Assembly: GCF_004331645.1 (NCBI RefSeq)
Contig: NZ_SJSK01000003.1
Coordinates: forward strand, 496,301-560,300
DNA: 64,000 nt
Reading direction: 5' to 3'
Source of the DNA: Pedobacter frigiditerrae
GTDB taxonomy: Bacteria > Bacteroidota > Bacteroidia > Sphingobacteriales > Sphingobacteriaceae
Of this stretch, positions 1-64,000 are shown piece by piece. The translations under genes were made by a program, and so were the position numbers. The notes below the pieces were generated by a model. It had not been told where the DNA came from and made no database searches. It saw only the letters and a program-made list of their open reading frames with translations. Every line of letters starts with the position of its first letter. The stretch's first letter is position 1.

Positions 1-968
1 TCATCATCATCTATAAAAATGGTATTGTAACCTGTTACTTTTGCCCAACCTTCAATGCCAGGTACAATTGCAGGTTTACCGTTAATAGTTGTTTCTTCTT
101 CTATAGTGCCAATAAATTGAGAACCGATAATACTTTCGTGAATAAATTTATCGCCTTTTTTGAGCTTTCCTTTTGCAAACCATTGCGCCATCCGGGCAGA
201 TGTTCCCGTTCCGCAAGGCGAGCGGTCAATCGCTTTATCTCCATAAAAAACAGCATTTCTAGCAGTTGCTTCTGGAGAGATGGTTGCTCCAGCCCATAAA
301 AAATGACTTAAACCATTAATATTTGAATCTTCTGGATGAACAAAAGTGTATTGCTCATTCATCAACTTACGGCAAGTTCTACTCCAACTGATTAATTGGT
401 CGGCAGTATAATTTTCTAAGCCTTTAAAGTTTTCTTGTGGGTCTACAATGGCATAGAAATTACCACCATAGGCTACATCAACAGTTAATTTTCCTAAATC
501 CGGACAATCTATTGTTAAACCTTCTGCAGCTAAAAACGATTTAATGTTAATCAGTTTTACCGATTTAACCTTACCGTCAATCTGTACATATTCTACCAAA
601 ACCAATCCAGCTGGTGTTTCTAAACGCAACTTTCCGGGCACTTTTGGGATAACCAAACCTTCTTCAATGGCAATGGTAACCGTGCCAATTGTACCGTGAC
701 CACACATGGGCAAACATCCGCTGGTTTCGATATATAAAACACCGATATCATTTTTTGGGTCTATTGGCGGATATAAAATACTGCCACTCATCATGTCATG
801 GCCACGAGGCTCAAACATCAAACCCTTACGTATCCAATCATATTCTTTCAGGAAATGCAAACGACGTTCCATCATAGAATTTCCAATTAAGATTGGTCCA
901 CCACCCGCAACTACCCTAACCGGATTACCGCAAGTATGTGCGTCGATGCAACTAAACGTTTTTTTCAT
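1..968 (-). CDS. 4-hydroxyproline 2-epimerase (proline racemase family), 3' end cut by window edge
   Basis: Cytoplasmic, cofactor-free epimerase that converts trans-4-hydroxy-L-proline to cis-4-hydroxy-D-proline, the first step of hydroxyproline catabolism. The minus-strand reading frame begins at ATG 966-968 (MKKTFSCIDAHTCGNPVR) and is open to the left edge, giving 322 residues; the family is about 330, so only a few C-terminal residues are missing. Both catalytic cysteines of the family are visible: Cys89 in PMCGHGTIG and Cys252 in DRSPCGTGTSA. The second-Cys motif fits a hydroxyproline epimerase rather than a threonine-containing dehydratase. The start overlaps the end of the upstream aldehyde dehydrogenase by 17 bp, so the two are probably translationally coupled. 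A D-hydroxyproline oxidase, expected for this pathway, is not in the window and may lie to the left. Confidence 0.93.
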   Translation of the reverse strand, partial: MKKTFSCIDAHTCGNPVRVVAGGGPILIGNSMMERRLHFLKEYDWIRKGLMFEPRGHDMMSGSILYPPIDPKNDIGVLYIETSGCLPMCGHGTIGTVTIAIEEGLVIPKVPGKLRLETPAGLVLVEYVQIDGKVKSVKLINIKSFLAAEGLTIDCPDLGKLTVDVAYGGNFYAIVDPQENFKGLENYTADQLISWSRTCRKLMNEQYTFVHPEDSNINGLSHFLWAGATISPEATARNAVFYGDKAIDRSPCGTGTSARMAQWFAKGKLKKGDKFIHESIIGSQFIGTIEEETTINGKPAIVPGIEGWAKVTGYNTIFIDDD

Positions 969-2448
969 CCAGAGGTAATTTAGTCAATTCGTTATTTACA
1001 GTCCGCCAAATACCTAGTGGATTTCCATTTTTCAATTCATTTGGCAAAAACTCATCGTCCCAGTTTTGGTAAGACATTGGTCTGGCAAAACGCTTAATTC
1101 CATCTGCCCCTACCGAGGTAAATCTACCATCAGTACTTGCAGGGTACGGACCTCCGTGGTGCATCGCTAAAGCTACCTCTACACCTGTGGGAACATTATT
1201 TAAAATAAAACGACCACAAATCTCTTGTACTTCATCCAACAGTTGTTGATGATTTTTAATGTCTTTTGTAGTTGCCATTAAAGTTGCCGTTAACTGCCCT
1301 TCCATTGCTTTTGCAACCGCTAACAGCTCCTTTTCATTTTCACATTGGATGATCAGTGAATAGGGTCCAAAAACCTCTTGATGTAGAACTGGATTAGCTA
1401 AAAATGTTTTTCCAGAGGCTGTAGCAACGCTAATGAGTACTTTACCTTCTGTCTGCGTATCATCAGTTTGTCCAATTAATTGAACTCCTTTTTGAGCTAA
1501 TGCTTTTTCTAATTTTTCGTTAAAATTAGCAGCAATTCCTTGATGTAACATCTTGGCAGGTGTTATTGCTTCTATTTCTCTTTTTAGGTTAACAATAAAC
1601 TTATCTAAACTCTTATCATCTATAGCTACCATTAAACCCGGGTTGGTACAAAACTGACCCATCCCCAAAGTAATGGAACCAGCCATTTGCTTAGCTAAGG
1701 TTTCAGTTTCTGTAGCTAGCTTTTCTGGTAACAAGAAAACAGGATTAACACTTCCCATCTCTGCAAAAACAGGAATTGGCGTTTTACGCTGATTTGCTAA
1801 ATCGAATAATGCTTTTCCACCACTAAATGAACCTGTAAAACCAACAGCCTTAACCGATTCATGTTTCACTAAATATACGCCACTTTCAAAACCAGCGCCA
1901 TAAACATGGGTAAAGATGCCATCTGGCATATCAGTTTTTCTGGCGGCCTTTAAAATTGCATCAGCCATTAAAGTAGATGTTTTTGGATGTGCCGGATGTG
2001 CCTTCACAATAACCGGACAGCCCGCCGCAAGAGCGCAAGCCGTATCGCCACCTGCAGTTGAATAAGCAAATGGAAAATTACTTGCACCAAAAACCACAAC
2101 CGGACCAAGCGGAATTAGCATTTTACGCAGATCTGGTTTTGGTGGCGTGCGTTCTAACAATGCTGTATCAATGCTCGCTTCTAACCAATTTCCTAATTCA
2201 GCAGCGTCAGCATAACTGTTCAATTGAAAAATCGTTCTTGCCCTTTCACCCTGCAAACGTGCTTGTGGCAAATTAGTTTCTGCCATGGCGGTATCAATTA
2301 ATTCTTCGCCTAATTCAGCTATCTCCAAAGCAATTGTCCGCATAAAATCGGCACGCTGTTTAAGGGTGTAGGTTTTATATTGATGATAAGCTTTAACAGC
2401 TTTTTCTAATGCGATATCTATTTCAGCTGTGCTGGTGTCTTTGTACAT
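952..2448 (-). CDS. NADP-dependent aldehyde dehydrogenase, probable alpha-ketoglutaric semialdehyde dehydrogenase
   Basis: ALDH-superfamily enzyme expected to oxidise 2,5-dioxopentanoate (alpha-ketoglutaric semialdehyde) to 2-oxoglutarate, the last step of hydroxyproline degradation. The catalytic Cys is seen in GQFCTNPG and the general-base Glu in FAEMGSVNP; a Rossmann signature FTGSFSGGKALF precedes them. I start at ATG 2446-2448 (MYKDTSTAEIDIALEKA) because the frame further upstream (to 2529) is lysine-rich and unlike the family; a purine-rich AAGGAAAA lies just before this ATG. The protein is then about 498 residues. It sits between a DapA-family deaminase and the epimerase, which is what favours the ketoglutarate semialdehyde substrate over other aldehydes. 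That substrate call is inference from context. Confidence 0.88.
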   Translation of the reverse strand: MYKDTSTAEIDIALEKAVKAYHQYKTYTLKQRADFMRTIALEIAELGEELIDTAMAETNLPQARLQGERARTIFQLNSYADAAELGNWLEASIDTALLERTPPKPDLRKMLIPLGPVVVFGASNFPFAYSTAGGDTACALAAGCPVIVKAHPAHPKTSTLMADAILKAARKTDMPDGIFTHVYGAGFESGVYLVKHESVKAVGFTGSFSGGKALFDLANQRKTPIPVFAEMGSVNPVFLLPEKLATETETLAKQMAGSITLGMGQFCTNPGLMVAIDDKSLDKFIVNLKREIEAITPAKMLHQGIAANFNEKLEKALAQKGVQLIGQTDDTQTEGKVLISVATASGKTFLANPVLHQEVFGPYSLIIQCENEKELLAVAKAMEGQLTATLMATTKDIKNHQQLLDEVQEICGRFILNNVPTGVEVALAMHHGGPYPASTDGRFTSVGADGIKRFARPMSYQNWDDEFLPNELKNGNPLGIWRTVNNELTKLPLDEKNV

Positions 2449-2598
2449 ATATTTTCTATTTTCCTTACGGATTTTTATTTTATTATTTTCCCTGATTACA
2501 CACAGTTCGCAGATTTTAATCTCTAACACTATCTACGCAAATCCTCTTCAATCAGCGGGCTTATTATATTTAATCCCACTATAATCAGTGAGCAATAA

Positions 2599-3516
2599 TT
2601 ACAAATTTAAATAATCTGGCAATTGCGGACGAGTAGCTAAGGCATCATTTATAATTTTTAAAACTCTTTCTCTTTCTGCGCCCTTAATAACCAATCTTGG
2701 TGCTCTTACATATTCAGAACTCAATCCTACAGCAGTAGCAGCCAATTTAATATACTGCACTAATTTAGGATGAATATCCAACTCTAACAATGGCATGAAC
2801 CATCTATAAATTAACACAGCCTCATCATATCTTTTTGCTTTTACCAATCTGTAAATAGCTACTGTTTCAGCAGGAAATGCGTCAACCAAACCCGCTACCA
2901 AACCATCAGCTCCCATCATTAAACACTCCAATGAAATGGTATCTACACCACCTAGAATTTTAAATCTATCACCAAATTTGTTAATCATATTGGTAATGTT
3001 AGCCAAATCCCTTGTGCTTTCCTTTACTGCCTGGATATTTGCATAAGGCAATAATTGCTCAAACATGGCAATGCTTACTTTAATGCCATAATCTACCGGA
3101 TTGTTGTAAATTAAGATCGGCAATTTTGTAGCGCTAGCCACTGCCTGAAAGTAAGTTACCACTTCCTCATCATCTGCTTTATATTTTAATGGCGGCAACA
3201 ACATCAAACCATCTGCGCCTAATTGCTCGGCCTCTTGCGCCATTGCAATTGCAACTTTTGTACTTTGTTCGGCCACATTGATAATAACAGGAATTTTTCC
3301 ATTCACTGATTGTACGCAGTAACTTAAAAATTCTGCTTTTTCTTGCGAGGTTAATGTACTGGCCTCGCCCAAGGAACCACCAATGATAATTCCATCAACG
3401 CCAGCGGCTATTTGCGCATCTAAGTTTTTTTGAAATAATGGATAATCTATCTCATCGTTTGCTGTAAAAGGTGTTAAAAGTGCCGGATAGATTCCTTGCC
3501 ACGCTACGTGTTTCAT
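2599..3516 (-). CDS. DapA-family protein, probable 1-pyrroline-4-hydroxy-2-carboxylate deaminase
   Basis: A 305-residue TIM-barrel aldolase/lyase of the dihydrodipicolinate synthase family. The N-terminal GIYPALLTPF and GGSLGEASTLT (where DapA has the GTTGE loop) are typical, and the Schiff-base lysine is expected in IQAVKESTRDLANI. In hydroxyproline clusters a DapA homologue deaminates and dehydrates 1-pyrroline-4-hydroxy-2-carboxylate to alpha-ketoglutaric semialdehyde, which the next gene product oxidises. True DapA is normally not next to an epimerase and a semialdehyde dehydrogenase, so context favours the hydroxyproline role. It is first in a minus-strand run toward the left edge, with about 150 bp to the downstream ALDH start. 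Confidence 0.87.
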   Translation of the reverse strand: MKHVAWQGIYPALLTPFTANDEIDYPLFQKNLDAQIAAGVDGIIIGGSLGEASTLTSQEKAEFLSYCVQSVNGKIPVIINVAEQSTKVAIAMAQEAEQLGADGLMLLPPLKYKADDEEVVTYFQAVASATKLPILIYNNPVDYGIKVSIAMFEQLLPYANIQAVKESTRDLANITNMINKFGDRFKILGGVDTISLECLMMGADGLVAGLVDAFPAETVAIYRLVKAKRYDEAVLIYRWFMPLLELDIHPKLVQYIKLAATAVGLSSEYVRAPRLVIKGAERERVLKIINDALATRPQLPDYLNL

Positions 3517-3673
3517 ATTATTTAATAATTTTAATCAAAAGTAATGGCTCAACATACAATATCTTTCGCAGGATTTAATGAAAAGTAAACGGATTTTAAC
3601 CTTTGGGAGTCAGAAGATTCGTTTGTCGTCAATCGTCTATCGTCTTTCGATGTAATCCCAAACGAAAAACCCA

Positions 3674-4552
3674 CTACCCAAAATTACTAAAATAATGCTC
3701 CAGGTAAGCTTTCGGAGATTCACCTTTTACTGCTTTAAAAACCCGGTTAAAGTTAGTTACGCTATTAAAACCACAAGTATATGCAGCGGTAGCGATGCTT
3801 TCATACCTCCCACTGGTTAACTTTTTACAAGCTTCATTAATACGCATTTCATTTAAAAAGGATACAAAAGTTTGTCGTGTATGCTTCTTAAAATACCTGC
3901 AAAAAGCTTGTGGTGTCATGTGCGCCTGTTCTGCAACCTCTTCCAATGTAATGAGTCTTTCATAGTGCTGCATGATATAGTTAAAGATATTTGCAATCCT
4001 TATCCCTTCATTTTCAGAAAACTGCGATGAACGGATAGCCGCCAAAGGTTCTGCTTTACTGGAAGTTAGATACAATGAATTTAACAGCTGCAAAAAACTA
4101 ATCATTAATTCTTGGTTTTTCGCTTGTTGAACTGCTAACATTCGCGAAATGATCAATTCATTATGTTTTGACGGGACCTTAAATCCAGCTTGTTGTTGAT
4201 GCAAAAACGATTTTAGCACCTGCATTTCAGGTAAATCTAACAAAGGGGTTAACTTACCATTTGGGTCGAAAAATATCATCAAAGCCTGTATTTGCAGACC
4301 GCTGTTCTCTACAAAATACTCTGGGTTACTTTTAAATAGATGAGGCTGATTAGCACCCAATAAATACACATCATTTGCCTTAAAAGCATATAAATGATTA
4401 TCAACCACCAAAGTTCCTTCACCTTCCTTTATCCAAATCAATTGCGCTTCGTTATGCCTGTGCAAGTGCGTATAAAAATGAGGCATTATATCTTCCTGCA
4501 CAATCACTGCGCTATCATGAGCAACCGGAATGGTAAATTGTAACACCTTCAT
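3674..4552 (-). CDS. AraC-family transcriptional regulator with cupin sensor domain
   Basis: A 292-residue regulator. The N-terminal half is a cupin-type ligand domain (HFYTHLHRHNEAQLIWI carries the His-rich cupin strand). The C-terminal third is a double HTH of the AraC/XylS type, with helix signatures LEEVAEQAHMTPQAFCRYFK and IATAAYTCGFNSVTNFNRVF. It lies directly upstream of the hydroxyproline genes on the same strand, separated by 157 bp, so it is the best candidate for their regulator, with a hydroxyproline-pathway intermediate as ligand. No operator could be recognised by eye. Confidence 0.88.
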   Translation of the reverse strand: MKVLQFTIPVAHDSAVIVQEDIMPHFYTHLHRHNEAQLIWIKEGEGTLVVDNHLYAFKANDVYLLGANQPHLFKSNPEYFVENSGLQIQALMIFFDPNGKLTPLLDLPEMQVLKSFLHQQQAGFKVPSKHNELIISRMLAVQQAKNQELMISFLQLLNSLYLTSSKAEPLAAIRSSQFSENEGIRIANIFNYIMQHYERLITLEEVAEQAHMTPQAFCRYFKKHTRQTFVSFLNEMRINEACKKLTSGRYESIATAAYTCGFNSVTNFNRVFKAVKGESPKAYLEHYFSNFG

Positions 4553-4976
4553 AACGCATCAATATTAACTCAAATATTTTAGAAAACCATAAGCAAGGTT
4601 AAAATTTGTTAATTACTAGTCAATTTAAAGTTGCCCTTAAAGTTAAAATCGGTAAAGTATTAACGCCAGCAGCATATAGCAAAGCGTTTTGATTACCAGA
4701 TACACCTGGTTGAAATGAACAAAGAGCAAAGGAAATATTTAACACCTAAGAAAACCTAAGGTGTCATTCGGTTTCTTACCTGCCTGCCGCAGGCAGGGGT
4801 GGTTAAAAAATAAACTAATTCCGTCAGCTAAACCAAACGGCAATGAACTTAATGAACTACTGAACAAATAAACTCTCAACCCATTTCCTATTCCCCATTT
4901 TCTATTTCCCATTGCGACTATTGAACTACTGAACTTCCCTATTGTCCAAAACTTTAAAATTCCCCACCTTTGCCCT
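4553..4976. other. Intergenic region with dispersed repeats
   Basis: 424 bp without a credible gene. It contains the phrase AACACCTAAGAAAACCTAAG followed by its near complement, then a palindromic REP-like core at 4779-4797 (CCTGCC..GGCAGG). Very similar text recurs at 6925-7075. The minus-strand frame 4739-5005 runs through these repeats and into the aminopeptidase gene and is not taken as a gene. Confidence 0.7.
4779..4797. repeat. REP-like palindrome, CCTGCCTGCCGCAGGCAGG type
   Basis: 19-bp imperfect palindrome. Related copies occur at 7044-7062, 7628-7648, 7719-7739, 7868-7886, 15519-15539, 20849-20865 (half) and 49914-49935, all outside genes. Confidence 0.85.
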
Positions 4977-6752
4977 ATGACTAATCCTGAAAAACTAAAC
5001 GCCATTCGTGAGCAAATGAAAGCCGATGGTGTTGCAGCCTACATTATCCCTTCTGCAGATCCACATATCAGCGAATATTTACCAAGCCACTATAAATGTA
5101 TTCCATTTGTAACCGGCTTTACTGGTTCTGTGAGTACCGTTGTCATTACCCAAGACTTCGCGGGTTTATGGGCAGATGCCAGGTATTTCGAACAAGCAGA
5201 AGAGCAATTAGAAGGAAGCGGCTTTGAGTTAGTTAAACTTAAAGTTCAGCACAGTCCAGAATACATCCAATGGTTAAGCGAAACACTAACACCTGGCGCC
5301 ACCATCGCGTTCGACGAAAAATTAGTTTCAGTTGCCTTAGGCGAGTTGTTGCATAAACAACTCGCCTATCAGCGCACCCAGTTCAAACACAAAGACTATC
5401 TAAGCCCAATTTGGGAGAACAGACCTGCCCTACCAGCTCAACCTGCCTTTTTAATAGCAGATGAACATATCGGTCAGTCGGTAGCGGACAAACTAACTGC
5501 AGTTAGAAACGCAATGAAACAACACAATGCCAAATACCATTTAGTTTCTTCGTTAGATGACATGGCTTGGTTGTTCAACATGCGTGGTGCAGATGTGAGC
5601 TATAACCCCGTAGTTTTAAGCTTCGCGCTAATTTCAGAAACTGAAGCTACCTTATACATCCAAAGTGATAAATTAACTGCCGATGACAAAGCCAACTTGG
5701 CTAAAAGTGGTGTATCGGTTTTAGGATATGATACCATCGCTAAAGACTTACAGTTTTTACCTGCAGAAAGTTCTATTCTAATAGACCCTAGACGTAACTG
5801 TTTTGCGCTTTATAAATTAATTCCTACATCGGTTCAAAAGATTTTAGAGACCAACCCATCTACACATTTAAAAGCCGTTAAAAACAATGTCGAGGTAAAC
5901 AATACCCGCCAAGCGATGATTAAGGATGGTGTAGCCATCACTCAATTCATCAAATGGGTTAAAGAAAATATAGGTCAGGTAGAAATAACTGAAATATCTG
6001 CCGCCGCACAATTAAGAGAATTTAGAGCAGCACAAGATGGTTTTATAGGCGAAAGTTTCAATACCATTGCTGCATATAAGGCTCATGGTGCTTTGCCTCA
6101 TTATGGTGCAACTGAAAAAAGCAATGTTGCCATCGAGGCCGAAGGTTTGTTCTTGGTAGATTCTGGTGGTCAGTATCGTTATGGCACAACAGACATTACT
6201 CGCGTAATCCCAATGGGCAACAATACCGAAGAAGAAAAAACAGATTATACCTTGGTGCTAAAAGCGATGATTGAAGGCTGTAAAACTCGTTTCCCTAAAG
6301 GCACTTGTGGTTATCAAATAGACGCCATTACTCGCCGACCAATGTGGGATTACGCCCTAAACTATGGTCACGGAACCGGACATGGCGTAGGTTATTTCTT
6401 GAACGTTCACGAAGGCCCGCAGGTATTTAACGCAACAGCCACTGCTGTGCCAGTAGAACTAGGAATGATTACTTCTATCGAACCCGGCATTTATCGCCCA
6501 GGCAAACACGGTATCCGTATCGAAAACTTGGTATTAACCATCGCCGACCAGACCAATGACTTTAATGAGTTTTATGCTTTCGAATCCTTAACACTGGCGC
6601 CTATCGATACCACTTTAGTTAAAAAAGAATTGCTAGAGCAATCGCACATTGCTTGGCTAAACCAATACCATGCTAATGTTTATGCCAAGTTAAGTCCGTT
6701 TTTAAACGAAGAAGAAAAAGCATTTTTAGGAATGATGACAAGTCAGTTGTGA
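4977..6752 (+). CDS. Xaa-Pro aminopeptidase (aminopeptidase P, peptidase M24B, long form)
   Basis: Cytosolic metallopeptidase that removes an N-terminal residue preceding proline. At 591 residues it is the long, three-domain form resembling eukaryotic cytosolic aminopeptidase P rather than the ~440-residue E. coli PepP. Two creatinase-like N-terminal domains cover about residues 1-300. The pita-bread catalytic domain follows, with all five metal ligands visible: Asp395 (VDSGG), Asp406 (TTDITR), His469 (GHGTGHG), Glu502 (SIEPGIY) and Glu516 (RIENL). The start ATG at 4977 gives MTNPEKLNAIREQMKADG, a typical N-terminus. It stands alone between repeat-rich spacers; a link to the hydroxyproline genes (peptide proline turnover) is possible but only suggested by proximity. 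Confidence 0.95.
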   Translation: MTNPEKLNAIREQMKADGVAAYIIPSADPHISEYLPSHYKCIPFVTGFTGSVSTVVITQDFAGLWADARYFEQAEEQLEGSGFELVKLKVQHSPEYIQWLSETLTPGATIAFDEKLVSVALGELLHKQLAYQRTQFKHKDYLSPIWENRPALPAQPAFLIADEHIGQSVADKLTAVRNAMKQHNAKYHLVSSLDDMAWLFNMRGADVSYNPVVLSFALISETEATLYIQSDKLTADDKANLAKSGVSVLGYDTIAKDLQFLPAESSILIDPRRNCFALYKLIPTSVQKILETNPSTHLKAVKNNVEVNNTRQAMIKDGVAITQFIKWVKENIGQVEITEISAAAQLREFRAAQDGFIGESFNTIAAYKAHGALPHYGATEKSNVAIEAEGLFLVDSGGQYRYGTTDITRVIPMGNNTEEEKTDYTLVLKAMIEGCKTRFPKGTCGYQIDAITRRPMWDYALNYGHGTGHGVGYFLNVHEGPQVFNATATAVPVELGMITSIEPGIYRPGKHGIRIENLVLTIADQTNDFNEFYAFESLTLAPIDTTLVKKELLEQSHIAWLNQYHANVYAKLSPFLNEEEKAFLGMMTSQL

Positions 6753-7278
6753 GTTGCGGGTTGTGGGTTACAGGACAAGAAGAATAAGGAAGATTTGTCA
6801 TCCAGAGCGCAGCGAAGGATCTATCTCGTGAATAAAAAAGTTTACCATCTAAGACAGTTCTTTACTTGAACTATCTATGTCCCCCTCTTTGAGGGGGTAA
6901 GGGGGAGGAACTTGAAAATTAACCACCTAAGACACCTTAGAAAACCTAAGTTTAGTAAGAACAAAGATTAAAGAGCAAGGAGCAAATAAAAAATTTCCCA
7001 GCTAAGACAGCTCAGAAAATCTGAGGTGTCCTTAGGTTTCTTACCTGCCTACCGCAGGCAGGGATGGTAAAACCCTAACGCACTGAACTTTCCGCTTTAG
7101 CTCTTTAACTTTAAACTTTTAACTTTCAACTTTTTCCCTCAAACAACCTTTCCTTTCTGCTTTTTTTCCGTTATAAATGAGGTCATTAGCATCGATTAGA
7201 CAGCTTTTACTATTCTATAACAAACAACCAATAAAATTTGCTGTTATTTAGGTATTGATAACAAAAAATTAGAACCAC
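6753..7278. other. Intergenic region with several dispersed repeats
   Basis: 526 bp without a gene. It holds a GTCATCCAGAGCGCAGCGAA-type repeat (about 6798-6826), a copy of the CTATGTCCCCCTCTTTGAGG-type C/G-run repeat (about 6868-6912), and the CACCTAAGA/ACCTAAG phrases ending in the REP-like palindrome at 7044-7062. The last ~130 bp before the next gene are AT-rich and probably hold its promoter. Confidence 0.7.
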
Positions 7279-7596
7279 ATGATCATTCAACTAAACGCAG
7301 ACAAAAGTCTAACCATACACAGCGAATACGAAGCTCAAATTACAGCACAATTAACCAAAGACTTGGATAGATTTACTGGGCATATTACCAGAGTAGAAGT
7401 TCACTTATCAGACGAAAACGGAAATAAAAGTGGTATCAACGATAAAAAATGTTTGCTTGAAGCAAGGTTTGAAGGCAAACCACCCATTGTTACCAGCGAT
7501 TTAGGAAACACTTATGATTTAGCCCTAAAAGGTGCTACAGAAAAACTAAAACACGCTTTAACAACTATTGTAAGTAAATTGAAAGAGAAAGTTTAA
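7279..7596 (+). CDS. HPF/RaiA family ribosome-associated translation inhibitor
   Basis: A 105-residue protein of the sigma-54 modulation/S30EA family, which binds the decoding region of the 30S subunit and promotes ribosome hibernation in stationary phase or stress. The fold signature is present: an N-terminal strand, then ITRVEVHLSDENG, KKCLLEARFEGKPP, and a helix with KGATEKLKHALTTIVSKLK. It is the short form without the long-HPF C-terminal dimerisation domain. The glycine-rich HLSDENG loop and basic C-terminal helix fit the family. It is monocistronic as far as can be seen. Confidence 0.85.
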   Translation: MIIQLNADKSLTIHSEYEAQITAQLTKDLDRFTGHITRVEVHLSDENGNKSGINDKKCLLEARFEGKPPIVTSDLGNTYDLALKGATEKLKHALTTIVSKLKEKV

Positions 7597-7915
7597 TCAC
7601 AACTCACGTCATCTCGACAGTGCGCCCGCCTGTCCGGCAGGCAGGCAGCGACGAGAGATCTATTAGAGACCGATTTATTCGGTCTTTTTTTATTGTTTGT
7701 CATCCTGAGCCTGCGAAGCCTGCCTGCCGGATAGGCAGGGATCTAATTTGTCGAACTATTATTCTTAAATATCAAAGACCGTTTTATTAGTCCTTTTTTG
7801 TTTTATTCCTTCTTGAACTATGCTGTCCCCCTCTCCGAGAGCCTGCTCCGACCATTCGGAGAGGTAAGCCTGCATGCCGTGCAGGCAAGGGGAAGAATAA
7901 GAATATTTGCCTCAA
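7597..7915. other. Intergenic region densely packed with dispersed repeats
   Basis: 319 bp holding three REP-like palindromes (7628-7648, 7719-7739, 7868-7886) nested inside two longer repeats: the GTCATCTCGACAGTGCG..CGACGAGAGATCT type, and the TTGAACTATGCTGTCCCCCT type. No gene is credible here. Confidence 0.75.
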
Positions 7916-8260
7916 TTACTTCTCTTTCCTTTGCACCACTTGCAACGCGCTCGCTCCCATCACATCAGCTTCTTTCTCTAAACCCTTATCGTCATTAACC
8001 GCAACATCTTTCAACTGAATAGTTGGCGTAACCCTTCCCTGTTTTTGTTGTACCACCTGCCAAGCTTCGTGAGGTAAATGTTTTTCTTGTCCTTTAGCAA
8101 TATGGATTTCAGCACCTTGCGCATAAGCATGAGCATCTAACTGTGAAGGTTGCGCAGAATTATAATGAACTTTTACATCATCCATATCATGACCAGAAAG
8201 GTTTTCAATACCAGCTTTTAGGTTATCTGGCAAGCTGGTTTTGTTTGGTTTTCTAGGCAT
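7916..8260 (-). CDS. Stand-alone DUF4157-like protein with altered metal motif
   Basis: A 114-residue protein resembling the DUF4157 domain (metalloprotease-like, often linked to extracellular contractile injection systems and other secreted toxins). Visible hallmarks are LSGHDMDDVKVHYNS, AHAYAQGAEIHIAKGQEKHL and LPHEAWQVVQQKQGRV. In the family the last motif normally reads HEAWHVVQQ or HELTHVVQQ, that is HExxH; here the second His is Gln (HEAWQ), so zinc binding is probably lost or altered. No toxin domain, tail-fibre or baseplate gene lies nearby. It could be an immunity-like or decayed remnant, or a non-catalytic variant. Family assignment is from memory of the motif. Confidence 0.7.
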   Translation of the reverse strand: MPRKPNKTSLPDNLKAGIENLSGHDMDDVKVHYNSAQPSQLDAHAYAQGAEIHIAKGQEKHLPHEAWQVVQQKQGRVTPTIQLKDVAVNDDKGLEKEADVMGASALQVVQRKEK

Positions 8261-8311
8261 AAGGTATGGGTTGAGATACGAGCTTAAGGCTTTTATACGG
8301 ACTTTTAATTT

Positions 8312-9355
8312 TCAATACGTAAGTACATATTCAAATCTTTGCTCAATTCTATTTCCATAAAATTGCTCGGCCATTATCATGTCACCTTTTTCGTTGTAGC
8401 TATAAATTTTTCTGTAAATCATTATACCTTTAAAAAAATCCGCATTCCAGACAGGCAAAGCATCTGGAAAAAACGTTTTCGAATTAAATTGCATCTCAAT
8501 CTCTTTCAGTCTTTCCCCTTCATAAATAAACTTTGCTTGCTTGAAGTTGGTATCCAGTTTAGCCTCATAGGTAGAAATCCTTCCCTTATCATCGTAACCA
8601 TATCGAAAATTGTATTCCTTTTTAGGCGGCATCTCATTTTTATAGCGTTTTTCTACCAACTTACCCTTTTCCCAAGAGTATTGGATGATTCTCATTAGTG
8701 TGTTTTCTTTTGGATTTACAAAAAATTCCCTCGTTTCAACTAACCTACCATTTGCATTGTAGTTATACTCCATTCTTTTTTTAGCTACTGAACCAGTAAG
8801 CTGGCTTGTCATCTCTACTAAATTCAAGCCTTGATAACGATAATTTCGCTGCAGAGATAGCTTCCCGGCACGATAGTCCCGTCGCTGTAACAATTTCCCT
8901 TTGGCATCATAATCAAATATGGCGCTTCCACTTGCAATTGTATCACCTTTACTATTATAATCCATGTTATAAAGCTTCGAGGGAATTCCGACAGAACGAT
9001 AGGTGGTTTTACTAGTCCATACTGTTTTATCTTTTAAACGTTGCGAACGCCAACTCCAAGTTTTACCATCAGTGCTATTCACATAGGTAGTAATCGATTC
9101 TGGCTTATTACCACTAAAACTCTTGGTATAAATTTTACGCCATTGTGCATCAAAACGATTGATAGTAACTGTATCGGCACCATTTTTCAGCATTATTATT
9201 TGTTTCAATGCCTTGGTCACGTTATCTTGAGGATAAACCCACGTTGGATCAATTTCTAACAAATTCTCTATATCCTGATAGCTCTGTTGAGCGCTAGCGG
9301 TTAAGAAAAGGCTCATTAGTGATGGGATAATGAAGATTCTAAATAATTGTAGCAT
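8312..9355 (-). CDS. Secreted protein with YD/RHS-like repeats, function unknown
   Basis: A 347-residue protein with an N-terminal signal peptide ending SLFLTASAQQ, so it is exported to the periplasm or outer membrane. The body has tandem tyrosine- and aspartate-rich strands such as FDYDAKGKLLQRRDY, YNYNANGRLVETREF, YGYDDKGRISTYEA and YSYNEKGDMIMAEQF, the spacing of YD/MORN-like toxin-associated repeats. No C-terminal toxin domain is visible. It follows the DUF4157-like gene on the same strand with only ~50 bp between them, so the two may be co-transcribed. Function is not inferred. Confidence 0.7.
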   Translation of the reverse strand: MLQLFRIFIIPSLMSLFLTASAQQSYQDIENLLEIDPTWVYPQDNVTKALKQIIMLKNGADTVTINRFDAQWRKIYTKSFSGNKPESITTYVNSTDGKTWSWRSQRLKDKTVWTSKTTYRSVGIPSKLYNMDYNSKGDTIASGSAIFDYDAKGKLLQRRDYRAGKLSLQRNYRYQGLNLVEMTSQLTGSVAKKRMEYNYNANGRLVETREFFVNPKENTLMRIIQYSWEKGKLVEKRYKNEMPPKKEYNFRYGYDDKGRISTYEAKLDTNFKQAKFIYEGERLKEIEMQFNSKTFFPDALPVWNADFFKGIMIYRKIYSYNEKGDMIMAEQFYGNRIEQRFEYVLTY

Positions 9356-9793
9356 ATAGCAAGATAGGAACTTTTAATGAGCCCAAGTTACTGGTTTAAG
9401 CACTCGCAATTGAAATAGCTGTTAATCAAATGCACTAACCCCTCCTTTAACCAATAGTTAATAAAAGCTTCAATCAATATTTTGCCAACTATACATTAAC
9501 TATACTTCATATATGCATGAGCTATACTTAAACCAGGAAGAAAATATTAGAAGCTATTATCTTTTTTCATTCTAAATATTTAATAATTATTTGATAGTTT
9601 CTTTAAAATTAAATATTCATTTAGAGATGCAATTAATTATGTTTTTATTTTTAGATTTATCTAACCTATAATTAATTTTTTTAAATCTAAATTAATTGAT
9701 ATCTCAACTTATCTTATTATCCAATAAAAAAAATTTTATCCTTTTATCAATAAAAAAACAGGATTAAAGAATTAGCATCATCAATTTCCATTT
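9356..9793. other. AT-rich intergenic region upstream of the defence island
   Basis: 438 bp, strongly AT-rich especially from 9560 onward, with no recognisable gene or dispersed repeat. It separates the minus-strand YD-like gene from the plus-strand nuclease pair and must hold both promoters. The change in composition fits the left border of an acquired segment. Confidence 0.5.
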
Positions 9794-10543
9794 ATGACAC
9801 GAAGGAGTAAACCATTTATTGAAGTAGCTTATTTTTTAAGTCGTTTTGGTATTTCAACGCCACCTGCAAATCTTTTAACAGATTCTTGGAAAGAAGCTTA
9901 TTATATGTTTTATGAGGCTCTTAATGAAGGCAGAAATATTGAAACATTTGAGCATAGCTTAAAAAATGCGAGAGATTCCTTTGACACTCACTTCCATGAA
10001 AATAATAGAGAAGGTTGGAAAGATAAAAATGGAAAACCGATTAAATTAAGTGGATTGAACCTTGAAGTTTTTAATGCATTAAAAGGGGAAGATGAAAATG
10101 CAATTTGGGAACGAGTTAAAAAATATAGTCGTTTAGATATAAAAGCATTTAAACAAGAAATAGCAAATGTAACGGCAATTGAAGAATCTGAGAAAGATTT
10201 TGCGAATGCAAGAACAGAAGGCGGTGTAAAAGTATATATATCACACAAAATTGAGCGAAATGCTTCTTTAAGAAATGACGCTCTCAAAATACATGGTTAT
10301 GACTGTGCAGTATGTGGTTTCAATTTTGAAAAGACTTATGGGATTTGGGGAGCGAAATGGGCTGAAGTACATCATTTAACGCCTATGGGTAATAATAAAA
10401 AAGTAAAAAGACTCACAGACCCAAAAGTTGATTTGGTAGTATTATGTGCCAACTGCCATAGAATGATACATCGAAAAAAAGGGTTAGCATTAACGGTAAT
10501 GGAGTTGAAAGCGAAAATATATTCAAACAAACGTTTTTCCTAG
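9794..10543 (+). CDS. HNH endonuclease (McrA-like)
   Basis: A 249-residue protein with a C-terminal HNH nuclease domain. Zinc-binding and catalytic residues are clear: Cys171/Cys174 (CAVCGF), His193-His194 (EVHHLTPM), Cys218/Cys221 (CANCHRMIHR) with His222 and His226. The N-terminal ~140 residues are unassigned and may be the DNA-recognition or modification-sensing part. It lies 22 bp upstream of another gene on the same strand and next to a C5-methyltransferase/HpaII-type system. HNH proteins in such positions act as type II or modification-dependent restriction nucleases; which applies here is not decidable from sequence. Confidence 0.85.
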   Translation: MTRRSKPFIEVAYFLSRFGISTPPANLLTDSWKEAYYMFYEALNEGRNIETFEHSLKNARDSFDTHFHENNREGWKDKNGKPIKLSGLNLEVFNALKGEDENAIWERVKKYSRLDIKAFKQEIANVTAIEESEKDFANARTEGGVKVYISHKIERNASLRNDALKIHGYDCAVCGFNFEKTYGIWGAKWAEVHHLTPMGNNKKVKRLTDPKVDLVVLCANCHRMIHRKKGLALTVMELKAKIYSNKRFS

Positions 10544-10565
10544 CATTAAAATAGCGCATTAGCAA

Positions 10566-11306
10566 ATGCTTTATAATAAACCATCAAATACCAGGACAAA
10601 TCTAATTTACCAAGCATTGAATATAGAATTTCAAAAAAACATAAAAGACATATATATAGAAAATGGGAATTGGACTATAGTACGTTCTAGTTTTTCAAAC
10701 CTAGTACAATTAGAGCAACAAATAGCTAAACTACCATATAATGGTTGTGGGCTAAAAAAAGATGAAGCAGTTGAAAACACTCTCTTCCCCCCTTTTCTAC
10801 AGGTTTTCTATTATTTAATTTATCAGCACAAAAGTATCCCCAACGAAGAATTGTATTTTTCAGAATACCTCAAATGGCTAAATGTTGATCCTAAAACCAA
10901 TGGTCAATTCGCATATCAAGGAAATATGTATAGTATAGAGGGGTTAAAAGCTAGAGCGCTTAGAGCCTACCCCTCACTTATTAGAGATATTCATTTTTAT
11001 TATTTCTTATTAGAATCTAAAGAATTTGAAAACGTTAAATACTCAATGCATGCAGATTATTATGAGGGCTTAGATATTCTTGTTACAAGACAAGATGTAA
11101 CCTACGGTGTCTCAATTCTAATTAATACTAAGAGGGGGGCTGCTTTTAAAAAGTTAAAAGAGCGCCGACATAATTATGAAAATAACATTAAAGAAATTAT
11201 ATTAAAGGTAGATTTCTCAGAGTTGCATAAAAATGGAAATTTCTACTTATTAGATAAAGAGCAACTTAAACGCTTACTTAGCGAAATCGGAACTACAAAA
11301 ACCTGA
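10566..11306 (+). CDS. Unrecognised protein, possible restriction nuclease, partner of the HNH gene
   Basis: A 246-residue protein I do not firmly recognise. Residues 160-200 hold a pattern like a PD-(D/E)XK core, with Asp170 (YYEGLDILV), a strand (YGVSILINTK) and Lys189, followed by a basic helix ending in KERRH. Another conserved-looking stretch is RALRAYPSLIRDIHFYYFLL. It is cytosolic, with no signal peptide or membrane segment. It starts 22 bp after the HNH gene and its 3' end overlaps the convergent HpaII-type gene by 14 bp, so it belongs to the same defence cluster. A nuclease or specificity role is inference from the motif and neighbours. Confidence 0.55.
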   Translation: MLYNKPSNTRTNLIYQALNIEFQKNIKDIYIENGNWTIVRSSFSNLVQLEQQIAKLPYNGCGLKKDEAVENTLFPPFLQVFYYLIYQHKSIPNEELYFSEYLKWLNVDPKTNGQFAYQGNMYSIEGLKARALRAYPSLIRDIHFYYFLLESKEFENVKYSMHADYYEGLDILVTRQDVTYGVSILINTKRGAAFKKLKERRHNYENNIKEIILKVDFSELHKNGNFYLLDKEQLKRLLSEIGTTKT

Positions 11307-12369
11307 TTTGTAAGTTGAATTTTATAAACTGCTCTGAACCGTCTTCATATATACTTCCAAAGCCATGTCTGTCAGTGCTCGCGGTTTCTAGCTTTGTATT
11401 AGCTAATAAATAATCTTCAAACAGATTTTTCTCTATGATATGGTAACATGCCAATTCTCCATCTGCTTTTACAATAATATATCCTTCTGTTCCATTGTAC
11501 TTGCCTGTCCACACTTTTGCAGGCATCATTCCTAATGCAATTTCAGACAGAAAACGCTTCAATTTTACTTCGTAAAATTTGTGGCTTAGGCTTTGATCGA
11601 AGCCCAGCGGGTTTAAACGTACGAGTTCGGCACATATTAATGCCATTGAAGAAATACCTTTTTCATTAAATATCAACAATGCATGCGCTAGAATCTCTGG
11701 CATACATGAATCAATAAGTATCAAATTATTTTTAAACGTGTTATTTTCAAACCCATTTAAAGACAATTGCGCTCCTTTTGACAGTATGGATTTCACTCTA
11801 TCTCTAACCTTGCTTTTGGTTGCAACAGCATTAATTGCTGTGATATCAGATAAAGTAAATTTATATCCTGTAATCTTATAAATGAAATTCGTAGGATGGG
11901 TAGCGTTTAACAAAGTGGATGCACTTCCAAGCTTAGATTTAATACTGAAACCTAGGATTGGTTGGAGGTTTGTTCTAGCATCGTGTATTTGAATAACGAT
12001 ATCAGCCTTAGTGGCAGAATCTGCTTTAATCTGCGTAGCACCCAAAGCGTTTAAAAAATCCTCCGCCATTGGCGCAGTAAATGTACTCTTGCCTGTTTTA
12101 ATTATTTTGAATAAAGCCTTTGCTTGTGCGTCAAAGGAGCTGATTGGAACCTGTAATGGGCTAGCAGAATTTTTATTTACAATTACGTTAGGTGCTGATA
12201 ATGTAAAGGTGCTTACTTTCCCCTTTTCATTTCTAATAATTTCTACTACTGGATAGAAATGACTAGCTGTAGTGTTTAAAAAAGCATCCCCAGGTAATAG
12301 CTTTTGATCTGCGAGCACTTTAAAAAAGACATATAATTCACTCCATTCTCCTTTGTTACCTGTTTTCAT
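11293..12369 (-). CDS. HpaII-family type II restriction endonuclease
   Basis: Restriction endonuclease of the HpaII family (recognition CCGG in the type enzyme). The N-terminal GNKGEWSELYVFFKVLADQK and the central GFSIKSKLGSASTLLNAT with TNFIYKI match the family consensus as I remember it. A PD-(D/E)XK-like core is formed by Asp125 (KADIVIQIHD) and the Ser144-Ile-Lys146 segment. I take ATG 12367-12369; a GTG two codons upstream (12375) is an alternative. Total is about 358 residues, near the family's usual size. The cognate methyltransferase lies upstream on the same strand, 190-odd bp away. Specificity for CCGG is known for the family and inferred here. Confidence 0.87.
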   Translation of the reverse strand: MKTGNKGEWSELYVFFKVLADQKLLPGDAFLNTTASHFYPVVEIIRNEKGKVSTFTLSAPNVIVNKNSASPLQVPISSFDAQAKALFKIIKTGKSTFTAPMAEDFLNALGATQIKADSATKADIVIQIHDARTNLQPILGFSIKSKLGSASTLLNATHPTNFIYKITGYKFTLSDITAINAVATKSKVRDRVKSILSKGAQLSLNGFENNTFKNNLILIDSCMPEILAHALLIFNEKGISSMALICAELVRLNPLGFDQSLSHKFYEVKLKRFLSEIALGMMPAKVWTGKYNGTEGYIIVKADGELACYHIIEKNLFEDYLLANTKLETASTDRHGFGSIYEDGSEQFIKFNLQIRFL

Positions 12370-12562
12370 CCTCACAAATCTAAATAATTATCTGACTAAA
12401 TCTAATACTTAAAGTGTAGTAAAAATATGCCTTAGCAATTACAACTAATTTCTCTAAGTACGGATTGTTAAAGTACAATAAGAAAGATTAAGTCACAATA
12501 TGGGATAAATAAAAATGGACTAGCCTCAGTAAAAGAAACTCTAAAGTTTAAATTTACGTTCC

Positions 12563-13828
12563 TTAAAAGGTTTCTAGTTTCTCAAGTATAGCCCTAGCTG
12601 TTTCTTGTATTGCCGGTACAGCAACAGAGTTGCCAAACTGCTTGTAAGCCGAGGCATCAGCTACTGGTATTAAATAATTATCAGGAAAACCTTGTAGCCT
12701 TGCCCATTCTCTTGGGGTCATTTTACGTATTCCTTCACGATTTACAGTTCCTCTTATATGCGTTGTAGGTGTAAAATCAGTAATTCTATGATCTAGCACA
12801 AGGTTTCTTTCTCTTCCCATACCCCCCACTACAATCGCATTACTTATGCCTTCATCAGGAATAATGGCATAACCAAACCCATTTCCTTTATTAGCATGCC
12901 TTTCTTTGTGATTTACCAATGTTTGAACATACTGAGTAGATAAAAAGTATTTGGTGGCAGGTACTTCTTCCTCTTTAACCTGTGCAAAAGATACTTTCTT
13001 ATCCATAGCTTTTGGATATTCAAAACTTTCAATTCCTAAATCTCCTCTGAAACCAACAATATAAATCCTTTCTCTATTCTGAGGTACGCCAAAATCTTTT
13101 GCATTTACAATTTGAGGTTCTGGCACGAAATAACCTAAATCTGTTCTTAGCACATTTAAGATCGTAGCTAATGTTTTCCCACCATTATGATTGCGTAGAC
13201 CCTTTACATTTTCAAGAAAAATAGCTTTTGGTCTTTTTCTCTTAATAATTTCAGCAACATCAAAAAACAAAGTACCTCTCGTATCTTCGAATCCACCGCG
13301 TTTTCCGGCTATGGAAAATGCTTGACATGGAAAACCAGCACATAACAAATCAAAGCTATCAGGGATGAAAACCTTTGTTTCTTCTTTAGTTATGTCTCCA
13401 AATGGCCTTTCTCCAAAATTTGCTTTGTATGTCCTTTTGGCTTCCCTATCCCACTCGCTTGTGAAAACACACTTCCCTCCTAAATTCTGCATCGCTAGCC
13501 TGAATCCTCCAATTCCTGCAAAAAGGTCAATAAATTTAAACTTAGGGGCTTCAACTGGCGGGAATGGCACTTTAAAAGTATCAAATATGCCATATTGAAG
13601 AGCTTCTTCAGCAACTAAACTGGAAATATTATCCTCAGGATATTTATACTCTAGAATCTCTTGTGTAAACTTAACTGCATCTTTTTTGTAAAATTGAGAA
13701 ACACCATTTTTGCTATTATGCAAAAAATGAGTAATAACTGCTTCCTTGTTACTTTCAGCTTCTACAAGTCGTATTTTATATTCTTTTTCAAAAACTTTCT
13801 CGAGTGATATCTTCTCTTTTAGTTTCAT
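12563..13828 (-). CDS. DNA (cytosine-5) methyltransferase of the HpaII-type R-M system
   Basis: A 421-residue m5C methyltransferase. Motifs in order: I DLFAGIGGFRLA (residues 101-112), IV GFPCQAFS with catalytic Cys168, VI ENVKG (Glu206), VIII QNRERIYIVGF, a target-recognition region, then IX REWARLQGFPDNY and X QFGNSVAVP. An N-terminal extension of ~95 residues precedes motif I and may bind DNA or regulate expression. It protects host DNA from the adjacent endonuclease; it is transcribed ahead of it on the same strand, the usual order that lets methylation come first. The 193-bp gap between them could hold a separate promoter for the endonuclease. Confidence 0.95.
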   Translation of the reverse strand: MKLKEKISLEKVFEKEYKIRLVEAESNKEAVITHFLHNSKNGVSQFYKKDAVKFTQEILEYKYPEDNISSLVAEEALQYGIFDTFKVPFPPVEAPKFKFIDLFAGIGGFRLAMQNLGGKCVFTSEWDREAKRTYKANFGERPFGDITKEETKVFIPDSFDLLCAGFPCQAFSIAGKRGGFEDTRGTLFFDVAEIIKRKRPKAIFLENVKGLRNHNGGKTLATILNVLRTDLGYFVPEPQIVNAKDFGVPQNRERIYIVGFRGDLGIESFEYPKAMDKKVSFAQVKEEEVPATKYFLSTQYVQTLVNHKERHANKGNGFGYAIIPDEGISNAIVVGGMGRERNLVLDHRITDFTPTTHIRGTVNREGIRKMTPREWARLQGFPDNYLIPVADASAYKQFGNSVAVPAIQETARAILEKLETF

Positions 13829-14350
13829 TTTCTGACCAATGTTAAGGGACTAAAATACTAAAAATATTAGAATTAATACATAAAAAATAAAATTAATAGA
13901 AATAAATACTAATAATTCCGGTTATAAGTAACTTATTTATTTTTTACATATCAAATATCTGGTATTTAAAGCTTATTGCAAGGTCATTTTTGGCTAACTT
14001 TCTCACTGCGCTAGTAATGAACTTAATAATTTTTCAACAATATAAAGTTGTCAACATAAAAAGCAGTTCATTAATATCTTGAAGGAATACTTCTTCTCAT
14101 ATTACAAACAATACCAACTTCGTTTACATCTAGCTCTTTTTGTTGTAAATGCAAAGCATTCACAAGAAATGGGTTGTGAGTTGTAGAAAGTTTTGTCGAT
14201 TTTCTCGAAGAACTACTCTCCATAATTCAACTTAAACATCAAACTTTCTCTTCTCATTTACCCAAATTTCTTTATCTTAGTTTAACCATTGCAATGCTAG
14301 CAATCCAGCTTGTTCCAAGCAATCATTTCCCTTAATATCAATCCATCAAG
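13829..14350. other. Gene-free AT-rich region between the R-M system and the phased repeat arrays
   Basis: About 520 bp without a credible reading frame. It is AT-rich near the methyltransferase start and becomes more mixed toward 14300, where short TCCA/TCCC words announce the 11-nt phased arrays. Nothing else recognised. Confidence 0.6.
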
Positions 14351-14400
14351 TCCAAGTCAAATCCAAGTCAAGTCCAAGTTATATCCAAGTCATATCCAAC
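14351..14400 (+). repeat. 11-nt array, word TCCAAG
   Basis: TCCAAG begins at 14351, 14362, 14373 and 14384, with TCCAAC at 14395: five units with exact 11-nt spacing and variable linkers. Confidence 0.9.
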
Positions 14401-14592
14401 CTTCCCTTAGTCTTCCCCCAACTGTCCCATAGCTATGCTCCTATTTCTCCATAGTTCTTAGAGATTATAGTACAACTAAGAGAGAAAAGAATAGGGATAG
14501 AATGGGTATTGGAGTAAGCCTAAGGATGTGATAAACCCTGTCAACTTTATGCTTATTTGCCTAGCAAATTTAGCTTTATTTGGGTTCCTTTG

Positions 14593-14636
14593 TTCGACCT
14601 TGCTTCGAAGTTCCTTCGAGGTTTGTTCGTAGAAAT
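14593..14636 (+). repeat. 11-nt array, word TTCG
   Basis: TTCG begins at 14593, 14604, 14615 and 14626, exact 11-nt spacing, variable linkers. Confidence 0.85.
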
Positions 14637-14651
14637 GGCCCTTTTTACGAA

Positions 14652-14684
14652 GGATCCTCGAACGATCCTCGAACAATCCTCGAA
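14652..14684 (+). repeat. 11-nt array, word ATCCTCGAAC
   Basis: TCCTCGAA begins at 14655, 14666 and 14677. Units are GATCCTCGAAC twice and AATCCTCGAAC. CTCGAA/TTCGAG relates this word to the neighbouring TTCG array in inverse orientation. Confidence 0.88.
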
Positions 14685-14702
14685 CAAAGGCCCTTTCAAA
14701 CC

Positions 14703-14742
14703 GTTCAAATCAGGTCAAAAGCGTTCAAATCAGTTCATCATG
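14703..14742 (+). repeat. 10-nt array, word GTTCAAATCA
   Basis: GTTCAAATCA (14703), GGTCAAAAGC (14713), GTTCAAATCA (14723) and GTTCATCATG (14733): four units at 10-nt spacing. Confidence 0.8.
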
Positions 14743-14989
14743 TTATGATGGTTCGCGGTAAAGCTTGCTAGACGGTTACAGAAGGAATACTGGATTCAGC
14801 AAAAGAAGGGTTTAAAAAAGCGAAATTCATTCAAAATCTGCCCTGCCTTCTCCCACATTCCTCCCAGATTCCTTCGGAGAATTGGCCTTTAAAGCTACGT
14901 TTCTCGAACAACACTGGGAGAAGTCTCGAACAACCTACCTATTTAGCTAAATATTTTCGGAAATTCGAGGACATTTTTCAAGCAATTTT

Positions 14990-15110
14990 TTCGGGTTTCC
15001 TTCGGGAATTCATTTAGGTTTCTTCGGGAACTGTTCGGGAAGCGTTCGAGTCTGCTTCGGGAAGGCTTCGGGAAAGCTTCGGGAAACGTTCGGGAAACGT
15101 TCGGGACCGA
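14990..15110 (+). repeat. 11-nt array, word TTCGGGAA, eleven phased positions
   Basis: The longest array. TTCGGG (or a one- to three-base variant) begins at 14990, 15001, 15012 (degenerate), 15023, 15034, 15045 (TTCGAG), 15056, 15067, 15078, 15089 and 15100, with no slip in phase. It is followed at 15111 by CCCGAA, the reverse complement of the word, so the transcript could fold back. Confidence 0.92.
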
Positions 15111-15389
15111 CCCGAAGAAAAGACGAAGCGAAGTCGACTACTTCAGCATCCAATTATGATGCAGACACGACCCAGTTTCGATCAAATGGCGGAGAAATGC
15201 CGAGGCGCTAGCAGATTAGAAATTCTTATTTTTTGGTTTTTCTTAAACAGATTTGCCGCCCCCTAATCCCATCCCTTCCGCTGTAAAACCTCGATTCAAG
15301 CGATCCGCTAGGGAAAAAACCACCATAATCGGCTAAATTAGCATCATCAGTACAGTTTTTCAGGGCTTTTCCCGAAGCAATCCCCTACT

Positions 15390-15455
15390 TGATCCCTATC
15401 TGATCCCTACTTGGTATCTTGTTGGTATAGCTCGTGGTAAGACTGGGACTAGACT
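15390..15455 (+). repeat. 11-nt array, words TGATCCCTA and TGGTAT
   Basis: Successive 11-nt units start at 15390, 15401 (TGATCCCTA), 15412, 15423 (TGGTAT), 15434 and 15445. The word changes within the array while the phase is kept. Confidence 0.75.
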
Positions 15456-15518
15456 GCTATTGAATGAAGAAACACTAAAAATATCTTTCCGATTTCGAGA
15501 TGCTATCCAATCGAATTG

Positions 15519-15539
15519 CCTGCCTACCAGACAGGCAGG
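15519..15539. repeat. REP-like palindrome
   Basis: CCTGCCTACCAGACAGGCAG-type palindrome between the phased arrays and the barrel gene, same family as the copy at 4779-4797. Confidence 0.8.
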
Positions 15540-15613
15540 GGTATGATGCTTAATACCTAAACTCTAACCCCTCAACCCTAACCTATAAACCACTAAACCA
15601 TATCCCTCTAAAC

Positions 15614-18052
15614 TTAATTCTTAACCCTATTCTGCTCGTCTTCTGCCCCATTGGCATCATGTTTTCGCTGTCCGGAAATAGATTTACCAAATCTGTAGCT
15701 TAATGATAAAACTACTGTTCTAGTGTCATTTAAATTAGTCCAATTGGCTTTTGTTTGGCTCAGGTTATTAATGATCCCCGTGTTTTTGAAGGTATATAAA
15801 ACATCATTGGCTACCAACTTAATGGTAGTGCTAGCAGATAACTTCTTAGACGCTGCTGCATTTATCCTTCCCCTTGCACCCAAATCAAATTGTGCCGATT
15901 TTACCCTGCTTTGATAGCCACCATCTAATTGTACATTCCAATCTTTGGGTAATTTAAACTGAAATACCGGTCTAAAGAAGAAATAGGTACCTTTTGTGTC
16001 TAACAAACCCGTATAAAAATCACTTACCGAATGAACATTAGAAACGCGCCCACTGATGTTAAAATTAAGCCATTTAGCAAAATCAAATGAGGCATTAAAG
16101 GATAATGTTTTTACCGTGGTTTCTCCAATGTTACCGGGCCTGCTGTAATAGATACCGTCCACTATTTCAATGGTTTCACTTACATCGTTTCGTGTTTTGC
16201 TGTAACTCAATGTGGTGGTAAACCTACTTTTATAAGTGTGAGACAACTCGATATTATCTGTAAATGATGGTTTTAAAAATGGATTACCGGTATAGTAAGT
16301 AAATTTATCTATTGGAGATAAGAATGGATTTAGGTCTTGGTAATAAGGACGATCGATACGGCGACCATAATTGATGCCAAACACATTAACATCTGCTGTA
16401 TCTAGCTTGTACTGTAAATATACCGTTGGAAATAAGTTGGTATAGCTACGCTTAAAGGTAGAATCTGGCTTTTTTACATTACCCAACTGATGGCCGTTAG
16501 AAACCGTATTCTCTAATCGAAGGCCAAGTTGCACTGTTAATTTTTTAAAATCCTTGTTGACATTAAGGTAAACAGCGTTAATGTTTTCCTTATATAAAAA
16601 ATGGTTTGTTTTATCGTAATCTATAGCGGTTATTCCATTGTTCGAATAGAAATAATTGGCGATGTTATCTGTTTCTGTATAACTGGTTTTTAATCCGGCA
16701 GAAAGTTTAACACCGTTTTTAAAAGGATGTTCATAATCGGTTTTAGCAGAGAATATATCAATATTTGCTGGTAGCATTCCTGTTAGTAAATCGCTGTTTT
16801 TTAAGGCGCCGCTTGGCAAATAACTACTGTTGTTAAACGCTTGGTTGTTATTGGTGTAATAGTTTAAATAATCTACATCGGCGGTAAGTTCCCTCCCGTT
16901 TTTATCTAATTTTTGACGGAAGTTTAGGTTTACACCACTGTTCTTAAACAATTGATCCTGAACATTAAATGCTGCGATGGTTGAATCTAACTGATGCTGC
17001 GGATTAGAGAATTGGCTTTTCACATTTGCTGTTCTTTTGCTTGGGTTATAAATGCCAGTTAAATTAATCCCTATGGTACTGTTCTCCGATAGGTAATAAT
17101 CTGCCCCTATCTTGCTGGTGTAATTTTCTCCTATATTTCGGTTAAAGGAGTTTTGAATGAAATTAGACGTAGCGTTTCCAAAAGCATCTTCGAAATAACG
17201 ATTGATGGTTAAATTACTATAGCCATTATTGGTGTTAAAACCGAGGTTACCAAACAAGTTAAGTTTATTGTTTCGGTAATTAAAGTTGAAACTATTAACC
17301 GTTCTGCCATAACTACCTTGCGAATAGCTCAAATTTACAGCGCCGTTAAACCCCTTTACCTGAGTTCGTTTAGTGCGGATGTTGATTACACCGCCGTTGC
17401 CTGCAGCATCGTATTTGGCTGGCGGATTGGTCATCAATTCTATTTGATCTATACTAGCAGAGGATAGGGAACGCAGGTAACTTTCTAAATCGGCACCAGA
17501 CAAATAAGTAGGTTTATCATCTATAAAAATGGTAACACCTAAGCCTTTTAAACTTATTGCACCATTTTGATCTACAATTACACCTGGTGCTTTCTCTAAT
17601 ACCTCTAGTGCCGTGCTACCTGCATTACTAATCAAAGCTTCAGGATTTACCACCATGCGATCTACCTTCTGCTGTACAAACGGACGCTGTGCCGTAACGG
17701 TAACCTGGTTTAATGTGGTTTGTGCAGCTTGTAGTGTAATGGACCCGATATTTTTATCCTGATTTAATACAAAAGCACTTCCCTTATAGGTCTCAAAGCC
17801 CATCAGCATTACCGTTAACTTGTAATTTCCCGTTGCTATATTTTGAAACTGATAAAGTCCATTTGCATCAGCTATGGCAGTTTTAAGCAAGGCTGAATCT
17901 GTAGCTTTAAACAAGTATAGTGTTGCGCCATCTATAGGTTTCCCATCAGCAGAATTTACCTTGCCAGTAAGGGTTAAGTTAGTTTGTGCTAAAGTAAAAA
18001 TTGAGGTAAAGGATATCCAGGCGACCATCAAAGTCGCAAAAAATAGTTTCAT
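15614..18052 (-). CDS. TonB-dependent-receptor-like outer membrane beta-barrel protein
   Basis: An 812-residue outer-membrane protein. A signal peptide (to about residue 23, ending TLAQT) is followed by a carboxypeptidase-regulatory-like Ig-fold domain (LTLTGKVNSADGKPIDGATLYL, about 25-110), a plug domain (about 115-230, with VDRMVVNPEALISNAGSTALE and GGVINIRTKR) and a C-terminal barrel of about 580 residues ending in SLSYRFGKS plus a polar tail. This is the family-3 barrel type that usually lacks a SusD partner. It lies directly downstream of the M56 protease and BlaI genes on the same strand (33-bp gap), so it is probably the regulated output of that pair. Substrate unknown. Confidence 0.88.
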   Translation of the reverse strand: MKLFFATLMVAWISFTSIFTLAQTNLTLTGKVNSADGKPIDGATLYLFKATDSALLKTAIADANGLYQFQNIATGNYKLTVMLMGFETYKGSAFVLNQDKNIGSITLQAAQTTLNQVTVTAQRPFVQQKVDRMVVNPEALISNAGSTALEVLEKAPGVIVDQNGAISLKGLGVTIFIDDKPTYLSGADLESYLRSLSSASIDQIELMTNPPAKYDAAGNGGVINIRTKRTQVKGFNGAVNLSYSQGSYGRTVNSFNFNYRNNKLNLFGNLGFNTNNGYSNLTINRYFEDAFGNATSNFIQNSFNRNIGENYTSKIGADYYLSENSTIGINLTGIYNPSKRTANVKSQFSNPQHQLDSTIAAFNVQDQLFKNSGVNLNFRQKLDKNGRELTADVDYLNYYTNNNQAFNNSSYLPSGALKNSDLLTGMLPANIDIFSAKTDYEHPFKNGVKLSAGLKTSYTETDNIANYFYSNNGITAIDYDKTNHFLYKENINAVYLNVNKDFKKLTVQLGLRLENTVSNGHQLGNVKKPDSTFKRSYTNLFPTVYLQYKLDTADVNVFGINYGRRIDRPYYQDLNPFLSPIDKFTYYTGNPFLKPSFTDNIELSHTYKSRFTTTLSYSKTRNDVSETIEIVDGIYYSRPGNIGETTVKTLSFNASFDFAKWLNFNISGRVSNVHSVSDFYTGLLDTKGTYFFFRPVFQFKLPKDWNVQLDGGYQSRVKSAQFDLGARGRINAAASKKLSASTTIKLVANDVLYTFKNTGIINNLSQTKANWTNLNDTRTVVLSLSYRFGKSISGQRKHDANGAEDEQNRVKN

Positions 18053-18085
18053 GATATTAATTTTCTTGGTTTGGTTTAAGGTGTG

Positions 18086-19900
18086 TTAATTGGTGGTTGT
18101 GTTGGTATTAAAATTATAATAAACGGTAGTGCCTTGTTGTATGTTTTGGATGTTCTTATCCTTAAATGCCTTAAAAGCTTGATCAGGAATCTTTTTGCCA
18201 TTTACAATCAACGCTGTGGCGGTTAATTTATATGATTTAACGGTACTTACCAATCCATCTTTTAAAATAGCTTCCAAAATTTGTCCAGATAAGTCTCGTT
18301 GATTATCAATTTTCATATTTACTGGAATGTTTACATTTATAGGGATTGATACATGGGCATCATAAACCTCTTTATAAGGTTGATATTCATTTTTAACTGA
18401 CCCATATTTTTTCAGGGAATCTGCTTGATAATCCAGTTTTGCGCCAAGGTAATCTAACCGTTGTTGAATGGCATCCATGGTTGGTAAACTTGTTTTTAAA
18501 CTTTGTAGGGAATCTACCAAAGCGGTGTATTTCTGTTGCTGACCCAATGGTACAGGTAAACCATTAACTTGAACCGAAAAAACACGTTTATTCTTCATGT
18601 TAACTTGGTATAACGTACCATCTTGTTTCAATAAACGTGTTTTCACATCGCCATTGGCAATCATTACAGAAGTCTGGTTACCAATTTCACTAGGCTTGTA
18701 AATCTTGTATTTGGTGGTATCAATCACGTTAATATTTGCAGTAATGGGTGCGGTAATGTTTTGCTGTAAGTTCAGTATTGCTGTCTTTTCTTCTTGTTCG
18801 GTTTTGGTTACTGACTCATGACTAGTCTTATTGACGTTTTTAGCAACCTGATGAACGATTTTTGTTATTTTATCGACATTTGAAAAGGCAACTGTTGCAA
18901 AGCCAGCTGCAACCAAACAGATAGAAAGCAATGATTTTTCCATCATGTTTAAGGATTGATTATTTTTATAAAGCATCCGTTTTACCCTACCTAAAAGATG
19001 GTTTTTACTGCCACTTAAAGCCATGGCATAGTTCGGCGAAGACAGGTTATATTCTTGACAAGCAATTAAAGCCTCTATATAATCAGATTTACTACTGGTT
19101 TGGGCCACCACCATTTCATCACAGCAATGCTCACGCTCAGTCCTTATTAATTTGGCCAGCCAAAGCACTGCCGGATTAAAGAAAAAGATCACTTCTATTA
19201 AACTTACCATTAAATTAACCAAGTAATCTTTGCGACTAATATGTGCCAATTCATGCACCAAAATAGCTTCGATAGCAGCTGGTGGCAAGGCAATAAGCAT
19301 ACCTACCGGGATAAGGATTAGTGGTTTTAAATGACCAATAACCATTGGAACTTTTACCATTGCCGATTCTGCAATACGAACGGTTTGTTTAATCCCCATT
19401 TTGGTAGTTAGTGCCTTTAATTTATGTTGCAAATTTACTTCTACTATTAAAACAGCTTTATCTCGTAGTTCATTTAATCCACGCAGTCCGGCCAATAATT
19501 GTAGCGTTTTTATCAATACGAATACGAACCATATCAAAACGATTGTATTTAAATGCGTATTTACAAATCCAAGAATTTGATTTTCACTTACGCTCACATC
19601 AACACTTGGTAAAAAGGGTGTTTTAGTAACTATTACTGTACGTTCTCCATCATTTGCTGTTAATTTTAGTAGTTTTTCATTCTCCAGCTGACTAGAAAAA
19701 GTGAAAATAATTGTACAGCAAAAAACAACTAAGCCTGATACCAATAGGTTATAACGAGACACAGAACTCGACTTACGGGTAAAAGTGATCACTAAGCCAG
19801 CAAAAGCAGCTAACAATAAACCTTGCCATAAAGAATGTATCAAGGTATTGCCTATAGCTTTGATGATTTCGTCTGGTATGTTAGCAAATGAGAAGTCCAT
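18086..19900 (-). CDS. BlaR1/MecR1-like M56 family membrane metalloprotease
   Basis: A 604-residue inner-membrane protein. Membrane helices occur near residues 19-40, 52-70, 117-138 and 230-248. The gluzincin motif HELAH (His216, Glu217, His220) is in EAILVHELAHISRKDYL, with REHCCDEMVV downstream supplying the third ligand. After a further helix near 320-340 there is a periplasmic C-terminal region of ~250 residues with no penicillin-binding sensor motif that I can see. BlaR1 proteins sense a signal and cause cleavage of the BlaI repressor; the blaI-like gene lies 18 bp upstream. The sensor differs from the classical beta-lactam one, so the signal is unknown; an envelope signal tied to the downstream barrel is plausible. 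Confidence 0.88.
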   Translation of the reverse strand: MDFSFANIPDEIIKAIGNTLIHSLWQGLLLAAFAGLVITFTRKSSSVSRYNLLVSGLVVFCCTIIFTFSSQLENEKLLKLTANDGERTVIVTKTPFLPSVDVSVSENQILGFVNTHLNTIVLIWFVFVLIKTLQLLAGLRGLNELRDKAVLIVEVNLQHKLKALTTKMGIKQTVRIAESAMVKVPMVIGHLKPLILIPVGMLIALPPAAIEAILVHELAHISRKDYLVNLMVSLIEVIFFFNPAVLWLAKLIRTEREHCCDEMVVAQTSSKSDYIEALIACQEYNLSSPNYAMALSGSKNHLLGRVKRMLYKNNQSLNMMEKSLLSICLVAAGFATVAFSNVDKITKIVHQVAKNVNKTSHESVTKTEQEEKTAILNLQQNITAPITANINVIDTTKYKIYKPSEIGNQTSVMIANGDVKTRLLKQDGTLYQVNMKNKRVFSVQVNGLPVPLGQQQKYTALVDSLQSLKTSLPTMDAIQQRLDYLGAKLDYQADSLKKYGSVKNEYQPYKEVYDAHVSIPINVNIPVNMKIDNQRDLSGQILEAILKDGLVSTVKSYKLTATALIVNGKKIPDQAFKAFKDKNIQNIQQGTTVYYNFNTNTTTN

Positions 19901-19918
19901 GTGGTTTTAATTAGCGGA

Positions 19919-20317
19919 TTATTGTTCTTCGATTGATTTTAATAATTTCTTGATTTCTTCTAATTCTTCTGGAGAGGTTTTTTTGTTGCCCAGTAATTGC
20001 ATCATCAATTTACTAGCCGAACCCCTGTACATTGAGTCTACAAATTTATCAAGCAAGTGTGCCTTGGTTTCTTGCTCCTCCTCTACCACGGCGTAAACAT
20101 GTTTCATTTTACTTTCATCGCGTTTTAGCATTCCCTTGTCGACCATGATTTGCATGAATTTTAAAGTAGTGGTGTAATTTACTTCCTTCTGCTTAAGCAA
20201 TTCATCGTTAACGGCACGAACGGTTGTTGGTCCGATTTCCCACAATACCTGTAAAATTTCTAGTTCAGATTTGGTAGGTTCTATTGGTTTGTTTTGCTGT
20301 TTCATATTCATCTTCAA
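19919..20317 (-). CDS. BlaI/MecI-family transcriptional repressor
   Basis: A 132-residue penicillinase-repressor-type protein. The N-terminal winged helix is clear (PTKSELEILQVLWEIGPTTV, then NYTTTLKFMQIMVDKGML), followed by the dimerisation tail. Such repressors bind a short palindrome and are inactivated by proteolysis triggered by the adjacent M56 protein. It is first in a three-gene minus-strand run with the protease and the outer-membrane barrel. Two near-identical palindromes lie 7-57 bp upstream of its start and are the likely operators, so it should repress its own operon. Confidence 0.93.
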   Translation of the reverse strand: MKMNMKQQNKPIEPTKSELEILQVLWEIGPTTVRAVNDELLKQKEVNYTTTLKFMQIMVDKGMLKRDESKMKHVYAVVEEEQETKAHLLDKFVDSMYRGSASKLMMQLLGNKKTSPEELEEIKKLLKSIEEQ

Positions 20318-20323
20318 ATCAAA

Positions 20324-20374
20324 GGTAGGAATTATTTCGTACCATACAAATTTATTTAGGAATTTTTTCGTACC
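20324..20374. promoter_or_regulatory. Two tandem palindromic operators for the BlaI-like repressor
   Basis: Two 20-bp sites, 20324-20343 and 20355-20374, match at 17 of 20 positions and start 31 bp apart, about three helical turns. The core is TAGGAA-N4-TTCGTA; the first copy extends to GGTA..TACC arms, so it is a palindrome with one mismatch per arm. They sit immediately upstream of the blaI-like start on the minus strand. BlaI binding is inferred from position and symmetry. Confidence 0.72.
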
Positions 20375-20971
20375 TTTTGTTTAAATAGCTTTAAATGTAG
20401 ATTTGTCATTCAGAGCGAAGCGAAGAATCTATAATTGATAAGCCTAAATAGCCCCCTCTATTAACTCTACATCAGCTATTGAAAATCGAAGAAACATTTG
20501 TTTTTTTAAGATTATCGGCTAGTTTCGGTCGACGAGACATAGAAAAGACGTTAAATTTTTATACGTCCTGCTTTCTTGAACTATGCTGTCCCCCTTTGGA
20601 GGGGGTTGGGGGAAGATGATGAGATTCCGTGTGGTTGGTGTTATCATCAATCCACTAAAGTATAATTTACTATAAAAGTTTTAGGTTTTATTAAGTTGTA
20701 AATTAATAACTAATTGGGCAGTAGTTCTTAGGATAGAGATATCTCCTCGTTCCTCGTTCGATATGACGGGTCAGGGGCTTGGTCCTGAGGGGGCAGTGGT
20801 TCTTCGGTTAAAGACCTCTTCCCGAGGAATCGGGACAGGCTGTCGCTGCCTGCCTGCCAGACCAGACGTTAAATTTTTATACATCCTGCTTTTTTGAACC
20901 ATGCTGCCCCCCTTTGGAGGGGGTTGGGGGGAGGATGATGAGATTTAAAGTAGGTAGTTCTTAGATTAGAG

Positions 20972-21024
20972 CTCAGCTTGTCCCGATAGCTATCGGGAGG
21001 GCATCGTAATGCAATTGCACAGCT
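20972..21024 (+). repeat. 53-bp direct repeat, copy 1
   Basis: Starts CTCAGCTTGTCCCGATAGCT and ends GCAATTGCACAGCT. The second copy at 21101-21153 is identical as far as I can read. It contains the palindrome CCCGATAGCTATCGGG. Confidence 0.9.
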
Positions 21025-21100
21025 ATTCAACTCCCCTTCCTAACGCATTACGATGCCCACCTGCGTGGGAATGACGTGAACTAGAGAAGAATCCGTCATA

Positions 21101-21153
21101 CTCAGCTTGTCCCGATAGCTATCGGGAGGGCATCGTAATGCAATTGCACAGCT
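21101..21153 (+). repeat. 53-bp direct repeat, copy 2
   Basis: Second copy of the repeat at 20972-21024. Between the copies is CGCATTACGATGCCCACCTG, whose first part is the complement of GCATCGTAATG in the repeat. Confidence 0.9.
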
Positions 21154-21189
21154 TATTTATTACTCTTCGCAAGCAATCTATCCTTTAGA

Positions 21190-22376
21190 TTTGTTTTGAT
21201 TAATTTTAGAATGAGAAGGAAGCAGGAGTAAACTATCGCTCTGTCAGAGTTAGAAACTCATATCTCGATTTAGACTTCTGCCTCCCTTTCATCAGGAACT
21301 CAAATAGAAATTAGGGCTAGTGACCCATTATGAAGGAATTGAGCCGAACTGATGGATTCTCATTTCACATTCTTAACATGAATTTATGAAAAAGATTTTT
21401 ATTGGGATCGACATCAGCAGCAAGACATTGGACATCTGTTTAAAGACTGAGGGTAAGGTCCAGCATTTCAACATCCAGAATGAGCCTAAGGCCATTAGGT
21501 CATTCCTTAAAAAGCACACGGTGGCAGGAACCATAGTCGCCATGGAGAATACCGGCCGTTATAACTGGCACTTGCTTGAGGGCATTGGAGGGCCTGGAAC
21601 TGTCCGTATATGTAATGGCCCCGGCCCACCTGAAGAAGAGCCTTGGGCTTGCAAGGGGAAAGAACGACAAGGTTGATGCATTGAGGATCTGCAGCTTTAT
21701 CGAAAGGAACGGGCAGGATTGCGAGCAATGGAAACCATCCACGGCATCCATAAAAAAACTCAGGGTACTGCTTGCAGAGCGTGAATCAAGGATAAAAATG
21801 AAGGGACAGCTGGCCAGGCAGCAACACGACTACAAGCTGATGAAAAGCCTTGGGGTGGACAGGGAGCTGCTCAAGCTTAACAAAAAGCTCATTGAAGCCA
21901 TTGACGTGCAGATAAGGAAGATAGAATCCGATATTGAAAGGAGCATCATGGAGGATGGCGAACTCAGGAAAAAAACTGAACTTATGCGATCTGTGCCAGG
22001 GGTTGGAAAGGTGGTGTCATGGATGATGATCGCCAAGACCGATTGGTTTACATCGATCAGCGACCCAAGGAAGATGGCCTGTCACTGTGGGGTGGTGCCA
22101 TTCGACCACCAATCAGGTACCTCGATAAGATTTAGGCCAAGGGTTTCCGTATTTGCTGACAGGAAGATGAAAAGCCTGCTCCATCTTGCTGCAATGAGTG
22201 CCATAAGGCTGAATAACGAGCTCAGAATATACTATCAGAGAAAAGTGGGCGATGGAAAGAACAAGATGAGTGTTTTGAATGCCGTTAGGAACAAGATCAT
22301 TCACAGGATATTTGCTGTAGTAAAAAACCAAACCACCTATAAAAATGATTTGGTTTTATCATAGAAATCGAGATGA
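21190..22376 (+). mobile_element. IS110-family insertion sequence (ends approximate)
   Basis: The element is defined by an IS110-type transposase (21386-22364) and a ~200-bp non-coding left region. IS110 elements lack classical terminal inverted repeats, so the ends are estimates. Known IS110 members transcribe a bridge RNA from the non-coding end next to the transposase start; 21190-21385 is where it would be expected, and it holds the hairpin-forming CTCTGTCAGAG (21239-21249). The right end lies within the 22 bp between the transposase stop and the end of the neighbouring dehydrogenase gene, next to ATCGAGATGACG, a common repeat motif in this genome. Confidence 0.75.
21386..22364 (+). pseudogene. 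IS110-family transposase broken by a one-base frameshift
   Basis: DEDD transposase in two frames. Frame 1 (21386-21577) encodes the start of the RuvC-like domain: FIGIDISSKTLDICLK with the first Asp, and VAMENTGRYNWHLL with Glu. Frame 2 (from 21576 to 22364) continues RALEGLELSVYVMAPAHLKK, then GKNDKVDAL with the last two acidic residues, a coiled linker, and the C-terminal Transposase_20 domain with PGVGKVVSWMM and the HQSGTS serine motif. Joining the frames at CTTG (21575-21578) restores a full protein, so one extra base has been inserted, or the assembly has an error. All catalytic residues are otherwise intact, suggesting recent loss. A programmed +1 shift is not typical of this family. 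Confidence 0.88.
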
Positions 22377-22386
22377 CGGCCATAAA

Positions 22387-23424
22387 TTACAACGTAGCCA
22401 TATCAATTACAAATCTATACCTTACGTCACCTTTAACCATTCTTTCATAAGAAGCAGTAATGTCTTTAATATCTATCAATTCGATATCAGAAACAATGTT
22501 GTGTTCTGCGCAAAAATCTAACATTTCCTGAGTTTCAGGTAAGCCTCCAATACCAGAACCAGCTAGGCTTTTACGACCACCGATTAAAGAAAAAGGATGG
22601 ATAGGATAAGGTGCGGGTACACCTACCACAATATGAACGCCATTGGTACGCAATAAAGAAAGGTACATGTTCATGTCATGATCTGCAGATACGGTATCTA
22701 ATATAAAATCAAAGCTTCCAACTACAGCCTTTAGTTGTGCTGCATCTGAAGTAACCACAAAATGATGTGCGCCTAATTCTTTAGCAGCTTGTTCTTTTGA
22801 AGGAGAAGTACTTAACACGGTAACCTCTGCACCGAAGGCAACGCCAAACTTAACAGCCATGTGCCCTAGGCCACCTAAACCTAAAACGGCTAACTTATGT
22901 CCTTTTCCTACTTTCCAATGTTTTAGTGGCGAATAAGTGGTAATACCAGCACATAACAATGGAGCGGTTGCCGCTAAAGGTAATTTATCTGAAATGTGTA
23001 ATACAAATTCTTCACGTACCACAATGTTATTTGAGTAACCACCATAAGTTGGCACGCCATCACGCCCTTTGTTATTGTAAGTTTGTGTATTTCCATCCAA
23101 GCAATATTGCTCCAAGCCATCTTGGCAATTTTCGCAAACCTGACAAGAATCTACCAAACACCCCACTCCCGCTAAATCGCCCAGTTTAAAGTTTTTTACA
23201 TGATCGCCTACCTTAATTACTTTACCTACAATTTCGTGACCAGGAACCATCGGGAAAATACCGGGAAACCATTCGTTTTTAATTTGATGTAAATCGCTAT
23301 GGCAAACACCACAGAATAATATCTCAAGCTGAACATCATGTGCGCCAACTTCTCTACGCTCAAAATTCCAAGCTACTAAATCAGTCTCTGGAGTTTGTGC
23401 TGCATATCCTTTAGATTGTATCAT
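22387..23424 (-). CDS. Zinc-dependent NADP alcohol dehydrogenase (cinnamyl alcohol dehydrogenase type)
   Basis: A 345-residue medium-chain dehydrogenase/reductase. Catalytic zinc ligands lie in FCGVCHSDLHQ and GHEIVGKV; the structural zinc cysteines are in GVGCLVDSCQVCENCQ; the Rossmann motif is GLGGLGHMAVKFG followed by a Ser-rich loop (LSTSPSK) that favours NADP(H). It resembles YahK/AdhA-type broad aldehyde reductases that reduce aldehydes to alcohols. The 3' end lies 22 bp from the IS110 transposase stop. It appears monocistronic and its physiological substrate cannot be read from sequence. Confidence 0.92.
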   Translation of the reverse strand: MIQSKGYAAQTPETDLVAWNFERREVGAHDVQLEILFCGVCHSDLHQIKNEWFPGIFPMVPGHEIVGKVIKVGDHVKNFKLGDLAGVGCLVDSCQVCENCQDGLEQYCLDGNTQTYNNKGRDGVPTYGGYSNNIVVREEFVLHISDKLPLAATAPLLCAGITTYSPLKHWKVGKGHKLAVLGLGGLGHMAVKFGVAFGAEVTVLSTSPSKEQAAKELGAHHFVVTSDAAQLKAVVGSFDFILDTVSADHDMNMYLSLLRTNGVHIVVGVPAPYPIHPFSLIGGRKSLAGSGIGGLPETQEMLDFCAEHNIVSDIELIDIKDITASYERMVKGDVRYRFVIDMATL

Positions 23425-23589
23425 AATTTATTTTGTTTTGATAAGTAAAGTTATCATAAGTGTGAATACGGTAAATAAACATTTCAAATTATGGCGAATA
23501 AGTTACAAATGCTAATGGGGTTAGGGTTGAGTTGTGGAGGCGTTGAGTTGTTTATTATTTAATATTTAGAATAAAATTGCATCTTAGGT

Positions 23590-24090
23590 CTAGAAACGTT
23601 TCTCGTAACAGTAAAACAATAAGCCTGGTCTAAAACTCAAGTCAATTTCGCCAGCAAATACATAGCCTAATTTCGGGAATAATGTTTGGGTAGCTTTGTT
23701 CATGCTATTAGTGTCTACACGTAGGATATGGATATTTCTATCGGCAGCAATAAGTTCTGCCTCTTGTAATAGCGCCACCGCAACACCCTTACCTTGATAG
23801 GCTGGATGTACGGCTAGGCGGTGAATAACAATTGCGGTTTCATTGATATCCCAACCAACCTTTGCATATTCTGGTTCTTGGTCTGTGGTAATGGCGGCGA
23901 TGCCTGCTATCGCTCCATCAATTTCTGCAAGCCATAATTGCTGTAATTGTAGGTCTTTTTCAAAAACAACAGGATTTGGGTAGGCATCATCCCATTGGAA
24001 ATTACCAGCTTGGATCATTAATGGAACAACCGCTTTAACCAATTGCATGATCGGTTCTATATCTAAAAGTGTTGCTTGCCTGATGAGCAT
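23590..24090 (-). CDS. GNAT-family N-acetyltransferase
   Basis: A 166-residue acetyl-CoA-dependent acetyltransferase. Motif A is visible in IHRLAVHPAYQGKGVAVALLQEAE with the Q/RxxGxG/A acetyl-CoA loop (QGKGVA), and motif B in LRVDTNSMNKATQTLFPKLGYV. The N-terminal LIRQATLLDIEPIMQLV is a typical GNAT opening. Substrate unknown; the gene is isolated between the dehydrogenase and the tRNA gene. Confidence 0.88.
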   Translation of the reverse strand: MLIRQATLLDIEPIMQLVKAVVPLMIQAGNFQWDDAYPNPVVFEKDLQLQQLWLAEIDGAIAGIAAITTDQEPEYAKVGWDINETAIVIHRLAVHPAYQGKGVAVALLQEAELIAADRNIHILRVDTNSMNKATQTLFPKLGYVFAGEIDLSFRPGLLFYCYEKRF

Positions 24091-24254
24091 ATTGTTGTGA
24101 TAGTTACTTTGTATGTAGAATGATTAATGGGTTTATTTCCATCTCAAACAAAGAAACAAATTTCCCTTGTATTATTATTTATCTCTATAAAGAACCCTAT
24201 AATTTGTTGGTTTACAGGTACAAAAAAAGACATTTATATTTTTTTAAAAAATAA

Positions 24255-24285
24255 TTGGGCAAATTCATTTTAATCTCTATATTTG
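24255..24285 (+). promoter_or_regulatory. Bacteroidota-type promoter of tRNA-Lys
   Basis: TTG (24255-24257) and TATATTTG (24278-24285) are 20 bp apart, matching the -33 TTG / -7 TAnnTTTG consensus of the Bacteroidota primary sigma factor. The tRNA begins 24 bp after the -7 box. Confidence 0.65.
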
Positions 24286-24308
24286 CACCTCCTTAAACAA
24301 AAGGAAAT

Positions 24309-24381
24309 GATTCCGTAGCTCAGCTGGTAGAGCATTACACTTTTAATGTAGTGGTCCTGGGTTCGAATCCCAGCGGGATCA
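24309..24381 (+). tRNA. tRNA-Lys (anticodon TTT)
   Basis: 73 nt that fold into a full cloverleaf: acceptor GATTCCG/CGGGATC with one G-U pair, D arm GCTC/GAGC, anticodon arm TTACA/TGTAG with loop CTTTTAA (anticodon TTT), T arm CTGGG/CCCAG, discriminator A. The 3' CCA is not encoded. The 3' end is the start of a repeated unit and the likely attachment site of an integrated element. Confidence 0.97.
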
Positions 24382-24523
24382 CAAAGCCTCACACTAGTGA
24401 GGCTTTTTTCGTTTGGAAACCTCCAAAACTTGTTTTTGAAGAGGTAGACAAATGAAAAAAGATATTCCTGCATTGCAGGAATGAGGCTTTGGACAAGATT
24501 AATGTGGAGGGAACATATCTTAT
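24366..24523 (+). repeat. 158-bp tRNA-tail/terminator/integrase-scar unit, copy 1
   Basis: Starts with the last 16-17 bases of tRNA-Lys (AATCCCAGCGGGATCAC), then a terminator hairpin, then ~90 bp related to an integrase gene (see 31153-31408), and ends where the tRNA tail begins again at 24524. In the integrase-like part an A-run is one base shorter and a Trp codon is TAG, so it is not coding. Confidence 0.92.
24385..24409 (+). terminator. Rho-independent terminator after tRNA-Lys
   Basis: Stem AGCCTCAC/GTGAGGCT with ACTA loop followed by T6. Copies occur at 24543-24567 and 35883-35907 as part of the 158-bp units. Confidence 0.9.
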
Positions 24524-24698
24524 AATCCCAGCGGGATCACAAAGCCTCACACTAGTGAGGCTTTTTTCGTTTGGAAACCTCCAAAACTTGTTTTTGAAGA
24601 GGTAGACAAATGAAAAAAGACATTCCTGCATAGCAGAAATGAGGCTTTGGACAAGGTCAATTCGGAGGGAACATATCTTATAATCCCAGCGGGATCAC
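24524..24698 (+). repeat. 158-bp unit, copy 2, closed by a third tRNA tail
   Basis: Second unit in direct tandem with copy 1; the next tRNA tail begins at 24682, again 158 bp on. It is more diverged than copy 1 (for example CATAGCAGAAATGAGG for CATTGCAGGAATGAGG). Confidence 0.92.
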
Positions 24699-24706
24699 AG
24701 AAATAC

Positions 24707-24746
24707 AAAAACCATCTTTATTTAATTTAAAGATGGTTTTCTGTTT
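24707..24746. terminator. Bidirectional terminator hairpin at the start of the island core
   Basis: AAAACCATCTTTA and its complement TAAAGATGGTTTT flank a short AT loop, with T-runs outside. It closes the left repeat block. Confidence 0.8.
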
Positions 24747-25179
24747 TTAAGGTAATTTGCAATATTGCTTAAAAACTAATTAAACGATGATTTTGGGTTC
24801 GATATCGGTAAGGTCAACCCTATGGGATAATAAAAAGATTACACCAGAGATGGTTGCCTATTAGGCACCAATATTATATCAAGAGCAATTTTCAGATATT
24901 TAATTTATTAGAGGTTAGTTATCTTTTGTATGATGAGGACAATTCACATTTTTTTTATCCAAACAGCCATTTTTGAACCGCTTAAAAGTATTTTAATCGC
25001 TTCTTCAATGGCTTGTGGTGTAGGAACTATGTTATCACTAAAGATTGTCAATTCACGTGTAATTTTATTTTTGATTCGATTAATCTTAAGCTCAAATGTC
25101 AACCAATAAAAAAAAAGCAAATCCCTAGGCAACGTTTAACTTTCAAAATGCATTATAATGGTAAACAACCATAAACTAA
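24747..25179. other. Gene-poor AT-rich left part of the island
   Basis: About 430 bp. A 62-codon minus-strand frame at 24944-25132 has no recognisable features and is not supported as a gene. No dispersed repeats of the chromosome type are present, unlike spacers outside the island. Confidence 0.5.
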
Positions 25180-26253
25180 ATGAAAAGATTGATACTTTTA
25201 TTTTTACTTGCCTTATTGTCTTGGAAAAAGATATATGCATTAGAGTTTTACAATGGGGATTACCCTCAAGCACTTCAAAAAGCAAAAACAGAAAATAAAC
25301 TATTGTTGCTGTATTTTACTGCCAAATGGTGTGGTCCTTGCAAATACATGGAAGCATACATCTATCCAGACCTCGTTTTAACAGAATATGTGAAACAGCA
25401 TTATGTTGCTTTAAAAATAGATGTTGATACGCAGGACGGTAAACTACTTTATATAAGATCTCATCAGCCCAAAGGACCAATGGGAGTTCCATCCTTTATC
25501 ATTCTAAATGAAAAAGAAGAGGTGCTTAGGAAAACTGTTGGTGGGATGAAGTTGGACCAGCTTAAAGACTTTTTTCTAATTGATAAAAACACAAAATCCA
25601 TTTACACACTTTTGGCTGATAGTTTAGCAAAAGAACAATTAGTTATTAGTCAAAAAAAACCATCAGGATTTACCAAGTTCTTATACAACTCTATGTTTAG
25701 CAACTGGAAACCCGCATTAAAATTTGGAACAAATATTATGGGTTACCAAGGTAAAGCGTTACAAAATGAACCAGTCCTTGGGTACGAAATAGGCTTTTTT
25801 ATGGATCTCAGCTTTAAATACAATGAAAAGACAAGACCGGGTTTCTGGCATAAAGCAAGATATGTCTTTCAACCAGGGCTCTCAATTACCTCTAAGGGTG
25901 GAAATATTAAGACAAATAATGTTGAAGCCCGTTTAACTGCTCATTATTTGGAGTTGGGACTTCTCAATAGCTACCAATTTAAAGGGTTTGGATATTTCAG
26001 ATTATTTGCAAGTCCGTATGCGGCTACCAGACTTTGGGCAAAAACGAAGATAGATGGAGACCCCACGCACCACAATTTTAGTAATGATTTCAACAAGATG
26101 GATTATGGCTTAAGGTTTGGGCTAAGTAGGTATATGGGAAGTTTCGAGCCTTATCTTGGTTACAATCTAGGATTACAAGATATTAAAACAGGGACAGAGA
26201 TAGTTCATAATCGAGGATTTTATCTTTCCTTTGCCCTCATATTTGGTAAGTAA
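25180..26253 (+). CDS. Thioredoxin domain fused to a C-terminal outer-membrane beta-barrel
   Basis: A 357-residue exported protein. Signal peptide to about residue 21, then a thioredoxin-fold domain (about 22-140) with active site Cys51-Gly-Pro-Cys54 in YFTAKWCGPCKYM and the cis-Pro loop GVPSFIIL. After a linker, residues ~170-357 form alternating amphipathic strands (FQPGLSITSKGG, VEARLTAHYLELGL, YGLRFGLSRYMG, FEPYLGYNLGLQ) ending in phenylalanine- and aromatic-rich FYLSFALIFGK, as in PorT-like barrels. This would tether a periplasmic thiol reductase or oxidase to the outer membrane. It ends one base before the ATG of an ECF sigma factor, so they form one operon. The fusion is uncommon as far as I know. 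Confidence 0.82.
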   Translation: MKRLILLFLLALLSWKKIYALEFYNGDYPQALQKAKTENKLLLLYFTAKWCGPCKYMEAYIYPDLVLTEYVKQHYVALKIDVDTQDGKLLYIRSHQPKGPMGVPSFIILNEKEEVLRKTVGGMKLDQLKDFFLIDKNTKSIYTLLADSLAKEQLVISQKKPSGFTKFLYNSMFSNWKPALKFGTNIMGYQGKALQNEPVLGYEIGFFMDLSFKYNEKTRPGFWHKARYVFQPGLSITSKGGNIKTNNVEARLTAHYLELGLLNSYQFKGFGYFRLFASPYAATRLWAKTKIDGDPTHHNFSNDFNKMDYGLRFGLSRYMGSFEPYLGYNLGLQDIKTGTEIVHNRGFYLSFALIFGK

Positions 26254-26808
26254 ATGCAACTATTTCCAATTGATTTAATAGAAGGGTGTAAAAAAGGTAT
26301 TTGCAGCGCACAGCGGAGTCTTTTTGATTTTTACTATGATTATATGTTCAATGTTTGCCTACGCTATCTTAAAGATGAAATGCTAACCGAAGACATTCTT
26401 TCGCAAGGTTTCACCAAGGTATTTAACGGCATTGGAAAATTTAAGCTGGAAAAAGAAAATGGGTTACGTGCATGGATCAAAACAATTATGATCAATGAAT
26501 GCCTTATATTCTTACGGAAGAAAAATAATTTTTTCTTGGTACCCTTAAGTGAAGCCGAAAATATTCCTTCACCAACAATTGATTTTGAAGAACTTGATTC
26601 ATCTTATGTCTTACAAAGCATCTCAGAGTTACCTATTGGATATAGGACGGTATTAAACTTAAATGTGATAGAAGGTTATTCGCATCAAGAAATTAGCGTC
26701 ATGCTGAACATTAAGGAAGCAACCTCACGCTCACAGCTTGCAAAAGCTAAGGAGGTCTTAAAGAAAAAACTATTAGAGTATAAATTAAATTATTATGGAA
26801 AAGGATAA
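26254..26808 (+). CDS. ECF-type RNA polymerase sigma factor
   Basis: A 184-residue sigma-70 family protein of the ECF group. Region 2 is in LFDFYYDYMFNVCLRYLKDEMLTEDILSQGFTKVF (residues ~24-60) and region 4 in LPIGYRTVLNLNVIEGYSHQEISVMLNIKEATSRSQLAKAK (about 132-173), which gives the promoter-contacting helix. It starts directly after the stop of the thioredoxin-barrel gene and overlaps the following membrane-protein gene by 14 bp, the arrangement of a sigma factor with its anti-sigma partner. It probably directs transcription of its own operon in response to an envelope signal. Confidence 0.92.
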   Translation: MQLFPIDLIEGCKKGICSAQRSLFDFYYDYMFNVCLRYLKDEMLTEDILSQGFTKVFNGIGKFKLEKENGLRAWIKTIMINECLIFLRKKNNFFLVPLSEAENIPSPTIDFEELDSSYVLQSISELPIGYRTVLNLNVIEGYSHQEISVMLNIKEATSRSQLAKAKEVLKKKLLEYKLNYYGKG

Positions 26809-27469
26809 TTTCGGAGAACAACTCTGCCGCATTGTGCGACATTCTGACCATACAAACAAGACTTTAGGTAGAGAACGTGTATGGGCAAATATAAAACCAC
26901 AGAAAAAATCGAACAAGGGCTGGTTTTATTCCATTGCAGGAATATTAATAGTTGGCATTTCCCTTATCCTGATTCTCGACCAAGAATCAAGACCTGTTTC
27001 AACTAAACCCAGCCTTGCCTCGCTACATACGAAAACAAAATTGCCCTTAAGACCTGGCCAAAATAAGAATATGAGTAAGGCATTAGCACCAATTAACAGC
27101 TTAGGTAATGAAATAGTGAAAGAATTAACGGTGCAAAGTGACCCTTCCCTAGAACATCATTCGAAAATAGGCCTGGACACCACAAAGGGAATAGATAAAA
27201 CAATAATTGCAGAGAATAATACTGCTGGTTACCAATCCATGCCTGACCATATATTGGCCCTTAATGCTAAAACCATTGAAAACCAGATTCCAACCCCTGA
27301 GCCAAGTGAATTCACGGTACAATTTAAACGAGGTGCTATCCTGGAAACCAAAATGGAGGAAGCCATTGTTTTAAAAAAATTTAGACTTAGAAAGGATTCT
27401 TCCTATTTGGCAAACGCCATAGAGAGACAATCAATGAAAATTAGATTGACCTTTAAAAAAAACAACTAA
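26795..27469 (+). CDS. Single-pass membrane protein, probable anti-sigma factor
   Basis: A 224-residue protein with a cytoplasmic N-terminus of ~40 residues (MEKDNFGEQLCRIVRHSD), one transmembrane helix (about 42-62, WFYSIAGILIVGISLILIL) and a polar periplasmic domain of ~160 residues. No canonical zinc anti-sigma HxxxCxxC motif is seen. The 14-bp overlap with the sigma gene and the topology point to an anti-sigma role. I do not recognise the periplasmic domain. Confidence 0.6.
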   Translation: MEKDNFGEQLCRIVRHSDHTNKTLGRERVWANIKPQKKSNKGWFYSIAGILIVGISLILILDQESRPVSTKPSLASLHTKTKLPLRPGQNKNMSKALAPINSLGNEIVKELTVQSDPSLEHHSKIGLDTTKGIDKTIIAENNTAGYQSMPDHILALNAKTIENQIPTPEPSEFTVQFKRGAILETKMEEAIVLKKFRLRKDSSYLANAIERQSMKIRLTFKKNN

Positions 27470-27470
27470 A

Positions 27471-28199
27471 ATGAAAGCAAAGACAAAATTGAGATACCTT
27501 TTTGTTGTGTTTATCTGTGGATTATCCATCAATTCTTTTGCACAAAAAAAACCTGACACATTAATTATTGGCACCAAGAACGGACAAATCCTTTTGGTTT
27601 CAGATTCCCTTCAAAAATTCAACGGGCTAATGATTGAAGAAATAATCAAAAAAGCATTGCTTTCCGTAAAAGATTCACTTACTTCTGAAGATAAAAAAGC
27701 AAGGAATAAAGTTATGCGAGAAGCACAGTATACCGAATTGATCAAGAACAAAAATCCTTTTAGAATAAACCCCTTCTTTGGGATAGGATTAATTCGTGAT
27801 AAATTGAGTCCCTTTCTTGGGCTATCTTTAGATTTTGCACCTCAACGACAAGATTATTATTATAAAAAAGGTGGTATGTATACATTTATTAATGTTGCGA
27901 TCAATTCATTCTTTTCGTTTAGCCAGAATCCATCAGGATACAGGACGCAAAAAAATATCTTTTTGGAAGCGTCAATAGGCAATAGGATGAATAATAAACT
28001 AATTTATAAATCTTTTAGTGAAATCTCTGGAGGAATAGGTTATTTAGTTCATCGAGAAGGCAACTATTTCAAAGGGAACTCCTTCAAGGTATATTGTAAT
28101 TTTGGGCTTCCGAACTCATTTGTCAAAATCAGACCAGAGCTTTTCATCACTGACAATTTCAGGACTGCTTTTCCAGGCTTGGCAATAAAGTTTAATTGA
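27471..28199 (+). CDS. Exported protein, probable small outer-membrane beta-barrel
   Basis: A 242-residue protein with a signal peptide ending NSFAQ (about residue 25). A short helical segment (LQKFNGLMIEEIIKKALLSVK) precedes a C-terminal half with alternating strands (NPFFGIGLIRDKLSPFLGLSLDFA, FSEISGGIGYLVHREG, FKVYCNFGLPN) ending FPGLAIKFN, typical of outer-membrane barrels. The ATG is 1 bp after the stop of the anti-sigma gene, so it belongs to the thioredoxin-barrel/sigma operon. Function unknown. Confidence 0.65.
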   Translation: MKAKTKLRYLFVVFICGLSINSFAQKKPDTLIIGTKNGQILLVSDSLQKFNGLMIEEIIKKALLSVKDSLTSEDKKARNKVMREAQYTELIKNKNPFRINPFFGIGLIRDKLSPFLGLSLDFAPQRQDYYYKKGGMYTFINVAINSFFSFSQNPSGYRTQKNIFLEASIGNRMNNKLIYKSFSEISGGIGYLVHREGNYFKGNSFKVYCNFGLPNSFVKIRPELFITDNFRTAFPGLAIKFN

Positions 28200-28305
28200 A
28201 AGCCATTATCCAAAACTTCAAAGAATTATGAAAATGATCATTGAACTTGTAATACAATCTTGAAATGATTTTAAAATGTCAATAAATATTATTTAATGTC
28301 TTCTG

Positions 28306-28313
28306 TAATTTTG
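28306..28313 (+). promoter_or_regulatory. Possible -7 element TAATTTTG
   Basis: Matches TAnnTTTG and lies 45 bp upstream of the TlpA-like gene at 28358. No clear -33 element at the usual distance. Confidence 0.35.
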
Positions 28314-28357
28314 CAAATTATGGGGTGTTCGTTAACATTTTAAATTAACTAACGATT

Positions 28358-29599
28358 ATGTATACTAGGGGATCTTTTATTTTATTGCTTATCATTCTTG
28401 GCAACCTGTGTTTTGCCCAAGAAAAATCAAATGTCATTCATGTTAAATCCGATAGCCAAGGTGAAATGACATTTCCCTTCTTCAAACATAATTCCTATTA
28501 CCTAAGGGTATATAAGAAGGTCTCAGGCTATTCTTTTCAAAAGAAAATAGATACAAATGATATTTTCGTTTTTCTCCCTATAGCTGGTAAAAAAATTGGG
28601 AATTCAGACAACCCAAACAAATCCATGTTGGTAATTTTCAGAAAAATTGGGGATGATGTGGTAATTGCCTTTGATAACAACCGTAACCTTGATTTTGATG
28701 ATGATAGCAATGCCTTGGTTATTACAAGAGGTAATGCGAACGAGCTGATATCAATTAGGGATGGTGAAAAGGTTTTCTCTTTTTACTTGAATTTATATGA
28801 GCCGAAAAACTTGGTAAGCAACAGTAGTAGGATACTTCCCAAGGAAACCATTAAGGATTTCAGGGCAACTGATCAATATTTCAACGTCAGGTTCAACAAT
28901 GTCAGGTATGGCATATTCGAAAAAAAGTACATTGTAGGTATATATGACGCAAATTTTGATGGCATCTATGACCAGCCCGAAAAAGATCGTTTTTTTGTTG
29001 CTAGCGCTAAGAGGGTTGATCTTAACTTTGAAGAATCCTCTCCTTTGGGTTTTGGTTATTCTAGTCTTGATATCATCAAGTTGGATTCGTCTTGTTTTGA
29101 GATAGACTCGATATCCAAATATGGTGAGCATATCTATATGAAACCATACAAAGGAGTGACTAACAATCAGAGTTTGATTCCAACTGTATTGCCAGATGTC
29201 ATTCCAAAAATCGATTTTATTTCAATTGATGGTGCTAACTTAGCCGTCAATAATTACCTGGAACGTGGAAAGTATGTTTTAATAGAACGGTGGGGCACAT
29301 GGTGTGCAGGTTGTATTCAACAACAGCCATTAATAAGTGAGATATTTAATAACTACGGCTCAAAGATTAATCTGATCAGCTTGAACGGAAAAGATAATGA
29401 CATCATTAATGTAAGGAAATATATTAGCGACAATAATATGACTTGGGTCAACGGATTTGAGAATGAAGAAACCCGTATCAATCTTTTTAGGACGTCAGGA
29501 TACCCTTCTTACATATTATTGGATGATAAAGGAGAGATAATTATCAAAACGATTGATGTTGGCGAAATTATAGTTTTCCTTAAGAAAGAAATCAAATAG
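28358..29599 (+). CDS. TlpA-like thiol-disulfide oxidoreductase with large N-terminal domain
   Basis: A 413-residue exported protein. The signal peptide ends LCFAQ (about residue 22). Residues ~25-285 form a beta-rich domain with aspartate-rich loops that resemble calcium-binding type repeats (NNRNLDFDDDSNAL, DANFDGIYDQPEKDRF). Residues ~285-413 are a TlpA/thioredoxin domain with Cys316-Ala-Gly-Cys319 in WGTWCAGCIQQQP and the cis-Pro loop GYPSYILLDD. CAGC instead of CGPC suggests a different redox potential. It lies in a run of three thioredoxin-type genes within the island. Confidence 0.85.
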   Translation: MYTRGSFILLLIILGNLCFAQEKSNVIHVKSDSQGEMTFPFFKHNSYYLRVYKKVSGYSFQKKIDTNDIFVFLPIAGKKIGNSDNPNKSMLVIFRKIGDDVVIAFDNNRNLDFDDDSNALVITRGNANELISIRDGEKVFSFYLNLYEPKNLVSNSSRILPKETIKDFRATDQYFNVRFNNVRYGIFEKKYIVGIYDANFDGIYDQPEKDRFFVASAKRVDLNFEESSPLGFGYSSLDIIKLDSSCFEIDSISKYGEHIYMKPYKGVTNNQSLIPTVLPDVIPKIDFISIDGANLAVNNYLERGKYVLIERWGTWCAGCIQQQPLISEIFNNYGSKINLISLNGKDNDIINVRKYISDNNMTWVNGFENEETRINLFRTSGYPSYILLDDKGEIIIKTIDVGEIIVFLKKEIK

Positions 29600-29703
29600 G
29601 ATAATTTAAAGTCTCTATTGTAGACTAATTTTGCTTAAAAAGGTCTAGAATTTTGCTAGGTTAGCTTCTGTTTATAATTAAAAAAATAATTTATCAACCT
29701 GTT

Positions 29704-30798
29704 ATGTTAAAATTTGTAGTATGTGTTTTTTTATGTTGTTTCACGAAATTGGGATTTACTCAAACTAGATTTATTGTCAATGGTTGCCTTAAGGATATAG
29801 ATACTGGCAAGGTTTCAATTGTTTACAATGACAGGAGTATCAAGGTAGATTCCATTACGGTATCCGTCAATAAAGGGAAATTTACCTTTAGCGGAACGGT
29901 TTTATACCCCCATGCGGCATATTTGTATTTTAAGACCCTTATATCTGAAGTTTTTTTTATTAGTCCAGGCAACCAGGAGATTAAAGGAGGTTTTTCTGAG
30001 CATAATGTTTCAGTATCTGGTTCGGAGGCTAATGACGAATATATTAAGTACAGAAAGTCGTTTGCCGAAATAGATCAGCGTGATAAAAAATTATCATCAG
30101 ATTTGCAAAAAAATAGGATGGACAACAACACATTGTCCACAATTAAAGCAGATAGTATTAAGAATGAGAGAATTCTTTTAGCAAAGACAAAAAGGGGAAT
30201 TGTGTACGATTATGCCAAAAACAACCCTAATTCGTATGTTGCCTTATGGAATGTCGTTCTAGCGGCAAGAAAATCAGACCCTTATAAATATGAAAATGCA
30301 TTTAATGTGTTGTCAGGAAATCTGAAAAGTACGTTAACTGGAATTGAATTTGCACGTAACCTTTTAAAATCTAAATCAATCCCCTTAACGAGTAACTCTA
30401 TGTTTCCAACAGTAACCACCTTTTCGTTAAGTAAAAAACCAACAAAACTACAGTATGAGACCAATAAGTATACCTTAATCGATTTTTGGTTTAGCTCATG
30501 TGGTCCATGTATTGAACAGTTCCCAAAACTAAAACAAATATTCAATACCTATAGGGTTCTTGGATTCAATATAATTGGGATTTCAAACGATAACCTAAGT
30601 AAAGAAAAAGCAATGTTAACTATTATAAAAACTGAAAAAATGAATTGGGAACAATTGTGGGATTTTGATGGAAAGGTATGTGACAGACTTTTGATTAATG
30701 CTTTTCCTACAAACTTTTTAATTGATAACACTGGAAAAATTATTTTTAAAGATATAACTCCCGAAAAATTGAAAGAATTTTTAGCTAAATCATTATAA
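29704..30798 (+). CDS. TlpA-family thiol-disulfide oxidoreductase with DUF4369-type N-terminus
   Basis: A 364-residue exported protein. The signal peptide ends LGFTQ; the N-terminal ~95 residues (FIVNGCLKDIDTGKVSIVY, ITVSVNKGKFTFSGTV) are the DUF4369-type beta domain common in Bacteroidota, then a helical linker (about 120-230) and a C-terminal TlpA domain with Cys266-Gly-Pro-Cys269 in FWFSSCGPCIEQFP and the AFPTNFLID cis-Pro loop. Such proteins reduce or oxidise periplasmic thiols. It is the last gene before the integrase remnant. Confidence 0.88.
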   Translation: MLKFVVCVFLCCFTKLGFTQTRFIVNGCLKDIDTGKVSIVYNDRSIKVDSITVSVNKGKFTFSGTVLYPHAAYLYFKTLISEVFFISPGNQEIKGGFSEHNVSVSGSEANDEYIKYRKSFAEIDQRDKKLSSDLQKNRMDNNTLSTIKADSIKNERILLAKTKRGIVYDYAKNNPNSYVALWNVVLAARKSDPYKYENAFNVLSGNLKSTLTGIEFARNLLKSKSIPLTSNSMFPTVTTFSLSKKPTKLQYETNKYTLIDFWFSSCGPCIEQFPKLKQIFNTYRVLGFNIIGISNDNLSKEKAMLTIIKTEKMNWEQLWDFDGKVCDRLLINAFPTNFLIDNTGKIIFKDITPEKLKEFLAKSL

Positions 30799-31125
30799 TT
30801 CATTCACATAGGCAATTGTTTAACGTACGGGAATGAACATAAAAAATCTTTCCTTTTTTAGGTAAACTCTCTGGGAGAAAAACTCCATATTTTAAATAGT
30901 TCACTGTACCTCGAAAAGCCATTAGAGATGATTAATAAATCTTGTTTGTTAAGTGGAAATACTGTTTAGATGATTACAAACATTGTATATACCCTAGTAG
31001 TGAAATCACACAAAACTCTACTAGAGACCTTTCGATATTCCTCATCCAATTCCTCAACCAAATTAATTAAACGTTTTAAATCTGACACAAAGTGGTTCGA
31101 GAAAATGTCAGTCAAGTTCACAGAA
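30799..31125. other. Intergenic region ahead of the integrase remnant
   Basis: About 330 bp. From 31110 back to about 30960 a minus-strand frame reads VNLTDIFSNHFVSDLKRLIN and continues with coding-like text, and its first 18 codons recur at 42790-42840. It looks like a fragment of a gene rather than an intact one. Confidence 0.5.
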
Positions 31126-31152
31126 AGCCTTACAGAGATGTAAGGCTTTTTT
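31071..31152 (+). repeat. Direct repeat shared with 42790-42861, copy 1
   Basis: ACGTTTTAAATCTGACACAA through GTTCGAGAAAATGTCAGT, then GTTCACAGA and a GC-rich stem ending in a T-run. The other copy is at 42790-42861. Each lies upstream of a LytS-type histidine kinase gene. Confidence 0.85.
31126..31152 (+). terminator. Terminator hairpin, variant of the tRNA-Lys terminator
   Basis: AGCCTTACA/TGTAAGGCT with GAGA loop and T-run, directly followed by GTTTGGAAATCTCCAAAACT as in the 158-bp units. Confidence 0.8.
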
Positions 31153-31408
31153 GTTTGGAAATCTCCAAAACTTGTTTTTGAAGAGGTGGACAAATGAAAA
31201 AAAGATATTCCTGTATAGCGGGAATGAGGCTTTGGACAAGATTAATATGGAGGGAACACTCAACAGGTACAAGGTACTTAAAAAGTACTTGGAGATATTT
31301 TTGCCTTTTAAATATAACGTTAAAGACCTTGACATGCGGAATATTGACATTGCCTTCCTGAATGAGCTTGATTACTATCTAAGGTCTGAGAAATCCTGTG
31401 CAATGTAA
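31153..31408 (+). pseudogene. Fragment of a tyrosine recombinase (integrase), N-terminal core-binding domain only
   Basis: An open frame of about 85 codons with no start of its own. The text EGTLNRYKVLKKYLEIFLPF, then LDMRNIDIAFLNELDYYLRS and EKSCA, matches the SAM-like core-binding domain of Bacteroidota integrases (typically ..GTLxRYKTTLKHLxEFL.. FxxDFExYLxxxxxC..). It stops before the catalytic domain; no R..HxxR..Y residues are present. The first ~95 bp also occur, with a frameshift and a Trp-to-stop change, in each 158-bp unit by tRNA-Lys and at 35.9 kb. This is therefore a decayed integrase of the element family that used the tRNA-Lys site. Confidence 0.75.
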
Positions 31409-31655
31409 ATGTCACGATGCTCAAAAATTCATGAAAATAATTGCGTTTCCTACTTTTGAAATCAAATTCAATTAGCTTCAAAATAATTCAATATACAACG
31501 GTGATAGGTATAAAAGCAAAAGCATAACATTTCTAGTATTTTGTAGATATTTAGATAAAAATTGCTTAATTCAAAATAGTACTTACCTAATTCAAATCAG
31601 CATGTACAATATAAGATTGAAAGCCTTTACTTTGATACTAAATCATAGTGAATAA

Positions 31656-33386
31656 ATGCGTAATCTTATTCTATTTCTGTCTTTCTTTCTGTTCGCCATC
31701 TTTTGTAAAGCGCAAAAGCGGGATATCAACCTCGATGTAATTCATCCTGTTGTTAAACACGATAGCCATGGCGATTCTATTCGAAAGTATTTTTCAAGCA
31801 CTACTTATAACAAAGGAAGGAATGACTTACTGATTTGCGCCTTTTATAGTAATAAACTTGAAGTGGATTACAAAGATCTTGTCAAGAAAATTCCGCAATT
31901 AAAAAATTATGAAAATCATAAAAAAGGGATTTATGAAGTAACGTTAAACAGCACTGGTGGCAGAGATGCCATTCCCATATTCGATACGTCTGGAATAATT
32001 ATAACCGTTAACGGGATTAATGCTAAAAATGCACATGAATATGAATTTCGAGTTTTGAAAGACAAGAAAAAAGTTGTTGTGAATTGGCGTACGCCTAAAT
32101 TTTTCGTCCCAGTTTATTGGATGAGTAGAATAGCAGATCCAGCGAAGAAAGATTTGGTAACCGCTTATTTAGGTCATTTTAAAGCGGGTTATGATACCGG
32201 CTTAACTTTCGAGGTAAGGAAAAAAGCTTTTCCCGATAGCATTAGCGTTTCTCTATCGGCATATTGGGTAAAATGGAAACCTAAGGTAGTTGGCGTATTC
32301 ACCTTTTCTGGACTTCCAAATTTTTTACGGGTCTTTAATAGGCAATGGGGCAATCAGATGCTACGAAACAGCTATAATACCAATTGGAAAAGCGATACCA
32401 CACTACTAAAGTTGAAGAATGAATTTAATCATGAAGACAATAATTTAATATTTTATTTAGACGACATCATTGGCTCTAAAAACGTTACCGAATACAATTT
32501 AGTAAATGGAAGGGATAGCACGGGATGGAAGTGGAACGATTTTGATTTTAATTTGGTTTGGCTCAAAAACCTTCCTCCCGGCAATTACGAGTTAAAAATG
32601 CGGTATAGTATGCAGCGAGAACATACTTCGAGCTATCCATTTACAATACGGGCGGCTTGGTATCAAACACTTTGGGCAAAAATAGGTTTAAGCATGCTGG
32701 TTCTTTTGGCTATAGGTTTTGTAGTGTTACTTTGGCGTTCGAGAAAACAAGCGGAGAAATTGAGAAGGCAAAGCACCCTAAAACAGTTGGTGCAAACGGA
32801 ACTTAAATCTATCCGTTCGCAATTTAATCCGCATTTTGTATTTAATGCACTTAGCTCTATACAAGGCCTAATTGCCAAGAATGACTCAGAAAATGCATCG
32901 AAGTATTTGCTGGAGTTTAGTAGTCTGATGCGTGATTCTTTAAAAGCAAGTACAAATGAATTTGTAAGCATAGCGAGTGAAATTAAAATACTCGAAAACT
33001 ATTTAAAGCTAGAAAAACTTCGTTTCGGATTTAATTATCAAATCGAAACCACCGAGCTGATAGACCTAAATGCGGTAGAAATTCCAAGTCTATTCTTACA
33101 ACCTTTACTAGAAAATGCTGTAAAACATGGCATATCATCACTACAAGAAAATGGTTGGCTGTATTTAACTTTCGAAAAGGTAGCGTATGATATGGTGGTG
33201 ATGGTAAAAGATAATGGGAAAGGATTTAATGAAAATAGCGAGCCGACAGGTTTCGGTTTACCGCTTACTAAAGAACGGATTAAGTTATTGAATCAAACGC
33301 TAAATGAGCAACATATCGAATTTTCGGTAACACGAGTAAACGATAAAACCCACGTAACTGTTTATTTTAAAAATTGGTTATTATGA
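31656..33386 (+). CDS. LytS/YehU-type sensor histidine kinase with periplasmic sensor
   Basis: A 576-residue membrane kinase. Signal peptide to about residue 22 (FAIFCKAQ), a ~320-residue periplasmic sensor ending in a Y_Y_Y-like Ig strand (NLPPGNYELKMRYSMQ), a transmembrane helix (about 352-372), a short coiled coil, then a His_kinase domain with the phospho-acceptor His393 in IRSQFNPHFVFNALSSIQ and the HATPase with N-box PLLENAVKHGI and G-box DNGKGF. No beta-propeller repeats are seen in the sensor, unlike hybrid carbohydrate sensors. Its stop overlaps the ATG of the LytTR regulator (ATGA), and a TlpA-like gene follows, so the three are one operon. Signal unknown; a thiol-redox or envelope cue is suggested by the third gene. 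Confidence 0.92.
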   Translation: MRNLILFLSFFLFAIFCKAQKRDINLDVIHPVVKHDSHGDSIRKYFSSTTYNKGRNDLLICAFYSNKLEVDYKDLVKKIPQLKNYENHKKGIYEVTLNSTGGRDAIPIFDTSGIIITVNGINAKNAHEYEFRVLKDKKKVVVNWRTPKFFVPVYWMSRIADPAKKDLVTAYLGHFKAGYDTGLTFEVRKKAFPDSISVSLSAYWVKWKPKVVGVFTFSGLPNFLRVFNRQWGNQMLRNSYNTNWKSDTTLLKLKNEFNHEDNNLIFYLDDIIGSKNVTEYNLVNGRDSTGWKWNDFDFNLVWLKNLPPGNYELKMRYSMQREHTSSYPFTIRAAWYQTLWAKIGLSMLVLLAIGFVVLLWRSRKQAEKLRRQSTLKQLVQTELKSIRSQFNPHFVFNALSSIQGLIAKNDSENASKYLLEFSSLMRDSLKASTNEFVSIASEIKILENYLKLEKLRFGFNYQIETTELIDLNAVEIPSLFLQPLLENAVKHGISSLQENGWLYLTFEKVAYDMVVMVKDNGKGFNENSEPTGFGLPLTKERIKLLNQTLNEQHIEFSVTRVNDKTHVTVYFKNWLL

Positions 33387-34141
33387 TTAGTGCTGTAATT
33401 ATAGATGATGAGAAAAACAACATCGATAACATTGTTGGTTTACTTCAAAAACTCGAGTTGGTAATAACCATTGTGGGTACTGCCACCAATGCTGAAGATG
33501 CTATTCAACTCATTGTTACTACTAAACCTGATTTGTTATTTCTAGATATTCAAATGCCTAATAAAAATGGCTTTGAGTTGCTAAAAGCACTACCTCATTA
33601 TCAGTTTGAAGTTGTTTTTGTGACTGCATTCGATCAATATGGTATCCAAGCCGTTAAATTCTCGGCCATTGATTATCTGCTTAAACCTGTTAATCCCGAA
33701 GAATTAGTAGCTGCCGTTCGTAAAGTAGAAATTAAGCTAAGCAGAAAAAAAGAAAACCTCCAACTCGAAAATTTGATGGAGCTTATACGTGATAAAGATG
33801 CTAAGAAGGAGCATAAGTTAGCGCTTGCATCGACTAAGGAAATAAGATTTGTAAATACGAGCGATATTATCCGGTGCGAATCGTCTAATGCCTATACCGA
33901 ATTCTTTTTGGTCGATGGGAAAAACATCATGGTATCCCGACCAATTTTCGAATACGAAGAATTGCTAGCAGACTATGACTTTATTCGATGTCATCAATCT
34001 CATTTGGTAAATAAAAAATTCATCAAAAGTTTGCTAAAAGAAGACGGGGGCTATCTTTTAATTGAGGATAATGTGCGTATTCCAATTTCAAGAAACAAAA
34101 AAGAAAATGTACTTAATGCATTAAATAACATAAAAAAATAA
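33383..34141 (+). CDS. LytTR-family response regulator
   Basis: A DNA-binding response regulator of 252 residues from the ATG at 33383, which overlaps the kinase stop (ATGA); the frame is open slightly upstream to a TTG that I do not use. The receiver domain has the acidic pair DDE, the phospho-acceptor Asp in LLFLDIQMPNKNGFE and the Lys in LLKPVNPEEL. The LytTR domain occupies the C-terminal ~105 residues (IRFVNTSDIIRCESSNAYTE, FIRCHQSHLVNKKFI). It is the partner of the adjacent kinase. Confidence 0.95.
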   Translation: MISAVIIDDEKNNIDNIVGLLQKLELVITIVGTATNAEDAIQLIVTTKPDLLFLDIQMPNKNGFELLKALPHYQFEVVFVTAFDQYGIQAVKFSAIDYLLKPVNPEELVAAVRKVEIKLSRKKENLQLENLMELIRDKDAKKEHKLALASTKEIRFVNTSDIIRCESSNAYTEFFLVDGKNIMVSRPIFEYEELLADYDFIRCHQSHLVNKKFIKSLLKEDGGYLLIEDNVRIPISRNKKENVLNALNNIKK

Positions 34142-34148
34142 ACACAAA

Positions 34149-35672
34149 ATGAAGAACTTATTATTTTTATTCCTGTCGCTTTACTGCATTCAGTTAAATG
34201 CACAACAAGTTTCTCTTTCTTTAGAGGATAAAAAAATGGATGCCTATTTGACGGCACATCAACCGGCTACCCTAACCATTCAAATTAAAAACTTGCCCGA
34301 CACGGTAAAAAAGGTACCCATAACCTATACGCTGGTTCAACTTGGTGTAGGTATGCAAACTACACGCTATGCAGAGACGGATAAAACGGGCTTGGCAAAA
34401 ATTATTTTTGATCAGAATTTTCCAAATCAGCAAGCCTGGTTAAGCGTAGGAGATTACTTGTACGCAGGTGTTTACTTAAATGATGGGTTAACGGTTTCGA
34501 TAGATGCCAGCAAATTACCAAAGGATGGGGCATATATGATTGGAGACGGCATTGTATATTCGGGTTTGGATGGAAATCTGAATACGGTTATGAACAAAAA
34601 TGTACTATTTAAAAAAGCTGAGAGGAACGCACTTACAAGTCGTCTTACAGAGGTAGGCAGAACGAGGAGAAACTTTACTCCAGACTTGTTTATAATCAAA
34701 GTTGACTCGATTAGAAAAGCTATAATAGCTTTGGAAGACGAATTTATCGTTACCAATAAAAATTATAGGTGGGCGGTTAAAAATGAGAGCTTGTCTGAAA
34801 TATATAGCACATTAACGGCTTCCTATTGGGGTGACGTCATGCCAACAGCATTATTTAAAGAAGTTAGTGCGCATCAACCTATGTTTACAAGTAATGATGG
34901 GTCTGCGTTCTACAATTATTTGAATATCTATACCCGAAATATGAAAAGAGGTAAGGAACCAAAAACACTGACCAGTAATTTAGCGCTCTTAGATAGTTTG
35001 TACACCCCACAAAGATCAGCTATTTTGAAGCTTGTGTCGCTAGACTCAGAAAAAGATGTTTTTTCTAAATCGTATTCAACCATTATCAGTAGCATGCAAT
35101 CACGGTGGACTAGAAAAATAGCAAACAACGAATTGATCAAGGCAACCAATAATCAAAAACGCATTGATAACTTACTTGCAAACTCAACAAAAATAGAAAC
35201 CATTACCATAGGTACTCCACTTTCAAAATTAGCATTCGGCGCAGAATTATTTCAAATAATGGAGTTAAAAAGTGTGGATGACTTTATGCTTAATTTAAAG
35301 CAAAAGTTCCCGAATAAAGCATTGATTATCGATTTTTGGGCTACTTGGTGCGGACCATGTCTGGGAGATCTTCCCAATAGTAAAAAGTTACACGAAGCCA
35401 ATAAAGATTTACCCGTAGAATACATCTATCTCTGCACAAGTGGCGGATCTACTATGGAATTGTGGAAGCAAAAAGTTGCCGATTTACAAGTGCCAGGCGT
35501 ACATATTTTCGTGAATGATAAGATCGTAACCCAGCTTAAAGAAATGTTAAACGCCGGCACAGGATTTCCGGCTTATGTGGTGATGGATGTAAATGGCAAG
35601 ATAAATTCGAAAGTCATTACGCATATGGGGTATTTAAATAGAGAAAGTTTGAAAAAAGTGATTGGTTTATAG
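34149..35672 (+). CDS. TlpA-like thiol-disulfide oxidoreductase coupled to a LytS/LytTR pair
   Basis: A 507-residue exported protein. The signal peptide ends QLNAQ (about residue 19). A large N-terminal part (20-370) contains a beta domain (ATLTIQIKNLPDTVKKVPI) and a helical region; the C-terminal ~130 residues are a TlpA/thioredoxin domain with Cys401-Gly-Pro-Cys404 in FWATWCGPCLGDLP and the GFPAYVVMD cis-Pro loop. It begins 7 bp after the response-regulator stop, so it is the third gene of the operon. A similar large N-terminal plus thioredoxin layout, without the cysteines, forms the sensor of the kinase at 43046. Confidence 0.9.
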   Translation: MKNLLFLFLSLYCIQLNAQQVSLSLEDKKMDAYLTAHQPATLTIQIKNLPDTVKKVPITYTLVQLGVGMQTTRYAETDKTGLAKIIFDQNFPNQQAWLSVGDYLYAGVYLNDGLTVSIDASKLPKDGAYMIGDGIVYSGLDGNLNTVMNKNVLFKKAERNALTSRLTEVGRTRRNFTPDLFIIKVDSIRKAIIALEDEFIVTNKNYRWAVKNESLSEIYSTLTASYWGDVMPTALFKEVSAHQPMFTSNDGSAFYNYLNIYTRNMKRGKEPKTLTSNLALLDSLYTPQRSAILKLVSLDSEKDVFSKSYSTIISSMQSRWTRKIANNELIKATNNQKRIDNLLANSTKIETITIGTPLSKLAFGAELFQIMELKSVDDFMLNLKQKFPNKALIIDFWATWCGPCLGDLPNSKKLHEANKDLPVEYIYLCTSGGSTMELWKQKVADLQVPGVHIFVNDKIVTQLKEMLNAGTGFPAYVVMDVNGKINSKVITHMGYLNRESLKKVIGL

Positions 35673-35858
35673 CCTAACTTTATTATCCTCTTCGGTAGAA
35701 AAATTCATTTATACCTTCTCATTTGAATATTCGTTCGAAATTTTTATCTTTATGTTATGGCATTTGCAGCTAAAACGTATATAAAAAAGGTGAGTGATTC
35801 GGTGAGTACGAAATCCAAAACCTTTCAGATATTGAATAAACGCTGAAATTTGAAGAAC

Positions 35859-35880
35859 GTTCGAATCCCAGCGGGATCAC
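35859..35880 (+). other. Putative attachment site (right copy of tRNA-Lys 3' end)
   Basis: 22 bp identical to the T arm and 3' end of tRNA-Lys (24361-24382). The sequence to its left is not tRNA-like, so this is a partial copy as expected for the attR of an element integrated at the tRNA 3' end. Confidence 0.8.
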
Positions 35881-36038
35881 AAAGCCTCACACTAGTGAGG
35901 CTTTTTTCGTTTGGAAACCTCCAAAACTTGTTTTTGAAGAGGCAGACAAATGAAAAAAGATATTCCTGCATTGCAGGAATGAGGCTTTGGACAAGATTAA
36001 TGTGGAGAGAACATACCTTATAATCCCAGCGGGATCAC
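35864..36038 (+). repeat. 158-bp unit, copy 3, closed by a tRNA tail
   Basis: Same unit as at 24366, nearly identical to copy 1 (about three differences read by eye, such as GAGGCAGAC for GAGGTAGAC). The closing tRNA tail begins at 36022, exactly 158 bp on, and runs into the terminator at 36044. Confidence 0.92.
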
Positions 36039-36043
36039 AGAAG

Positions 36044-36069
36044 GCCTCACAGAAATGTGAGGCTTTTTT
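36044..36069 (+). terminator. Terminator, probable native tRNA-Lys terminator displaced by the island
   Basis: GCCTCACA/TGTGAGGC with GAAA tetraloop and T6, directly after the last tRNA tail. Its position suggests it followed tRNA-Lys before the element integrated. Confidence 0.8.
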
Positions 36070-36383
36070 GTTTTATTATGTTTGTTATCCTGAGCCTGCA
36101 CTGCTGGCAGCCAGTGAAGGATCACTTATTTTTAGTAAACGGGATTACAAATCCCAAGGATAAGAAGTACGAGATGCCTTTACCCAAAGCGATGTCTTTG
36201 GGACAGAACATCTCGAACAGCGAGAAGAGTTTGAAACCTTCGCCGTTATGTATTTCATCAAGTATTATTCATTTTTCTGGTAGAGCACATGGCCCATCAG
36301 GTGATTTTCTGACCATATCGATTTACAAAATACATTTCATCAGGACGTCCTTTTTTGATTAAATTTGGGAGCTAATTTACCAT
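36070..36383. other. Intergenic region right of the island
   Basis: 314 bp with a GTTATCCTGAGCCTGC..GTGAAGGATCAC dispersed repeat (about 36077-36128) and GGGATTACAAATCCC (palindromic) near 36143. The 101-codon plus-strand frame that spans it is made of these repeats and is not a gene. Confidence 0.6.
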
Positions 36384-37520
36384 ATGGATCAATATAATTT
36401 TCTTGAGATCACTGCTTTCATTGGAATTTTCGTCATTCTATTTCTTGCCTTGTTTTTACTGACCGTGAAAACGAAACACAAATTAGGAAATCAACTTTTT
36501 GCTTTTTTTCTTATCGGAAATGCCATAGATGCTTGTAAACATTTGATTCATCATATTCCTGAAAATTTCATCAACCTTGAGGCTTTTCGTTGGAGTATTG
36601 TCTTTTTGGTTCCTGCATCGTTTTACTTCTATGTAATGTCGGTTTGCTTTTCTGACTTCCGATTAAAAACGAAACATTTACTGCACGCTATTCCATTTAT
36701 TGCTTACAATTTGAATTTAATTTCGGGTATATATTTTGAGACTACCGCAATGAAATTGCATTTTATGCAGCGTATGAATCAAATGCCTATTACACATTTT
36801 TTCCAAATTCTTTTCGAATTGCTATTTCAAGTTTATTTTATTGCTTCATTTCTGATTATTAGAAATTCCAGAACTGTTTATCTTGAGAATTATACGAATC
36901 CTAATATTTCTCTAATTAATGCGCTGCACAAGATAACAATTGTATATTATCTCTTACATTTCTTAGTGCTGCTGAGATGGCTGGTTACTTTTACCATCGG
37001 TTTGGGAGAGGTAAGACAATGGATTGTAACCCTTGATGGGTTTACGTTTTTATTTTGTACTTGTTGGTATCTATTTATTGCATTAAACAATCCTGAATTT
37101 TTCAGAGGAGTGAATTCCCATCTGAAACCTATTACAGAAGTTGTTCGAAAACAAAAACCTAATCTTCTGGTAGCAGAAGAAAAAAATAAGCAAATCGAAT
37201 TCTTAAAAGATTTTATGGTGGAAAAAGAACCCTACTTGGATTCATCATTAACCATTCAGGATTTATCCGAGCAAGTAAAAATGCCAGTTAAAGATTTATC
37301 TACTTTGATTAACTTTTATATGGATAAACACTTTTTCGATTTCGTAAATGAATATAGAATTGAAAAAGCGATGCAAATCCTTAGAGATTCTTCTCAAAAA
37401 GAACTGACTGTTTTGGAAATCTTGTACCAAGTTGGTTTTAATTCCAAATCTTCGTTCAGCACTTCTTTTAAAAAACACACGGGAAAAACACCGACGGATT
37501 TTAGAAAAAATCCAATTTAG
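36384..37520 (+). CDS. Membrane-bound AraC-family transcriptional regulator
   Basis: A 378-residue protein with about seven predicted membrane helices in the first ~235 residues (for example ITAFIGIFVILFLALFLLTV and WSIVFLVPASFYFYVM) and a C-terminal AraC-type double HTH (LTIQDLSEQVKMPVKDLSTL and VLEILYQVGFNSKSSFSTSF). The membrane part is the putative sensor. It is 93 bp upstream of a serine hydrolase gene on the same strand, its likely target. Codon choice is more AT-rich than in the chromosome-type genes around, which hints at transfer from an AT-rich relative; that impression is not quantified. Confidence 0.88.
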   Translation: MDQYNFLEITAFIGIFVILFLALFLLTVKTKHKLGNQLFAFFLIGNAIDACKHLIHHIPENFINLEAFRWSIVFLVPASFYFYVMSVCFSDFRLKTKHLLHAIPFIAYNLNLISGIYFETTAMKLHFMQRMNQMPITHFFQILFELLFQVYFIASFLIIRNSRTVYLENYTNPNISLINALHKITIVYYLLHFLVLLRWLVTFTIGLGEVRQWIVTLDGFTFLFCTCWYLFIALNNPEFFRGVNSHLKPITEVVRKQKPNLLVAEEKNKQIEFLKDFMVEKEPYLDSSLTIQDLSEQVKMPVKDLSTLINFYMDKHFFDFVNEYRIEKAMQILRDSSQKELTVLEILYQVGFNSKSSFSTSFKKHTGKTPTDFRKNPI

Positions 37521-37613
37521 TTCGTTTTTTTTATAACAAATGCGTTCGACTTTTTTTAATCGGTCGTGTATTAATGAGATGTAAAGCATCTTTGCATTAA
37601 ATTATAAATCAAA

Positions 37614-39110
37614 ATGAAAAATCGACTTGTATTACTATTAATAACTATTTTCTTCACAAACAATCTTTCGGGACAAGATTTAAATGATTTTTTTTCTACA
37701 CTTTCAAATAAAAACCTTGTTAACGGAAGTGTATTAATTTCAAAATCCGGGAAAACCATATTTTCTAATAACTATGGATTTTCTAATATTGAAAAGAAAG
37801 AAAAACTGAATGACCAATCTCAATTTCCTATTGCTTCCATCACAAAAACGTTTACTGCTACAGCAATTCTTCAACTTCAACAGAAAGGAAAATTGAATAT
37901 CAATGAACCTGTTCAAAAATATCTGACCGATTTTCCTTATCCGAATATCAGCATCAAACGACTACTCAATAATACTTCTGGATTGGCGCAGGAATATACT
38001 TTGTTTGATACAATTATTAAAGAACAGCCTGAAAAAATCATATCGAATCAGGATATAATACCAACGTTTATTCGTTTCAAAACACCACTTTCATTTTCGC
38101 CTGGAAGCAAATGGGAATACAACAATGTCAATTTTTGCCTAGCAGCTTTGATTATTGAAAAGCTTTCTGGAATTAGTTACAGGGATTATATAGAGAAGAA
38201 TATTTTCGGACCTGCAAAAATGAAAGATTCATTTGTACCGTTAGACAGAAAAATTAAAAGTCTAAATCAAGTAGAATTATACGCTTATCCTAATTTTTAT
38301 TCAACCAATCTTGTTAATAAAAATACTTTAAAAGAAACTTTCCTAATTGTTGAAAAAAGTAATTTCTATGGGCCAGGTGGGATTGTAAGTACGGCTTTAG
38401 ATTTACAAAAATATCAAAAAGCATTATTCAATTATCTGATTTTGGGTAAAAAAGAATTGGAAGAAGCTTTGACGGCAACAAAACTCAATGATGGAAAAAC
38501 TGTTTCTTATACTATTGATGGAAAAGAAATAAGTTATGGTTTAGGTTGGGAGATCTACACGGATGAAAGAGAGGGGAAAATTGTTTTTCACGATGGCTTC
38601 ATTACCGGATTGACGAGTATTTTGTTGCATAATATCACTAAAAATCAAAGTGTGATTTTGCTTTGTAATTTGGGAAATAGTCCGGTTTTTCCTATTTCTA
38701 ATGCTGTTTTAAATTTGATAAACGATGAACCTTATACAATTCCTACTCAAAATCTTTCGAGAATCTATGGAAGTTTAATTGAAAATGGAAATAAGGAAAA
38801 AGCAAGTGAATTAGTTGAGCAATATTTGAAAAATCCGAGTAGTTATGAGGCTTCTGAAAGAGATTTCAACAGATTGGGTTATCAATTTCTGCGACTTCAA
38901 AAATGTGATAATGCTTTGGAAGTATTCAATTCTGCGACTTTAATTTTTCCAAAGAGTTGGAATGTTTTTGACAGTTACGGCGAAGCTTTGCACCAATGTG
39001 GTAAAAAAGCAGAGGCAATAAAAATGTATCAAAAATCGGTTGAACTAAATCCTGAGAATGAAAACGGGAAACAAATGCTTTTAAAAATTGAAAAGGAAAT
39101 TGGGAAGTAA
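37614..39110 (+). CDS. Serine beta-lactamase-family hydrolase with C-terminal TPR
   Basis: A 498-residue exported serine hydrolase of the beta-lactamase/penicillin-binding (class C/esterase) superfamily. The signal peptide ends NLSGQ (about residue 20). The active site is complete: Ser75-Ile-Thr-Lys78, Tyr169-Asn-Asn171 and His326-Asp-Gly328 in place of KTG. Residues ~420-498 hold two TPR-like helices (CDNALEVFNSATLIFPKSW, GKKAEAIKMYQKSVELNPEN). Such proteins can be peptidases, esterases or D-aminopeptidases; true beta-lactamase activity cannot be claimed. It is probably controlled by the preceding membrane AraC regulator. Confidence 0.9.
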   Translation: MKNRLVLLLITIFFTNNLSGQDLNDFFSTLSNKNLVNGSVLISKSGKTIFSNNYGFSNIEKKEKLNDQSQFPIASITKTFTATAILQLQQKGKLNINEPVQKYLTDFPYPNISIKRLLNNTSGLAQEYTLFDTIIKEQPEKIISNQDIIPTFIRFKTPLSFSPGSKWEYNNVNFCLAALIIEKLSGISYRDYIEKNIFGPAKMKDSFVPLDRKIKSLNQVELYAYPNFYSTNLVNKNTLKETFLIVEKSNFYGPGGIVSTALDLQKYQKALFNYLILGKKELEEALTATKLNDGKTVSYTIDGKEISYGLGWEIYTDEREGKIVFHDGFITGLTSILLHNITKNQSVILLCNLGNSPVFPISNAVLNLINDEPYTIPTQNLSRIYGSLIENGNKEKASELVEQYLKNPSSYEASERDFNRLGYQFLRLQKCDNALEVFNSATLIFPKSWNVFDSYGEALHQCGKKAEAIKMYQKSVELNPENENGKQMLLKIEKEIGK

Positions 39111-39242
39111 GATAATCTCTAATGTAACAAAACCTTTCTGTATTATTATATTTTAAACGTTAAATTTGGGCACCACTAAACGTCCTCCCCAGTATTCATA
39201 CGGCCGAAGATCCTTCTCCCTGGCCCTTTGCCTGACAATTAA

Positions 39243-40127
39243 TTAATTGTTACCGCTAGCTTTCTTACTTTGCACCAACATTGCATGTAGCACTTCGGTA
39301 GAGAAACCATGAAGTAACAACCTGAAAGCTGCACCAGCTGTAGGTAACGGTATCATGGGATGCTTATTATTTAATGCAGTAAGTTTTTCTGGACAATCCA
39401 TGATAGTAGCTGCATAAATGCCGATAACTTCATCGAGTTGCAATGAGTTGGTAGCACGCCAAAAATCATTGTCTGTTAGGTAAAACTGATAAACTGGAGT
39501 AAATACTTCAATTGCTGTACTAAGATCAATAAAATTGGTCCATCCATCTCTGAATTCTGAAAAAGGAATCTCACCTGTAGTTATGGCACTATAATCAGGA
39601 TTTGTCTTCTTCTGAATTTTTAATCCTTTTTCCTCTATTGCCTTGTTAAGGTTGATGATGAAATTATACAAGTTTAAATCGTGCTCGAGAAATAAATTAT
39701 CTTTAACATCACTTACCGATAAAGGTTTTAAAGGATTCATTGGAATTTCTTCTGCTCCATCTACATTGTCCTTTATAAACCTCAATACTTCAGAGCCTAG
39801 ATAAAAATGTCGCAGGATAACAAAATTCGCCTCAGGTGTAATAAAATACTTCATACCAATATACAGGCATTTATGTAGCATTTTAGGCGCGTTGATTAAA
39901 TTAGGAATTAAAATCTTAAACAACTGCATTAATATAATAGAAAGCCTTGCAAATACCTTAACTACAGGATAAAGAAATTGTCTGCTTTTAGTAGAAGAAT
40001 CGTACAAAAAAGCAGCTTTCGCATCGGCGTTAAATGGAACACTTTTATCGAGGTACAAGGCATGCCAGTGGCTCGGATTGCGTGGCTCATTCACCATTTC
40101 TTCGAAATATTCTTTTTTATGTAACAT
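39243..40127 (-). CDS. Unrecognised protein of the KASIII-oxidase operon
   Basis: A 294-residue protein I do not recognise. It opens MLHKKEYFEEMVNEPRNPSH, has a hydrophobic helical segment around residues 50-100 (LSIILMQLFKILIPNLINAP, CLYIGMKYF), several histidines and acidic residues in the helical middle (FVILRHFYLGSEVLRF, LFLEHDLNLYNFIINL) and no signal peptide. The start lies 8 bp after the stop of the KASIII-oxidase gene, so it is the third gene of that operon. A membrane-associated helper or a further oxidase-like enzyme is possible, but not shown. After its stop codon the frame remains open for about 28 more codons. Confidence 0.6.
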   Translation of the reverse strand: MLHKKEYFEEMVNEPRNPSHWHALYLDKSVPFNADAKAAFLYDSSTKSRQFLYPVVKVFARLSIILMQLFKILIPNLINAPKMLHKCLYIGMKYFITPEANFVILRHFYLGSEVLRFIKDNVDGAEEIPMNPLKPLSVSDVKDNLFLEHDLNLYNFIINLNKAIEEKGLKIQKKTNPDYSAITTGEIPFSEFRDGWTNFIDLSTAIEVFTPVYQFYLTDNDFWRATNSLQLDEVIGIYAATIMDCPEKLTALNNKHPMIPLPTAGAAFRLLLHGFSTEVLHAMLVQSKKASGNN

Positions 40128-40135
40128 ACCGGATT

Positions 40136-42016
40136 TTAAAAATTATCTATTTCTTCTAATTGTAAGGTATAAAGTTTAGCTACCACTTTGGCTGTTTTAA
40201 CTATTTTTTCGGCAATTTCCTTTGTAAGTAGTTCAGATTGGATAGCCTGTTCAAAACGCTCGAAATGATTATCATTCGCATCACTTGATTCGTGATAGAT
40301 AAAAAAGGAAACCTGATCTTTATCAAGGTTCAGCTGTTGTTGGATAGCCCTACCCCATTTACCTGAAACCCTATTGCCTAAGCCTTCTATGATAAACATG
40401 CCCCCAAGCAAATCGAAGGGATTAGGTTGACTAGCGCGATGAAACATATAGGCGCTTAAAGCTTCGCTACCGATATTTTTAATGCCCGTTAAGATTTCGG
40501 TCTCCGTTCCACCACAATTGATATAATTCTTTTCTAAAATCTGATAATCACGATGTTCATCAGAAGAATGTTTAATAAAAGCCGAACGCACAGGGAAATA
40601 TTCCATGCTTACATTTGATGCCGCACGGGCGATCCATTGTGATCCATCAATTACCTGCTGACGAAGATTTACTAGCAAACGTTTGTACTCTTCCAAAGTA
40701 AGCTGGCCTTTAAATATTTTTTTAACAATTGGCACTTGCTGTAATCCGCGTTCAAAATCAAACCAAACACCCGTCAATTGCCGTACAAGCCATTCTTGTA
40801 CTGGTTTATCTTGAACCCTGATTTCTGGAGCCTTAATTTCTTCAATCTTGTCTGAAAAAGAAACTTTTTGGCTTCCAACAGAACTCCTTACAGTTAACAT
40901 CATGTATCCTGTAATGAATCTGCCGCTTTCAGGAACCATGCATAATATCTTTTGCCCCGAAGCTAGCTTACCACTTTTCATTAGCTCATCAAGCATTACA
41001 AAAATAGATGCTGACCCAACGTTACCCACAGTGTATAAATTGGTAAACCATTTCTCTGGTGCAATTTCAACCCCACCTTTTTGCAATAAATCAACAATTT
41101 GAGGTTTAAAGTGATGCGAAGAATAATGACAAACCAGCCAATCTATATCTTGTGGTACAAATCGATCTTCGTCGACCAGCTCAAAGAACCGTTGAATCCC
41201 GATTTTCACAATATTATCAACCAAATACATGTCTTGCTTAAGATTAATCGCACCAGCTGCATTCGCTTCCGCGATCGTATCATAATCAAGCCAAGTTTTT
41301 TCAACATTGCCATTTTCGGACTTGTTTGCACCCGTATACATACATACTTCATAAGCATGTGCATAAGACTTAAGGTCTACCCAATCAATTTCAAGTGAAA
41401 GACTTTGCTGTGAAACCTCATTCTGAAGCAACATTGCCCCTGCACCATCGCTAAGCATCCAACGCAAAAAATCTATCTCTATCGGCAACGTTGTATTCTT
41501 GAGCTCAAATGCATTCTGACCATTAAAACGTTTGGATTTAAACATCCTACTAGGTAATTCGGCAGCACAGCAGATTGCATTTTTACTATTACCAGACTTA
41601 ACTTGGAGATAAGCATTTTGAATGGCCATCATACTTGCAGCACATACACTTTGGTGCGAAGCAATATTACATCTACCAATGCCACTTTCGGCATGAACCA
41701 TACTCGCAAAACCAGGAACAGGTAAATCACTTTGTGTTGTTGCCGTACTCAACATATCAATTTCATTGTAGCTCAATGTACTACGGTCGATGCAGTTTTT
41801 AATGGCAAGCGCAGCCATTTCATATGCTTTATGTGTAGTGTGCTGTTGCTGATCGAGCGCATAATACCTTGTCTTTATACCATTTTTTCGCAAGAAAATA
41901 TCTTTTGTACGGGAAGGTATATGATTAAACAAACCAAGGAAATTCTCGATCTCATGATTGGAAACAGGCTCATTTGGAAAAAAAGACCCAGTAGAGGTGA
42001 CAAAAACTCTATTCAT
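40136..42016 (-). CDS. Beta-ketoacyl-ACP synthase III fused to a heme-oxygenase-like (diiron oxidase-type) domain
   Basis: A 626-residue two-domain enzyme. Residues 1-~380 are a FabH/OleA-like thiolase fold with a complete triad: Cys125 (SVCAASMM), His297 (VCHYSS) and Asn332 (YTVGNVGSAS). Residues ~405-626 are all-helical and resemble PqqC/TenA-type or heme-oxygenase-like diiron oxidases, with candidate metal ligands His483, Glu487 and His488 (KHSSDEHRD), Glu544 (FIIEGLGNR), and His575, Asp579 and His584 (YHESSDANDNHFE). The protein could condense an acyl thioester and then oxidise or decarboxylate the product. It starts 1 bp after the hydroxylase stop and is followed by an unrecognised gene, forming a tight operon. 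Product unknown. Confidence 0.85.
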   Translation of the reverse strand: MNRVFVTSTGSFFPNEPVSNHEIENFLGLFNHIPSRTKDIFLRKNGIKTRYYALDQQQHTTHKAYEMAALAIKNCIDRSTLSYNEIDMLSTATTQSDLPVPGFASMVHAESGIGRCNIASHQSVCAASMMAIQNAYLQVKSGNSKNAICCAAELPSRMFKSKRFNGQNAFELKNTTLPIEIDFLRWMLSDGAGAMLLQNEVSQQSLSLEIDWVDLKSYAHAYEVCMYTGANKSENGNVEKTWLDYDTIAEANAAGAINLKQDMYLVDNIVKIGIQRFFELVDEDRFVPQDIDWLVCHYSSHHFKPQIVDLLQKGGVEIAPEKWFTNLYTVGNVGSASIFVMLDELMKSGKLASGQKILCMVPESGRFITGYMMLTVRSSVGSQKVSFSDKIEEIKAPEIRVQDKPVQEWLVRQLTGVWFDFERGLQQVPIVKKIFKGQLTLEEYKRLLVNLRQQVIDGSQWIARAASNVSMEYFPVRSAFIKHSSDEHRDYQILEKNYINCGGTETEILTGIKNIGSEALSAYMFHRASQPNPFDLLGGMFIIEGLGNRVSGKWGRAIQQQLNLDKDQVSFFIYHESSDANDNHFERFEQAIQSELLTKEIAEKIVKTAKVVAKLYTLQLEEIDNF

Positions 42017-42017
42017 T

Positions 42018-42731
42018 TTAAATTGAGGTTCTACATAATGTGTCTAGCCAAGGTAGTAAAAATCCTAAATTACCCCTGCCTTTTTTATGATGCATACCAT
42101 GTCTGTAAGAAAATTTCAGCACATGCTTTGGATCATGCGTAGCAAACAAATCATAATTGCAATGACCGAGCAAATTAATGATCAAACTCATTACCGGTAA
42201 AGCGAGAATGGCAGCTGCCTGAAATGGATAAACAAATAAAGGGAACAAAATCACAGTGCCTAATAAAAAAGCTTCGGCCCAATGGAAACTGAAGGTAGAA
42301 AAAACAGTGGTTTCTATTGAATGGTGGTGAACTCGATGAATATTTCGCATCATCCATTTGGTATGCAACAGATAATGACAACAATAAAAATGGATTTCAT
42401 TCCATAAAAAAAGCACCAATACTTGCAATAGAAACCACCAGTTGAATGCGTAACTTATCTGAAACCAGTCATATACCAAACCTTGTTGGATTAAAATACC
42501 TTGTAAACTAAAAACAAATATAGAGCATATAGACTGCCAAATCTCTCTTTTGGTTTGTCCTTGGTACAACGAAGTCTCTATCTTAGTAAGCTGCTTAGTC
42601 TTTGCAATTTTTTTAAATAAGGCAAGCCCAGTAAGGGTAATCAACCAATATATCAAATTAAAAAAGACAAAAAAAGCGATAAATGCTTGATACCAAATTT
42701 CAAAAGTCCATCGAAATAGTGCTTCTATCAT
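42018..42731 (-). CDS. Sterol desaturase/fatty acid hydroxylase family membrane protein
   Basis: A 237-residue integral membrane non-heme diiron enzyme. Membrane helices occur near residues 14-38, 72-92 and 160-185. The histidine boxes are present: HFYCCH followed by LLHTKW, RVHHHS, and near the end HCNYDLF and YRHGMHHKKG. The family hydroxylates or desaturates acyl chains using O2. It is first in the operon with the KASIII-oxidase fusion, so its substrate is probably the acyl product of that enzyme. The 3' side abuts the next gene with a 1-bp gap. Confidence 0.88.
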   Translation of the reverse strand: MIEALFRWTFEIWYQAFIAFFVFFNLIYWLITLTGLALFKKIAKTKQLTKIETSLYQGQTKREIWQSICSIFVFSLQGILIQQGLVYDWFQISYAFNWWFLLQVLVLFLWNEIHFYCCHYLLHTKWMMRNIHRVHHHSIETTVFSTFSFHWAEAFLLGTVILFPLFVYPFQAAAILALPVMSLIINLLGHCNYDLFATHDPKHVLKFSYRHGMHHKKGRGNLGFLLPWLDTLCRTSI

Positions 42732-42789
42732 AAAATAGGTGATGTCTGTTAAGTCCTTTTAAAGATACCATTAGTAAAGCAAAATTTAT

Positions 42790-42861
42790 ACGTTTTAAAT
42801 CTGACACAAAGGTGTTCGAGAAAATGTCAGTGAGGTTCACAGAAATGTGAGGCTTTTTTGT
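42790..42861 (+). repeat. Direct repeat shared with 31071-31152, copy 2
   Basis: Same text as copy 1 up to GTTCACAGA, but the left arm of the hairpin is shorter here. It lies 185 bp upstream of the second LytS-type kinase gene and after the hydroxylase operon. Confidence 0.85.
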
Positions 42862-43045
42862 TTTGCTTAGTTTGTCATCCTAAGCACTTGAACCGATTAC
42901 CAACAAGACCATCTTTTAACCATAATCGCTGCAATCAACAAGATGAAATGGTATTATTGCAGAATAATAAGTGATACACGTCATCTGCTCAATGAGGCCA
43001 AACGAAATGGATAGCTTTAAGTTCTTTTGTTTAAATCTTATAAAC

Positions 43046-45790
43046 ATGAAACAGAAAAAATTGTTAAGCCTTGGAATGACTTTGTTACTCGGGCTTTCGC
43101 AACTATTTGCTCAAAAGCAGAGCACCATCTCCTCGCTCAAGTTAGCAGACTGGTTTGAAACAGATATTCGAATCAGTAATTTAACGCATACCTCCGACTA
43201 TCGCTTTGATGTGAGGTATGAAATCTCCAATAAAACACAAAATGGAGATTTAGCTTTTAAAGTCTCTATTGAACGGATGAGATTGAAATATGCTGATGTA
43301 AACAACACTTGGTTAGGTTATGATTCATACTATCCTCCCTATGTAGAAAACAGAAAAAACAATTTAACAAAGCAGATTTACGAAATAACAGCAAATGCTG
43401 AGGGGAAAATATCAAAATTGAAACTATTATCAACTGCTACAAAAGTCAGCTTCTCAGTAATTGATAGGAAAACACAATATTATACACCAAGAACAGAATT
43501 ATCGGTTGGTAAATTTTTTCAAACAGAACATTTAAAGCAAATTTCTGAAACCATATTAAATTCACTAATCGTTGGCAAACCACTCATTAAAACAGTAGAC
43601 TTATCAAACTCTGCTGGTGAGAAAAATATTGTTAATGCTGTTGTAAAATCAGCTTCTTTTAAATTGCAAAAAAATGCAGTCATAAAAGGAAACATTACCA
43701 ATTTAACTAAGGCAGATAGCATTTACTCAGTTACCAGATCATCTTTAAGCGGTAATGATGAAATTTTTAGGTTTAATAAAGATGGATCTTTTAGTGCAAA
43801 TATATTGGCAGGCCCAAATACAAGGCGTAGATGGGTTTTTGGTAAATTTGATGGGGATGATGAATTTGATGGATTTAAAACTTTTAGTCTGCTGTTGGAA
43901 CCATTAGATACGCTGACCGTTAAAGCAGATGCACTGAATTTTTACAACACCGTTTCTTTCGGAGGAAATGCTGCAGCAAAAGCCTCGCTAAGTAAAGATC
44001 TGGTCGCTGTTTTTGACAAACAATGGGTTAATGAAAGTAATTACCGTTCTAAATCACTAAAAGAATTTATAGCTTTTCAAAAACAGGGACAAAAAGATCT
44101 TGATGCGGTAATCAATAAGTACACTAACCGTGTTTCTCCAGAAATCTTAAATTCTTGCAGAACAGATTTTAAGTATGTTCAGGCCGGAACTAAACTGGAG
44201 TACTTTTTTCACCACCGAAAGCTAAAACCTAATCTATCTATTGATGATTTCCCAAAAGGATTCTTTCTAAGTATTGATACGTTAGCCGTTTCTATGAATG
44301 GTTCAGAAGGCGGTCTTTATTACATGTGGTACCTAACGTGGTTAGCTTCCTATCAGCAAACAAAACTAGGTCTGGTAAAGAGCAATCAGTATGCTTTCTA
44401 TACTGATTTTGCGACCGCTATGGCTTCTTTCGATGGATATCCCTTATACTCTTCCATTTCCGAATCATTTAAAAAAGAGCTTCACAAAAGTGACCTTGAA
44501 AATACAGAAAGACTGAAAAATTACTATGAAGATTTCATTGCTAATTGCGGCGATACTACACTTACAAATCGCATTAAAGAGCTTTGGGCAAAAGCAAGAT
44601 TATGGTTACCAGGAAACCCAAGTCCTGTACAGAAACTCCTGTTAAAAGACGGAAACGTTCTCGATCTTACCAAATTTAAAGGAAAACCCTTGGTATTAAT
44701 CGTAAACAATAATTCTCCTGATATTTTAAAAGGCTATCTCGACCTTATAAAAAAACAAAAAGGTAGTGAGGTTCATTTTGTTATCGCCCAATGGACTCGT
44801 CCGAATTGGAGCATTGATCAGCAAATAAAGGACCTAACCAATGTTACCTATGTAGAATTAAGTGATGATTGCCCTGAGAATTTTGACCTTTTTTATCAGC
44901 AGACCAAAGTATTTACGTTTGATTCAGACTTTCGGGTCATCTCTGGTTACTTGATTGATGAATATGGTGGTCAAGTAGCCGATAAGGCCGAAGCTCATCA
45001 GGTAATAAAGGAGCTGATCAAAAAAGCAATAGATTCGAGTGTAATGACCAAAGAGCAAAAGTCGTCATTAATTAATACTATAGGGTGGAGCATTGGCTCC
45101 GCCCTGCTTACTTTAATGGTCGGCTTTTTAGTGTATAGGGCAAGAATTGCCGGCTTAAGGCAGAAAACTTTAATAAAGAACAAAATAAAGGGTCTGGAGA
45201 TCAAGGCTATCCGCTCACAAATGAATCCGCATTTTATGTTCAATGCTTTAAATTCCATACAGTCGCTAATTAATAATGATCGGTATAAAGAAGCGAATGT
45301 TTATCTGGAGAAATTCGCATTGCTGATGCGAAGGGTACTGAATAATTCGGAAAAAAACTTCGTGACGCTGTCAGATGAACTAGATGCAATTAAACTTTAT
45401 TGTGAGCTGGAGCAGCTTCGCTTTAACTTTAAATTTGATATTGAAGTCTCTCCCGAAGTAAATACCCAATTAATGGAAATTCCGGGTATGATCATTCAGC
45501 CGCTTGTAGAAAACTCAATTCTACATGGTTTGGCTCAAAAGGGAGATGAAGGACGCCTTACCATACATATTAGTTGCGATCAGAGATACCTTAAAATTGT
45601 AATCAAAGACAATGGCACAGGTTTAAAAGAAAATATAGGCCACGGCAATAAAAGCTTTGGATTGAAGCTTTTAAAAGAACGACTAATCTTGCTCAGTGCC
45701 GATGGAAATGTTGGAAGCTTACATTTAAGTAGTAATTTAGGAGAAAATGAAAGCGGCGTTATTGCTGTGTTAACTATTCCGATAGATTGA
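43046..45790 (+). CDS. LytS-type histidine kinase with a cysteine-less TlpA/thioredoxin-like sensor domain
   Basis: A 914-residue fusion. I start at ATG 43046 (MKQKKLLSLGMTLLLGLSQ), which gives a clean signal peptide ending LFAQ; the frame is open 25 codons upstream but reads unlike a signal. The large periplasmic part has a TlpA-type N-region and then a thioredoxin-like stretch (LDLTKFKGKPLVLIVNNNSP, later VFTFDSDFRVISGYLIDEYG) where the WCxxC site should be; it has no cysteines there. A transmembrane helix (TIGWSIGSALLTLMVGFLVY) leads to the His_kinase domain with His729 in IRSQMNPHFMFNALNSIQ and N-box PLVENSILHGL, G-box DNGTGL. The stop overlaps the next ATG (TGATG). Confidence 0.87.
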   Translation: MKQKKLLSLGMTLLLGLSQLFAQKQSTISSLKLADWFETDIRISNLTHTSDYRFDVRYEISNKTQNGDLAFKVSIERMRLKYADVNNTWLGYDSYYPPYVENRKNNLTKQIYEITANAEGKISKLKLLSTATKVSFSVIDRKTQYYTPRTELSVGKFFQTEHLKQISETILNSLIVGKPLIKTVDLSNSAGEKNIVNAVVKSASFKLQKNAVIKGNITNLTKADSIYSVTRSSLSGNDEIFRFNKDGSFSANILAGPNTRRRWVFGKFDGDDEFDGFKTFSLLLEPLDTLTVKADALNFYNTVSFGGNAAAKASLSKDLVAVFDKQWVNESNYRSKSLKEFIAFQKQGQKDLDAVINKYTNRVSPEILNSCRTDFKYVQAGTKLEYFFHHRKLKPNLSIDDFPKGFFLSIDTLAVSMNGSEGGLYYMWYLTWLASYQQTKLGLVKSNQYAFYTDFATAMASFDGYPLYSSISESFKKELHKSDLENTERLKNYYEDFIANCGDTTLTNRIKELWAKARLWLPGNPSPVQKLLLKDGNVLDLTKFKGKPLVLIVNNNSPDILKGYLDLIKKQKGSEVHFVIAQWTRPNWSIDQQIKDLTNVTYVELSDDCPENFDLFYQQTKVFTFDSDFRVISGYLIDEYGGQVADKAEAHQVIKELIKKAIDSSVMTKEQKSSLINTIGWSIGSALLTLMVGFLVYRARIAGLRQKTLIKNKIKGLEIKAIRSQMNPHFMFNALNSIQSLINNDRYKEANVYLEKFALLMRRVLNNSEKNFVTLSDELDAIKLYCELEQLRFNFKFDIEVSPEVNTQLMEIPGMIIQPLVENSILHGLAQKGDEGRLTIHISCDQRYLKIVIKDNGTGLKENIGHGNKSFGLKLLKERLILLSADGNVGSLHLSSNLGENESGVIAVLTIPID

Positions 45791-46551
45791 TGGAAATCTT
45801 AAAAGCGATATTAATTGACGATGAATTGAAAAGCAGGGGTAACTTGCGTCAATTGTTGTTGAAATATTGCCCAAATGTAGCCATCATTGGCGAAGCAGGC
45901 ACTGCTATTGAAGCACTCCAATTAATTAGGGAACTAGCGCCCGATTTACTTTTTCTAGATATAGAAATGGGAGAAATTTCTGGGTTCGACTTGTTGAAAT
46001 TATTAAATGGGCAGCAAAATTTTGAAGTTATTTTTGTTACCGCCTTTGATAAGTACGGCATACAGGCAGTTAAGGCATGTGCCATAGATTACCTGCTTAA
46101 ACCAATTAATATTTTGGAATTGAGCAATGCAGTTGAAAAAGCAACAATCCAAATTAATCCAAAAAAAGAAAACGTAAGATTAAAAGAGCTGGTTGCCAAT
46201 ATAGACAGAGGAGATAATGAGCAGAGGATCGCTATCCCGTTATCGGATAAAATAGAGTTTTTAACTATCAATAAAATCATAAGGCTCGAGGCCGAAGGTA
46301 ATTACACGCATATTTATTTAGACAATAAAAAACAATACCTGGTATGTAAAACATTAAAGGAATATCAGGAATTGCTTGAAAATCATAATTTCATTAGGAC
46401 GCATCAGTCTCACCTGATCAACTTCCGAAAAATCGTTGCTTATGTAAAAACCGATGGTGGATACATCGCCATGGAAGACGGTAGTCAGGCTCCAATATCC
46501 AGACAAAAAAAAGACGAAGTTTTACACAGAATCATGAAAGGTAAGTTTTAA
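45790..46551 (+). CDS. LytTR-family response regulator, partner of the TlpA-like kinase
   Basis: A 253-residue regulator from ATG 45790, overlapping the kinase stop by one base. The receiver has LIDDE, the phospho-acceptor Asp in LLFLDIEMGEISGFD and the Lys in LLKPINILEL; the LytTR DNA-binding domain follows (IEFLTINKIIRLEAEGNYTH, FIRTHQSHLINFRKI). It is clearly paralogous to the regulator at 33383, and the two kinase-regulator pairs share domain order. Confidence 0.95.
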   Translation: MEILKAILIDDELKSRGNLRQLLLKYCPNVAIIGEAGTAIEALQLIRELAPDLLFLDIEMGEISGFDLLKLLNGQQNFEVIFVTAFDKYGIQAVKACAIDYLLKPINILELSNAVEKATIQINPKKENVRLKELVANIDRGDNEQRIAIPLSDKIEFLTINKIIRLEAEGNYTHIYLDNKKQYLVCKTLKEYQELLENHNFIRTHQSHLINFRKIVAYVKTDGGYIAMEDGSQAPISRQKKDEVLHRIMKGKF

Positions 46552-46721
46552 ACCTAGCCTAATTTTAAATTACTTAAAGTTTTGTTATCTAATAGCTCGG
46601 GTCCTAGTTTCGAGGAATTTCATAGATGGGTAATTTTTCTTGAACGGGTTTATGCTTGGAATGTGTGAGCCAAAAACAGCAATGGCTTACAGAAACCTTT
46701 GACTCGAATATGGTCTATTCT

Positions 46722-47657
46722 CTACTTAACTCCCACATTTTTTATTTCTTTTTTAGTCATTTCTAGTTGAACAATTTCTGGTTTTATTGCAGATGTGTAA
46801 AACTTGTTGTTTTCTAGAATTAGATTGCCATTCTCTAATGTATAAAAATGTGGCGTTACAAAACCATATAAACTTTTTGAGTTTTTTAGGTTTTGGTTTT
46901 TTGAACTTTCAAAATCATTCGATTTAAGGTAAGTGAGAAGTAAGGAAATGTTAAACATATCATTTGAACCAGATTTAGCATTTAAACCTAACATGGTTGC
47001 CGGGAAAACAGTTTGCCCAATTTTTATATTGATACTTCCTTTTTTAAATCCACGATAAGTAGCTAAGGTACCATCGCTATGTTCAATAATTACTTCGTTT
47101 GTTTTACTGGTAAATGATACACCAAGCGTGGCATCAGTATCATATAAATCCTTTACACTAACTACTGTCCCTTTTCTAATTGCAGTTACGGTATCTTCGT
47201 CTTTTGTATAAAATCGATAAACTTTCCAATCTTCAGGTGTTGTACTTCCAAAATACATGGCACCTACAAACCCAACTTCTGCCGCTTTTAATTCGACACC
47301 TTGTTTGTAGGGCAAAAGATACAAAAAATCAGTACTAATTTTAGGTTTTAACTTACCCCTAATGTATCGATAACTATAAGAAAATCCAACATTCTGCTCT
47401 TTGTTGCTTGGAGTAAGCGTTAAAAAACTACCACTAGATCCTGTTAAGGTAAAAGACTGTTGCATAGCTCCCATCGTATTAGTTAACTGTTTAAAATCAA
47501 TCACCAAAGTATAAGTGCCTGGATCTTCTTTTTCATAACTTAGGGTAACACTTCGGTTATCATTGTACTTGCTAGCAACTTTTAGTACAGCTTCTTGAGC
47601 AAAGGATATAGTTTGAACTAATAAAATAATCAAAAGGAGCGTTAATGGGCTTTTCAT
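46722..47657 (-). CDS. Exported LytM/M23-like protein lacking catalytic residues
   Basis: A 311-residue protein with a signal peptide (LLLIILLVQTISFAQ). After a beta-rich N-terminal half, residues ~150-260 resemble the M23 (LytM) fold (VTAIRKGTVVSVKD, NEVIIEHSDGTLATYRGFKK, NIKIGQTVFPATMLGLNA) but the HxxxD and HxH zinc ligands are not in place: the strand that should carry HxH reads ISLLLTYL. It is probably a non-catalytic member, such as those that activate amidases or bind peptidoglycan. It stands alone. Confidence 0.7.
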   Translation of the reverse strand: MKSPLTLLLIILLVQTISFAQEAVLKVASKYNDNRSVTLSYEKEDPGTYTLVIDFKQLTNTMGAMQQSFTLTGSSGSFLTLTPSNKEQNVGFSYSYRYIRGKLKPKISTDFLYLLPYKQGVELKAAEVGFVGAMYFGSTTPEDWKVYRFYTKDEDTVTAIRKGTVVSVKDLYDTDATLGVSFTSKTNEVIIEHSDGTLATYRGFKKGSINIKIGQTVFPATMLGLNAKSGSNDMFNISLLLTYLKSNDFESSKNQNLKNSKSLYGFVTPHFYTLENGNLILENNKFYTSAIKPEIVQLEMTKKEIKNVGVK

Positions 47658-47740
47658 AGGGAACAGTAATCAAAATTTTAGTGAAGCAAGATACCAAAAT
47701 GAAAAACATCTTGTGATAAAAAAGGGAGTAAAAGCAAGAG

Positions 47741-48052
47741 TTAAACTAACGGGCTTAAGGAAGACCCGATTAGCGATATGAGTTCTATTTTTGGTTGTAT
47801 GGTTAATCCGCTTTCATCTCTTTGTTGCTGAAAGGTTAAAAATGAAGGAGTAGATAATATGGTTTGCTGTACTTCTTCATTTTCATACATAGACATATGT
47901 AAAAAAGTTAATCCATCATCTTGAAGATAAACATTGTAGAGGAATTTGAGCTGCTTTAACTGCTTAAAATCGGTTAGAAAGGTGTTGATGTTTTGCTTGT
48001 TTTGTGCAGCAAATTCTGGTTTTACAGTGTAGCTAACTTTAACTGATATCAT
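47741..48052 (-). CDS. ABM-fold (antibiotic biosynthesis monooxygenase-like) small protein
   Basis: A 103-residue ferredoxin-like alpha+beta protein (MISVKVSYTVKPEFAAQNKQ, then FLYNVYLQDDGLTFLHMSMY) with the strand-helix-strand pattern of dimeric ABM/DUF proteins. It is not known to be catalytic. No partner gene is apparent. Confidence 0.65.
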   Translation of the reverse strand: MISVKVSYTVKPEFAAQNKQNINTFLTDFKQLKQLKFLYNVYLQDDGLTFLHMSMYENEEVQQTILSTPSFLTFQQQRDESGLTIQPKIELISLIGSSLSPLV

Positions 48053-48144
48053 TTTTTAGGGAAAATAAAATCTAAACTCTTTTACTGCTAATATACTGAT
48101 ATTTAGCATATTTAAAATATCAGGTAAGAGTTTTTTACATAAAA

Positions 48145-48174
48145 AAAGACCTTGCCTTGGCAAAGTCTTTTTTT
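48145..48174. terminator. Bidirectional terminator between the H1-like and ABM genes
   Basis: AAAGAC-TTGCC/GGCAA-GTCTTT stem with one mismatch, A-run on the left and T-run on the right. It ends transcription of the H1-like gene on the minus strand. Confidence 0.85.
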
Positions 48175-48194
48175 AGTAATATAACGCTTTAAGC

Positions 48195-48374
48195 TTATTT
48201 ACCTGAGTTTTTTTTCTCAGTTACTTCAGTGCGAATTTCTTGAGCTAAACCTTTAAGATCTTGCATAGCTTTACGTACTCTTGTACCTGCTGCAGCGTTA
48301 CCACCGTTATAAAATTTTTCTGCATCTGCTTCAATTGCAGCGATTACTTCTTTCACTTTTGAAAATTTTTCCAT
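48195..48374 (-). CDS. Histone H1-like (Hc1-type) small DNA-associated protein
   Basis: A 59-residue basic protein in a frame too short for the usual length cut-offs. It begins MEKFSKVKEVIAAIEADAEK, continues FYNGGNAAAGTRVRKAMQDL, and ends EVTEKKNSGK, matching the short H1-like proteins common in Bacteroidota as I remember them. It is helical with a conserved GTRVRKxMQDLK segment that probably contacts DNA. It is read on the minus strand with a TAA stop at 48195 and a strong hairpin terminator 20 bp beyond. A nucleoid role is inferred from the family. Confidence 0.85.
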   Translation of the reverse strand: MEKFSKVKEVIAAIEADAEKFYNGGNAAAGTRVRKAMQDLKGLAQEIRTEVTEKKNSGK

Positions 48375-48608
48375 GTTTTTATATTTGTTTTTTTAAAGGT
48401 TTGGAAGCTGTCTTTTGACGGTTTCCATTTTTTTAGTTTTAATTTGATTTCAAATATATCATTTAAACCTAATAAACAAGTATCTGATGAATAATTTATC
48501 TTGCTTTATGATAATGCTAAGCCACTTTTCAGATAAAAACTCCTGAAAAGCAATTTGTTAGCTCTACCATTTTTTTTACTTTTTTTTCCTGTAAAGTGCC
48601 TTTAATTG

Positions 48609-49004
48609 CTATTTAACCATTGTAAGTAGGCAAATCACATCAGAAATAGCCGTTGTTTTAAATGCCAATTGTTGGTGTAAAGTGACCAATTCGCCATCTT
48701 TTAACTCAACCTTGTTGCCAAAACTTTCAAACAAAACCTCACCTTTTATCACTTGTAAACTCATTGTTGCTTCATTTTCTTCTTTTCCAGGATGAAATTC
48801 TGCATCGATTTTCATGGCAATTAAGGTAATGGTTACCGTATCAGATTTAAAAACAGTAATGGCATTTTTGCCATTTTTCTGATAGGCATCCTCCCCTTTT
48901 AATTGATCAATATATTTAGGAATATTTATGGGAATTATTCCAGCATCTAATGGCCTCGCTCCTTCTGGGCGCTGCTTTGTTGCATTATTGTGTTTCTCTT
49001 CCAT
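48609..49004 (-). CDS. Cupin-fold protein, function unknown
   Basis: A 131-residue cytosolic protein with a cupin core: EFHPGKEENEATMSLQVIKG and FESFGNKVELKDGELVTLHQ form the two cupin motifs, though the metal-binding His/Glu set is incomplete (only one His in each). The N-terminal 30 residues are polar and probably disordered. It may be a small ligand-binding or sensor protein. Confidence 0.7.
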   Translation of the reverse strand: MEEKHNNATKQRPEGARPLDAGIIPINIPKYIDQLKGEDAYQKNGKNAITVFKSDTVTITLIAMKIDAEFHPGKEENEATMSLQVIKGEVLFESFGNKVELKDGELVTLHQQLAFKTTAISDVICLLTMVK

Positions 49005-49117
49005 GGCTATTCGTTTATGTTGTAAAAACAGTAATTTACTAAAGTTGTTTCAATCCACACAATGTTTATAAATATGCTGTACTTGAATTGATAAATTCTT
49101 TTTCTTTGTATCCTCCT

Positions 49118-49885
49118 ATGGCATTATTTATTAGCTCCTTAAACACAGGTAGTAACGGCAATTGTTTTTATATTGGCAATGCCGATGAGGCAATATTGGT
49201 TGATGCCGGTTTAAGCTGTAAGGAAACTGAAATAAGGATGCAAAGGTTATCGCTCTGCATGAGTAAGGTAAAGGCCATATTTATTTCTCATGAACATAGT
49301 GACCATATCCGTGGATTACCTGTACTAGCTAAAAAATATCAAATACCTGTGTACATTACTGAAAGTACCTTGCTTAGTGGAAGACAGCAAATCCAATCTC
49401 ACTTAATACAATCGTTTCTGGCTTATGTACCAGTAAAATTTGGAAGTTTAAGCATCACTGCATTTCCCAAAAAACATGATGCAGCAGAACCCCACAGTTT
49501 TACAATTTGCTGTAATGGAGTTACAGTGGGTGTATTTACAGATATTGGTGGACATTGTGACCATGTGATTAATAATTTTAAGAATTGCCATGCTGCATTT
49601 CTAGAAGCAAATTATGATGAGGAAATGTTGGATAAAGGACGTTATCCTTATTTTCTCAAGAACCGCATTCGTGGTGGTAATGGTCACCTATCAAATAAAC
49701 AGGCATTAGAATTATTCTTAGCGCATAAACCAGCTTACATGAGCCATCTATTTCTTTCTCATTTAAGTAAGGATAATAATTGCCCGGATTTGGTGCACAA
49801 CCTTTTTCAATCGCACGCAAATGGTACTGAGATCATTGTAGCTTCTAGATTGCAGGAAACGGCGGTTTACCATATTAGCGCTTAA
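49118..49885 (+). CDS. MBL-fold metallo-hydrolase (WalJ/YycJ-like)
   Basis: A 255-residue metallo-beta-lactamase-fold hydrolase. I start at ATG 49118 (MALFISSLNTGSNGNCFYIG); the frame extends upstream only to a TTG. The zinc motif HxHxDH is His58-Glu-His60-Ser-Asp62-His63, with further ligands around the FTDIGGHCD and LEANYDEEML segments. The N-terminal SLNTGSNGNC is typical of the YycJ/WalJ subgroup, proposed nucleases that help coordinate cell division and DNA replication. The exact substrate is unknown. Confidence 0.9.
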   Translation: MALFISSLNTGSNGNCFYIGNADEAILVDAGLSCKETEIRMQRLSLCMSKVKAIFISHEHSDHIRGLPVLAKKYQIPVYITESTLLSGRQQIQSHLIQSFLAYVPVKFGSLSITAFPKKHDAAEPHSFTICCNGVTVGVFTDIGGHCDHVINNFKNCHAAFLEANYDEEMLDKGRYPYFLKNRIRGGNGHLSNKQALELFLAHKPAYMSHLFLSHLSKDNNCPDLVHNLFQSHANGTEIIVASRLQETAVYHISA

Positions 49886-49913
49886 TAAAGTTCGTCATAT
49901 CGAGTGAGCGCCC

Positions 49914-49935
49914 GCCTGTCTGGCAGGCAGGCAGC
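49914..49935. repeat. REP-like palindrome inside a GTCATATCGAGTGAGCG repeat
   Basis: CGCCTGTCTGGCAGGCAGGC-type core flanked by the same outer text as at 7607-7660. Confidence 0.82.
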
Positions 49936-50053
49936 GACGAGATATTTATTTACATTTAGCATTACATTTTCGATAAATGCAGTTCAGTATCAAAGAAGCT
50001 CAGAGATTTCTCCTATCGTCGGAGATGACGAATACTAAGGTGACAACTCGAGT

Positions 50054-51079
50054 TTAAACCTCTTCCAGTTTTGTTCCCTTTTCCCAAACTTCTAATTTGT
50101 GTTTAACACCACATTTCAGCGCAAAGTTTGCTCGTTGGTGGCCTACAGGGAAATCAAAACAAACGGGATATTCAAAACCTTTAACCTTTTCTAAAACGAT
50201 GTCTATTAATGTTTTGCCAAATTCAGCGCCGGCATCATCAGGTTTTACTTTAAATCCGCCTATAACCAAACCTTTGAGGTTATCTAATTTACCACTTCGT
50301 TTTAGGTTATAGAACATTCTGTCTATACTGTATAAGTATTCTCCTGTATCTTCTACAAAAAGTATTTTTCCATCTGTTTGGACTTCGGATTTACTTCCTG
50401 CTAAGTTTTCAATACAACGAAGGTTACCTCCAATTAATTCGCCCTCCGCAATACCAATCCTATTGTTTGTATTGTAAGTTGTATTATATTTCATTTTTTC
50501 TCCTTTCAACGCTTGCTGAATTGAATTAATGGTCTCTATTTGTATCGGCTCTGCCAAAGCCCAGTCTGAAGGAAAGCTATTGCACATTTTAGAGTGTATA
50601 CTAGCTATATGCGCATTAGTATTAATATGGCAATGAAGTATGGTTATATCGCTAAAGCCAATGAGCCATTTAGGTGATGATTTAAATTTATTGAAATCTA
50701 ATTGATCTATTATTCTAATTGCGCCATAACCACCTCGAGCACACATGATGGCTTTAATTGTGGGGTCATCTAACATTTGTTGCAAATCTGTTAAACGTTC
50801 TTCATCGGTTCCGCCAAATGTAAAATCCTTTGCGCCTACTGTTTTTCCAATAACAACATTAAAACCCCAACTTTTCATTTGAATTACCGAGGGATCTATT
50901 TCGGCTTGGGTGATGTATCCAGCTGGACAAGTTATCCCAATGGTATCTCCAGGTAACAAATAAGGCGGAATTTTAACTTTTTTAGGAGACTCTACCAATG
51001 AAGTTTCTGAGGCAACGTTTTTTAATGGATTAATTAAAAGCGAAGCTGGAATAAGGGATAGGAAATATTTGCGATTCAT
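50054..51079 (-). CDS. LD-carboxypeptidase (peptidase S66, LdcA family)
   Basis: Murein tetrapeptide LD-carboxypeptidase type of about 341 residues that removes the terminal D-Ala from recycled cell-wall peptides. I take ATG 51077-51079 (MNRKYFLSLIPASLLINP), which gives a signal-like N-terminus; the frame upstream (to 51124) is not needed. The family signatures are visible: GDTIGITCPAGYIT, MCARGGYGAIRIID, the nucleophile Ser in LIGFSDITIL, and VEDTGEYLYSIDRM toward the C-terminus with the Glu and His of the triad. A signal-like N-terminus suggests periplasmic action, unlike E. coli LdcA. Confidence 0.9.
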   Translation of the reverse strand: MNRKYFLSLIPASLLINPLKNVASETSLVESPKKVKIPPYLLPGDTIGITCPAGYITQAEIDPSVIQMKSWGFNVVIGKTVGAKDFTFGGTDEERLTDLQQMLDDPTIKAIMCARGGYGAIRIIDQLDFNKFKSSPKWLIGFSDITILHCHINTNAHIASIHSKMCNSFPSDWALAEPIQIETINSIQQALKGEKMKYNTTYNTNNRIGIAEGELIGGNLRCIENLAGSKSEVQTDGKILFVEDTGEYLYSIDRMFYNLKRSGKLDNLKGLVIGGFKVKPDDAGAEFGKTLIDIVLEKVKGFEYPVCFDFPVGHQRANFALKCGVKHKLEVWEKGTKLEEV

Positions 51080-51219
51080 TAGGTTAAATATAATGATTAT
51101 CGGATTTCCTAATGGCAATTGCAAACAATAATTATTGATTTGATAAAAACAACTTCAAGTTGTTAATTATAGAAAACCCTATTTGCCGGTTTGTGTTAGA
51201 AATAAAATAAGCGGAACCA

Positions 51220-51549
51220 ATGAAAAAAAACCAAACTTTCACTAATTATGATGAATTAAAGGCTGGGCTTAAATCAATGAAATGTGAAATGAATCAAATA
51301 CAAGAAAATATAAAGTTAGATGCCAAAGCATATCTTGTAGGAATTCCAAAGCGCATATCTTATGGTGTTTTCAATAGAAACTACCATCATAAAATATTGA
51401 CTTCAAATCCAATAGGAAAGATAATGTCCAAAACAATAAATAGTACAATATTGAAAAAAGAAAATTTTATTACAAAAATGCTTAGCAGTTTATTCTTTAA
51501 ACAAGTTGGAAAGAAAGTAGAGCATAAACTGCTTCGTTTTAGAAAATAA
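51220..51549 (+). CDS. Hypothetical basic protein
   Basis: A 109-residue lysine-rich protein (MKKNQTFTNYDELKAGLKSM, later KKVEHKLLRFRK) with no recognised domain, signal peptide or membrane helix. A helical segment (MKCEMNQIQENIKLDAKAYL) may be coiled coil. It is convergent with the lipoprotein gene, 4 bp apart. Confidence 0.5.
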   Translation: MKKNQTFTNYDELKAGLKSMKCEMNQIQENIKLDAKAYLVGIPKRISYGVFNRNYHHKILTSNPIGKIMSKTINSTILKKENFITKMLSSLFFKQVGKKVEHKLLRFRK

Positions 51550-51553
51550 ATTT

Positions 51554-51922
51554 TTACGATTTTGGTTTAGTATAAAGTAGTTGACCAACATTTGCATCAG
51601 TAAAAGCATTAAATGCTACCCAGTCGCTATCTGTCCAACTGCTAGAAATTATGTTTCCTGCACAGTTATACACCAATCGGTTACATACGCTTAATGATGA
51701 TAAACCATTCCAAACATAGAAAACCATCTCCCCTTTATATTGGTACAATTTTACAGTTGTTCCTTCATAAAATTTGCAGTCGGCTGTTCCATCCTTTATC
51801 TTTTGAAACCAAGCTAGTTCATCAATAGATCTTCCATTGCAAACCCTAATGTTTTTATTATCTCGTTTACAACCAAAAAAAGACAGGAGAATGATAAAAT
51901 AAAATAAATACTGTTTCTTCAT
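51554..51922 (-). CDS. Small lipoprotein, function unknown
   Basis: A 122-residue protein with a lipoprotein signal (LFYFIILLSFFGCKRD, lipobox Cys at residue 18), and three more cysteines in the mature part (VCNGRS, ADCKFY, VCNRLVYNCAG) that could form disulfides. Repeated Trp/Tyr-rich strands suggest a small beta domain. No domain recognised. Confidence 0.65.
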   Translation of the reverse strand: MKKQYLFYFIILLSFFGCKRDNKNIRVCNGRSIDELAWFQKIKDGTADCKFYEGTTVKLYQYKGEMVFYVWNGLSSLSVCNRLVYNCAGNIISSSWTDSDWVAFNAFTDANVGQLLYTKPKS

Positions 51923-52012
51923 GACTTATAATGCAAAACGTTAATTATTATAAAAATAATCAAATATTTAAAATATAAAACATTAATAAGCAGTCTTTTA
52001 TGGAATTGTATT

Positions 52013-53860
52013 TTAAACAACAGCTACATCATTTGCCAACTGAGCAGATAGCCCTGCTCCTGCCAATAAAAGTTCTTGGGTAATGGTTTTAGTATAATCT
52101 GCAATTTCTGCTTTAAAATCGCTTACAGATGCACCTGAACGAATCTCTTCCAGGCGTTTTTCCCATTGACCGGTTAATTCTGCTTGCGCAATTTTTTTAT
52201 CCTTAACCACTTCATAAACAGCCAATCCTTTAGATGTTGGGATTAAATTTCTTTTATCACGGGTAATGTATTCTCTGGTCAGTAACGTTTCTATAATTGC
52301 TGCTCTAGTTGCTGGAGTTCCCAGGCCACTGTCTTTCATTGCATAGCGCAACTCTTCATCTTCAATTTCCTTACCAGATGTTTCTAGGGCTTTTAATAAG
52401 GATGCTTCGTTATATAAAGGTTTTGGCTTAGTTTGTTTCTCTAATAAGGCTTTGTTAACGATTGGCAACAGCTCGCCTACTTTTACCTTTGGTAACGCCG
52501 GATTTTCCTCATCCTTTTTCTCCTCTTCTGTTTCATTAAATACAGAGCGCCATCCGGCAGATCGGATTACTGTTCCGTTGGCAATAAATACAGAACCAGA
52601 TTCTATGGTAATTTTAGTGATTTCCTTTAAACATTCTTGATGAAAAGCCTCTAACATTCGCCCGGCAACCATGTCAAAAATTGCTTGGTGATCTTTGCTT
52701 AGGTTGTATGGTTTTTCGCCAGTTGGCAAAATAGCATGGTGATCTGTTACTTTTTTGGCGTTTACACTTCTTTTATTGAGTGTTGCTGTTTGTAAAAAGT
52801 TAGCCTGATTGGCAAATGTTGGATGATCAGTTAAGGTTGAAATGAGTTTCGGCACATTTGCAAAAACATCGTCTCCAATATATCTACTACCGGTACGAGG
52901 ATAAGAAACCAATTTACTCTCGTATAAATTCTGCAATAGATTAAGGGTTTGATCTGCAGTAAAGCCATTTTTCTTATTAGCCTCTTGTTGCAAGGAACTT
53001 AGATCGTGCAACAATGGAGGTGGTTCTTTTCTTGGTTTTGCTTCAACGGCAGTAATATTTCCACCATTTGGGAAACCTGTAGCTACATCTTGAACTTTGT
53101 CAAAAACTTCTTGCGCCTCTGGTTGTGTTTTAAAATTAGCAATAGAAATGGCTTTAAATAGCTGGCCGTCTTTATCTAATTGAATGGCTATTTGATAGAA
53201 AGTTTGAGGAACGAAATTCTTACTTTCTATGTATCGAGCACAAATCATGGCTAGCGTTGGCGTTTGTACCCTACCTAATGACAATACGCTTTTTGAGCCA
53301 GCAGAAATACTTAATGCCTGTGTAGCATTCATTCCGACCAGCCAATCAGATTCTGAGCGGCAATGGGCTGAATTAAATAGGGTATCGTAATCTGTACCAG
53401 GTTTTAGGTTTCTGAACCCATCTTTAATGGCTTCATCAGTTTGGGAAGAAATCCATAAGCGTTTAAATGGCTTTTTACATTTAAGGAAATAATAAATATA
53501 CCTGAAGATCAGTTCACCTTCGCGCCCAGCATCCGTTGCTACGATAATTTCTGTTGCTTCATCAAACAGTTTCTTAATGATGTCTAATTGTTTACGAACA
53601 CCTGGATCTTCTACAAAACCATCTTTCGTTTTAACCTTACGGATAGAAAGCTTAAATTTTGCCGGCAACATAGGTAAATGTTGCCTTCTCCAACCTATGA
53701 AACCATATTCTTGTGGTGGAGCTAATTGTAATAAATGGCCAAATGCCCAAGTAAATGAATATCCTTTTCCTTCAATGTAACCATCTTTCCTGGTTGTTGC
53801 GCCAAATACTTTGGCTAATTCACGCCCTACTGATGGTTTCTCGGCAATTACAATCTTCAT
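52013..53860 (-). CDS. topB: DNA topoisomerase III (type IA)
   Basis: A 615-residue type IA topoisomerase that relaxes or decatenates DNA by a single-strand passage mechanism. The TOPRIM domain has Glu7 (IAEKPSVGREL) and the DxDxE-like acidic set with Asp110 and Glu114 (ATDAGREGE). The catalytic tyrosine is Tyr320 in LVSYPRTGSRYIGDD, and the LGRVQTPTL strand is present. The C-terminus ends soon after domain IV without a zinc-ribbon array, so it is the short TopB type (E. coli TopB is 653 residues). Topoisomerase III copies are also found on mobile elements; here no conjugation genes are near, so a chromosomal role is more likely. Confidence 0.95.
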   Translation of the reverse strand: MKIVIAEKPSVGRELAKVFGATTRKDGYIEGKGYSFTWAFGHLLQLAPPQEYGFIGWRRQHLPMLPAKFKLSIRKVKTKDGFVEDPGVRKQLDIIKKLFDEATEIIVATDAGREGELIFRYIYYFLKCKKPFKRLWISSQTDEAIKDGFRNLKPGTDYDTLFNSAHCRSESDWLVGMNATQALSISAGSKSVLSLGRVQTPTLAMICARYIESKNFVPQTFYQIAIQLDKDGQLFKAISIANFKTQPEAQEVFDKVQDVATGFPNGGNITAVEAKPRKEPPPLLHDLSSLQQEANKKNGFTADQTLNLLQNLYESKLVSYPRTGSRYIGDDVFANVPKLISTLTDHPTFANQANFLQTATLNKRSVNAKKVTDHHAILPTGEKPYNLSKDHQAIFDMVAGRMLEAFHQECLKEITKITIESGSVFIANGTVIRSAGWRSVFNETEEEKKDEENPALPKVKVGELLPIVNKALLEKQTKPKPLYNEASLLKALETSGKEIEDEELRYAMKDSGLGTPATRAAIIETLLTREYITRDKRNLIPTSKGLAVYEVVKDKKIAQAELTGQWEKRLEEIRSGASVSDFKAEIADYTKTITQELLLAGAGLSAQLANDVAVV

Positions 53861-54134
53861 TCTTCGCTTCTTCTATTTTGGAGGGTTAAATATCTGAAAA
53901 TTTTGTGGAGCGAAGGTTTAAAAGTTTTCGACATTAGTCAATTTCACTTAATCTATCGATAGGATTGAGCATAAAAAAATATTTTTTTCATTGCGATTTA
54001 AACGTATCAAGTATTTTACTCATTAAAAAATACATCACTGAAAACCAATGCTTTAAGAATCTACAGCTTGTGCCTTAAGCGTCTTAATATTTAGTACAAC
54101 ATATTGTAAATCAATTATTTACATAATTTTTTAC
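53861..54134. other. AT-rich intergenic region upstream of the lyase-type genes
   Basis: About 270 bp (346 bp in all to the first coding ATG) with no gene or repeat recognised; a good Bacteroidota promoter occurs at its end (54135-54166). Confidence 0.5.
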
Positions 54135-54166
54135 TTGCAATTATCAATTCAATACCTCTATATTTG
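54135..54166 (+). promoter_or_regulatory. Bacteroidota-type promoter of the lyase operon
   Basis: TTG (54135-54137) and TATATTTG (54159-54166) are 21 bp apart, fitting -33/-7. Transcription would start near 54173, before the small frame at 54207. Confidence 0.6.
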
Positions 54167-54206
54167 AGAACCAAATATTTTGTTTAACCGGCAAAACTTC
54201 CTAAGT

Positions 54207-54365
54207 ATGAACAACAACTTCGAAAAAAGAACATTCTTTCGTAAAGGCTTAGGCTTATCTATAATAGGCGTTTCTCTCCGTCCATTTGCTTTAATACCAC
54301 ATCAAAGCAATTCATATAGTCTAAAATTCAACCAAATATTAAACCTAAAACCAAAAATCTCATGA
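54207..54365 (+). CDS. Small Tat-like leader peptide or truncated protein, coupled to the lyase
   Basis: A 52-residue frame beginning MNNNFEKRTFFRKGLGLSII. The n-region KRTFFRK and the hydrophobic stretch GLGLSIIGVSL resemble a Tat or related signal sequence, but there is no mature domain. Its stop overlaps the ATG of the lyase-like gene (ATGA at 54362-54365), as in translational coupling. It could be a leader peptide or the remnant of an exported enzyme. Support is moderate only. Confidence 0.4.
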   Translation: MNNNFEKRTFFRKGLGLSIIGVSLRPFALIPHQSNSYSLKFNQILNLKPKIS

Positions 54366-55249
54366 AAAAGAATTTCTTTTCAAACAAGCTAATGCTGTTA
54401 GCTTCAATTTCATTATTAGTAATTAATTCTAGCTGTAACAAAGAAAAGATTGAAGCCCAATCTGCGGCAGCAGAAAGTCAAAAGGTTAACATCGAACCAA
54501 TCAGTGCAGCTGCTGTTGCATTAGCCTACCCAAGTAACATTAATACTGGATTTAATCATGCAGATGGATCTTATTCTTATGAAGAGGCCAGTGCCGATTT
54601 TGGCGGAGCTTCTATCAGTGGATGGAATGATACAAGAGCATACATTTCTGGCAATCAGGCTCGTGCCACATTGGCGCCAAATTCAGTTTCAAACGGCTTA
54701 ATTGCAGGATTTGACATTTCTGATGGATCTGCTTATGAACTAACTTATGACGTCCGTTTCCACAGCCAGTTTGATTGGAGCAGAGGAGGAAAAGTTGGCT
54801 TTGGCTTTTTAATTGGTGATGAAAACACAGGTTGCGACATTGCTACTGACGGTAATGGAGGTAGCTTAAGATTAATGTGGTATCAAAATGATGCAGGTCG
54901 TGTTTATTTCCAGCCTTATGCTTATCACAGAGATATGGCTGGCCCTTGTGGTGATACTTTTGGAAAGACCTATCCAACCTCAGGAAGCATTAACAAAGGA
55001 CAAACATATAGGGTGCACATGTATATAAAAAGCAATACTGGCTCAACAAAAAATGGCTGGGTACAAGTTAAAATAGACAATAACACCGTGTTAGATCAAT
55101 CTATAAGATGGACAACCAACGATAGCAAAAGGTTAATTAAGAGATTATCTTTCCATAATTTTAGAGGCGGAAAGGATGTTGCTGTTTGGGGTTCTAGCCA
55201 GACAAGTTATATCTACTTTGATAATGTAGTGGTTAACAAGATACAGTAA
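54362..55249 (+). CDS. Polysaccharide-lyase-like (PL14-type) lipoprotein
   Basis: A 295-residue lipoprotein: signal MLLASISLLVINSSCNKE with lipobox Cys at about residue 28, so surface or periplasm-anchored. The mature domain is a beta-jelly-roll of the PL14/polysaccharide-lyase type, with YDVRFHSQFDWSRGGKVGFG, GGSLRLMWYQNDAGRVYF and a C-terminal FDNVVV strand. Such enzymes cleave uronic-acid polymers by beta-elimination; catalytic residues cannot be named with confidence, and the fold is also used by concanavalin-like binding proteins. It is the last gene of a short plus-strand unit, ended by the terminator at 55257. Confidence 0.7.
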   Translation: MKKNFFSNKLMLLASISLLVINSSCNKEKIEAQSAAAESQKVNIEPISAAAVALAYPSNINTGFNHADGSYSYEEASADFGGASISGWNDTRAYISGNQARATLAPNSVSNGLIAGFDISDGSAYELTYDVRFHSQFDWSRGGKVGFGFLIGDENTGCDIATDGNGGSLRLMWYQNDAGRVYFQPYAYHRDMAGPCGDTFGKTYPTSGSINKGQTYRVHMYIKSNTGSTKNGWVQVKIDNNTVLDQSIRWTTNDSKRLIKRLSFHNFRGGKDVAVWGSSQTSYIYFDNVVVNKIQ

Positions 55250-55256
55250 TAAATAA

Positions 55257-55296
55257 AGCCCTGTGACAAATGATGTTACAGGGCTAATTTTTTATT
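55257..55296. terminator. Rho-independent terminator after the lyase gene
   Basis: AGCCCTGTGAC and GTTACAGGGCT form an 11-bp stem with one G-U pair, then an AAT7-like tail. Confidence 0.88.
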
Positions 55297-56269
55297 GCTG
55301 CTGTTGCTGTTGTTGCATTTCTATAAATCTCTGATAAGAATTAATAACTGCTACGGGCTCTACCACCTGTTGTACATAAGCTGCGTCATCATGCAGGCTG
55401 GTTGATTCTTCCTCATTCTTAATTTTTTCATTTGTGATGACAACCGAAACAGTTAATGTATGGGCTGATGAACCTTTATAAGTGCCTTTAACAGGCGTAC
55501 AATCATTAAAATTACGGCCAAATGCAATGCGAATATGTCTATCGCTAACCAAGCAGTTATTTGTAGGGTCAATGCCAAGCCAACCATAATCTGGAATATA
55601 AGCCTCTACCCATGCGTGAGTTGCGCCAATACCTCTTAATTCATTACCAAATGGACAAATATAACCACTTACATACCTAGCCGGAATGCTAGAGATGCGT
55701 AACATCTCTAGCAATAAGTGAGCAAAATCTTGACAAACACCAGCTTTTAATTCCCAAATCCTATCTATATCTGTCTCAACATCCGTTACCCCTTGTTGAT
55801 AGGTAATTTGATCGTAAACATAAGAAGAAAGACCTTGTACGCATTGTAAAACTGTTTTTTCTCTATTAGCAATGGTTGATATTTCACAACGAATAACGGG
55901 CAAGGCTTTATAGATCCCAGATTTTACAAAATCAAGAAACTCTACCTCTAAACTTAATTTGTCAATTGTTTCCCATTGGCTTTTAGGCGACCAAAAATCT
56001 GAAGGTACTGGAACTGGTTTTGTTTCCACTTCTGCGTCAACAGTAATTACTAAATCTGTATGGGGTTCTACAATGGTGAAAATCCCAACTTTGTTTCCAA
56101 AAAAATCTTCGTAACTGTCTATAACAGCTAGTGGTTTTATTTTTATTTCATGGTTGATGATTTCTTGATGGTCATCTGAAGGAGGACTTAATATAATCTG
56201 ATTAGCACTGTCTATTACCGATGAAGGATAACTGTACCTAGTGATATGTTTAACGTGATAAATTGGCAT
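55292..56269 (-). CDS. Transglutaminase-like protease domain protein of the ATP-grasp/alpha-E cassette
   Basis: A bacterial transglutaminase-like protein of about 325 residues. An N-terminal beta domain (PIYHVKHITRYSYPSSVIDS) is followed by the transglutaminase core with Cys in WELKAGVCQDFAHL, His in GIGATHAWVEAYIP and Asp in GWLGIDPTNNCLV: a complete Cys-His-Asp triad. I take ATG 56267-56269 (MPIYHVKHIT); an upstream TTG at 56311 overlaps the previous stop (TGA at 56308-56310) but adds 14 unlike residues. The C-terminus is a run of glutamines. It is third in a conserved three-gene set with alpha-E and ATP-grasp proteins, thought to make or process a peptide-like modification. Confidence 0.9.
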   Translation of the reverse strand: MPIYHVKHITRYSYPSSVIDSANQIILSPPSDDHQEIINHEIKIKPLAVIDSYEDFFGNKVGIFTIVEPHTDLVITVDAEVETKPVPVPSDFWSPKSQWETIDKLSLEVEFLDFVKSGIYKALPVIRCEISTIANREKTVLQCVQGLSSYVYDQITYQQGVTDVETDIDRIWELKAGVCQDFAHLLLEMLRISSIPARYVSGYICPFGNELRGIGATHAWVEAYIPDYGWLGIDPTNNCLVSDRHIRIAFGRNFNDCTPVKGTYKGSSAHTLTVSVVITNEKIKNEEESTSLHDDAAYVQQVVEPVAVINSYQRFIEMQQQQQQQ

Positions 56270-56307
56270 TGTTTCAAAGTTTTTGTGTGTGTTTCGAAAA
56301 TAATTAC

Positions 56308-57234
56308 TCAACTTGTAATACCGAAATAATATCGATTAAATGATTGTACCACATTTATTACATTTTCTTCAACAAGCTCTAATAAAGACAGTTGAGTGTC
56401 GACACTTAAATCTGAACTGTTGTATTTTAGTATAGCGGCTGTCTTTCCAATTGCAAACTCTATTTTCTCAAAGCTTTCTTCTTTGCTGTCTTGTTTTAAA
56501 CGTTGTGCGTATCTGTTTAATTGGTTCAAACCATAGGCTATTGAATGTGGAAAATGCATTTCATATAATGCTTGCTTGAAAATTAGATCTGGTTTCACAG
56601 AGCCAGAATTTGCTTTCAAATAATATTCATAACCAGATATGGATACTAAAAAATATCTCCAACTGACAGTAGATAAACCATCCGTAGCTAAGCCATCTAT
56701 TCGAGTTATTTGCATTTTTAATGCAGTTATACTTTGTAGCAATCTCTCAATAAATTTTCCAATATTTAAGTAGTTAAATCCTTCACTCCTAAACATGGAA
56801 ACATCAACCACACCATAATATAACATACATTGTTTAATGAGTTGATCAAGTATAGTTACTGGGTCTCCCGAAAAGACTTGTTTCTGCAAACCAGCATCCC
56901 TAATTAGATGGTAATAATCGTTTAGGCATTGCCAAAGTTCTTTTGTGATATGGTCCTGAGCACTACGGGCATTTTCCCTTGCCCTAAAAATATTATTAAC
57001 CACTGAGCTATCGTTTTCCTTATCAAAAAGGATAAATTGTAATACTTCATTGGCATTCATTGTTTTTTCTGGGGCCTTCCCGTGGTTATAGTACCTAAAT
57101 ACATCATCCCATTTTACAAAAGGCACCCCATCTTGTGATGCAATATAATAAGTTCTTAAAATCCTTAATTGCACATTGGTACGCTCCATGTAACGGCTCA
57201 TCCAAAATATGTTATCTGCTACTCTACTCAGCAT
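56308..57234 (-). CDS. Alpha-E domain protein (DUF403) of the ATP-grasp cassette
   Basis: A 308-residue all-helical alpha-E protein. It opens MLSRVADNIFWMSRYMERTN, the family signature, and has further conserved helices (ARSAQDHITKELWQCLNDYY). The function is unknown; alpha-E proteins are found next to circularly permuted ATP-grasp and transglutaminase genes, as here. The next gene's alternative start overlaps its stop. Confidence 0.92.
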   Translation of the reverse strand: MLSRVADNIFWMSRYMERTNVQLRILRTYYIASQDGVPFVKWDDVFRYYNHGKAPEKTMNANEVLQFILFDKENDSSVVNNIFRARENARSAQDHITKELWQCLNDYYHLIRDAGLQKQVFSGDPVTILDQLIKQCMLYYGVVDVSMFRSEGFNYLNIGKFIERLLQSITALKMQITRIDGLATDGLSTVSWRYFLVSISGYEYYLKANSGSVKPDLIFKQALYEMHFPHSIAYGLNQLNRYAQRLKQDSKEESFEKIEFAIGKTAAILKYNSSDLSVDTQLSLLELVEENVINVVQSFNRYYFGITS

Positions 57235-57276
57235 TCTAGTTTAGTTTAAAGGTTGAAATGTTGTAAAGTTGAAATG

Positions 57277-58722
57277 TTAGTCTACTACCCAAGTATCTTT
57301 ACTTCCTCCACCCTGTGAAGAATTTACTACAATTGAACCCTCTTTTAAAGCTACCCGAGTTAATCCACCTGGAACAATTTCAATTCCATCTGGTCCACTT
57401 AAGGCGAAGGGTCTTAAATCTATCCTTCTTGGTTGCAATTTACCATCTATGTAACACGGTGCAGAAGAAAGGCTAATGATAGGCTGAGCAATGAATTGCC
57501 TTGGCGATTTCACAATCTCTTCACTAAACTCTTTTAGCTCTTGTTCTGTTGCAATGTTCCCAATCAACATCCCGTAACCACCACTTTCGTTGGTGCGTTT
57601 AACCACCATATTATTCAGGTTTTCCAAAGTGTATTCACGTTCATCTACATTTTCCATTCTGTAGGTTGGTACGTTCTTAAGAATTGGTTCTTCATTCAGA
57701 TAATACTTAATCATGTCTGGAACATAGGCATAAATCGCTTTATCATCTGCTACGCCATTTCCCATTGCATTTACTATAGCCACATTGCCTTTACGATAAG
57801 CATGATAAATACCAGGAACGCCCAACATGCTATCTGGACGGAAGATTAATGGATCTAGAAACTCATCATCTACCCTACGATAAATTACATCAACCTTTTT
57901 TAGGCCCTTTGTGGTGCGCATGTAAACTTTATGGTTGTCTACCACCAAGTCTCTTCCTTCAACCAATTCAATGCCCATTAAACGAGCTAAAGTAGTATGC
58001 TCAAAATAAGCAGAATTATAAATTCCTGGTGTTAAAAGCACAACTGTAGGGCGACTAGTATGTCTATTACCCAAGCCCAATAAGTTCTTCATTAACAAAT
58101 CTGGATAGTCGCTAACTGGTCTAACCTTGTTTTCTGGAATTAAATTAGGGAATAAACGATAACTAATGTTCCTGTTCTCGAGCATGTAACTTACACCAGA
58201 AGGTGTTCTTAAGTTATCTTCAAGCACATAATACGAACCATCATGGTCCCGTATTAAATCGATACCGCTAATGTGTGTGTAAATGTCAAATGGGACATCA
58301 ACATTCATCATTTCACGTAAATAACATGGACTAGAATAAATTAACGCAGCAGGAATTATTCCATCCTTAATAATAAACTGTTGATGATAAACATCTTTTA
58401 AAAAGATATTTAATGCTTTTAAACGTTGCTTAATGCCTCGTTCAATTAAATCCCATTCTGCAGCTTGGATAATTCTAGGATAAATATCAAATGGGAAGAT
58501 TTTTTCTATTCCTTCTCCACTACTATAAACAGTGAATGTAATGCCTTGAGTTAAGAAAAGCTTTTTTGCAAGCTCATCTTTTAGTGCCATTTCAGATGAA
58601 TTGATGTTTTGAAAGGCAGACATGAAAGAATCATAATGTTTTCTAACATTATCATCGGTTTTCATCTCATCAAAAACACCATTTATGGTTTTGTATTGCT
58701 TAAAATATTCTATATTCTCCAT
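57277..58722 (-). CDS. Circularly permuted ATP-grasp type 2 protein (DUF404/DUF407)
   Basis: A 481-residue ATP-grasp ligase of the circularly permuted type 2 family. Signatures are GIDLIRDHDGSYYVLEDNLRTPSGVSYML, NAMGNGVADDKAIYAYVPDM and the glycine-rich NESGGYGML, plus the C-terminal QPRRIDLRPFAL (each read in pieces). It probably ligates amino acids or peptides using ATP. It is the first gene of the cassette, 42 bp ahead of alpha-E, then the transglutaminase. The three together are a known conserved neighbourhood suggested to make a small peptide modification system whose product is still unknown. Confidence 0.92.
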   Translation of the reverse strand: MENIEYFKQYKTINGVFDEMKTDDNVRKHYDSFMSAFQNINSSEMALKDELAKKLFLTQGITFTVYSSGEGIEKIFPFDIYPRIIQAAEWDLIERGIKQRLKALNIFLKDVYHQQFIIKDGIIPAALIYSSPCYLREMMNVDVPFDIYTHISGIDLIRDHDGSYYVLEDNLRTPSGVSYMLENRNISYRLFPNLIPENKVRPVSDYPDLLMKNLLGLGNRHTSRPTVVLLTPGIYNSAYFEHTTLARLMGIELVEGRDLVVDNHKVYMRTTKGLKKVDVIYRRVDDEFLDPLIFRPDSMLGVPGIYHAYRKGNVAIVNAMGNGVADDKAIYAYVPDMIKYYLNEEPILKNVPTYRMENVDEREYTLENLNNMVVKRTNESGGYGMLIGNIATEQELKEFSEEIVKSPRQFIAQPIISLSSAPCYIDGKLQPRRIDLRPFALSGPDGIEIVPGGLTRVALKEGSIVVNSSQGGGSKDTWVVD

Positions 58723-58870
58723 AATTTTGATTAAAATACAAACATTTAGTTCATAAAATCAAAAATTTATAGATAAATAATTACATAAAGCCTAAATTTT
58801 AATTAATAAATTAAAATATTAATTAAAAAGACACCAAAAAATGATGTCTTTTTAGTGTATTTATAAAATA

Positions 58871-61156
58871 TTATGATTTTTTTGGTTTCGCCGACATATA
58901 AAAAGTCAATTTCCCTCCAGATGTGATATCACTATGCTTTATAAAAGGCTTAGTTAACTCTTTTCCATTTAATAAAACCCTTTGCACATATACATTTTTA
59001 TTACTTTGGTTGATAGCTTCTACAGTGAATGTTTTTCCATTTTCTAAATTTAAGCTGGCATTATTTACTGCTGGAGAACCTAATGCATATTCATCGCCAC
59101 CTGGCGAAACTGGATAAAAACCTAATGATGAAAACATAAACCAAGCACTCATCTGTCCACAATCATCATTTCCCCCTAGTCCATCTGGTGTTGGTTTGTA
59201 TTGCATTTTTAAGATATGACGAACTTGTGCTTGTGTTTTATAAGCTTGGTCTGTCCAGTTATACAAATACGCAATGTGATGCGCAGGCTCATTTCCATGT
59301 ACGTAACCGCCAATTATACCTTCACGAGTAATGTCTTCGGTATGTGCAAAAAACTCATCAGGTAAGTGCATGGTAAATAAAGTATCTAATCTGGTTGCAA
59401 ATTTCTTTTTACCGCCCATTGCTTCAATTAAACCAGCTGGGTCTTGTGGAACAAAGAAACTGTAATTCCAACTATTACCTTCAATAAAACCTTGTCCTTC
59501 AGTGTCTTTGCTATCAAATTTTTGCTTAAATGTTCCATCAGCCAATTTCGGACGCATAAAGCCAATAGAAGAATCGTAATTGTTTTTCCAGTTGCCAGAA
59601 CGTTTAATGAACTCATTGTAAACATCCATCCTATTTAACTTCTTAGCTATTTGAGCAATTGCCCAATCGTCATAGGCATATTCTAAGGTATTAGAAACAG
59701 ATACGCCACTTCGTTCGGCAGGGATGTAACCTAAATCCATATAATAACCAATGCCTTCGTAATTACGTTTTTTCGCAGTTGCTATACAGGCATCTAAAGC
59801 TTTGGCAGCATCGCCATTATAAACACCCTTAATTATCGCATCGGCCACAACAGAAACACTATGGTAGCCACTCATGCACCAATTATCATTTGCATAATGC
59901 GACCAAATCGGCAACATTTTTAAAGAATTTTGGTCGTAATGCGCCAACATAGACTTAACCATATCGTTATTACGCGCTGGCTGAATGATATTAAAAAATG
60001 GGTGTAATGCTCTATAAGTATCCCATAAAGAGAAAGTTGTGTAATTTGTAAAACCATTAGCGGTATGAACACCTTGGTCTAATCCTTTATATTGGCCGTT
60101 TACATCTGTATAAGTAGTTGGATTAATAAAAGCATGGTACATTGCGGTGTAAAAGTTAATTTTATCGTCTTCTGCAGCTGCAATGTTTATTTTATTTAAC
60201 TCTTTATTCCAGGTTGCTTGCGCTTGTGCTTTTACTTTATCAAAGTCAAACCCAGTAATTTCAGCACGCATATTTTCTAATGCGTTTTCTTGGCTAACTG
60301 GAGATAAAGCGAACTTGATTTTAATTTTTTCCCCTTCATTGGTATCAAAATCAAAGAACATTCTCACTTTTCTACCAGCTACTTCTGGGAAATTTTTACT
60401 TTGGTCAAACTTACCCCAGAAACCACGATACGCTTGACGGGCATCATAGTTTTTCTGTCCGTAGTTTTTGAAAGGTTTAGAGAAGCTCATTGCAAAATAA
60501 ACTGTACGTGTACGTGCCCAACCATAAGTCTGGCGATAACCAGTTACTAAAGTGTCATTTACTACGCGAACATAAGTCCAAACGGTTTTCTCATCATAGT
60601 TATAAATTCCAGCCATTAAATCTAAAATGATATGGCTTTGGTCTGATTTTGGAAAAGTATATTGATGCATGCCCACTCTGTTTGTTGCCGTCATTTCTGC
60701 AGTGATGTCGTCATCATCTAATTTCACTTTATAATATCCAGCTTCTGCCGTTTCATTAGCGTGAGAATAAGCAGAACGATAACCAGATTTGGTATTGCTC
60801 GCCGTACCAGGATTCATTTGTAGTTTACCTTGAGTTGGCATGATTAAAAAATCGCCTAAATCTGAGTGACCGGTCCCACTAAAGTGTGTATGACTAAAAC
60901 CTACAATGGTTTTGTCTTCATATTTATAACCAGCACAATATTTGTAAACATCACCATTATACTTTCCATTCATTTCATATGGAATGGTATCAGTTTCTGG
61001 ACTTAATTGAACAGCCCCAAAAGGAACAGTAGCACCCGGATAAGTATGTCCCATTTTTTCGGTACCGATTAACGGTTTAACATATTTAACCAAATTTTGC
61101 TGTGCATTTACTGCAACAGAAAAGAAAATTAGGCAATAGAAAAGAATGTGTCTCAT
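58871..61156 (-). CDS. GH92 family alpha-mannosidase
   Basis: A 761-residue exported glycoside hydrolase; the signal peptide ends SVAVNAQQ (about residue 20). The N-terminal beta domain (YVKPLIGTEKMGHTYPGATV, VGFSHTHFSGTGHSDLGDFL) and the helical catalytic domain (FSLWDTYRALHPFFNIIQ, GNDDCGQMSAWFMFSSLGFY) match GH92 of the calcium-dependent exo-alpha-mannosidases. GH92 members usually cleave alpha-1,2-, -1,3- or -1,6-mannose by an inverting mechanism. It is divergent from a LacI-family regulator 164 bp away, its probable regulator, although no SusC/SusD pair is here. Confidence 0.95.
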   Translation of the reverse strand: MRHILFYCLIFFSVAVNAQQNLVKYVKPLIGTEKMGHTYPGATVPFGAVQLSPETDTIPYEMNGKYNGDVYKYCAGYKYEDKTIVGFSHTHFSGTGHSDLGDFLIMPTQGKLQMNPGTASNTKSGYRSAYSHANETAEAGYYKVKLDDDDITAEMTATNRVGMHQYTFPKSDQSHIILDLMAGIYNYDEKTVWTYVRVVNDTLVTGYRQTYGWARTRTVYFAMSFSKPFKNYGQKNYDARQAYRGFWGKFDQSKNFPEVAGRKVRMFFDFDTNEGEKIKIKFALSPVSQENALENMRAEITGFDFDKVKAQAQATWNKELNKINIAAAEDDKINFYTAMYHAFINPTTYTDVNGQYKGLDQGVHTANGFTNYTTFSLWDTYRALHPFFNIIQPARNNDMVKSMLAHYDQNSLKMLPIWSHYANDNWCMSGYHSVSVVADAIIKGVYNGDAAKALDACIATAKKRNYEGIGYYMDLGYIPAERSGVSVSNTLEYAYDDWAIAQIAKKLNRMDVYNEFIKRSGNWKNNYDSSIGFMRPKLADGTFKQKFDSKDTEGQGFIEGNSWNYSFFVPQDPAGLIEAMGGKKKFATRLDTLFTMHLPDEFFAHTEDITREGIIGGYVHGNEPAHHIAYLYNWTDQAYKTQAQVRHILKMQYKPTPDGLGGNDDCGQMSAWFMFSSLGFYPVSPGGDEYALGSPAVNNASLNLENGKTFTVEAINQSNKNVYVQRVLLNGKELTKPFIKHSDITSGGKLTFYMSAKPKKS

Positions 61157-61263
61157 GTTTAAAAAGTAGTTTGATAATATCGAAAGTCTAAGGTATTAAT
61201 TTATTACTAAATCGTTTTATTAAATTTAATGTTTTTACGTAGTTGGTTGCAAATGTTACAAAT

Positions 61264-61274
61264 CCTAGTCTAGG
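61264..61274. promoter_or_regulatory. Perfect 11-bp palindrome, possible LacI operator
   Basis: CCTAGTCTAGG lies in the shared upstream region of the GH92 and LacI genes. It may be an operator; assigned only from symmetry and position. Confidence 0.35.
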
Positions 61275-61320
61275 CAATCATCTAAATGCTTATATTTAGC
61301 CCTGCAAGCATGACACTTAA

Positions 61321-62358
61321 ATGAACACAAATATTACCCTTCGTGATATTGCCAAAGCGCTAAATCTATCAATCTCTACGGTATCTAGGGCACTAACAGA
61401 TAGCTATCAAATTGGAGAAAAGACCAAGCAGGAAGTTTTGGCCTATGCAAAAGAACATCACTATGTGCCAAATAGAATGGCAAGGGGTTTAAAAGAAGGC
61501 AAAAGCAGATCTATTGGTGTGGTTGTTTGTTCTATTGACAACAATTTCATGGCACAAATGCTGGATGGTATTGACCAATATTGTTCGGAACATGACTACC
61601 AGCTTATCATGATGCAAAGCAAGGAACTATTCGAGCAAGAAAAGGCCAATGTTAACCTATTATATGCTGGTGGTATTGATGGTTTATTGATTTGCCCTTC
61701 TTATCAAACTACTGATTTTAGTTACCTTATTAATTTACAAGAATCTGGTTTGCCAGTTGTTTTATTTGATCGTTTGAGCAACCACATTGATACCCATAAG
61801 GTAGCAGTGGATAATTTTAAAGGCGCTTATGAGGCTACTCAACATTTAATTAATAATGGTTATCATGCCATTGCTCATCTCAATTGGAACACCCAATTAA
61901 GTACTGCTACCGAACGTTTTGAAGGTTATAAAAAGGCTTTAAAAGATGCAGGCATACCATTTAATAACGATTGGGTAAAATTTTGTGACACCTCAAATGC
62001 CGCTACATTAGACGAAGAGCTGGAAACAGCGATTGGTGAGTTAATGGCGCTCAAACAAGTTCCTAGAGCAATATTTACAGCAACCGACCTACTTAGCACT
62101 AAATGCTTAGAAATATTACGTAAATGTGGTCATCGCATTCCAGAAGATATTGCACTGGTTGGTTTTAGCAATACGGATCTTGCAGAAGTACTTAATCCCT
62201 CGTTAAGCACAATTCGCCAACCTTCTTTAGAAATTGGACGTTTAGCTGCTAAGCAATTGCTCTCGTTGATTTCTGACAGAAGGGCGACTGAGCACTTTGA
62301 AACTATCTTATTACCCACAGAATTACAAGTTAGAGCATCGAGCCAAAAAAGCAAATAG
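61321..62358 (+). CDS. LacI-family transcriptional regulator
   Basis: A 345-residue regulator. The N-terminal LacI HTH is TLRDIAKALNLSISTVSRAL, then the hinge and a periplasmic-binding-like effector domain (IGVVVCSIDNNFMAQMLDGI, GLLICPSYQT, PVVLFDRLSN) closing with a dimer surface. It is divergent from the GH92 mannosidase, so a mannose- or mannoside-responsive control of that gene is probable. Next downstream, after about 78 bp, is mnmA. Confidence 0.93.
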   Translation: MNTNITLRDIAKALNLSISTVSRALTDSYQIGEKTKQEVLAYAKEHHYVPNRMARGLKEGKSRSIGVVVCSIDNNFMAQMLDGIDQYCSEHDYQLIMMQSKELFEQEKANVNLLYAGGIDGLLICPSYQTTDFSYLINLQESGLPVVLFDRLSNHIDTHKVAVDNFKGAYEATQHLINNGYHAIAHLNWNTQLSTATERFEGYKKALKDAGIPFNNDWVKFCDTSNAATLDEELETAIGELMALKQVPRAIFTATDLLSTKCLEILRKCGHRIPEDIALVGFSNTDLAEVLNPSLSTIRQPSLEIGRLAAKQLLSLISDRRATEHFETILLPTELQVRASSQKSK

Positions 62359-62410
62359 CCTTTTTTACATTGTTCAGACTACCCTCTCCAATTAATTAAA
62401 CAAAAACCTG

Positions 62411-62418
62411 TATTTTTG
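62411..62418 (+). promoter_or_regulatory. Possible -7 element TATTTTTG of mnmA
   Basis: Fits TAnnTTTG and is 18 bp upstream of the mnmA ATG; no -33 TTG at standard spacing. Confidence 0.35.
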
Positions 62419-62436
62419 CATCCTTTAATTTAAGCA

Positions 62437-63528
62437 ATGAGTAAACACGGTAGAATTTTGGTTGCCATGAGTGGCGGGGTTGATAGTTCGGTTGCAGCAG
62501 TGATGTTGCACGAGCAAGGTTACGAAGTAATCGGCCTTACCATGAAGACCTGGGACTACGCCACCTCTGGTGGAAGTAGCAAAGAAACTGGTTGTTGCAG
62601 CTTAGATAGCATTAATGATGCTCGTACCTTAGCTGTAAACTATGGTTTTCCTCACTATATTTTAGATATCCGTGATGAATTTGGAGATTTTGTAATCGAT
62701 AATTTTGTAGACGAGTATTTGGCAGGGCGCACACCAAACCCTTGTGTTTTATGTAATACCCATATCAAGTGGGAAGCTTTATTAAAACGTGCCAACAAAC
62801 TAGATTGCGAATTTATTGCAACTGGTCACTATGCCAATATCCGTAAGCAAGACAGCGGACGTTACGTAATCTCTAAAGGTAAAGACGAGAACAAAGATCA
62901 ATCTTATGTGTTGTGGGGCGTTTCTCAAGAAAATTTATCTCGCACCAAATTCCCATTAGGCAGTTTTGCTAAGGCAGATATCCGCCAAATGGCATTAGAC
63001 ATGGGGCAAGAAGAATTAGCTAAAAAATCTGAGAGTTACGAAATATGCTTTGTTCCTGATAATGATTATAGAGCATTCTTAAAACACAAAGTGGAAGACT
63101 TGGAAGATAGAGTTGCGGGTGGAAACTTTGTGAATAGTCAGGGTATGATTATTGGCCAGCATAAAGGTTATCCATTTTACACTATTGGACAACGTAAAGG
63201 TTTAGGTGTTGCCTTTGGCGAGCCAATGTTTGTTACTCAAATTTTACCAGAAAGCAATACTGTTGTTTTAGGCAGAGCTGATGAATTGGAGCGAAAAGAA
63301 GCAATGGTTAGGAATATCAACTTGGTTAAATACGAGAATATTTACGAACCGATGGATAATGTGATTACTAAAATACGTTATAAAGATGCGGGTATGCTGA
63401 GTACAATTGTTCAAGAAAAAGACCAAATGAGGGTTGTTTTTGACCATAATGTATCTGCAATTGCACCAGGACAATCTGCTGTTTTTTATGAAGGCAATGA
63501 TTTGTTAGGTGGTGGTTTCTTGGTTTAA
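62437..63528 (+). CDS. mnmA: tRNA-specific 2-thiouridylase MnmA
   Basis: A 363-residue ATP-pyrophosphatase that installs the 2-thio group at U34 of tRNA-Lys, tRNA-Glu and tRNA-Gln. The PP-loop is AMSGGVDSSVAAVML (residues 10-24). The two catalytic cysteines are Cys106 (PCVLCNTHIKW) and Cys204 (SYEICFVPD), corresponding to Cys102 and Cys199 of E. coli MnmA. The rest includes the GQRKGLGVAFG and AVFYEGNDLLGGG tail. It would act on the tRNA-Lys(UUU) encoded at 24309 in this window. The gene is apparently monocistronic. Confidence 0.96.
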   Translation: MSKHGRILVAMSGGVDSSVAAVMLHEQGYEVIGLTMKTWDYATSGGSSKETGCCSLDSINDARTLAVNYGFPHYILDIRDEFGDFVIDNFVDEYLAGRTPNPCVLCNTHIKWEALLKRANKLDCEFIATGHYANIRKQDSGRYVISKGKDENKDQSYVLWGVSQENLSRTKFPLGSFAKADIRQMALDMGQEELAKKSESYEICFVPDNDYRAFLKHKVEDLEDRVAGGNFVNSQGMIIGQHKGYPFYTIGQRKGLGVAFGEPMFVTQILPESNTVVLGRADELERKEAMVRNINLVKYENIYEPMDNVITKIRYKDAGMLSTIVQEKDQMRVVFDHNVSAIAPGQSAVFYEGNDLLGGGFLV

Positions 63529-63795
63529 ACATTTTTACCACATAGGCAGATAGAAAATATAGGCTTATGATTATGTTTTCTAATGGTTAGCCAAAGATTA
63601 GCAGATTTTTTTTTACCACATAGACACATAGAAAACATAGGTTAGTATGTCGTTATTGGGAGAAACGAAGTGACGAAGCAATCTTTCCTGCTAAGAAGCC
63701 TTAATTAAATTCTAACAAAACTATACCTTGCAAATAGCAAACCTAGAAAGGAGATTGCTCTGTGAAAAACAGAGGCTCGCAATGACGAGTCCTAG
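63529..63795. other. Intergenic region with dispersed repeats
   Basis: 267 bp that include two copies of ACCACATAG..ACATAGAAAA-type phrases (about 63538 and 63614) and a 'AGGAGATTGCTCTGTG..CAATGACGAG' element. No gene supported. Confidence 0.6.
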
Positions 63796-64000
63796 CTAAG
63801 CATCTAACTTATTATTAATTAAATAAGGGGTGCCTACTTTCATTTTTTTGTTTTTGAAGGGTTCAAAATAATAATCAATTCTACCTAGGTTAATGCCGGC
63901 AAAACCAACTTGATTGACGGTAGTGATTTGACCGTCAAGATTTTTTACATCTTCAGGTACATCTAAAAAAGTGTGCGTGTGTCCACCAATAATTAAATCT
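63796..64000 (-). CDS. 5'-nucleotidase/metallophosphatase, C-terminal part (gene cut by window edge)
   Basis: A minus-strand frame open to the right edge; 68 residues are visible, ending in TAG at 63796. It reads DLIIGGHTHTFLDVPEDV, the GGHTHT motif of the calcineurin-type metallophosphatase fold, then NQVGFAGINLGRIDYYF, as in the bifunctional 2',3'-cyclic-nucleotide/5'-nucleotidase family. The N-terminus with the first metal motif lies beyond the window, so the enzyme type is not sure. Confidence 0.85.
   Translation of the reverse strand, partial: DLIIGGHTHTFLDVPEDVKNLDGQITTVNQVGFAGINLGRIDYYFEPFKNKKMKVGTPYLINNKLDA

Follow-up and report, generated by a model that had tools for sequence, protein, structure and literature searches.

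Plasmid parC iterons of the R1 type, which are bound by ParR, are direct repeats of about 11 bp around a promoter. Direct repeats at intervals of 10–11 bp serve the excisionases Apl and Xis as sites of head-to-tail assembly (PMC7498355), and REP/REPIN sequences combine a copy linked to a RAYT gene with dispersed palindromic intergenic orphans that share its sequence (PMC3116915). Within the Bacteroidota, BrickBuilt of Porphyromonas gingivalis is a MITE with an internal minisatellite of 23-nt repeats and terminal inverted repeats like those of insertion sequences (PMC4596501). The arrays that we describe here, from Pedobacter frigiditerrae and related genomes, have features of each of these systems, but an element made of helix-phased words followed by their repeat in mirror orientation is apparently undescribed.

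The window is the whole 64,000-nucleotide stretch of P. frigiditerrae DNA that was analyzed. The 11-nt phasing of positions 14341–15460 is real and above chance: in an autocorrelation against 300 dinucleotide shuffles, identity at lag 11 is 42.6% (z = 12.6), accompanied by peaks at lags 22 (z = 9.2), 33 (z = 5.0), and 10 (z = 3.8). A preliminary description of this DNA had reported such phasing in a segment free of genes. The lag-11 peak holds against the shuffles, and the interval from the end of M.HpaII (13828) to the start of the OMP_b-brl_3 gene (15614) is indeed without a convincing gene. Most of the word positions given there also check out (Table 1), except that eleven positions had been claimed for the array from 14990 to 15100, of which TTCG fills ten, and that the last array has phased words with some 12-nt steps among the 11-nt ones. 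Behind the TTCGGG array, where CCCGAA had been noted, the continuation as an inverted CGA arm in one 11-nt register had been missed.

Table 1. Phased arrays of the window and the genes on either side, by position in the window.
Feature	Positions	Strand	Words and remarks
Neighbor: C5-cytosine methylase of an HpaII-type restriction-modification pair	12563–13828	-	No sign of belonging to the element
TCCAAG array	14346–14399		Five words at exact 11-nt spacing; TCCAA at 14351/14362/14373/14384/14395
TTCG arm	14593–14629	+	Four words, 11 nt apart: 14593/14604/14615/14626
Inverted CGAA arm	14648–14685	-	Four words, 11 nt, in the register of the TTCG arm 14593–14629; CTCGAAC at 14657/14668/14679, extra CGAA at 14648 in the same register
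10-nt array (GTTCAAATCA)	14701–14737	+	TCAAA at 14705/14715/14725; GTTCA at 14703/14723/14733
Dispersed module	14811–14933		TCCC/TTCG words and inverted CTCGAAC/GGGAG words; TCCC at 14851/14862, then TTCG at 14873
TTCGGG arm	14990–15106	+	Ten TTCG words in eleven 11-nt slots (14990, 15001, 15023–15100; slot 15012 without TTCG); nine of the ten are TTCGGG
Inverted CGA(A) arm of the TTCGGG element	15108–15208	-	One 11-nt register; CGA at 15113/15124/15135/15168/15179/15201
TCCC/TGGTA array	15381–15440		Steps of 11–12 nt; TCCC at 15381/15393/15404, TGGTA at 15412/15423/15435
Neighbor: OMP_b-brl_3 outer-membrane beta-barrel gene	15614–18052	-	No sign of belonging to the element

One side of the segment had been described as a defense cluster. 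The left neighbor is a restriction-modification pair, but nothing ties the arrays to it: they occur genome-wide, linked to DUF6266 and HTH_17 genes rather than to the restriction-modification cluster, and we rejected a connection with HpaII after finding unrelated neighbors beside other copies. In the window, the interval 9794–13828 has the HpaII-type restriction enzyme and methylase next to a gene for an HNH endonuclease and to a protein whose family is unknown. Farther along, an IS110-family transposase gene extends across two frames and is apparently disrupted (21386–22364), and a 158-bp unit is tandemly duplicated with 96% identity (24366–24699).

The arrays are not confined to the window. 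Arrays homologous to the TCCAAG array lie at C1:439244 and C1:735670, with further homologues recognized by eye at C6:125930, C6:292967, and C6:706898; the dispersed module has copies at C7:300320, C1:735279, C6:707k, and other places; and the stretch 14811–15472, with the TCCC/TGGTA array inside it, is duplicated at C6:707252-707903. The TTCGGG array belongs to a set of nine homologous copies in P. frigiditerrae, of which one precedes a DUF6266 gene; because all nine retain the order of the spacers, the whole array is the unit that was copied. Alignment of the copies reveals a palindrome, a phased TTCG arm followed by a phased CGA(A) arm that can be traced in one register to about 15208, and copies differ by the gain or loss of exactly one 11-nt unit. 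A second word family, GACGGACTTTA/TTCGGACTTTG, is represented at a DUF6266 gene (C8:161651) and at five other places; homology between these copies covers ~190 bp of element, and their flanks are unrelated. In each of the two families, a single gene-linked copy is accompanied by five to eight orphans. Across this genome, three phased TTCG words (≤2 mismatches) gave 95 matches on both strands, compared with 27 for a reversed-pattern control. A word-free scan took in C7, roughly half of C6, and a selection of other places; in C7 and the scanned parts of C6, 11 is the leading array period and several other words occur. Many arrays of this genome are far from DUF6266, some of them between convergent genes. 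By eye, the copy alignments contain opposed arms and no evident target-site duplication, and no transposase linked to the element was seen in the loci examined.

Divergence between copies depends on phase. At homologous positions across copies, it is 0.10 for the TTCG core and 0.25 for the spacers of that arm, and 0.23 and 0.51, respectively, for the CGA core and its spacers. The rate for core words is about half that for spacers, and the words that hold the phase are therefore constrained relative to the spacers, in agreement with the earlier impression that the core is kept while the rest of the unit varies.

The preliminary description had recommended a search of related genomes for 11-nt phasing. 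Of 201 genomes of the order, 27 contain a strict TTCGGG pattern, against almost nothing for a reversed control, and its loci often consist of a direct array and then an inverted one; seven of the loci that were examined lie directly upstream of a DUF6266 (PF19781) gene. Among 29 DUF6266 genes chosen regardless of arrays, 23 are preceded by an 11-nt array at a distance of up to 500 bp, and no array lies downstream. A second set, from GTDB genomes and mostly Sphingobacteriaceae, has upstream arrays in 64/78 and downstream arrays in 1/78, with every upstream lag besides 10, 11, and 22 at ≤5/78; the two sets share some loci and come entirely from related organisms, and their counts are not independent events. 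DUF6266 is present in 91 of the 201 genomes sampled from the order, including all 18 with three or more TTCGGG hits and 73 of the remaining 183. In P. frigiditerrae, an array is associated with five of the six DUF6266 genes. Words vary by locus (TTCGGG, TTCGAC, GGTTACCTATT, TTGCCTTTTCT, CGGTAAAT, CCTAGTTGACT, and AACAGGGACTT) at a constant period, which extends to DUF6266 loci what had been noted for the arrays of the window. Some arrays in Sphingobacterium precede thioredoxin/SusC-like operons.

Two observations concern related loci. TTCG palindromic arrays lie upstream of operons for thioredoxin-like and TonB-plug (SusC-like) proteins at L147, L149, L150, and L151 (Sphingobacteriaceae G230 and G100), and some loci of this kind have additional phased arrays with other words (CGGTAC, TTAGGT). 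In P. frigiditerrae, C7:338136-338927 (-) and C7:817685-818536 (+) encode two proteins that are related to each other and fall into no Pfam family; they are distant DUF6266 relatives, one of which matches the DUF6266 profile at E = 5.6e-4, and an 11-nt array immediately precedes each gene.

Upstream of DUF6266 genes, the period is 11 at -480 to -190 and 10 at -190 to -70, and 36 of 76 loci have a Bacteroidota-type TAnnTTTG promoter motif between -90 and -64, compared with 0 of 76 control segments. These period zones and the position of the motif place the distal palindromic 11-nt array first, followed by the proximal 10-nt array, the promoter, and the gene. The direct and inverted arms together fold better than shuffles (mean z about -2.5), equally well on the plus and minus strands (p = 0.83), which favors a palindrome at the DNA level over RNA; because there is no strand asymmetry in folding and the arrays are upstream of the promoter, DNA binding fits better than RNA structure. 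The arrays have no match in Rfam. Many loci (e.g., L243, L275, L228) also carry a palindrome, such as ATACCGGTAT or GATATC, at about -70 to -40, between the promoter motif and the start codon.

Positions 14593–14737 of the window repeat this anatomy in part, with four TTCG words, four CGAA words, and the 10-nt TCAAA array, which is similar to the GGTCAAATTC array next to the promoter at the DUF6266 gene C1:1225985; promoter and gene are lacking. A tblastn search of the window found no significant match to a DUF6266 remnant. The window copies are orphans that lie clustered, either relics or independently copied elements.

The predicted structure of DUF6266 combines a small N-terminal beta/helical part with a C-terminal fibronectin-III-like domain. 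For collection searches we aligned ten closer proteins, an alignment of 29 being too diverse; PHROGs gave no match, and a relative occurs on one 4.3-kb viral contig. Our literature search found no paper that names DUF6266, and no description of the array-DUF6266 association or of this class of Sphingobacteriaceae intergenic repeats.

Of 60 array-positive loci, 49 have a gene for an HTH_17 protein no more than 3 kb upstream, against 5 of 13 array-negative ones (p = 0.003); the other 11 array-positive loci have none within that distance, and there is none in the window. A Pfam search of the whole P. frigiditerrae genome counted four HTH_17 genes, all <2 kb from an array, and one HTH_17 protein that was examined matches excisionase families. 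In Mantel tests, array words track the similarity of DUF6266 and not that of HTH_17 when the other is held constant, and we rejected word specificity of HTH_17 as unsupported after control for DUF6266. At L289:985-1195 (C1 near 1516500), phased direct TCCG and inverted GCGGA words lie just downstream of a 413-aa HTH_17-domain protein. From its genomic association, HTH_17 appears to be the best candidate reader of the array, but this role may also fall to LytTR, to DUF6266 itself, or to an unlinked factor.

Taken together, we favor, with moderate confidence, the reading that a palindromic DNA element is dispersed through the genome, with the window arrays as its orphan copies and the gene-linked copies as putative operators controlling DUF6266. 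The arrays are probably landing strips for a DNA-binding protein. Judging from anatomy and precedent, the distal 11-nt array with its inverted arm, the proximal 10-nt array, and the Bacteroidota promoter would form the upstream control region, on which protein may assemble head-to-tail, one protomer per helical turn, as lambda Xis and phage 186 Apl do. Such a cooperative filament on a helix-phased operator would then control transcription, with the HTH_17 protein, usually encoded just upstream, as candidate reader; we propose a filament because HTH_17 genes lie near arrays, one product matches excisionases, and excisionases assemble on repeats of this spacing. Against this reading weigh the array words that track DUF6266 rather than HTH_17, the array-positive loci with no HTH_17 gene nearby, the many arrays far from DUF6266, and those before thioredoxin/SusC-like operons. 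For DNA, the initial suggestion that one helix face is under selection is a good reading, as the gene-linked elements sit at promoters with a spacing of 11 distally and 10 proximally. A wider and more tentative proposal, which we consider possible at best, is an undescribed Sphingobacteriaceae system, a (LytTR)-HTH_17-array-DUF6266 cassette in which the array word changes from cassette to cassette and spreads as orphans, word and protein co-evolving as specificity pairs.

The dispersal of the element might also be explained by mobility, as a non-autonomous palindromic element (REPIN- or MITE-like) whose gene-linked copy is the master and whose movement is aided by DUF6266 or HTH_17. Both word families pair one gene-linked copy with several orphans, homology stops at the element ends, and HTH_17 resembles excisionases, but the loci examined lack a linked transposase or integrase, no target-site duplication was evident by eye, and DUF6266 is modeled as a fibronectin-III-like domain plus a small N-terminal part rather than a nuclease fold. 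We consider this reading unlikely; it can hold alongside the operator model, because its subject is how the element spreads and not what it does. Slippage in one-turn steps could likewise, as a mutational process, generate 11-nt minisatellites whose later copying involves no selection on phase. It does occur, as the exact one-unit gains and losses indicate. Many words at a single period and arrays between convergent genes are further points in its favor, yet as a full account it is quite improbable: core words are conserved over spacers at homologous positions, arrays lie upstream of DUF6266 and almost never downstream, and neither inverted arms nor a separate proximal 10-nt array would be expected.

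A transcribed leader, with the phased words as RNA hairpins or sites for an RNA-binding protein (an attenuator, or the RNA antitoxin of a type III toxin-antitoxin system), would suit the folding of the two arms, the match of 11 to a turn of A-form helix, and the position upstream of a single gene. The equal folding of both strands, the TAnnTTTG motif between array and gene, and the lack of an Rfam match make it very unlikely, and the structured transcript raised earlier was not borne out; as an RNA hairpin, the array would be on the wrong side of the promoter. Decayed coding repeats, which had been named as a refuting outcome, were rejected, because 11 is not divisible by 3 and the arrays are covered by short open frames. 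LytTR domains bind direct repeats, and a LytTR response regulator might replace HTH_17 as reader: its gene is upstream in 26 of 60 array-positive loci and stands directly before the array at C1:1225550. However, it is missing from the other 34, its association with arrays is not significant (p = 0.11), and it always occurs alongside HTH_17, leaving this alternative highly improbable.

The putative operator reading gives DUF6266, a widespread domain of unknown function, a specific and testable regulatory architecture, and would explain a recurrent class of Sphingobacteriaceae intergenic repeats. The natural arrays, which vary word and spacer at fixed helical phase, also offer a test of how periodic DNA is read and operator words change.

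Of the described systems, type III toxin-antitoxin loci place transcribed repeats between promoter and toxin gene, whereas here the arrays are upstream of TAnnTTTG and show no strand asymmetry. The arrays share with parC iterons their ~11-bp direct repeats around a promoter, but have many dispersed chromosomal copies, and no partition genes lie beside those examined. BrickBuilt is likewise a dispersed intergenic element of Bacteroidota with a tandem array; the element described here differs in its 11-nt words in two opposed arms and its tie to a gene family. As with REP/REPIN, there are dispersed palindromic intergenic copies and gene-linked ones, but the words are repeated in helical phase, and in a family search the linked genes match DUF6266, HTH_17, and LytTR rather than a Y1 (HUH) tyrosine transposase. 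Excisionase (recombination directionality factor) arrays such as those of lambda Xis and phage 186 Apl are alike in their direct repeats of one helical turn (10–11 bp) near promoters; an excisionase-type HTH gene is close by in 49 of 60 array-positive loci, though not in the others or in the window. No partner integrase is among the flanking genes inspected here. The arrays differ further in that an arm can hold as many as about eleven words, a second arm is inverted, the words change with the locus, and orphans occur in the chromosome.
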